Positions 1 through 29,603 of a DNA stretch of 29,603 nt are shown one piece after another (positions within the stretch are counted from its first letter, which is position 1; the number at the start of each line of letters is the position of its first letter). Origin of the DNA: a virus. A program made the position numbers and the translations under genes. Location: the IMG/VR virus record IMGVR_UViG_3300028025_001179, positions 1 through 29,603 of that record; one strand, 5' to 3'. A model generated the notes under the pieces. The model was not told the origin of the DNA and did not search any database. It saw only the letters and a program-made list of their open reading frames with translations.

Positions 1-1584
1 CAACAATTCAACGGATGTGGAATCTAAACTACTATCAAACACCTCATCTAAAATTAACAAATTAGTATTTGTTGAATTTTTCAATTTAGCAATTTGTCTC
101 CATGTAAATAATAATGATAAATCTATTTTTTGTTTCTCACCTTCGGAGAAATTAGCATAAGAGAATTCATCACGGTGCCTACTCTTAATTGTTTCTTCAA
201 AGTTTTCGTTGATGTTAAAGTTAACAAAGAAGTCCATGGCAGTCAGGTACTTGTTAATCAACTTGTTCATAATTGGCAAATACTGTTTGATGATTCTGGT
301 CTTAATGCCACCATCTTTCAACAATGTACCTGCAAATTCATGATAATGTTTTTCTGTTAACTGTTCTTCGTATAACTTATTATATGATTTCAATTCATTT
401 TTTAAATCAACTAACTTCTGGTCACTACCCTCAGTCTCAACACCTTTCTTGGTCAACTCATCTATCTCACCATTTAATTTGGTAATGTAACTACTGATTG
501 CAGATATGGTAGAATTATGTTTGATAACTTCACCATTGTGTTCATTGATATGAGTAAGAATATCGGTGATTGATGTTACTTCATCAGTTACCTTTTTTAG
601 TTCTTCTTCAATCTCTTGGAGGCCAGTTCTTTGTGTATCAATTTTTTCTGTCTTTTCTTTAACTTGAGAATCTTTCCACTCAGGTGTAATAGATTGTTTG
701 CAGGTAGGACAGTCGTGGTTGCTTTCATAGAACTGAATCTCTTTTTCATTTCTGTCAATATTGGTTTGAACCTTACCTTTGATTTGAAACAAACTCTTGG
801 CTTTCTTGTCAAGTTTTTCTTTCTTATCACCAACCTTGCTTTGCAATATTGAAACGTGTCTGTTTATCTTTTCAACATCATTTCGTAATGCACTCATTTG
901 CATTTTTGATTCACCAATCTCTGCCAATTTACGGCCAATCTCTGCATCATTGTTCTTTTTATTTTCTTCAATGTTCTGCATCTGTAGATTAATTTTTTCT
1001 TCTACAAGTTTGATATCGTATTTTGATTTGGTGATACCATCTTTTAAGGCAGACATTTTCTCTTTGACAATGGAATTCATTGACGAGAATATTTGTATGT
1101 CCAGTAAATCTTCAATGATGGTTCTACGGTCAGCGGCAGATAACTGCATGAATGGTACAAAGGATGCTGAGCCAAGAATGACAACTTGCGTGAAGGATTT
1201 ATAATTTAGTTTGAGAATGTTCTTCTCTAAAATCTCTTGGTAATCCTTTGAAGCTGCATCTTGGTTCAGCAATACATCGTTCAGGTATATTTCAAACACA
1301 TTCGGTTTGATACCACGAATAACTTTATATTTCTTTTGACCAATATGAAACTCAACCTCAACCACGGCATCTTTGCCGTTGATAGAGTTTAATAATTGTG
1401 GTTTGTTAATCTTACGAAATGGTTTACCAAATAAACCAAAACACAAAGCATCCAGAATAGTGGACTTACCCGCACCATTCTGACCAATAATCAATGTGTT
1501 GGTGGACTTAGTAAAATTAATTTCTGTAAATGCCGCACCAGTGGAAAGAAAATTCTTCCATCTAATCTTTTGAAATAATATCAT
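1..1584 (-). CDS. 46: Recombination endonuclease subunit gp46 (Rad50/SbcC-like), 3' end cut by window
   Basis: ATPase subunit of the gp46/gp47 (Rad50/Mre11-type) complex, which resects DNA ends for recombination-dependent replication and repair. The frame is open from ATG at 1584 to the window edge (528 codons). Seen: Walker A GQNGAGKST at residues 34-42; a long charged coiled-coil middle with a zinc-hook CPTC at 292-295; an ABC signature FSEGE at 479-483; Walker B LLILDE ending at E514. T4 gp46 is 560 aa, so only a short C-terminal piece is missing. The start ATG overlaps the gp47 stop (ATGA), implying translational coupling and one mRNA. Identity is firm from motif order and the neighbour gp47. 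Confidence 0.95.
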   Translation of the reverse strand, partial: MILFQKIRWKNFLSTGAAFTEINFTKSTNTLIIGQNGAGKSTILDALCFGLFGKPFRKINKPQLLNSINGKDAVVEVEFHIGQKKYKVIRGIKPNVFEIYLNDVLLNQDAASKDYQEILEKNILKLNYKSFTQVVILGSASFVPFMQLSAADRRTIIEDLLDIQIFSSMNSIVKEKMSALKDGITKSKYDIKLVEEKINLQMQNIEENKKNNDAEIGRKLAEIGESKMQMSALRNDVEKINRHVSILQSKVGDKKEKLDKKAKSLFQIKGKVQTNIDRNEKEIQFYESNHDCPTCKQSITPEWKDSQVKEKTEKIDTQRTGLQEIEEELKKVTDEVTSITDILTHINEHNGEVIKHNSTISAISSYITKLNGEIDELTKKGVETEGSDQKLVDLKNELKSYNKLYEEQLTEKHYHEFAGTLLKDGGIKTRIIKQYLPIMNKLINKYLTAMDFFVNFNINENFEETIKSRHRDEFSYANFSEGEKQKIDLSLLFTWRQIAKLKNSTNTNLLILDEVFDSSLDSTSVELL

Positions 1585-2663
1585 GCTTGTTCAGTATTCA
1601 ATGCCTCTACGTAGAGTTCTTTCAATAATGTTTTCAGTTTTTCGTTATTGATACCATCATCTTTAATTGTTTCCACATATTTGTTTAATGTGGTCAATGT
1701 ATCTTCAGCTTGGTCTAACATATCATCGTCAAGGCCTTCTGTAAGGTCCGTGAAATCTTCTGCTATGGTGACATCCACTGGATTGACATTATAAAGGTTA
1801 CTCATCAATTTGTCAAACAAATATGGGTTGGTTTTATTAATTACTACCATCTTGACATACTTGCCTGTATATTGAGATAAGTCCATATTGGTAATATCAG
1901 TAATAGTATCTTTCTTATCATCATAGGTAATACGATGAAACATTCTATTTGGATTCTTTATGAATTCCAGCGAACGCCTATCCATATCAAATATATGAAA
2001 ACCCCTATCGTCATTATAGTCTTGCCAAGTAAGTTCATACGGGTTTCCCAAATAAAAGATACCATCAGCATTGGACCTATGATGATAATGGCCAGAAAAA
2101 GTATACTCAAACTTCCTGAATAAAGCACGGTCTAGTCCTTCATGTGATGGCATACCACGATACATGGCAAACCCAGCAACTTCTAAATGACCCATACAAA
2201 TTGTTGCTGATGTATTTTTAATTTCCGCAATAGAGTTATCATAATTCTCGGCACAAATCCAAGGCAACATACAAACATCGTATGTTGTATCTTCATATTT
2301 CAAATGTATGGTTTGTGGAGAATCAATCACGGTAATGTTGTCATACTCACGCAACAACAAATCAACCGAGTTTACATCATTGGTATTCTTAAAGTAAGTA
2401 TCATGATTACCTGCCAACATATGAACTTCAATACCCATGTCAAACAATCTATCAAAGAACATCTCTTTGGTTCGTTTGAGTGAATAGAAGTTTACGTATT
2501 TTCGTCTATCAAAAGTATCACCAAGAATAAGAACAGTGCGAATTCCGGCAGCCTGTATGTTAGGAAAGAATACTTCATTATAAAATTTTTCATAGAAATC
2601 CAAGAAATGTGTGGAATCATTACGAGCTCCAAAATGTTGGTCGGTAATTATTGCTACTTTCAT
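1581..2663 (-). CDS. 47: Recombination endonuclease subunit gp47 (Mre11/SbcD-like)
   Basis: Metallophosphoesterase nuclease subunit that partners gp46 in end resection. It has 360 aa against 339 in T4. Visible calcineurin-type metal motifs: DQHFG (D8, H10), LGDTFDRR (GD 48-49), GNHD (85-88), GHL (158-160) and GHYHH (191-195), in the canonical order. The C-terminal acidic part probably contacts gp46. It starts at ATG 2663, overlapping the upstream cytidylyltransferase stop by ATGA, and ends overlapping the gp46 start. The tight chain suggests co-translation. Confidence 0.95.
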   Translation of the reverse strand: MKVAIITDQHFGARNDSTHFLDFYEKFYNEVFFPNIQAAGIRTVLILGDTFDRRKYVNFYSLKRTKEMFFDRLFDMGIEVHMLAGNHDTYFKNTNDVNSVDLLLREYDNITVIDSPQTIHLKYEDTTYDVCMLPWICAENYDNSIAEIKNTSATICMGHLEVAGFAMYRGMPSHEGLDRALFRKFEYTFSGHYHHRSNADGIFYLGNPYELTWQDYNDDRGFHIFDMDRRSLEFIKNPNRMFHRITYDDKKDTITDITNMDLSQYTGKYVKMVVINKTNPYLFDKLMSNLYNVNPVDVTIAEDFTDLTEGLDDDMLDQAEDTLTTLNKYVETIKDDGINNEKLKTLLKELYVEALNTEQA

Positions 2664-3070
2664 TTTGCCTTTTCAATATCTAAAACACGTTGACGTAATT
2701 CAGTAGTACTAAAACTATGTTGTCTACTATTGAAATATACAGATATTGGTAAATTAAAACCAGTAAATTGCTTATCTCTATATTCTTCACCAATGATTCT
2801 AACATCAATTGGATAAGAAGTCAATATGTCCATCAATTCTTTTTCTGTGGCATATGGTATAATTTCATCAACAAACTTACAAGCTTGTACCTGTATGAAT
2901 CTTTCCAGTACCGTTTGTACAGGTTTGTTTTTGATACCAGGTCTATCAATCGTAGGGTCAATCTGTAAACCTACAATCAAATGGTCACATTGAGATTTTG
3001 CCTCTTTTAACATCATCACATGACCTGCGTGGAACAAATCAAATGTGGAACAAGTAAATCCTACTTTCAT
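2660..3070 (-). CDS. Cytidylyltransferase-family nucleotidyltransferase (TagD/GCT-like)
   Basis: Small (136 aa) member of the HxGH nucleotidyltransferase superfamily, closest by eye to glycerol-3-phosphate cytidylyltransferases, which make CDP-glycerol from CTP. Seen: FDLFHAGHV with HAGH at residues 14-17, and the C-terminal FSTTELRQR, which matches the ISTTxLR signature. I chose ATG 3070 because a GAGGG ribosome site precedes it; a TTG six bases upstream is the alternative. It starts two bases after the gp55 stop and overlaps the gp47 start, so a metabolic-type enzyme is wired into the late-transcription and recombination mRNA. The substrate (glycerol-3-phosphate or another phosphorylated group) cannot be told from sequence. 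Confidence 0.8.
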   Translation of the reverse strand: MKVGFTCSTFDLFHAGHVMMLKEAKSQCDHLIVGLQIDPTIDRPGIKNKPVQTVLERFIQVQACKFVDEIIPYATEKELMDILTSYPIDVRIIGEEYRDKQFTGFNLPISVYFNSRQHSFSTTELRQRVLDIEKAK

Positions 3071-3072
3071 AA

Positions 3073-3618
3073 TCAACCCTCAATAAATTTTTCAAGGCCT
3101 TTTGGTTTCTTCAAGGCGTCCTTTTCTGCCTTCTTTGCTGTTCTGGCATCTTCATATGTTTCAATAAACTCGGCAATATTGTCATATAGTTCAAACTGCC
3201 TTGTAGAACCATCTTCGGATTCCATCATCTCAAATTCATCCAAAATACCATACATCTCTGTGGCTTTGTATTTCACATATAGTTGTTTCTTTTCTTTTTG
3301 AATACGTCTTAGGAAAGCAAAGTAAATTACCTGTGTAAAGTATGCAAATGGATTTTTAGATTTGGTTTCATCAAAGTTTTCGAAATACATAAGACAGTTT
3401 TCAATACCGTCCGAAATCATTTCATCTCGGTAACTGTAGTTAATGAAGTTGGGTTTGTGTGATAAACCTTCCGCTATCTTCATAAAGCATTCGCCAATGT
3501 AATTTGGTATCTTAGGTTTCGGTTTATTTTCTTGTGTGGCAATAAGACAGGAAGCCTTGTAATCTGTTAAGGCCTTTAAGAAATCTTGGTTATTAATATA
3601 ATGTTTAGTTTTACTCAT
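3073..3618 (-). CDS. 55: Late-transcription sigma factor gp55
   Basis: Phage sigma-70-family protein that directs host RNA polymerase to late TATAAATA promoters. It has 181 aa against 185 in T4. The core matches T4 gp55 in order: IAEGLSHKPNF, RDEMISDGIENC, FDETKSKNPFAYFTQ and RRIQKEKK. The C-terminus ends GLEKFIEG, resembling the hydrophobic-acidic sliding-clamp-binding tail of T4 gp55 (SLDFLYE). Start ATG 3618 has no clear Shine-Dalgarno sequence. It lies downstream of a 73-base gap that holds a plus-strand promoter. Its expected targets are the late promoters listed elsewhere in this window. Confidence 0.93.
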   Translation of the reverse strand: MSKTKHYINNQDFLKALTDYKASCLIATQENKPKPKIPNYIGECFMKIAEGLSHKPNFINYSYRDEMISDGIENCLMYFENFDETKSKNPFAYFTQVIYFAFLRRIQKEKKQLYVKYKATEMYGILDEFEMMESEDGSTRQFELYDNIAEFIETYEDARTAKKAEKDALKKPKGLEKFIEG

Positions 3619-3640
3619 TCAAGTGTACCATAAAAAGTTG

Positions 3641-3669
3641 TTGACAAAGGGCTTGACAAATGTTATAGT
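3641..3669 (+). promoter_or_regulatory. Consensus sigma-70 promoter on the strand opposite all genes
   Basis: TTGACA at 3641-3646, a 17-base spacer, then TATAGT at 3664-3669. A second TTGACA lies at 3653-3658. The spacer ends ATGT directly before the -10 box, exactly as in the minus-strand promoter at 6007-6035. Transcription would run antisense to the Sm-like gene and uvsW. No plus-strand gene follows. Confidence 0.5.
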
Positions 3670-3691
3670 TCGTATGTAGCCCCCATGATGT

Positions 3692-4069
3692 TTAGTGTAA
3701 TTTTATATTCTTTATATTATCCATTTCATCCATAGCACTTAAAACTTCCATCATATATTCCTTTTCTTCGTCAGTAGAAGAATTCTTCTTTTTGTTGACG
3801 GCAGCATTTACTTTCTCCACGGTAGTGTGGAAATACTCCTTAAAGTCATCACTTGGTTCCATAATACAGAGTATATCTTCCCATTTTACAGAAGCACGAT
3901 TTTCTTTAATCATGGCAATTGGAAGCCATTGTTGCATTACTAAATTTGTGTTTCTTACCTCAAACATCATAGGCTCTATGATATCAACAACCTCTGCGTT
4001 AAGGCTGTCAAAGAAACAGATAACATCCATACCATCTTTGAATCTAACTATCTTTATGTCATTTTCCAT
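3692..4069 (-). CDS. Conserved phage protein, possible Sm-like fold
   Basis: A 125-aa protein without a confident family name. The N-terminal half (IVRFKDGMDVICFF, then short strand-like blocks to about residue 75) resembles the small Sm/LSm-like proteins found in T4-like aquatic phages near uvsW; this rests on pattern recall and is not proven. The C-terminal half is charged and helical (NKKKNSSTDEEKEYMMEV). Its start overlaps the uvsW stop by 11 bases, so it is translated with the UvsY-UvsW mRNA. An RNA-binding or transcription accessory role is only a guess. A gp33-type late co-activator was considered, but no diagnostic motif is seen. Confidence 0.6.
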   Translation of the reverse strand: MENDIKIVRFKDGMDVICFFDSLNAEVVDIIEPMMFEVRNTNLVMQQWLPIAMIKENRASVKWEDILCIMEPSDDFKEYFHTTVEKVNAAVNKKKNSSTDEEKEYMMEVLSAMDEMDNIKNIKLH

Positions 4070-5555
4070 CTTTAAGTCCTATATTGTAAATCTTAAATGG
4101 GAACTTCTCCTCATTATATATCTTTACTCTTTCCACAAAATGTTGTAATGTAAAATTCATATGTTTCTTATGTCTCATGTCATCTGCAATATCGTACAGC
4201 GTGGCCATTTCTTTGCCTTCACTTTGTCTCAATCCTCGTCCAATCGACTGAAGATTACGGACTCTACTTTTAGAAGGAGATGCAAAAATAATATTATGCA
4301 AATTACGAATATTAATACCTGTACTGAAAGTACCAAAAGAAGCAACAACGATAGCATCATTTTCTTTCTCCATAATTCTACGAACATCTTCTCGGACATC
4401 CGTATCTACTTTACCATGTATGAAAAAGACCTTACGGCCATTAGCTTTTTCTAATATATCATTATAAAGGATTTGACCATGTTTTTCAACCATTTGATAC
4501 AATATAAGTGTATTCGTACCTAAACTAATTGCAAGGTTTCTGATGAACCTATTTCTGTTTTCATTCGAAATAAGGTAATCTATTTCTTCTTGGTATGTTG
4601 CAGACTTCATTCGTTCCACAACTTCATCGGAATGCCTCAATACAAGGCATTTGATTTGAAAATCTGATAATTGTTTGTTATCAATTAATTCTTTTGTGGT
4701 GATAACTTTTTCTACAGCACCAAAAAGACCTTCAAGTACCAGTTTATGTGTTTTGGTTCCGTCTAAAGTACCAGTCAAACCAATGCGGTATTTGGTTTTG
4801 GTTGCTGATGTAAGTATTGTTGTAAGTGATTGTGCTTTGAAGAGGTGTGCTTCGTCACCAATTACATAATCGAACTGTTCAAAGTAACTGGCTGGCATCG
4901 TATACAATGACTGCCATGTGGAGATAATTAATGGCTTGTCAGATACTTTATCTTTGCCTTGATAGATTCTATGTACTGCATCTTCAACTAAGAAACCATT
5001 GTGTGATGAATAGTCTACAAAATCTGAATACAATTGTTCCACTAAAGAAGTCGTAGGAACTATTATAAGGCCTTTAAGATTCTGATAGTCTAGTAGTTGT
5101 CTGAATAACAAATAAATGATTAGAGACTTACCTGAGGCGGTTGGGGACAACAATAATGCTCTACGTTGTTGTATTGCGTGTATAAAGGCTTTTCTTTGAT
5201 GGTCTCTGACTTGAATTGGTTTATCTTGTGAGTGTAGATTCAAAGACTCCACAAACTTGTTGAAGTGATATATTGAATATTCGTCTTGTAGTTTAAGGTC
5301 ACCCCAATCAATAAAGTATTGACGTTCATCTGCAAACTCTTGTAAGTATCCTGTAAGACCAAGATACAACTGGTGAGTTTGAAGGTTAAAAAGTCTTATC
5401 TTTCCGTCCCAGATTTTGTTTCTGAATGCTGGAACAAACTGGTGGCCAGGTACAAAGAATGTAAAGTACTCAGATAATTCTCTTGCAACATCTTTTTCAC
5501 AAGTTATCTTGGCATACACCTCATCTTTTTTACGAATAACAATATCACTGTCCAT
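4059..5555 (-). CDS. uvsW: UvsW RNA-DNA/DNA helicase
   Basis: Superfamily 2 helicase that unwinds R-loops and branched DNA, moving replication from origin-dependent to recombination-dependent mode in T4. It has 498 aa from ATG 5555 (T4: 503); a TTG six bases upstream is possible. Motifs in order: SPTASGKS (Walker A, 137-144), GDEAH (DEAH 234-237), LTGT (260-263), FSTGINIR near the C-terminal motif V region, and QSIGRGLRQ (motif VI). The N-terminal 100 residues form the family's substrate-recognition domain. It overlaps uvsY upstream and the Sm-like gene downstream, so it is in the same operon driven by the promoter at 6007-6035. Confidence 0.95.
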   Translation of the reverse strand: MDSDIVIRKKDEVYAKITCEKDVARELSEYFTFFVPGHQFVPAFRNKIWDGKIRLFNLQTHQLYLGLTGYLQEFADERQYFIDWGDLKLQDEYSIYHFNKFVESLNLHSQDKPIQVRDHQRKAFIHAIQQRRALLLSPTASGKSLIIYLLFRQLLDYQNLKGLIIVPTTSLVEQLYSDFVDYSSHNGFLVEDAVHRIYQGKDKVSDKPLIISTWQSLYTMPASYFEQFDYVIGDEAHLFKAQSLTTILTSATKTKYRIGLTGTLDGTKTHKLVLEGLFGAVEKVITTKELIDNKQLSDFQIKCLVLRHSDEVVERMKSATYQEEIDYLISNENRNRFIRNLAISLGTNTLILYQMVEKHGQILYNDILEKANGRKVFFIHGKVDTDVREDVRRIMEKENDAIVVASFGTFSTGINIRNLHNIIFASPSKSRVRNLQSIGRGLRQSEGKEMATLYDIADDMRHKKHMNFTLQHFVERVKIYNEEKFPFKIYNIGLKDGK

Positions 5556-5979
5556 TAACAAATTTTTCCCATGATATAAAATCTCTTAACTGCCACGTTC
5601 TTTGTTTAAGTTCTGACATAATAGATTCTATGACAGATATGGCTTCTTCGTGGTAGACCTTCTTTTCTAACAGTTTAATTAAGTCACCGTCAGCCTCTAA
5701 GTATGTATTAATGTCAGATTTCAATGCAAACTGAAATGGTTCCCAACCATATTCTTCCAATTCTTCTTGTGACATTTTACCTGTAAAGTATTCCCATTTA
5801 ACTTTACGCATACGCAGATAATCAAAGTGGGCTTTCTTTGATGCAATTTTGTGTTTGGTTAGAATGTTTAGATACTTACTGTGTAGAATAGGAATTCTCA
5901 GTAGTTCTTTGCTAGGTTCTGTTTGATCCATATTTGAATCTATGTCCCAGTATTTTAATATTTGTTCAAGATTTTCCAT
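5545..5979 (-). CDS. uvsY: UvsY recombination mediator
   Basis: Loads the UvsX recombinase onto gp32-coated single-stranded DNA. It has 144 aa from ATG 5979 (T4: 137). The family pattern is visible: LHSKYLNILTKHKIASKKA, then RMRKVKWEYFTGKM, EEYGWEPF, and a C-terminal helical segment ending RDFISWEKF. A TTG start at 5997 is possible but would sit only a few bases from the predicted transcription start, so I prefer the ATG. Neither has a good Shine-Dalgarno sequence. It is the first gene behind a perfect sigma-70 promoter and overlaps uvsW by 11 bases, as expected for an early or middle recombination operon. Confidence 0.88.
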   Translation of the reverse strand: MENLEQILKYWDIDSNMDQTEPSKELLRIPILHSKYLNILTKHKIASKKAHFDYLRMRKVKWEYFTGKMSQEELEEYGWEPFQFALKSDINTYLEADGDLIKLLEKKVYHEEAISVIESIMSELKQRTWQLRDFISWEKFVNGQ

Positions 5980-6006
5980 GATTATATAAAGTGGCAATAA
6001 AGTTAC

Positions 6007-6035
6007 ATTATAACATTTTATTATTACATTGTCAA
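6007..6035 (-). promoter_or_regulatory. Full-consensus sigma-70 promoter for uvsY-uvsW operon
   Basis: On the minus strand, TTGACA (6035-6030), a spacer of exactly 17 bases, and TATAAT (6012-6007). It overlaps the 3' end of the preceding tail gene and precedes uvsY by about 28 bases. A perfect -35/-10 pair at ideal spacing supports early transcription by the unmodified host polymerase of the recombination and gp55 block. Confidence 0.78.
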
Positions 6036-6536
6036 GTACGTATATGATTCATACCTAAATGTGGCACGAACAGTTACAATATTATCCGCAGATGATTTAG
6101 TATCAAAATTAATTTCACCCATAGTTAATGGAAAACAATTACGATATTGAATTCTTAATACAGGATTATTTAAAGCAGACAAAACAGTTAAAGTGGCATC
6201 AGAAAAATGTTTTTGTTTTTGTAATTCTTTGCTTCCATCTCGTCCTTCAAATCCATTCGGATTGGCAATAGAAGTAAACCAGTTATATAAATTTTTCCAA
6301 GTTTCTAAATCTTCATCAATAATAAACTCAATATCTAATGGATCGTAAGTTAATTTTGTACCAGGTGAATACATGTCCAAAAAAGGTGTGGGTCTAGGTA
6401 CTTCACCTAATGAAATAGATGGTATACTAACAGTCTGACAAAAATATTGAACAGTATTAATTCTGTCAAATGTCAACAAGAACTTTGTAGGTTGTAATAA
6501 ATTTGTATTTTGTGGATTTCTGTTTAGTACAGTCAT
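6024..6536 (-). CDS. Tail-tube-superfamily structural protein (gp3/gp54/gp19-like)
   Basis: A 170-aa virion protein. Seen: FLLTFDRI, YFCQTVSIPSISLGE, TPFLDMYSPGTKL, FIIDEDLETWKNLYNW, and a C-terminal FRYESYTYL. These match the beta-rich pattern of tail-tube and tube-end proteins of T4-like aquatic phages, where the gene between 23 and uvsY is often named tail completion (gp3). It differs clearly from the real gp19 at 12464-13006, so it is probably a tube terminator or initiator and not the main tube subunit. ATG 6536 has an AAGGAG ribosome site. It is isolated from gp23 by a terminator and has a weak late-promoter-like box upstream. Confidence 0.7.
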   Translation of the reverse strand: MTVLNRNPQNTNLLQPTKFLLTFDRINTVQYFCQTVSIPSISLGEVPRPTPFLDMYSPGTKLTYDPLDIEFIIDEDLETWKNLYNWFTSIANPNGFEGRDGSKELQKQKHFSDATLTVLSALNNPVLRIQYRNCFPLTMGEINFDTKSSADNIVTVRATFRYESYTYLTM

Positions 6537-6555
6537 TCATTTCTCCTTATACTAC

Positions 6556-6563
6556 TATTTAGG
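6556..6563 (-). promoter_or_regulatory. Weak late-promoter-like box
   Basis: CCTAAATA on the minus strand, 20 bases before the tail-tube-like gene and directly after the gp23 terminator. It matches the TAAATA core of the T4 late element (6 of 8). A gene after a strong terminator needs its own promoter, which supports the call. Confidence 0.35.
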
Positions 6564-6567
6564 AGCC

Positions 6568-6596
6568 AAAAAAAAGGACCTCCGAAGAGGTCCTTT
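6568..6596 (-). terminator. Strong rho-independent terminator after gene 23
   Basis: Read on the minus strand: a perfect 10-bp stem AAAGGACCTC/GAGGTCCTTT (6596-6573) closed by a UUCG tetraloop, followed by an uninterrupted run of eight T (6575-6568, its first three bases shared with the stem). It lies 28 bases beyond the gp23 stop. A small second hairpin, GTCAC/GTGAC at 6601-6616, precedes it. Confidence 0.92.
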
Positions 6597-6623
6597 AAAT
6601 GTCACTCTGTGGTGACTCTCTAA

Positions 6624-7970
6624 TTACATTAGATTGCGTACTTGGAAAATACGGTAGTAGACGTTTGAACGTGCGTTCAATGCGCCATTGCCACTTGTCA
6701 AACCAGTTGCGAATGGGTTTGCTACCATGCCGTAACGTGTTTTGAAACCAATCTTTGGTTGGAATGTGAACTGGTCAACTGCACGAACCATTTGTAGAGG
6801 AACGTAAGGGCAGTAGAAAATACCAGCGTCATAAGGTGATGTACCTTTGTAACCAACTGTAACCAATTCTTGGTTAGATGTGTATCCACCAAAATATGGG
6901 TCGATATAAACCTTGATACGGCCGTGTAACAAACCAGCAAATGTATTGCCTGTGTCATCAACCTGTAGGTCAGCTTGTAGAGCAGGTGTATATTGTAGAA
7001 CACCAGCCATTGCCATAGCTGAAGCAACGTCAGATGATACAATCATCACGTTACCTTTACCTCTACGAGTTTGTTTTGCAATAACGTTAGCATCACGTTC
7101 AATTTGGAAAATCAAACCTTTGAAACGTTCAACAGACCAACGACCGTTAGAGTCTGTGTCCAAGTCGAAAGCACCAGCAGTTGTAACACCATACTGAGCA
7201 CCTGGAACGGCACAAGTATAGATTGTACGGATAACTTCACGGTTGATTTCAGCCAAAATTTCTGTAGAAAGAATGTTTGACAATTCTGTTTCTGCGTCCA
7301 AACCATGAACTGCTTTCAAGTCTTGTGCAAGTTCTAGTGAGTATTCAGCTTTCAAAGCACGGCTTTGAGCAGTTACAGTAACTTTCTCAATGCTAAATGC
7401 CATTTGATTGAACATACCTGTATCTGTGTCTGCGCCCAAACCTTCAGCAACAGATGTTGTCATGCCGATACCAGTTGTGAATGCGTTAGCACGTTGGTCA
7501 TTGCCTGTATCTGTACGAATGTCAGTTGCTGTATTACCTCTGAAACCATATAGGTTTGTAGAAGAAACGGCACCAGAGAATTCTGTATTTGCTTCGTTGA
7601 AGAAAGCTTCGTTTGTGTTGTTTGGACTACCTGATTGTGCAGAGTAACGAGCACGCATTGCGAAGATTAGACCAGTAGGTCCTGTCATTGGTTGAACACC
7701 AGCAACATCATAAGCAATCAAATTAGGAAGAGCACGGCGAACCAAGCTAATCAAAATTGGATCATAGTTAGAAACACCACCAGCGATGTTGGTAGGTGCT
7801 GCTGTATATGTTGTTTCGTTCAACTGCTGTGCAGATTCTTGCATAGCTTGTTGTTGGTTTTCCAAAACAAGTGCTGTAACAGCTTTCTTGTATGGGTCTT
7901 TAATAGATTCCAGTTCTGGATGTTCCAGAATTGGTTGCCATTTTTTTTGTAGTTCTTCTGTTAGATACAT
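6624..7970 (-). CDS. 23: Major capsid protein gp23
   Basis: Forms the hexameric lattice of the head. It has 448 aa (T4: 521). Seen: the conserved start LTEELQKKWQPILEHPEL, the block YDPILISLVRRALPNLIAYDV, PTGLIFAMRARY, and a C-terminal RYGMVANPFA. The N-terminal prohead peptide is probably removed by gp21; LNE at residues 50-52 fits the known (L/I)xE cleavage rule, giving a mature protein from about residue 53. ATG 7970 follows AAGGAG. A late-type promoter sits just upstream and a strong terminator just downstream, so it can be made as a separate abundant transcript. No gp24 vertex paralogue is seen next to it. Confidence 0.97.
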   Translation of the reverse strand: MYLTEELQKKWQPILEHPELESIKDPYKKAVTALVLENQQQAMQESAQQLNETTYTAAPTNIAGGVSNYDPILISLVRRALPNLIAYDVAGVQPMTGPTGLIFAMRARYSAQSGSPNNTNEAFFNEANTEFSGAVSSTNLYGFRGNTATDIRTDTGNDQRANAFTTGIGMTTSVAEGLGADTDTGMFNQMAFSIEKVTVTAQSRALKAEYSLELAQDLKAVHGLDAETELSNILSTEILAEINREVIRTIYTCAVPGAQYGVTTAGAFDLDTDSNGRWSVERFKGLIFQIERDANVIAKQTRRGKGNVMIVSSDVASAMAMAGVLQYTPALQADLQVDDTGNTFAGLLHGRIKVYIDPYFGGYTSNQELVTVGYKGTSPYDAGIFYCPYVPLQMVRAVDQFTFQPKIGFKTRYGMVANPFATGLTSGNGALNARSNVYYRIFQVRNLM

Positions 7971-7997
7971 GAGTGTCTCCTTGTAAGTATCTTTTTA

Positions 7998-8023
7998 TTG
8001 GTAAAGTTTATTTATTTTACCAA
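7998..8023 (-). other. Inverted repeat between genes 22 and 23
   Basis: Perfect 8-bp stem TTGGTAAA/TTTACCAA with a 10-base loop. The loop contains most of a late-promoter box (8009-8016) and part of the gp22 stop. There is no T-run after it, so it is not a good terminator; it may be an RNA processing or stabilising hairpin at the 5' end of gene 23 mRNA. Confidence 0.55.
8009..8016 (-). promoter_or_regulatory. Probable late promoter for gene 23
   Basis: AATAAATA on the minus strand (7 of 8 to T4 TATAAATA), ending 38 bases before the gp23 ATG and lying across the gp22 stop. T4 gene 23 has a late promoter at the same place. Confidence 0.5.
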
Positions 8024-9280
8024 GGTTTTAGAGATTGTTTGTGCGTACTGAGCAATTGAAGGATCACTAGAAACAGTTTGTTTCTTTTCTTCTTCAATTG
8101 TAATTTCCTCATTCAAAGCAGAGCTATCGGCAGATTTAACAACGTTATTAAAATAAGATTCTCTTAGTGTAACAACTTTGTCTGCAAATTCTTCTTCGGT
8201 GGTAAATTCAACGCTCTCTGCGAGTTGTTTCATCTTTTCCACTTGAGTCTGCGTTAGGCCTTCACATACTGCATGTATAGCCTCGATTTTTTTGTGTTCG
8301 TTTAATTCTTTTTTAAGTTGAATTGCTGAGTTGATTTGGTCATTTAATGATTCTTCTAGTTCATCAACTCTGGTTGTTAATTCTTCAACAACGTCAACTT
8401 TTTCTTCTGGAATGTCAATGTAGTGTTCAACAAACAAGTCGTGTAGACCTTTGATGAAATCTTCTACGATTTCTGCACGTAGGCCTTTTTCAATTGCCAA
8501 TGCATTTTCTTTCATCCATTCTTCAGCCATATAGTTCATGTAGTCATCAACTTTAGATGCCAAATCTTCTTTAACTTCTTCAACAGCTTCTTCAAATTGT
8601 TCGAACAATTCTTCTTGGATATCTTCCAAGATTGCTTCTGTACGAGCAATAACTGCTGATTCAAAAATTGTGGATGCTCTTGTGACAAATTCTTCTGATA
8701 GGTTTTCGCCAGATAAAAGAGCATTGATATCTTGTTCGATATCTTCTTTCATCTTTTGTTTTTTCATCATTTTTTTAATCATTGCTTTGTCTTGAGCGGA
8801 ATCTTCATGACCTTCTTCTTTTTCTGATTCTGCTTCAGTAACAACTTCACCATCTAGTTCTTCTTCTTCTGAAGCATAAGATTGAAATGTTGCACCTGGA
8901 TTTGGTGACATAGTTTGTTTTGCCAATTTAGCCATGATACGGTCACGAATAGAACCGTAATCAGTTGCTGGTTCTTGTGATGTGTTCACCAAGTCGGAAC
9001 GACCTTTAGATTGTTGGTCTGCATCGCCAGACAACTTTGCAGCTGGTTGTGAACCAACTGGTGGTGTTGCTCCTGGTGGAGTTGCTGATGGTACACCTTT
9101 TGTGTAGTCAGGATTCATATCATCCTTTTCTTCAGGTGCATCACCGACTTTACCAACATCTTTTTGACCATAAGCCACAGATGTAGGTAGTTTTGATGGT
9201 TTGTCTTGGCCACCTTGTTTGCCTGAAACATTGCTTGATAGAATGTCTTTAGCGGCTTCGGTCAGATTAAATTTTGCCAT
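8012..9280 (-). CDS. 22: Prohead core scaffold protein gp22
   Basis: Main internal scaffold of the prohead, degraded by gp21 during maturation. It has 422 aa from ATG 9280 (MAKFNLTEAAKDIL), preceded by AAGGAG; an open extension to 9346 lacks a ribosome site and is rejected. T4 gp22 is 269 aa, so this one is long. Residues about 1-150 are low-complexity and Pro/Gly/Ser-rich; the rest is strongly acidic and helical (EELFEQFEEAVEEVKEDL and VEELTTRVDELEESL), ending NEEITIEEEKKQ. A perfect TATAAATA late box lies 30 bases upstream. Place between 21 and 23 plus composition make the call firm. Confidence 0.88.
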   Translation of the reverse strand: MAKFNLTEAAKDILSSNVSGKQGGQDKPSKLPTSVAYGQKDVGKVGDAPEEKDDMNPDYTKGVPSATPPGATPPVGSQPAAKLSGDADQQSKGRSDLVNTSQEPATDYGSIRDRIMAKLAKQTMSPNPGATFQSYASEEEELDGEVVTEAESEKEEGHEDSAQDKAMIKKMMKKQKMKEDIEQDINALLSGENLSEEFVTRASTIFESAVIARTEAILEDIQEELFEQFEEAVEEVKEDLASKVDDYMNYMAEEWMKENALAIEKGLRAEIVEDFIKGLHDLFVEHYIDIPEEKVDVVEELTTRVDELEESLNDQINSAIQLKKELNEHKKIEAIHAVCEGLTQTQVEKMKQLAESVEFTTEEEFADKVVTLRESYFNNVVKSADSSALNEEITIEEEKKQTVSSDPSIAQYAQTISKTLVK

Positions 9281-9309
9281 TTTGAAAATCTCCTTGATTT
9301 TATATTGGA

Positions 9310-9317
9310 TATTTATA
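9310..9317 (-). promoter_or_regulatory. Late promoter for gene 22
   Basis: Perfect TATAAATA on the minus strand immediately after the gp21 stop, 30 bases before the gp22 ATG at 9280. Confidence 0.62.
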
Positions 9318-9318
9318 A

Positions 9319-9963
9319 TTAAAGTTTTTTGACAAATGATTCCCAAATGCGTAGACTTACTTGTTCGATTTCTTTACGTGATGCTTGCTTGATTTCTTGC
9401 TTAGCTTCTTCGTATTGATATTCAGTCCATACGCCATTGACCATCATCCATTCTTTGCCTTCCATAATGCCTTGTACAAAAGCACCTGGTGCTGAAGGGT
9501 CTGCTACGATATCTGCCGCTGTGGCTAGATGGAAGTCTCCTTGAACAACGTTGATTCCGTTTTCCATTTTTAGAGAACCCATACCTCTTGATGATACACC
9601 TAGTTGTGCGCCACCTTCGATAAGATTTCTTGCAATGTTACCCATTGGTGTTTCAAGAATTTTTGCTTTGCCTATCCAAGCATTTCCCTCTTGGCGTAAA
9701 CCCACAATCAAGTGAGATACACGGTCGAGGTTAATAGAAGGGGTGTCTGGATGTCCCAGTTCACCAAAGGCACGATTTTTGGAAATGTATTCTTCATTGT
9801 AACGATTAACTTCATTGCGCATTGTTTCTTCTTTGTACATGCGTTTGTTTTTGTTAACTGCTTCTGCCACAAGAAAAGGACCCTCAATGAAAAGGGTCTT
9901 TTTACCATCTTTTTCTTCTGTAAGATACTGTACAGATTCGGTAAGTTCTCTAATGAGTTTCAT
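9319..9963 (-). CDS. 21: Prohead core protease gp21
   Basis: Serine protease that cleaves scaffold and capsid proteins during head maturation. It has 214 aa (T4: 212). Family landmarks: FIEGPFLVAEAVNKNKRMY near the N-terminus, FGELGHPDTPSINL with probable catalytic His71, and LGVSSRGMGSL with probable catalytic Ser124/125; an acidic residue around D151-D155 (DIVADPSAP) is the likely third member. Start ATG 9963 follows AAGGAAT, eleven bases after the preceding stop. It belongs to the 67-21-22-23 head-assembly cluster. Confidence 0.94.
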   Translation of the reverse strand: MKLIRELTESVQYLTEEKDGKKTLFIEGPFLVAEAVNKNKRMYKEETMRNEVNRYNEEYISKNRAFGELGHPDTPSINLDRVSHLIVGLRQEGNAWIGKAKILETPMGNIARNLIEGGAQLGVSSRGMGSLKMENGINVVQGDFHLATAADIVADPSAPGAFVQGIMEGKEWMMVNGVWTEYQYEEAKQEIKQASRKEIEQVSLRIWESFVKKL

Positions 9964-9973
9964 TCTTTATTCC

Positions 9974-10495
9974 TTATGGTCTTAGACCGTAACTGCCGTA
10001 ATTGAATGCTGCAGGATCATTAAACTGACCACGTTGGTAGTGTTCATTATCTTTACGTAGTTCCAATATAATTGTATAGCAACTGTTTGCAACCATGCCT
10101 CTTGTAATAATACCAATATCACCTTTACAACCTGCTGTACCTTTAGCCTGATTGGGAATTGTTGTCCAGTTACCAGCACCGTCATATTCGCCGTTGCCAT
10201 TCAAGTGATAAATGTAACTTACAGTGTCGGCATTCCAGAACAATGATACCTGACCAGTTGTATCACAATCATACCACATACGATTTACTGCCAATCCATA
10301 AAAAGATAAAGGCCCTGTATTTGCAGTTGACGAAAGTAAATTGGCTTTAGAACTATCCAATGCACCATAAAGAGTGTTTGCTTGGATTCTGTCAGGGTCA
10401 TTTTCTTGACCAGTGCCATCAAAAAGTCCAGTTAATTTAATAACTACATGTTCAGTTGTATCTTTAATGACTTGATAACCTAATGTATTTGCCAT
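9974..10495 (-). CDS. Conserved virion structural protein of unknown role
   Basis: A 173-aa soluble protein with no signal peptide or membrane segment. Seen: MANTLGYQVIKDTTEHVVIKLTG, repeated Gly/Asn/Asp turns, three Cys (in YDCD, AGCKGD and NSCY), and a C-terminal FNYGSYGLRP. The composition is that of a beta-sandwich virion protein, and proteins of this look lie beside the head genes in aquatic T4-like phages. It occupies the place where T4 has gene 68 but does not resemble gp68. A head decoration or tail-associated role is inferred only from position. Confidence 0.65.
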   Translation of the reverse strand: MANTLGYQVIKDTTEHVVIKLTGLFDGTGQENDPDRIQANTLYGALDSSKANLLSSTANTGPLSFYGLAVNRMWYDCDTTGQVSLFWNADTVSYIYHLNGNGEYDGAGNWTTIPNQAKGTAGCKGDIGIITRGMVANSCYTIILELRKDNEHYQRGQFNDPAAFNYGSYGLRP

Positions 10496-10507
10496 TTGTT
10501 TTTCCTA

Positions 10508-10678
10508 TTATTCTTCGGTTTGTTCTTCTGGTTTAGCAATTAAATTCAAAGCAACTTCTTGTCTTTTTGTTTCAATATGTGCCATTACTTTGTCATGAAT
10601 ACCGGCATACAAAGCGTCACGCACTGAAGTGCCATTGTTTTGTGCTGCGAAATCTATAATTGCTCTTGCGTTTTCCAT
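10508..10678 (-). CDS. 67: Small prohead core protein, gp67-like
   Basis: A 56-aa ORF starting MENARAIIDFAAQNN, followed by a helix (AGIHDKVMAHIETKRQEVALNLI) and ending in an acidic tail PEEQTEE. T4 gp67 (80 aa) has the same plan, a short amphipathic helix with the pattern IxxxKxxIAxNxL then an acidic tail, and sits at the same place between 20 and 21. It starts at ATG 10678 with a GGGAGAA ribosome site and a perfect late box 21 bases upstream. Expected role: minor core component and head-length control. Sequence similarity is short, so identity is moderate. Confidence 0.65.
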   Translation of the reverse strand: MENARAIIDFAAQNNGTSVRDALYAGIHDKVMAHIETKRQEVALNLIAKPEEQTEE

Positions 10679-10698
10679 AATTTTTCTCCCGATTAAAC

Positions 10699-10706
10699 TA
10701 TTTATA
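10699..10706 (-). promoter_or_regulatory. Late promoter for gp67-like gene and gene 21
   Basis: Perfect TATAAATA on the minus strand, overlapping the gp20 stop (10702-10704) and 21 bases before the gp67-like ATG. Confidence 0.62.
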
Positions 10707-12399
10707 ATATACGTTTCAATTTAGTGAAGGTTTCTTCTTTTTTAGGTGCCGCTTTGGCTGCCTGCATATCAAGTTCATGTTGGTGTTCAGCATTAGCTTG
10801 GTCAATATCTAATTGATTTTGCTGTTGTTGTGCCTGTGCATCTGTCTGTACTGATGCTGCCATCTGTTGTGAAGCAATATCATTTGTAACACCAACTGGT
10901 AAACCAAGACCTTGTTCTTTCTCATCTTCCATTTCAGTTTGCATTTCTTTGATTTCATCATCTGTCAAACGCAATACATTTCTTTGTATCCATGCATGAG
11001 AGAAATATCTACCTGTGTAGGAATCAACAGAACTTAATAATGTTAATCTGTTGGTCATCAACTCAGCATCTTTTAATTCTTCAAAATTATTATCTTGAAT
11101 AAAATTATAATGAATGTATTGTTTGAAGTCATCAAATTCTTCAGAAGTACAGATACCTTTTAATACACACTGCACACGCAATGCTTGATTAAATGTATCA
11201 GAAAACTTGTTACGTAATCTAGCAACAAACTTAGAGAACTTCAATTCGTCACGAGTAATTTCAGTAGTTCTGCCCAATGAGAATGCTTGATTCGGTTCTA
11301 AACGAGAAACTGGTACACTCAAAGCACCATACAATTTCTTTTGGAAGTACTTAACATCTTCCAACTCACCAAGGTTTTGTCCGCCTGGTAGTGTAGTAAT
11401 CTCTGTACCTTTGCCGCCTTCTCTACGTGGTAACCAAAAGTCTTCCATCATTGATAGGAACTTACGGTCGTCACGGACTTCACCAGTGTTAGCATCATAG
11501 ACAAGTTTGTTTTTATACTTGACCATAATGTCACGTAGATATTGTTCTGCTTTCAACTTTGGTAAGTTACCAACGTCAATATAGAAAATACGGCGTTCAG
11601 GTGCTCTTGATATACGATAGATAACAGTTGCATCTTCAATCATACGTAACTGATTCAAAGGCTTGATAGCCTTGTGTAAGTATGATAATACAACAGCACG
11701 GCGAGCATCCATCAAACCAGAAGATACTGAAATGATAGAATCAGTTGTAATACGAACACCTACAGGACCATAGTTGGAAGAAGAACCTGATACTACCTTA
11801 TCGTTGTAAATATAGTATTCATTTACAGTATCAACAAGGTCTACACCTGTACGTTCATCTCTTTGTTTCTTAATTTCACGAACTTTACGTAATTTACGTG
11901 GGTCAATATAACGTAGTTCTTTAATACCAGCAACAGGATTATCTTTATCAATAATCATATGGTAGAATAATCTACCATCAATGTAGTATCTACGAAAAAT
12001 GTCTTGTGCCATATTGCCATAATTCAATAGATTCAATATGGTTTGAAATTCTGCCTTGATGGCTTTCTTAATTTTTTCTGGTTGTTCTAGATTATCTAAA
12101 ACAATTTCAGTAATTTTACCATCATCGTCTTTAACAATTGCTTCATTAACAATATCATCTATTGCAGATTCAATTTCAGGTTGCATGGCCATTTCACGGT
12201 AACGAGAAATTAGTTCTACCTCGTTTTTAGCAGTACCGTCCAAGTCAACATATGTACCATAATAAGCAGCAGATTGTATAGTTAATGCGCCGTCATCAGA
12301 AACAGGAGGCGTGAAAGATTGCTGAACGGATTTTTCCTGTTCAGTCTGGTCACGGGATATCGTAAATCCAAAAAGTGAAAATTTATTTGTAGTTGCCAT
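10702..12399 (-). CDS. 20: Portal vertex protein gp20
   Basis: Dodecameric portal through which DNA is packaged and ejected, and the nucleation point for prohead assembly. It has 565 aa (T4: 524). Landmarks: MQPEIESAIDDIVNEAI, YIDPRKLRKVREIKK, YRISRAPERRIFYIDVGNLP, WLPRREGGKGTEI and LSVPVSRLEP. The C-terminal 60 residues are Gln/Ala-rich (AQQQQNQLDIDQANAEHQH), longer than in T4 and probably the core-facing tail. ATG 12399 follows AAGAAGGAA. It is separated from gene 19 by a terminator-like hairpin. Confidence 0.97.
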   Translation of the reverse strand: MATTNKFSLFGFTISRDQTEQEKSVQQSFTPPVSDDGALTIQSAAYYGTYVDLDGTAKNEVELISRYREMAMQPEIESAIDDIVNEAIVKDDDGKITEIVLDNLEQPEKIKKAIKAEFQTILNLLNYGNMAQDIFRRYYIDGRLFYHMIIDKDNPVAGIKELRYIDPRKLRKVREIKKQRDERTGVDLVDTVNEYYIYNDKVVSGSSSNYGPVGVRITTDSIISVSSGLMDARRAVVLSYLHKAIKPLNQLRMIEDATVIYRISRAPERRIFYIDVGNLPKLKAEQYLRDIMVKYKNKLVYDANTGEVRDDRKFLSMMEDFWLPRREGGKGTEITTLPGGQNLGELEDVKYFQKKLYGALSVPVSRLEPNQAFSLGRTTEITRDELKFSKFVARLRNKFSDTFNQALRVQCVLKGICTSEEFDDFKQYIHYNFIQDNNFEELKDAELMTNRLTLLSSVDSYTGRYFSHAWIQRNVLRLTDDEIKEMQTEMEDEKEQGLGLPVGVTNDIASQQMAASVQTDAQAQQQQNQLDIDQANAEHQHELDMQAAKAAPKKEETFTKLKRIL

Positions 12400-12429
12400 A
12401 TTTCCTTCTTAATAATAAAATCAAATAAT

Positions 12430-12454
12430 CATAAAGGAGGGCACTAGGCCCTCC
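12430..12454 (-). terminator. Terminator-like hairpin after gene 19
   Basis: On the minus strand, GGAGGGC/GCCCTCC (12454-12436), a perfect 7-bp GC-rich stem with a 5-base loop, then TTTATGATTATTTGATTTT. The T-tract is interrupted, so termination may be partial, letting some gp19 transcripts continue into gp20. Confidence 0.65.
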
Positions 12455-12463
12455 GCATATAAA

Positions 12464-13006
12464 TCAAGTAGTTGTATTGGCTTCCCAATATTGATAAGCA
12501 AACGTTGTTTGGAATTCTTCCATTGTGTCGTTTGAACCCCAATCTAATTCGATGGGTGCCAAATCTATTGGAAATAAACCAACAAATCTGTAAGTCTTTA
12601 AAATGTCTCCAGCTTTACCAAATTGTGTAACAACTCCATCTGCTGTATAAGATGTTGGTCTGTTTGCTGTAGCATTACGGACGTTGGATGTATTGCTATT
12701 GATAGCATTCATCCATGATTCTAAAGAATTTCTAATAACGAAATCTTCATCATTGATGATTGTTAAAGACCAATCTGCAAATGTTCTGTTTCCAGCAAAT
12801 TTCAATTCACGACCAAAATAATTAACAGGTACAGTTCCAATAGAAGAACCAGGTAACTGTGCTGCTTTGGCCATAAATGTTGTTTTTTGTCCTGCTAGAG
12901 AACCATTAGCTGCGATGATTGGAAAAACTAAAGAGACAGAGAATAGATTAGGACGGGCACCGTCTCCAACCATATTTGCTCTGAATTCTGCTACGTTAAA
13001 TGCCAT
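12464..13006 (-). CDS. 19: Tail tube protein gp19
   Basis: Subunit of the inner tail tube. It has 180 aa (T4: 163). It aligns along its length with T4 gp19: ARPNLFSVSL, FMAKAAQLPGSSIGTVPV, FAGNRTFADWSLTIIND, VTQFGKAGDILKTYRFVGLFP and LDWGSNDTMEEFQTTFAYQYWE. ATG 13006 has AGGAG upstream, and a late-type box sits at 13027-13034. It lies directly after the sheath gene, as in all T4-like phages. Confidence 0.96.
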   Translation of the reverse strand: MAFNVAEFRANMVGDGARPNLFSVSLVFPIIAANGSLAGQKTTFMAKAAQLPGSSIGTVPVNYFGRELKFAGNRTFADWSLTIINDEDFVIRNSLESWMNAINSNTSNVRNATANRPTSYTADGVVTQFGKAGDILKTYRFVGLFPIDLAPIELDWGSNDTMEEFQTTFAYQYWEANTTT

Positions 13007-13026
13007 TGTTTTCTCCTATTTCGTTT

Positions 13027-13034
13027 TATTTATT
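13027..13034 (-). promoter_or_regulatory. Probable late promoter for gene 19
   Basis: AATAAATA on the minus strand (7 of 8), overlapping the gp18 stop and 21 bases before the gp19 ATG. Confidence 0.5.
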
Positions 13035-14763
13035 AAGCTGCGCCAACGATTGTTGTGAAATCAACGCCAGTCGCAACAGCAACAAAGTTTAATTGAATGT
13101 AATTAATTGAACGAGCAGGTTTAATGTAGATATCACCAACAAAACGGTTGCCATCAATAACTTGTGGAGTATTGTTTGTAGTGTCACATACCACTTTAAA
13201 GTCTGTGACACCACGGCGACCTTGTACATCACGTAAGAATGGTGTAACTAAGGAAACAAACTGTGCTCTAGTAAATTCATCATTCAATTCAAACAATGAA
13301 AATTTAGCAGCATTAGAAATAGCTCTTTCTAGTGTGATAAACAATCTACGTACATTGATACGGTCAAATGCTGATGGTTTGTTTTGTAGTGTTTTATCAC
13401 CATAAAGAACAACACCTTGGCCAGGGAATGATACGATAGGATTTACACCAGAAGAATAAATTGTATCTCTTTCTGATTTACTTGGATTCCATGCAAGTTT
13501 AATTGCATTTTTAATTTGTCCACGGTTCAAACCAGCAGGTGAATACCATGGTTCTCTTGCAGTATCTGTAGCTACACATATACCAGCAATGTCGCCGTTC
13601 AATGGAATCCAACGATATACATTGTTGTACTTGTCGTATTGATATTTCCAACCAGAATCTGCAACAACATAAGAAGATTTTGTTAAAGAATCTGCCCATG
13701 CGTTAATTAGTGTGGTTTCTTGGCCTGTTTTATTAATAACAGCTGAAGATGGAGGTGATACGAATACCACACAATCTCTACGTGCATCGGTCAACGGGTC
13801 TGGATTAGCAATATTGCTGATAATATAATTTTGTAAAGTTGTATTGGCATCAGCAGTTATTACTAATGAAACATCAATTGCATCTTTATTTTTGAACTGG
13901 TCGTATGCAGTTTGTAGGTTACCAGTTGTTGGTACTGCATCTGACCCATTAATCAAAGCAGTTGTAAGATTACCGTTTGAGTATGTACTTGTGCTAATTC
14001 TTGCAAACGTTCTGCCTGCAGCGGTTTGACCCCATGTAGAAGAAGTATTTGAATAATCTACTGGATCGGTTGCATAAATGTATTGTGATTGATTAAACAA
14101 TACTTGTTTATAATAATTTGTATTGCCATCTAATGTTGCATTAATAGCTTTAGATACGAATCCAAATGTTTCAAGTACAGTGTTTGCAATACCTGTAAAT
14201 TTGCCTGTGCCATCAATAACAACAATATGGAACTCATCATTTGCTCCCGATTGTGCAGCGGTATATGCAGATGTTGTTGGTGCAGATTGGAAATAATTCT
14301 TGTATGTCCACTGATTGAACAATGTGGTATTTGCAGAATCAAATACTTCAACTCTGATATTATTACCTAAAGATCCTGGATATTTTGCAATAAAAGAACC
14401 ATAAGTATTGGCATTATTTTGATTTAACAAACTAATTTCAAAGTTTGATGTGTTTAATACCTGTACATTTGCAGAAGCGGTTGCATTGTTTGATGTTGTG
14501 CCTACCGCACGAACAGTTTTCAAATTATTACCATAAGATAAGAAATTTGAAGCTGTAAAGAAAGACACTGCTGAGTCAGAATCTGGACCCAAAGGTGCAA
14601 AAGTTCTAGCTAAACTTAACTCACTGTCAATAGACATTATTTGATTGGCTGGTCCCCATGGGAATGTTCCAGCAAAAGCACCGGCTGTAGTTAGAACTGA
14701 AGGTACGACTGTAGTTAAGTCAACTTCTGTTACATTTACGCCTGGAGAGATTTGAAACGCCAT
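13033..14763 (-). CDS. 18: Contractile tail sheath protein gp18
   Basis: Forms the contractile sheath around the tube. It has 576 aa (T4: 659). Landmarks: FQISPGVNVTEVDLTTVVP at the N-terminus, which carries the inter-subunit linker strand, then GTFPWGPANQ, and the conserved C-terminal core KPSAFDRINVRRLFITLERAI, FELNDEFTRAQF and DIYIKPARSINYIQLNF. The middle, about residues 80-350, is the variable protruding domain. ATG 14763 follows AAGGAG. A CATAAATA late box lies 55 bases upstream. Confidence 0.96.
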   Translation of the reverse strand: MAFQISPGVNVTEVDLTTVVPSVLTTAGAFAGTFPWGPANQIMSIDSELSLARTFAPLGPDSDSAVSFFTASNFLSYGNNLKTVRAVGTTSNNATASANVQVLNTSNFEISLLNQNNANTYGSFIAKYPGSLGNNIRVEVFDSANTTLFNQWTYKNYFQSAPTTSAYTAAQSGANDEFHIVVIDGTGKFTGIANTVLETFGFVSKAINATLDGNTNYYKQVLFNQSQYIYATDPVDYSNTSSTWGQTAAGRTFARISTSTYSNGNLTTALINGSDAVPTTGNLQTAYDQFKNKDAIDVSLVITADANTTLQNYIISNIANPDPLTDARRDCVVFVSPPSSAVINKTGQETTLINAWADSLTKSSYVVADSGWKYQYDKYNNVYRWIPLNGDIAGICVATDTAREPWYSPAGLNRGQIKNAIKLAWNPSKSERDTIYSSGVNPIVSFPGQGVVLYGDKTLQNKPSAFDRINVRRLFITLERAISNAAKFSLFELNDEFTRAQFVSLVTPFLRDVQGRRGVTDFKVVCDTTNNTPQVIDGNRFVGDIYIKPARSINYIQLNFVAVATGVDFTTIVGAA

Positions 14764-14817
14764 TTTATTCTCCTTGAATTATTATGTGTTCTGTAGGTAA
14801 TAAAGATACCATAGTGA

Positions 14818-14825
14818 TATTTATG
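14818..14825 (-). promoter_or_regulatory. Probable late promoter for gene 18
   Basis: CATAAATA on the minus strand (7 of 8) in the 73-base gap between genes 17 and 18. Confidence 0.5.
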
Positions 14826-14836
14826 AAAGCAGGTAT

Positions 14837-16534
14837 TTACAACCTGTTATGTAGGTCTTTTATGAACTTTGAATATGTTTCGGAACCATCAGCAACTTCC
14901 CAAAGGTCTCCTCCCATCATCTCAAATTCGTGGTCCAAACCATCTTCTATGATTGGTGCTGGTAAAATATCGTCATCCATCTGATTCATATTCTCTAACT
15001 GAATCTGTTTACGGATGTCGTGGTTGACAATTTCTTTGAAATATTGTTGAGTAGTTACCCAAGAAAAGATGACCAAAGACATTACCATGTCGTCATTGGC
15101 ACCTTGTTCAGCAGAAAAAGAATTCTTTTGTTGAATGAAAGTTGTCAATTCGGAGTATGTATCAAAATCGTTAATTATAAGTTTGTCACCTTCAATCAAA
15201 GTTTTAAGGTTTGAACAACCAATTGCCTTGACCTGCGGTGACATTTTCAGTCCCATCTGGATACCACGTGCAAAACCAGCTGATAGTTGTTGTGGTTTCT
15301 TATTACCTGTAAAGATTTTCCATAAATTTTCATATTCAAAGTCGGTGTGTAATGACTCTGCCACTTGTGGATTGTTATTAATCTCTACCAATATATACGC
15401 ATCATTGTAATATCTGGCAGTATTATAGATGACGGTTGGAAAAAGAATTGGTGTAATTGACGAACTCTTATATGTGGCAACTTGTTTGTATGGTGTCTGT
15501 GAGATATCAATAACCGAAAAAGCAGAACAGTCCAGGTTTTTACCTTCAGAAACGTCTACGGTTATACAATATAAGTGGTCAGATTTAGATTCATTGGTGC
15601 CTTCTTTGACTGGATGTTCATAGATTTTTAGCAAATCATGTTGGTCAACAGGGTCTTTGTATACCAGACTTTGTAATTTGTAACCAGAAATAAGTGTATT
15701 AGATGAGCCCAAGAACTCAGTTTCAAACTCCTGTGAGAACTGACGTTCAGAAGTGTTACGGATTGTTTCTTCTTTCCATTTCTCATCACGGCCTGGTACC
15801 ATAGACCAATGAATCTCAAAGTTCACATAATTGTTTTTCTTGTTGATTGAATCCATCCACAACTTGTAGAATAAATTCATACCGTTCGGAGTGGAAACAA
15901 TAATAATTTTGGTCTTTTTACCGGATGAAATTACAGGGTAAACAGAGTTAAAGAATTCTTCAGCGATGTTTGTTGGAACGAAAGCGAATTCGTCTAAGAA
16001 TACAATGTTAAAAGAACCACCACGAATGGCGGAACTAGATGTGGATGCAGCGATAATCTTAGACCCATTCTCTAGTTCTACGTTACCTTTGTTCCAGGTA
16101 ACCACACCTTGTTGAAGCCACATTGGTAGATTTTCATATGCCAATTGATACTTAGATAAAATATCACGAGCAAGAGAACCTTTGTTGGCTAGAACGGCAC
16201 AGTTTTGTTGGTCAGTAAAGATGGTTGCCCATAGCATATAAGCCACAGTGGTTGTTGTTTTACCAACCTGACGGGGGCATTTTGTAATGACAAAACGATT
16301 GTTTGCAAAGAGCTTCAACATTTGCTCTTGAAACTTCCACATTTTGAAGTTGATTAGACCTTCATCAACGTTGACAATCTTTATATAATTTTTGGCAAAA
16401 TAGATTGGGTCTTTAGAACACTTAATGTATTCTGCAACTTGTTCTTCTGTGTATTCTACCTTGACGCCTGCCTTTTTAAGTAAAGGATTGTCACGATAGG
16501 CTTCACCGTATTTTAAGTCAACATCTTCAATCAT
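14837..16534 (-). CDS. 17: Large terminase gp17
   Basis: Packaging motor ATPase and headful nuclease that docks on the portal. It has 565 aa (T4: 610). ATPase motifs: Walker A CPRQVGKTT (86-94), Walker B IVFLDE (177-182), and coupling motif STPNG (214-218). The RNase H-like nuclease has its acidic residues in TVDVSEG, ILVEINNN and GANDDMVMSL. ATG 16534 overlaps the gp16 stop (ATGA), so large and small subunits are translationally coupled. Confidence 0.97.
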   Translation of the reverse strand: MIEDVDLKYGEAYRDNPLLKKAGVKVEYTEEQVAEYIKCSKDPIYFAKNYIKIVNVDEGLINFKMWKFQEQMLKLFANNRFVITKCPRQVGKTTTTVAYMLWATIFTDQQNCAVLANKGSLARDILSKYQLAYENLPMWLQQGVVTWNKGNVELENGSKIIAASTSSSAIRGGSFNIVFLDEFAFVPTNIAEEFFNSVYPVISSGKKTKIIIVSTPNGMNLFYKLWMDSINKKNNYVNFEIHWSMVPGRDEKWKEETIRNTSERQFSQEFETEFLGSSNTLISGYKLQSLVYKDPVDQHDLLKIYEHPVKEGTNESKSDHLYCITVDVSEGKNLDCSAFSVIDISQTPYKQVATYKSSSITPILFPTVIYNTARYYNDAYILVEINNNPQVAESLHTDFEYENLWKIFTGNKKPQQLSAGFARGIQMGLKMSPQVKAIGCSNLKTLIEGDKLIINDFDTYSELTTFIQQKNSFSAEQGANDDMVMSLVIFSWVTTQQYFKEIVNHDIRKQIQLENMNQMDDDILPAPIIEDGLDHEFEMMGGDLWEVADGSETYSKFIKDLHNRL

Positions 16535-16944
16535 TCTTTACTTTGTAAAAATTTATTTAACTCGGCAGTTGAACCAACAAAGATGGCTTTGTCAATCTTG
16601 GTATCGCCATCTTTTTTCTTACCATCCATATCACGCATTTGTTTTTGTATACCTAATAATTCTTTGTTTGCATCTACCATATTTTTGAGTAATGTGCCAT
16701 AGACCTCAAATGCTCTGGGGTGTTGACCTGCTTTGGCTACTTTAAGAATTTCTTCCATGGCTTCTTTGCCTTGGTCAATAATCTCTTGCAAGTTTTCTTT
16801 AGACTGTTGATACGCATCATTCAGGTCTTGTTTTATATCAGGCTCATTATAATTTACTGTAACAACAGCAGAAGGTTTTTTCTTTTCTTCTTCCACTGGT
16901 GTTACATCAAATATTTTTTCCATGTTTTTGTCAAATGTGTTCAT
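16531..16944 (-). CDS. 16: Small terminase gp16
   Basis: Recognises phage DNA and stimulates gp17. It has 137 aa (T4: 164). It is mostly helical: an N-terminal acidic and Lys-rich part, then NDAYQQSKENLQEIIDQGKEAM, RAFEVYGTLLKNMVDANKELLGIQKQM, and a charged C-terminal tail. This central helical pair is the oligomerisation core of T4-type small terminases. It starts at ATG 16944, 14 bases after gp15, and overlaps gp17. Confidence 0.9.
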   Translation of the reverse strand: MNTFDKNMEKIFDVTPVEEEKKKPSAVVTVNYNEPDIKQDLNDAYQQSKENLQEIIDQGKEAMEEILKVAKAGQHPRAFEVYGTLLKNMVDANKELLGIQKQMRDMDGKKKDGDTKIDKAIFVGSTAELNKFLQSKE

Positions 16945-16958
16945 ATTATTTTACTCAT

Positions 16959-17936
16959 TTAAAATTCAGTTATGATTGTATTAGCCGTATATGATGATGT
17001 AGCATTAGCATTTGCTGGATTTGGTCTAATATCAATCTGTACATATTTTTGTGGTGTAATGTTGTATGAAGTAAACTTATAATTTGCTAAGGTATTAACG
17101 CCGTATATAGGTTGAGTAGAAACAAAATCACCATTGATGTTTGTTAAGTGTAACTTATTGTTTTTCCATAACACAACTTTACCAGTAGCAATTGCTGTAC
17201 TTCTTGTATATCCTTGATAAACATCCTCACCAATCTGATATGTTCCCGTACCTGATGCAGCATTAATAGAAAATTCTACCACTTGGTCTGGTGTAATCTG
17301 ATTGTAAATTGATGTGATGGAATGTGTGATAACACTTGTTTCTGCTGTTTTACCAAATATGAAACCTTTGACAGTAAAGTTCAAAGTCCATATAACCATT
17401 CTTGGGTCTTTTTCTCTGTTACCCTCATATGTTATATCTTGATTACAACTATTTAAAACAATAGGAACTTCTTTAATGATTCCCATTTCAGGAACCATAT
17501 TTAATTTAATAGTGTAATCTGGTGTAAAGTATGGTAGAATGTGTTCTATTAGCTGAGTACCATCTTCAATATTACGAACATAGAGATATAAATTAAAATC
17601 AAAATTGTAAGGCACGGGATTGTATTGACCGATAACACCGCCTGCTGTTGATGCAAAGTTCTTAACATTGGTATTTAATTTTCTGGATGTATCATATGAC
17701 ATACCAGTCATTTCAAACGACATTCTTGGTAAGGTCATTTGAACTTTTTTGTCAAGTGCCAAATCTTCTTCAAGTCTCATCACATATGATTCTTTTGCTG
17801 CATATGCAATAGGCACCAAAAATCTTTCTTGTTCAGACAAATTTGGATTGTATCTAACCAATGTAATATCTTTGAATAGATTACCAAAACCTACTACAAG
17901 TTTTCTAATAGTTCTATTGTAATACGGTGTTGACAT
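16959..17936 (-). CDS. 15: Tail sheath stabiliser / tail terminator gp15
   Basis: Hexameric terminator that caps the finished tail and joins it to the neck. It has 325 aa (T4: 272). T4 gp15 landmarks: YYNRTIRKLVVGFGNLFKDI, VPIAYAAKESYVMRLEED, LPRMSFEMTGMSYD, GQYNPVPYNFDFNLYLYVR, EHILPYFTPDYTI and RMVIWTLNFTVKGFIFG. The extra C-terminal 90 residues, after about 235, are Asn/Thr-rich and not in T4. It overlaps the gp14 stop (TAATG). Confidence 0.93.
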   Translation of the reverse strand: MSTPYYNRTIRKLVVGFGNLFKDITLVRYNPNLSEQERFLVPIAYAAKESYVMRLEEDLALDKKVQMTLPRMSFEMTGMSYDTSRKLNTNVKNFASTAGGVIGQYNPVPYNFDFNLYLYVRNIEDGTQLIEHILPYFTPDYTIKLNMVPEMGIIKEVPIVLNSCNQDITYEGNREKDPRMVIWTLNFTVKGFIFGKTAETSVITHSITSIYNQITPDQVVEFSINAASGTGTYQIGEDVYQGYTRSTAIATGKVVLWKNNKLHLTNINGDFVSTQPIYGVNTLANYKFTSYNITPQKYVQIDIRPNPANANATSSYTANTIITEF

Positions 17937-18817
17937 TAGATTGGCCCAAACGGATTGGTTTCTGAGAAGTCTATGATACTATTGGCTTCTTCAAATATAT
18001 GTTGATTGTCATAGGTTTCATTTCTTGTAGAATCTTTTAACGGATCAAATGAAATTAATCTATGTCTTGCGTTACTTGTTACACCAATAATCAATACATT
18101 ATCTGTAAATTCACCATTAATATTTGTGACACTTAATGTATTTGATGTGTTACTCCAGCTTTGTACTGTAGCAGTAACAATTGCATTTGCATATGTGTTG
18201 TCGTTAGATTGAAACACAACTTCTTTTTGTGTATAGTTATTTGCACCTCTGGCCACATTCAAATCAATTGTATAGCCAGACTGAGAAACAACATCATCAA
18301 TCTCAAACACACCGGTATCAATGACTTCTTGTGAGTATTTGAATTTCTCCATTTCCAATTCGTAGTAATATGGAATTTTACGACCTAACATGAAGAAGTC
18401 TTTAGTTTGATTCACAAATTTAATTTCAAACAATTCACCAGTACCATTTAGAAACGGCACATAAATCAAATCACCTTCACGGGGTCTATTAAAAGAATCT
18501 TGTGGCACTCGTTGAGAGAAAGAACGCTTAGAGATAATAACATTGATGTTATTTTTAATCTCAAGTCCAAACTTTGAGAAGAATTCTCTTTCGCCGCCGT
18601 ACTCCATAGAACTTGATAGGTAGAATTCTACTGGAAATGCTGAACTAAATTTCTTAACTGGATCTTCACCATAAAGTATGTCTCGGTCTTCCTCATTAAA
18701 GATAGGAAGATAGTAGGCGTCAAAACCCATAATCTTTATGGACTCTGTAATCAAGTCCTCTACTACCCGTTGTTCGGATAACGAGTTGTAATTATTAAAA
18801 TAGACGGAGGTAGCGAT
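17936..18817 (-). CDS. 14: Neck protein gp14, with non-canonical start (ATC) at the HEG border
   Basis: Connects the portal-side gp13 to the tail. Landmarks: ESIKIMGFDAYYLP, ILYGEDPVKKF, FFSKFGLEIKNN and REGDLIYVPF. The first canonical start is TTG at 18754 (272 aa), but 21 codons upstream in frame (VYFNNYNSLSEQRVVEDLI) align with the T4 gp14 N-terminus (VNFNHYKNSQILADVLV), so the protein should be about 293 aa, starting at the codon 18817-18815. That codon is ATC, not ATG, one base after the HEG stop. No ATG, GTG or TTG lies between the in-frame stop at 18829-18827 and TTG 18754. A weak AGG lies eight bases before ATC. Function is firm; the start is unresolved. Confidence 0.88.
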   Translation of the reverse strand: MATSVYFNNYNSLSEQRVVEDLITESIKIMGFDAYYLPIFNEEDRDILYGEDPVKKFSSAFPVEFYLSSSMEYGGEREFFSKFGLEIKNNINVIISKRSFSQRVPQDSFNRPREGDLIYVPFLNGTGELFEIKFVNQTKDFFMLGRKIPYYYELEMEKFKYSQEVIDTGVFEIDDVVSQSGYTIDLNVARGANNYTQKEVVFQSNDNTYANAIVTATVQSWSNTSNTLSVTNINGEFTDNVLIIGVTSNARHRLISFDPLKDSTRNETYDNQHIFEEANSIIDFSETNPFGPI

Positions 18818-18818
18818 T

Positions 18819-19508
18819 TTATGTACCTACTCTTTCAATTTTTCGTTTTCTATTCAAAGCTGCTTGCCTCATTTTTTCTATGGTTTCTGGAGAATGTTTT
18901 TTGCCAATTTGTTTTTTTGCAATTGCACTTAATTTCTTTTTGGTTTCATCTGATACAATCCGGCCTTTTCTACTTTCACTCATTTTCTTTTTAGTTTCAT
19001 TTGAAAGTTTCCAAGTTTTACCTTTTGCGTGTTGATTACCAATTTTTGTTAAATTGAATTGATTCCTTCTAATATCTTTTTCTTCTTCCGTTAGATTGTT
19101 CCAAAACGATTTTGATTTTTCTGCCAACAATTTTCTATGATTTTCGTCCTGCATTATTTTTTTAATACGTTCACTATTTTGTTTATTTTGTTCTTCTGTT
19201 GGTTTCCATCCAAATGTTCCTTCACCACCATCAGTTTCATTATAACCATTCAATTTTGTATCTAATTTTTTAATCCAATTTTTTTCTTTCTCAAATAATT
19301 CTTCTTTTGTATTAGCCTCATCTAACTGATAAACAATAAAATTTTCTAATCCATGTTTCAACATGGCACTATGTATATAACAATGTTTTGGTGAACCAGG
19401 ATTTTTGGCAATTTGTTTATGTTGTTTATAACGCCTATTGATTTCTCCTTTGGTTACACCAATATATTTTTTACCAATCAATTTGTTTTCTATACAATAT
19501 ACTTTCAT
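18819..19508 (-). CDS. GIY-YIG homing endonuclease with NUMOD3 repeats
   Basis: Free-standing homing endonuclease inserted between genes 13 and 14. It has 229 aa. The N-terminal GIY-YIG domain reads VYCIENKLIGKKYIGVT (VYC in place of GIY, KYIG for YIG), followed by INRRYKQHKQ with the catalytic Arg, and then FEKEKNWIKKLDTK and NGYNETDGGEG. From about residue 150 there are NUMOD3-type DNA-binding repeats (SNETKKKMSESRKG, SDETKKKLSAIAKK, SPETIEKMRQAA). It is more A-rich and Lys-rich than its neighbours. It has its own perfect late box and an SD-sequestering hairpin, and its stop abuts the gp14 start. Confidence 0.93.
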   Translation of the reverse strand: MKVYCIENKLIGKKYIGVTKGEINRRYKQHKQIAKNPGSPKHCYIHSAMLKHGLENFIVYQLDEANTKEELFEKEKNWIKKLDTKLNGYNETDGGEGTFGWKPTEEQNKQNSERIKKIMQDENHRKLLAEKSKSFWNNLTEEEKDIRRNQFNLTKIGNQHAKGKTWKLSNETKKKMSESRKGRIVSDETKKKLSAIAKKQIGKKHSPETIEKMRQAALNRKRKIERVGT

Positions 19509-19516
19509 AAAATTCT

Positions 19517-19543
19517 CCTTTTTATTTTATTTATATAAAAAGG
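19517..19543 (-). promoter_or_regulatory. RBS-sequestering hairpin upstream of the HEG
   Basis: On the minus strand, CCTTTTTAT (19543-19535) and ATAAAAAGG (19525-19517) form a perfect 9-bp stem with a 9-base loop. The HEG Shine-Dalgarno AAGGAG (19520-19515) lies mostly in the 3' arm. Transcripts reading in from gene 13 would hide the ribosome site, while those starting from the late promoter in the loop would lack the 5' arm. Confidence 0.65.
19528..19535 (-). promoter_or_regulatory. Late promoter for the HEG
   Basis: Perfect TATAAATA on the minus strand, in the loop of the 19517-19543 hairpin. The predicted start is about 19522, giving a very short leader that still contains AAGGAG. Confidence 0.65.
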
Positions 19544-19570
19544 ACATTTGAGCACCATTTGAATATTTAC

Positions 19571-20344
19571 TCAATTCATAAACATTTCTAAAGGAGCCCC
19601 ATATTTGTCACCAATCTCTGCATGCAAAGCATTAATTTCATTGTCGGCTTCTTGATAAATCTTATCGCCATTCAATGTAACACCGCCTGGTAATTGAATA
19701 CCATTAAACTTTTTAAGGTTGTTACCCCAAGAACGTTTGATTAAAGCAGTGGCATATTCTTTTAACCAACGGTCATTCCATGCCTGTGTATAAACATCTG
19801 GATTAATTGTGGCATAACATTCTGCCACCACAACTGTACCAATTGGTGCTTGAGATTGTCCCCAAGACCAATCAATGTAGAGTCTTTCCATGTGTCTTTG
19901 GTACCTAATAGGAACTTCACCGGTGAACAGTTGTTCTAACATACGTAGATGTTGTAGTGTCATGGTGTAATTGATGTAGGACGCTGAGGTGAAGTCATAT
20001 AACTCATTCAGACGGAGTTGGTATCTCAAGTCAAACATGGTAATAGTTGCCTGAGAATCATATAACGGAAATATTCTGGTGATACCAGTAATCTCCAAAC
20101 GATTATTGGCATCATCTAACGTATTGGATAAATCTATGTAACGATTGTTGATATCCGTTTGGTCAACACGTTTAACGTAATAGATTTTTTGTAGACCATC
20201 AAAGTGATAATCTTGCCAGTATTGTAAAGCATCATCAATACGGTCTTCCACCTGGTCGTCATCAACGTTGATTTCGATAACTGGAAATCCTAGTCTACGT
20301 AGACAATAGTCTTTAAATGCACTTCTTGATGTTATTGTGGCCAT
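19571..20344 (-). CDS. 13: Neck protein gp13
   Basis: Head-completion protein that binds the portal after packaging and, with gp14, forms the neck. It has 257 aa (T4: 309). Landmarks: the N-terminal FKDYCLRRLGFPVIEINVDDDQ, the helix RIDDALQYWQDYHFDG, TRIFPLYD, HLRMLEQLF, and the C-terminal WLKEYATALIKRSWGNNLKKF, with LPGGVTLNGDKI, as in neck proteins of this family. ATG 20344. In other T4-like phages gene 14 follows directly; here the HEG lies between them. Confidence 0.93.
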   Translation of the reverse strand: MATITSRSAFKDYCLRRLGFPVIEINVDDDQVEDRIDDALQYWQDYHFDGLQKIYYVKRVDQTDINNRYIDLSNTLDDANNRLEITGITRIFPLYDSQATITMFDLRYQLRLNELYDFTSASYINYTMTLQHLRMLEQLFTGEVPIRYQRHMERLYIDWSWGQSQAPIGTVVVAECYATINPDVYTQAWNDRWLKEYATALIKRSWGNNLKKFNGIQLPGGVTLNGDKIYQEADNEINALHAEIGDKYGAPLEMFMN

Positions 20345-20375
20345 TTTCTTATTTGATTTTAGTTTACAATAATGG

Positions 20376-20383
20376 TATTTAGT
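20376..20383 (-). promoter_or_regulatory. Weak late-promoter-like box for gene 13
   Basis: ACTAAATA on the minus strand, 32 bases before the gp13 ATG. It keeps the TAAATA core (6 of 8), like the box at 6556-6563. Confidence 0.3.
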
Positions 20384-20393
20384 TTGAAAATAC

Positions 20394-20690
20394 TTATTTA
20401 CTTTCTATCTGTAACGGTCCTTGAGATATTGTTTGCCTTAAAATATCAATATTCAATTCATTGGACTTAACCATTTCATTTCTAAATGATTCTACGGCAG
20501 CACCGGTCTGTCTTTGTTGTTGACTGTTTTCTATAAGTAAAACTGGCAACCAAGTTATTGCACAAGACCACTCATCAACATCTTTACCAGTATTTGGATT
20601 TACACCTCTCATCTGAGTAAACCAAGAACATTTAATTCCAATACAATCCTTTTTAATCAAAGGACAAAAATCACCAGGTTTCATTTGCAT
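20394..20690 (-). CDS. Conserved Cys-rich protein of T4-like aquatic phages, function unknown
   Basis: A 98-aa protein. The N-terminal half has four Cys (C9, C16, C21, C43) in CPLIKKDCIGIKCSW and DEWSCAITWLP, a spacing that could bind zinc or an iron-sulfur cluster. The second half is polar and helical (LLIENSQQQRQTGAAVESFRNEM). Proteins of this look recur beside gene 13 in cyanophage-like genomes as conserved hypotheticals. ATG 20690 has GGAGATATT upstream and lies behind a structured leader with a perfect late promoter. No function is assigned. Confidence 0.7.
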   Translation of the reverse strand: MQMKPGDFCPLIKKDCIGIKCSWFTQMRGVNPNTGKDVDEWSCAITWLPVLLIENSQQQRQTGAAVESFRNEMVKSNELNIDILRQTISQGPLQIESK

Positions 20691-20710
20691 AATATCTCCA
20701 TATTAAAATT

Positions 20711-20764
20711 AACTTCAAATAGAAGTTGGTTTGACTGTTGCCAGTCAATTTCACCATCGACTGG
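20711..20764 (-). promoter_or_regulatory. Structured mRNA leader with adjacent and competing hairpins
   Basis: Two perfect hairpins lie side by side: AACTTC/GAAGTT with a 5-base loop (20711-20727), and TTGACTG/CAGTCAA with a GCAA tetraloop on the transcript (20731-20748). GACTGG at 20741-20746 on the transcript can instead pair with CCAGTC at 20759-20764, excluding the second hairpin. All lie between the late box at 20773-20780 and the 98-aa gene. Confidence 0.5.
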
Positions 20765-20772
20765 ATTAAAAA

Positions 20773-20780
20773 TATTTATA
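20773..20780 (-). promoter_or_regulatory. Late promoter ahead of the neck genes
   Basis: Perfect TATAAATA on the minus strand, directly after the 454-aa fibre gene stop. The predicted RNA start, about 20766, gives a leader of about 76 bases before the 98-aa gene. Confidence 0.6.
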
Positions 20781-22145
20781 TTAATCTTTTGAAGCTATAA
20801 TTAAATCAACATATTGTACACTGAAATCCATAGCCGTGCCAGTAAAACCGTGGGTGTGTGATTCGGTTGCGTTAACTGCTGTTGCGTTATTAATAGTAAT
20901 ACCTGTCGCCGCTGCAGCCGTGTTTACGGTATTCACTTGGCCACTTGATGATGAGTCGAATCTACCTGCAGTTCCGTCAGTTGTACCCATTGATGCTGCG
21001 TGAAAGTGAGTTGGGTCTGTGATTGTGTGACCGTGTGCCGGCATACCGGACTGAGCTGCCGTCAATGTAGTTGCACCAACAGTACCTGCTGGAGTTCTGC
21101 TTGCGAATACTGAGGTAAATGATGTTGTACCACCTGAACTTGCCGCACCACTAACAACTCTTAATGCTTTATTATCATGTGTTATTTGTTTAGTCCAACC
21201 AGTTGGTGCTGCTGTTTGTTGAAACAACATTAAAGTTCCAGTAGGAAAAACACCAACAAAAGATGTTGCAGTTAATGCACCTGTTGATGGATTAAAACTC
21301 AACTTAGTGGTTGATGTGTTTGCTTTTGATAGATTTCCGGAACTACTTAAAGACAATAAAGGATATAATGTTAAATTATTTGTTGTATCATCTGTAATAG
21401 TGGCTGGCGCAGAATTATTTGCGGTATTAAAAGCAGCATTGGCTTGTATGAAGGCACCATTAGCATATAGAGATGCTGAATTTGCCACATGAGTTGGTGT
21501 ATTGGCTTTTATGAATGCTGCATTGGCTTGTATGAAGGCACCATTAGCATATATTGAAGCGCCGTTTGCTTGAGCATATGCTGAGTTAGCATAAGAACCA
21601 GCTGCAGCAAATGATGTTGAGATTGTTGTACCATCATTAAATTGTAAGTTTGGTACAAATAATACATTAGTTGATGGATTAAAAGTAAATTCTGTACTTG
21701 CTGTATTAACTAATGTCAAACTACCCGAAGTGGATTGTGCCATCAATGGATATCTTGTGGCGTTGGTAACAGTATCATTCAGAATAGTAGGTAAACCAAT
21801 TACAATGGGATTGCCGGTATAACCTTCAACTTGAATTAATACATTATCACTGAGTGTTGCACCATTCGTTAATGTAATTGTTGTGTTTGTTGATTCTGCG
21901 AATTCAGAAGGATTTTGTCTAACGCCGTTTATAAAAATGCTAACCTGATTGGCACCTTGAACATATGTTGGTGTTGTAAATGATGTTTGTCCAGCTGTTG
22001 CAGTGTAGGTTATTACATTAGAACTTACCAAAGAACCTGCTGCGTTTACTGCTTTCCAACCATAACCTGTATATGTCCAGGCTTTTGTATTGGCATTGTA
22101 CACTTGTCCAGTTGTTGGTGATGTTGGAAAATTAATCGTTGCCAT
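20781..22145 (-). CDS. Tail fibre protein with collar-like His-rich tip
   Basis: A 454-aa adhesion protein. The N-terminal FPTSPTTGQVYNANTKAWTY and QVSIFINGVRQ are typical fibre attachment modules. Residues about 180-250 carry AN-x5 heptads (YANGAFIQANAAFIKAN). The C-terminal 150 residues begin GTLMLFQQTAAPTGWTK, the usual opening of tail-collar domains, and continue with HGH, HFH and HTH pairs, recalling the metal-binding HxH tips of T4 gp12/gp37-type fibres. Its ATG lies 14 bases inside the end of the upstream 1315-aa gene, so the two are coupled. Receptor binding is the likely role; which fibre it belongs to is unknown. Confidence 0.75.
   Translation of the reverse strand: MATINFPTSPTTGQVYNANTKAWTYTGYGWKAVNAAGSLVSSNVITYTATAGQTSFTTPTYVQGANQVSIFINGVRQNPSEFAESTNTTITLTNGATLSDNVLIQVEGYTGNPIVIGLPTILNDTVTNATRYPLMAQSTSGSLTLVNTASTEFTFNPSTNVLFVPNLQFNDGTTISTSFAAAGSYANSAYAQANGASIYANGAFIQANAAFIKANTPTHVANSASLYANGAFIQANAAFNTANNSAPATITDDTTNNLTLYPLLSLSSSGNLSKANTSTTKLSFNPSTGALTATSFVGVFPTGTLMLFQQTAAPTGWTKQITHDNKALRVVSGAASSGGTTSFTSVFASRTPAGTVGATTLTAAQSGMPAHGHTITDPTHFHAASMGTTDGTAGRFDSSSSGQVNTVNTAAAATGITINNATAVNATESHTHGFTGTAMDFSVQYVDLIIASKD
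21436..21553 (-). repeat. Direct DNA repeat inside the 454-aa fibre gene
   Basis: The same 34 bases occur at 21436-21469 and 21520-21553, 84 bases (four heptads) apart in phase, encoding part of the YANGAFIQANAA motif. Near copies occur many times in the neighbouring fibre gene. Confidence 0.85.
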
Positions 22146-25100
22146 TTATCTTACCTTTTAATTCATCAATTTGAATTTGTTGCTCTTTAATTGCCTCTAT
22201 TAATAAACCAATCATATTTGAATACATAACCGATTTAACATTTTCATTTTCATGTACCAAATATGGTAACACTTTTTCCAACTCTTGAGCAACAAGACCC
22301 ATACTGTGGTGACCATTATCTCTCCAATCATATTCAACACCACGTAATTTTTTAACTGTATCAATAGCATTTGTAATTGTTACAATATTATTTTTAAGGT
22401 TTTCATCAGAAGTTGCAGTGACTACTGTTGAAGATAATGTACCAGTTGACGGTACAAAAGTCAACTTTGTAGATGTTACGTTTGCAGTTGATATTGATCC
22501 TGATGTTGCGGTTGTAAATATTGGATATAATGATACGGCTGATGTGGTATCATTAACAATTGTTGTACCAGAGGTAACAGCAACGTTGGCTGCTGATGTA
22601 ATTCTACCTTTTGCATCAACAGCAATAACTGGAATATTGGCCGATCCGCCATATGTAGCAGCTACAACACCTGATGATGCCAATGTTGTTGCAACTGCAC
22701 CAGCTGTTGTAGTAATATCTCCAGTCAGTGCTGGCATCCGTGCGGCAGGTAACGTACCAGAAGAAATATTGCCAGCATTAGTTGTGTCTGTTGTCGCTGA
22801 TGTAGCTAAACCAGAAACAGCAGAAGAAGCAATTGCAATGGCCATATTTGCCGCTGCTGTGATTCTACCTTGTTGGTCTACTGTAATATAATGTGATGTT
22901 GCAGCACCACCATAAGTTGCTGGTGTTACAGCAGTACTTGCCAACTGAGCAGCCGATATGGTGCCAGTTAATTGTGTGGTAGCAATAGAAAATGATGATT
23001 GACTTACCCAAATAGGAGTTGCACCAGAAGTAATCGACAGTATTTGTCCTGCTGTTCCTGGACTTAAAAATGCTGTATTACTTGCTGCTATTTGATATGG
23101 TAATGCACCAGCAGAACCACCAAGTATTGAATAAGTGTTTACAGTTGGTGTTGAAAAATCAACCCACTGATATGAAGTGCCATCAGTAACCCATGTATAT
23201 TCTGTACCATCAGAACTATCAATCCATCTATCACCAGCAGTGTTACCGGAAGCTGGTGGTGTTTCTGCGAATGTTACAGTACCACCGCCACCAGAACTTG
23301 CACTTGAGAATGTGATTGTTTTTGTTGTTGTACAGGCTGATATTGTTATACCAGTTCCTGGAGTAATTGTAATCGTATCATTATTACTTGCTGGTGTTAC
23401 GTTTACACCGTTTGCGGCAAATGTTGTGAATCCAAGTTGTACTGCACCATTTGCTTCCGTAAAAGCCGCATTAGCTTGAGCAAAAGCCGCATTGGCATAT
23501 GCAGCGGCTGAGTTGGCAATAGCATCTGGTGTATTGGCTCTTATGAATGCCGAATTGGCTTGAATGAAAGCACCATTGGCATACAAGGCTGCTGAGTTGG
23601 CTACATGAGTTGGTGTATTAGCTACCAAGAATGCCGAGTTTGCATATGATCCAGCAGTAACTGCTTTACTATCTGCTGTTGCTGCATTTGTAGTTGCTGT
23701 GTTTGCTTGTACATAAGCTGAGTTAGCATAAGAACCCGCCGTTATTGCTTTAGAATCAGCTGTATTGGCTGATGTAAAAGCACCATTAGCATATAGAGCA
23801 GCACTATTAGCAATAGCATCTGGTGTATTGGCTTTTATGAATGCTGCATTGGCTTGAATGAAAGCACCATTGGCATACAGAGAAGCACCTGCAGCATTAT
23901 TTACGCCAGTATTTGCTTGTGTATATGCGTTAGTAATATAACTGAATACATTATAACCATTGATAGTGACATTATTAGCAATTAAGTTACCGGTAATGTC
24001 TCTTGCTCTTACATTTGCATATTTAAATGATGGATCGGTAATAACAATATTATTATTTGGTGACACTTCAGGAGTATAACCTTCAAAAAATATCCATTGG
24101 TTTTCAGATGAGTCACGAATTAATCCAGTATGTGCATTTTGTCCATCGTTATAATGAGAAGAAAAACCAATGTCTAATAAATCGGATGTATAATTGCCTA
24201 AACCTAAAATTATCAATGTATCATTAACTGTAAAGGAAGATGTATTAATTGATGTTGTTGAACCAAGAACAGTTAGGTTACCTGTAACAGAAAGGTTTTG
24301 TGATATATCAAGTGAGCCATTGATTGTACCACCAGTTAATGGTAGTGCATTATTTGCTTTGGTAAATGCCGCATTGGCTTGTACAAAGGCACCGTTAGCA
24401 TATAGTGATGCCGAGTTAGCAACATAATCTGGTGTATTTGCTTGTAAGAAAGCAGCATTTGCTTGTATGAATGCTGCATTGGCATATAAGGCTGCTGAGT
24501 TAGCAGTATCTCTTGCAACATTATCTTGTGGTGAAAGTGTATTAGCATATTGAAATACAGCATTTGCTTGGATGAAAGCTGCATTAGCATATAAGGCAGC
24601 ACTATTAGCAACATGAGTGGGTGTATTTGCTACCAAAAAAGCAGCGTTGGCTTGAATAAAAGCACCATTGGCATATAGACTGGCACCAGCTGCATTATTT
24701 ACGGCTGTGTTGGCCTGAATATATGCCAAATTTGCCACAGAAAATGATGAGTTGGCATATGTGCCTGTAGTATTTTGAGAACCATATGCTGAATTGGCTG
24801 CAATGAAAGCACTATTTGCATATAGTCCTGCTGAATTGGCCGTATCTCTTGCTACGTTATCTTGAGGTGATAATGTATTAGCATATTCAAACACCGCATT
24901 GGCTTGTATGAATGCTGCGTTGGCATATAGAGAAGCACCAGCTGCATCATTCGTTGCCGTGTTTGCTTGTGTGTATGCTGAGTTTGCGTATGATTCGGCT
25001 GAAACTCTTGCAAAATCAGAACTATTCAATCCATCCAACAAATCGGCATCTAATCCTGAACCTGCACCATCATTACCAGCGTGCCAAACAATATTGCCGC

Positions 25101-26079
25101 CGTAAGTTAATTGACCTGTACCTGCAGCACCAAGTGTTGAAGTGTTGGAACCAAAAGAAACATAACCGTTCGCTGCGTTTTGTTGACCTTTAATTTTTAT
25201 GGAGTCTGCGGTATTAAAGTCGCCAATCCATGCATCATCACCAACTTTGAAATTTGTTCCTTGTCCATTATTTGCAGTTGCAACATAATCAAAAGTTATT
25301 CCGTATGAAGAGGAAACAGCTTGTATGCCTGCAATTAATTGTGTATTTGAAACTGCACCTGAGGCGCCAGCGACAGAGATTACAGAACCACCAGGTGGTG
25401 CCAATAGATTGGTGCCGATGCCGCCTGAGGCACCGTTAGCCATATCAATATAAACACCACGATTTGAACCACCAGTTTCAAAAAATCTTAATTTGTTTTG
25501 ATATATGTCAATGCTTACACCAGATGTAAGTGTGGTGTTAGTAACGGATTTGGCAAGAAATATCTCACCACCTTCATCTCCACTTTGATACGTGGATTCA
25601 AGGTTACCATTAACTTTTAAACTTACACCATCATATGCTAAACCCGAACTACTTGTAAGAACGTTACTAGAATTTTTATATAGTATCTGGCCTGAATTAC
25701 CTGGGTAAGTATTTGCTTTGTCAAACGCTGCATTTGCTTGTGTAAATGCTCCGTTAGCTACATCCCTTGCAAACTGGTCTGTAGGAGCACCTATGGAATT
25801 GAATGTGATTGTTTTTGTGGTAGTGTTGGTGCTGATTGTTATGTTATTACCAGCAACAAAAGAAAGTGTATCTGATACTCCACTAGCCAGTATTAAAGAG
25901 TTATTGGCATTAATTGTGGCAAATGTATCTTGATTTGTTATATAAGAAATGTTGTTAATACTATTCTTATAATACAATTTACCATCGGCATAGTTGATAG
26001 CAACCTCACCATGTTGTAAATCAACTGGTGTGTTTCCTGTTATGCCTGATTTCTTTAACTGTATTGAAGTATTTGCCAT
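22132..26079 (-). CDS. Large tail fibre protein with AN-heptad repeats and S74 intramolecular chaperone
   Basis: A 1315-aa trimeric-fibre candidate. The N-terminal module MANTSIQLKKSG (to about residue 50) is shared with two nearby proteins. Residues about 357-580 and 715-880 are heptads of the form AN-[SAG]-A-x-x-x. Between them is a segment (ISQNLSVTGNLTVLGS to about 705) with a paralogue in the 616-aa protein. The C-terminal 92 residues are a Peptidase_S74/endosialidase chaperone domain: SDENLK with the Ser1224-Lys1229 dyad, then LRGVEYDWR and GLVAQELEKVLP, and a final coiled coil. The family cuts itself before the Ser after trimerisation. ATG 26079 lies just after the coiled-coil gene. 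Confidence 0.85.
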   Translation of the reverse strand: MANTSIQLKKSGITGNTPVDLQHGEVAINYADGKLYYKNSINNISYITNQDTFATINANNSLILASGVSDTLSFVAGNNITISTNTTTKTITFNSIGAPTDQFARDVANGAFTQANAAFDKANTYPGNSGQILYKNSSNVLTSSSGLAYDGVSLKVNGNLESTYQSGDEGGEIFLAKSVTNTTLTSGVSIDIYQNKLRFFETGGSNRGVYIDMANGASGGIGTNLLAPPGGSVISVAGASGAVSNTQLIAGIQAVSSSYGITFDYVATANNGQGTNFKVGDDAWIGDFNTADSIKIKGQQNAANGYVSFGSNTSTLGAAGTGQLTYGGNIVWHAGNDGAGSGLDADLLDGLNSSDFARVSAESYANSAYTQANTATNDAAGASLYANAAFIQANAVFEYANTLSPQDNVARDTANSAGLYANSAFIAANSAYGSQNTTGTYANSSFSVANLAYIQANTAVNNAAGASLYANGAFIQANAAFLVANTPTHVANSAALYANAAFIQANAVFQYANTLSPQDNVARDTANSAALYANAAFIQANAAFLQANTPDYVANSASLYANGAFVQANAAFTKANNALPLTGGTINGSLDISQNLSVTGNLTVLGSTTSINTSSFTVNDTLIILGLGNYTSDLLDIGFSSHYNDGQNAHTGLIRDSSENQWIFFEGYTPEVSPNNNIVITDPSFKYANVRARDITGNLIANNVTINGYNVFSYITNAYTQANTGVNNAAGASLYANGAFIQANAAFIKANTPDAIANSAALYANGAFTSANTADSKAITAGSYANSAYVQANTATTNAATADSKAVTAGSYANSAFLVANTPTHVANSAALYANGAFIQANSAFIRANTPDAIANSAAAYANAAFAQANAAFTEANGAVQLGFTTFAANGVNVTPASNNDTITITPGTGITISACTTTKTITFSSASSGGGGTVTFAETPPASGNTAGDRWIDSSDGTEYTWVTDGTSYQWVDFSTPTVNTYSILGGSAGALPYQIAASNTAFLSPGTAGQILSITSGATPIWVSQSSFSIATTQLTGTISAAQLASTAVTPATYGGAATSHYITVDQQGRITAAANMAIAIASSAVSGLATSATTDTTNAGNISSGTLPAARMPALTGDITTTAGAVATTLASSGVVAATYGGSANIPVIAVDAKGRITSAANVAVTSGTTIVNDTTSAVSLYPIFTTATSGSISTANVTSTKLTFVPSTGTLSSTVVTATSDENLKNNIVTITNAIDTVKKLRGVEYDWRDNGHHSMGLVAQELEKVLPYLVHENENVKSVMYSNMIGLLIEAIKEQQIQIDELKGKINGND
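23440..23935 (-). repeat. Second AN-heptad repeat block (fibre gene)
   Basis: About 23 in-phase 21-base units encoding AN-[SAG]-A-x-x-x, including the recurring unit groups TPDAIANSAALYANGAF and TADSKA-TAGSYANSA. Boundaries are approximate. Confidence 0.75.
24346..25013 (-). repeat. First AN-heptad repeat block (fibre gene)
   Basis: About 30 in-phase 21-base units encoding AN-heptads, with a larger repeated unit built on ANTLSPQDNVARDTANSA that occurs twice. Boundaries are approximate. Confidence 0.75.
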
Positions 26080-26083
26080 TTAA

Positions 26084-26674
26084 TTAAAAACTTCCGCCGT
26101 CCTTTATTGTTTCGACTGATGATAATAAAGTATTTTCATTACTATTATTTAACTCATCAATTTTCTTTCGCTTGGCAGGAGTTAATTGCAAATATTCAAT
26201 TTTACTATTCAATTGTTCAATTACTTTGTCGTGTTCAATTTTTGCTTCATTGAGTTTTGTTTCATACTCTTTTTTAACATTCACCGTTTCTTCTCTGGAT
26301 TTATTTAATTCATTTCTGAATGTTTCCAAATGTGAAACTTGATTTTTTATATTCTCATATTGACTTTTAATCATACGAAGTTCATTCAATTCATCATTTA
26401 CATTGCCTGTTTTATTTACTTCTTCATCTAACCTTCTTTGAAGTTCGGCTATCTTGGCATTTTCATTTTGTAAATTTGAATTTCTGACTTCATTTAAAGC
26501 AACATTTAACTCGTCATTTGATGTTAATAACGATTCTATTTTTTCATTTAAATCTTTAATAACATCATCAGACACTTTTGCGTTTGCTTGCATTGAAACA
26601 TTCCGAATAACACAATCTGTCATTGTGCTGGTCAATGTCTCAATGTAATAATTTAAATACTTTTCATTTCCCAT
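26084..26674 (-). CDS. Coiled-coil protein with C-terminal DGGSF tag
   Basis: A 196-aa protein, almost wholly predicted coiled coil: after MGNEKYLNYYIETL the sequence from about residue 35 to 160 is charged with Leu/Ile at heptad positions (LNEKIESLLTSNDELNVAL, RRLDEEVNK, ETKLNEAKIEHDKVIEQL). It ends KDGGSF, the same C-terminal tag as its fibre-like neighbours, although the body is unrelated. ATG 26674 has AGGAG upstream. Five bases separate it from the 1315-aa fibre. An assembly or attachment factor is a guess from context; no family recognised. Confidence 0.65.
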   Translation of the reverse strand: MGNEKYLNYYIETLTSTMTDCVIRNVSMQANAKVSDDVIKDLNEKIESLLTSNDELNVALNEVRNSNLQNENAKIAELQRRLDEEVNKTGNVNDELNELRMIKSQYENIKNQVSHLETFRNELNKSREETVNVKKEYETKLNEAKIEHDKVIEQLNSKIEYLQLTPAKRKKIDELNNSNENTLLSSVETIKDGGSF

Positions 26675-26711
26675 ATCAAACTCCTATCATATTAAAAATT
26701 ATATAGTCAAA

Positions 26712-28562
26712 TTAGAATTGACCTCCGTCCAACGTTGTCGACCAAACTGGAACGCCTGCGTTGGTTGTTGTAAGTATTTGATTAGACCATGTTTGGTCGG
26801 ATATGCCTGCTGCAGAAGTAACTTGTATTGCTCCATTTGCATTACCATACATAATACCGTTTGTGGCAAATGTAGAAACACCTGTACCGCCTTGTGAAAC
26901 ACTCAATCCAGAAATAAGACCAGCAGTTACATCGGTCAAACGGCCGTATGCATCTACTGTCAATGCTGTGATTGTCTTGTCAGCATCTAATGAACCTGTT
27001 AGTGTATATGTGGCATTTGCAAGTGTAGAAAGTGCGCCTGATCCAGTACCAACTAACAAAGAACCATTAGTAAATGATGATTGACCTGTACCGCCTTGTG
27101 CAACGGTTAAACCAGAAATATCTGATCCTGTTGCTGCTGTTACACGGCCGTAAGCATCAACGGTTAGTGATGTAATTGTCTTGGCAGCACCTAGTGAACC
27201 TGTTAATGTGTAACCTGCATTAGCAATTTGTTTCAATCCGTTGGTGCCATCACCAACAACAATTTGACCTGCTGTGAATGTAGATGTACCAGTACCGCCT
27301 TGACCAACTGTTAGACCGGATATTGCTCCGAATGTTGCCGCAGTTAATCTGCCATATGAATCAACAGTTAATGAAGAAACTGTATTGTTTGCAGCACCAC
27401 TGCCAGTTGCAGTATATGTGCTGTTTGCAAGTGTCGTCATTGCACTGGTGCCAGCACCAATAATGATTGCACCGTTTGTGAATGAACTTGCGCCTGTACC
27501 ACCATTAGGTACAGATAAATCTGTAGTTAACTCCAACTCAGAAATTTTTGCTTTGGTAGAAACTTCTAATGTAGAGGTTGTGATTGCTGTAGCAAGAATG
27601 TTTGCATGTAAGTTTGCAACATGAAAACCATTACCAGAAATGTCGATGACGTTACTTCCTTCTGGTTCAACATTGTAACTGTCAAAAATGTAGAAGTCTT
27701 TATTGCCAGCATGACGAATCAAACCGGCATGTAGGTTAGCGGATCCGTTGTTATAGTGACCAATGAAACCAATGTCAACTGCATCGGATGTGTAATTGTT
27801 ACCAGCTAAGTACAATAACGGGTCAGAAATTTCAAGTGTATCAACATTGATGATTGTTTCTGTACCAAGAACAGTCAAGTTACCGCTAATGGTAATATCA
27901 CCGTCAATAGTTTGAATTAAACTTGGAGTGTTTGCACGAACAACAGTATTGTCTGTGTTAAATGTAACTTTATTGTTGCTGACGGTTGTTGTAATACCTG
28001 TTCCACCACCAACAAAGTCTAATGTTTGTCCAGTATCTACAACGTCTGGTGTGCCTGTGTTGCCTGCAATCGTAAATGATGTAGAAATTGTTGTGTTGGC
28101 AATGGACATAACACGACCATTGGCAGCCACTGTAACAACAGGAATTGCTAATGCACCACCATAAGTGCCTGCTGATAAACCGGACACTGTGTCTAAAGAA
28201 GCACTTAATGTAACAGCACTAGTACCATCAAATCCAACTGCTGATGCAGTAATATCACCACCTGAAATGGAGAAGTTTCTAGAATTTAATAGTTGAGTAG
28301 CTGAGTTGGCATTTCCATACAAAGCACCAGAGAAAGCACCGTTTGTGTCTCTTTTAACCAAAGTGCCTGCGGTATTTGTAGAAGTTGCCGCATCAATCGT
28401 TGCGGTATAAATCTGGCCACCAACATTAATAACACCAGTTCCACTTGGACTACCAAGGAATAATGTATTTGATTGATACGAATAAGCAAATTCACCTGCA
28501 TTCAGTGACGTAGGTTTGCCTGTTGTGGTGGAACGTTTGATTAAAATTGAGGTATTAGCCAT
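26712..28562 (-). CDS. Fibre-like structural protein with QGGTG repeats
   Basis: A 616-aa protein. Order: the N-terminal module MANTSILIKRSTTTGKPTSL...LFLG (1-50); a TYGGA...VVTVAANGRV segment (about 133-155); a segment at 219-324 (ISGNLTVLGT, YTSDAVDIGFIGHYN, HAGLIR) paralogous to the middle of the 1315-aa fibre; three exact-length 68-aa repeats at 349-416, 417-484 and 485-552 plus a partial fourth, each opening with GGTG and holding SLTVDxYGR; and the C-terminus LDGGQF. The repeats resemble beta-rich shafts of phage fibres. ATG 28562, with a late-type box 28 bases upstream. Tail fibre or its connector is likely. Confidence 0.78.
   Translation of the reverse strand: MANTSILIKRSTTTGKPTSLNAGEFAYSYQSNTLFLGSPSGTGVINVGGQIYTATIDAATSTNTAGTLVKRDTNGAFSGALYGNANSATQLLNSRNFSISGGDITASAVGFDGTSAVTLSASLDTVSGLSAGTYGGALAIPVVTVAANGRVMSIANTTISTSFTIAGNTGTPDVVDTGQTLDFVGGGTGITTTVSNNKVTFNTDNTVVRANTPSLIQTIDGDITISGNLTVLGTETIINVDTLEISDPLLYLAGNNYTSDAVDIGFIGHYNNGSANLHAGLIRHAGNKDFYIFDSYNVEPEGSNVIDISGNGFHVANLHANILATAITTSTLEVSTKAKISELELTTDLSVPNGGTGASSFTNGAIIIGAGTSAMTTLANSTYTATGSGAANNTVSSLTVDSYGRLTAATFGAISGLTVGQGGTGTSTFTAGQIVVGDGTNGLKQIANAGYTLTGSLGAAKTITSLTVDAYGRVTAATGSDISGLTVAQGGTGQSSFTNGSLLVGTGSGALSTLANATYTLTGSLDADKTITALTVDAYGRLTDVTAGLISGLSVSQGGTGVSTFATNGIMYGNANGAIQVTSAAGISDQTWSNQILTTTNAGVPVWSTTLDGGQF
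26793..27518 (-). repeat. Tandem 68-aa (204-bp) repeats, 3.5 copies
   Basis: Three units of exactly 68 codons and a truncated fourth. Consensus: L-[ST]-V-x-[QN]-GGTG-x-S-[ST]-F at the start, then LAN..YT.TGS and [ST]-[SA]-LTVD-[AS]-YGR. Protein copies are similar but DNA copies have diverged. Confidence 0.9.
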
Positions 28563-28589
28563 TTATTATCCTTATTATCGACTATAATG

Positions 28590-28597
28590 TATTTATT
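28590..28597 (-). promoter_or_regulatory. Possible late promoter for the 616-aa fibre-like gene
   Basis: AATAAATA on the minus strand (7 of 8), overlapping the end of the 65-aa gene and 28 bases before ATG 28562. Confidence 0.4.
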
Positions 28598-28793
28598 AAA
28601 AACTGCCACCGTCAACTAAGTTAACTGTGATGTTTGCGAGATAACCTGGTCCACCAATCTGAATAATTTTATTACTTGTATCACCAATGAATAGTGTATT
28701 TGACGCAAAAGAATATGCTAACTCACCATCTTCCAAGTTAGATGGTCTTGTATTAGCATAAGAACGTAAAATCTGGATGGTTGTATTTGCCAT
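28596..28793 (-). CDS. Small structural protein, fibre N-terminal module alone
   Basis: A 65-aa protein made almost only of the module that opens the two large fibres: MANTTIQILRSYANTRPSNL, then GELAYSFASNTLFIGD, followed by a short linker and the tag LVDGGSF. It looks like a stand-alone copy of the attachment module, or the remnant of a longer fibre. ATG 28793 overlaps the preceding stop context (TAA ATGG arrangement). Probably virion-associated; the exact place is unknown. Confidence 0.65.
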   Translation of the reverse strand: MANTTIQILRSYANTRPSNLEDGELAYSFASNTLFIGDTSNKIIQIGGPGYLANITVNLVDGGSF

Positions 28794-29027
28794 TTAAAAA
28801 TATCCTGCATCCACATCAGTTATTGAATCATTAATTGGTACCACTTCAAATGTTTTTGAAGTTGAATTGTATATAATTGCATCACCAGTATTTGCATCAC
28901 CAATGGTTAAGTCTGTGGCACTCTTGAGTGTTCTTGTTCCATAGGCAATAGATTGTACTGTGCCAGTAAATTGGTTACCAACTTGTACTTTGATTGTTGA
29001 TGGTGGTGTTACCGTTATATTAGGCAT
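28794..29027 (-). CDS. Small structural protein with C-terminal DAGYF tag
   Basis: A 77-aa protein: MPNITVTPPSTIKVQV, then IAYGTRTLKSA and GDAIIYNSTSKTFEVVPI, ending DVDAGYF. The 'DAIIYN...FEV' stretch is common in fibre and baseplate-associated phage proteins. ATG 29027 follows AAAGGATTAAT and lies nine bases after the preceding stop; it is followed directly by the 65-aa gene. Function unknown; virion context inferred. Confidence 0.62.
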   Translation of the reverse strand: MPNITVTPPSTIKVQVGNQFTGTVQSIAYGTRTLKSATDLTIGDANTGDAIIYNSTSKTFEVVPINDSITDVDAGYF

Positions 29028-29036
29028 ATTAATCCT

Positions 29037-29378
29037 TTAAAATACAGTAACTTGTGGCAATACGTTCACAATTCCTTCTAAAACTCTTGTTATATTATTT
29101 GAAGAATTTTTGATGACTACATCATATACATAACGGCCTGCAGCAATATTGGCTGTGTTGGCCGAACCCAAAGAGAGTGCAATGACACCGGTCGCTGGTT
29201 GGCTGATGGTGATTACAAAATTTGCAGTTGTGTTACTGGAATAATAAGATTTTTTGACTTGACTTTTAGCCGCAAATCCGGTAAGGTTATACGCATCACC
29301 ATTCACATCAGTCAAAGTGATAGATGTGTTAAAGTCTGAACCTTGTTCTAAGAATAATTCCTGATATCCGGCACTAAT
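29037..29378 (-). CDS. Structural protein with start codon lost at the HEG border
   Basis: About 113 aa if initiated at ATT 29378; the first canonical start is TTG 29315 (92 aa). The upstream in-frame codons read SIKISAGYQELFLEQGSDF and run smoothly into ITLTDVNGDAYNLTGFAA, the N-terminal pattern of small beta-sandwich proteins of T4-like aquatic phages, so the short form would cut a real domain. The in-frame stop upstream is TAA 29411-29409; there is no ATG, GTG or TTG in between. AAGGAG (29391-29386) lies seven bases before ATT 29378. The codon where an ancestral ATG might be expected (29390-29388) is AGG. The C-terminus is VLPQVTVF. Confidence 0.6.
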   Translation of the reverse strand: MSAGYQELFLEQGSDFNTSITLTDVNGDAYNLTGFAAKSQVKKSYYSSNTTANFVITISQPATGVIALSLGSANTANIAAGRYVYDVVIKNSSNNITRVLEGIVNVLPQVTVF

Positions 29379-29379
29379 T

Positions 29380-29603
29380 TTAATACTCCTTGGATTGTAT
29401 ATTAGTATTTATGGCGTTTTCTTTTCTTAGTTTCCACCATTTTTTAACTGCTTCACTGGTTCTTTTTTTAACTTCTTCACTTTGGCTGCCGGTTTTTAAT
29501 CCTTTATTCCAAGGTATACTTCCTCTTAAAGTTTGGCTTATTTTATTTCTTGTTTCTTGTGTTTTTTCTAAACCCATTTTAGATTCACTTATTTTTTTCT
29601 TTG
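29380..29603 (-). CDS. Homing endonuclease C-terminal part (NUMOD3 repeats), 5' end outside window
   Basis: The frame is open to the window edge. Seen: KKISESKMGLEKTQETRNKI, SQTLRGSIPWNKGLKTGS, SEEVKKRTSEAVKKWWKLRK. These are NUMOD3 DNA-binding motifs (the WNKGL signature) and match the C-terminal half of the HEG at 18819-19508. The nuclease domain must lie beyond 29603; GIY-YIG is likely but not visible. An internal ATG at 29577 is unlikely to be the real start. Its last codons, AAG GAG TAT TAA, also supply a ribosome site for the next gene. Confidence 0.82.
   Translation of the reverse strand, partial: KKKISESKMGLEKTQETRNKISQTLRGSIPWNKGLKTGSQSEEVKKRTSEAVKKWWKLRKENAINTNIQSKEY
29406..29413 (-). 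promoter_or_regulatory. Possible late promoter inside the HEG 3' end
   Basis: CATAAATA on the minus strand (7 of 8), within the HEG coding end and 28 bases before the ATT start of the next gene. It could keep that gene expressed after the insertion. Confidence 0.38.

Follow-up and report, generated by a model that had tools for sequence, protein, structure and literature searches.

How is a virion gene translated if its frame holds no canonical start codon where its homologues begin, and if the gene immediately upstream appears to be that of a mobile endonuclease? The question is raised by the window, the whole stretch of 29,603 bases analyzed here, which is an entire IMG/VR virus record of a T4-like phage, with gp13, gp14, a sheath stabilizer, both terminase subunits, a tail sheath and a scaffold recognized on its minus strand. 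Close to its end, a tail fiber assembly gene follows what is very probably, judging from its domain content, a homing endonuclease gene (HEG):

29037 to 29378, minus strand: 'L-shaped tail fiber protein assembly' gene, 113 aa (phrog_3304, E 2.6e-23; phrog_1084, E 5.5e-24)
29376 to 29378, minus strand: ATT, start-codon position of the phrog_3304 gene (homologues have ATG there; L388 is a second ATT allele)
29380 to 29601, minus strand: HEG2, a NUMOD3-bearing ORF (PF07460), the C-terminal 73 codons, cut by the contig end
29386 to 29391, minus strand: AAGGAG Shine-Dalgarno (SD) sequence, formed by the last codons (K-E) of the upstream ORF
29405 to 29412, minus strand: ATAAATAC, late-promoter-like, within the upstream ORF

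The Start of the Tail Fiber Assembly Gene

The frame of the phrog_3304 gene is indeed free of ATG, GTG and TTG from the stop TAA at 29411 to TTG 29315, as an earlier note on this DNA had claimed, and from ATT 29378 it translates as I-S-A-G-Y-Q-E-L-F-L-E-Q-G. The gene matched 119 phage records, and the comparison with HEG-free homologues, proposed in the same note, places ATG where the window has ATT 29378: about 70 IMG/VR homologues align from residue 1, nearly all with ATG at this position, the five exceptions starting one codon earlier (L069, L070) or one codon later (L071 to L073). TTG 29315, named in the note as the start that would refute the claim, is used by none of the listed homologues, which favors the ATT position, and the suggestion that protein-like sequence continues up to about 29390 (AGG) had to be abandoned, as the homologues begin at ATT 29378 and not at AGG 29390. 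At the level of sequence, the observation is confirmed and is not an error: ATT 29378 occupies the start-codon position of the gene.

The upstream ORF scores 24.0 bits for NUMOD3 (PF07460; cut-off 20.4), with no nuclease domain visible in the 73 codons within the contig. It terminates with TAA (29382–29380), and its AAGGAG (29391–29386) is positioned, as had been noted, 7 nt ahead of ATT 29378. The leader of this junction, AGGAGNATTAAA, recurs ahead of ATT starts of other genes, and (T)ATAAATAC or CTAAATAC is found approximately 28–36 nt ahead of the ATG in many HEG-free phrog_3304 homologues, ATAAATAC presumably being akin to a T4-type late promoter. A prfB-like +1 frameshift at AAGGAG-TAT-TAA, joining HEG2 to the phrog_3304 gene, was considered and judged improbable: UAU would re-pair poorly with AUU, and a virion protein carrying HEG-derived sequence would be unlikely.

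A pattern scan for ATT or ATC (ATY) starts uncovered only one further ATY allele of this gene, L388, which is otherwise diverged from the gene in the window but agrees with it in the ATT and in the AGGAGNATTAAAATTAGTGCCGGATATCA block, with no HEG upstream; thus, ATT can occur at this gene without a HEG, and the claim of the earlier note that the HEG took away the start codon of this gene is, as worded, not supported. The single HEG-bearing allele known is the one in the window, and the link of this start to the HEG is suggested by this allele and by analogy with gp14.

The gp14 Locus

The analogy is with a second junction in the window:

19571 to 20344, minus strand: gp13 (head-tail adaptor; phrog_211, E 4e-42), upstream neighbor of HEG1
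19516 to 19544, minus strand: hairpin enclosing the HEG1 ribosome-binding site (fold −8.9 kcal/mol, z −1.3)
18819 to 19508, minus strand: HEG1, GIY-YIG homing endonuclease with NUMOD3, between gp13 and gp14 (PF01541, PF07460, phrog_314)
18819 to 18830, minus strand: HEG1 tail GTAGGTACATAA (V-G-T-stop) with an SD-like TAGG inside, from tail comparison
18815 to 18817, minus strand: ATC, start-codon position of gp14, from allele comparison
17936 to 18817, minus strand: gp14 neck protein gene, 293 aa from ATC (PF11649 T4_neck-protein; phrog_460 head closure Hc2)

The two junctions do share the layout ascribed to them, TAA-A-ATT at 29378 and TAA (18821–18819)-A-ATC 18817 at gp14, both with a +1 frame step. 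In HEG1 the GIY-YIG catalytic domain is present (PF01541, 32.1 bits, cut-off 22.6), and PF07460 is also above cut-off. HEG1 is an optional insertion at a fixed site, as many relatives have an empty gp13-TAATATG-gp14 junction, in HEG-free relatives typically gp13-AAC-TAA-T-ATG-GCA. The leader of HEG1 can pair UCCUUUUUAU with AUAAAAAGGA around the ribosome-binding site, with a late promoter, TATAAATA (19535–19528), in the loop; this hairpin is only modestly better than shuffles, and it resembles hairpins of T4 HEGs (PMC2988022). A search for a structure common to ATY junctions returned no fold better than shuffles.

Among 99 distinct gp14 alleles, a HEG-type tail, GTAGGNACCTAAR, is present in 43, of which 29 have ATT and 14 have ATC, while all 56 tail-less alleles have ATG. 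In every one of the 43 tail-bearing alleles the tail TAGGNACCTAAR precedes the ATT or ATC. The association of tail and ATY (43/43 versus 0/56; Fisher 5e-29) bears out the argument that the repeated layout is no chance error, although, with alleles related and not independent, both the counts and the test are descriptive. Most of the tail-bearing alleles came from a search pattern in which the third start base was free, and among unrelated hits to the same pattern ATG (11) and ATA (9) were common. This pattern and the HEG-based search are the only two unbiased surveys; the searches with AAATY... and AGGAGAATTAAAATY selected on ATY, and their ATT/ATG ratio is uninformative.

The tail is common to two unrelated HEG kinds, a GIY-YIG type (MKVYCIENK) and an HNH-like type (HHIIPKHMGG), the latter without a Pfam match and called HNH by its motif and its annotated HNH relatives. 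The HNH-type insert is placed exactly between the native ATG and codon 2 (TAATATG, insert, GC). In six alleles (L122, L285, L290, L322, L333, L354) the HEG is wholly or mostly gone, yet the tail and the ATY are retained, and in two of these scars, L322 and L333, the ATY start does not adjoin a stop codon, so stop-start coupling is not general. Some HEG-bearing alleles have kept to ATG at this site (L124, L126, L142, L165–168, L183–191), and ATY is therefore not required for HEG carriage. In Synechococcus phage MA10 a HEG likewise lies between neck genes and ATG is kept; a search for isolates with ATY at gp14 found none.

Could the upstream ATG still serve, a hidden intron or a ribosomal bypass linking it to codon 2, so that initiation on AUY would not be needed? 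Exact excision of the HNH-type insert would restore TAATATG-GCAACC, but the 5′ boundary of GIY-YIG inserts shows no conserved ATG, scars of approximately 15–60 nt still have ATY, and no Rfam match for the catalytic RNA of a group I intron was found in the window. This very improbable explanation was rejected. An origin of the ATY codons in sequencing or assembly error, or in pseudogenes, is just as improbable: the sequences are metagenome contigs, and only two ATT alleles exist for phrog_3304, but the 43 distinct gp14 alleles come from many metagenomes and show purifying selection over codons 2–21, refuting such an origin for gp14. Over these codons pN/pS is 0.25 in ATY alleles and 0.15 in ATG alleles, and close ATY pairs have a pN of 0.06 and a pS of 0.55, a pattern expected if the codons are translated, and thus indirect support for translation of the ATY alleles.

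On the gp14 tree, the start state switches at least 9 (supported branches) to 15 times. Codon 2 also differs, GCA being found in 47/56 ATG alleles versus 10/43 ATY alleles; a canonical-type codon occurs at position 5 in 10/43 ATY alleles. A simple I-TevI-like rule finds no matching CNNNG motif at the start of gp14. The exclusive use of pyrimidines as the third base at gp14, along with the tRNA-Ile(GAU) in three genomes (G001, G002, G008), would be in line with a phage-encoded initiator tRNA with a GAU anticodon reading AUY. This idea is barely credible and was dropped: these tRNAs do not have the features of initiators, the GGG/CCC anticodon stem being absent, and a tRNA-Ile(GAU) is also present in the control genome G011, in which gp14 starts with ATG.

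Other Genes and Isolates

ATT or ATC starts are found on at least four genes besides gp14 and phrog_3304. In the survey selected on AGGAGAATTAAAATY, ATT starts occur on phrog_11591 virion genes, on sheath-stabilizer-like genes (phrog_11196/227), on the gp21 protease gene, on a 'TKRLEELF' gene (phrog_16202) and on others, with a HEG preceding (L445, L480, L504, L505, L517) or with none (L465, L469, L479, L486, L514). Isolate relatives of phrog_11591 (Phosso, Atu_ph07, Ettore, SCTP-2) are annotated as starting at the corresponding codon. Like the window, L445 carries two ATT-start virion genes, on one 6.9-kb contig. At L426:1783, a small SGGHFNYEQYRI gene has an ATT start behind TTAGGAGAATTAAA, with no HEG immediately upstream, and in L483 and L490, AGGAGAATTAAAATT coincides with a frame change within a DNA polymerase-like gene, which looks as though it had been divided into two ORFs.

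The genes with no HEG before them have a bearing on the order of events. AUY may have come first, as an ordinary feature of the leader (AGGAGAATTAAA-ATT), with HEGs inserted later upstream of the SD and gaining a C-terminal K-E-N or K-E-Y by read-in. We consider this order unlikely. The five HEG-less genes above, as well as L388 and L426, have the same leader with ATT, and HEGs from two families end in K-E-N at that leader, but the combination of tail and ATY is missing from every HEG-free native gp14 junction, and ATG is the codon found in those homologues of the phrog_3304 gene that have no HEG.

The survey based on the HNH HEG, which was blind to the start codon, detected ATY after the HEG at two sites. 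At the TKRLEELF gene, five alleles have ATY (L566, L567, L568, L569, L573) and four have ATG (L574, L587, L591, L603); at phrog_11591, several have ATT, whereas L610 and L633 have ATG and L589 has GTG. The survey of other junctions that the earlier note had called for thus upheld one part of its expectation, the same non-ATG pattern being present at many other HEG/structural junctions, and not the other, as TAA-A-ATY is not obligatory: a strict rule of this form was rejected because in L567 and L568 the HEG stop falls 8 nt inside the next gene. With HEG junctions having ATG also in existence, ATY is frequent, not universal.

One isolate presents a related case. In cyanophage S-SRM01 (L651, MW015081), whose host is Synechococcus KCZYC6, an HNH HEG separates gp14 from gp15, and gp15 has ACG at the codon that is ATG (ATG TTA GGA ACA) in P-SSM2, S-SKS1 and S-T4. 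The deposited S-SRM01 gp15 is 39 codons short (L651 2001–2118), the native-ATG codon, ACG, directly following the HNH HEG. The annotated gp15 of S-T4 (L655, MH412654) is 72 codons short (292–508) despite the ATG being present, and gp15 of S-SKS1 (L653, HQ633071, 1592) has no annotation at all. The first residues of the S-SRM01 HEG (L651 1459–1490), M-K-T-Y-Y-H, are similar to those of gp15, M-L-G-T-Y-Y-Y-H, and were possibly captured from the displaced gp15.

A Proposed Mechanism

As far as sequence can tell, the HEG likely sits at the start of the virion gene, and its 3′ tail likely supplies both an SD and a near-cognate start. The position of a free-standing HEG would coincide with the point where translation of a virion gene begins; in the case of the HNH type at gp14, the native TAATATG would be turned into the start of the HEG itself. 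The last bases of the HEG (the SD-like TAGG, the stop, A, and ATT or ATC) would now serve gp14 as its initiation region, and gp14, likewise the phrog_3304 gene at 29378, would be initiated on AUU or AUC via the SD in the HEG tail, possibly helped by re-initiation of ribosomes that have just terminated at the HEG stop, one base upstream. HEG-less scars keep the tail and the codon, and the AUY state thus outlasts the HEG. The basis of the mechanism is in positions, conservation, recurrence, and selection on codons 2–21. AUU and AUC are weak starts in E. coli, and what speaks against the mechanism is that scars nevertheless retain ATY, with no reversion.

As to why AUY would persist, we tentatively propose that the HEGs of T4-like phages may target the start codon itself of essential virion genes. 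With ATG part of the nuclease target, its loss would shield the HEG-bearing or scar allele; the HEG-bearing allele would protect itself by a change of AUG to AUY (or ACG), the SD in the last codons of the HEG sustaining translation, and the start in a scar would be a homing-resistance allele. Such target loss fits the lack of ATG in the 43 alleles, the ATY kept in scars, the shifts at codon 2 and the ACG of S-SRM01, and it is doubtful as a general need because of the HEG-bearing alleles with ATG.

We are rather inclined to doubt a simpler account, in which the HEG takes the start and the ribosome-binding site of the gene hostage, and the gene survives only via a near-cognate start and the SD that the HEG tail provides, AUY being just what the 3′ end of the HEG had to offer and nearly neutral, its third base drifting between T and C, with no role in immunity to the nuclease. 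It draws on the use of the native ATG by the HNH-type HEG, on T and C both being common as the third base, on the tail retained in scars, and on the promoters of the next gene that T4 HEGs carry inside their ORFs, said to favor HEG retention (PMC2988022). Zero ATG and zero ATA in 43 alleles would be surprising if the third base were free and ATG a better start, and the shift at codon 2 also counts against it. Neutral T/C drift following one founding change may also account for AUY persistence.

Relation to Known Systems

The Aeh1 nrdA and gene 60 cases are known examples of a HEG at or in an essential gene. The free-standing seg and mob HEGs of T4, such as segG at gene 32, are similar to those described here, being GIY-YIG or HNH HEGs between conserved T4-like genes that carry expression signals of the next gene and have a ribosome-binding site hairpin with a late promoter in the loop (PMC2988022). 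The promoters of the downstream gene within T4 HEG ORFs are thought to favor retention of the HEG (PMC2988022), and an SD and a start in the HEG tail would extend this theme, the difference being that the embedded signal here is a ribosome-binding site with a non-AUG start that replaces the AUG of the neighbor. With mobE (T4 nrdA/nrdB; Aeh1 nrdA) and mobA/gene 60, the likeness is in a HEG at or in an essential gene whose function is kept. With mobE, there is also a stop-start overlap (nrdA UAAUGA mobE), but it is the start of the HEG itself that overlaps the upstream stop, unlike here, and for mobE and mobA the review describes no loss of the AUG of the neighbor. Cellular genes with AUU or AUA starts, such as infC and the staphylococcal cvfC1 and ccpN, are similar in that a strong SD directs a near-cognate start, as is known in Staphylococcus (PMC13009471), but these are single cellular genes, whereas here many virion genes are tied to mobile elements. 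In the hidden insertion of the ShiLan type, an HNH ORF has a non-AUG start and TAA is at the end of the insert (PMC11855218); there, the odd start belongs to the HEG, out of frame inside the host gene, while here the start of the neighbor is altered. In the open-access literature, no report of HEG-linked non-AUG starts was found.

Conclusions

Among uncultured T4-like phages, small genes of mobile endonucleases lie exactly at the starts of essential virion genes, and in place of the AUG of the neighbor there is repeatedly an AUU or AUC, preceded by a ribosome-binding site within the tail of the mobile gene. Few triplets in a genome are as conserved as start codons, and if a mobile element repeatedly left essential genes with no start other than AUU or AUC, this would show that such codons can serve virion genes naturally. 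Annotation that allows for only ATG, GTG and TTG would truncate or miss such genes, as exemplified by the 39 codons missing from gp15 of S-SRM01. The choice of a nuclease target and the identity of a start codon would also be linked in a testable manner, with S-SRM01 as an isolated phage for such a test.
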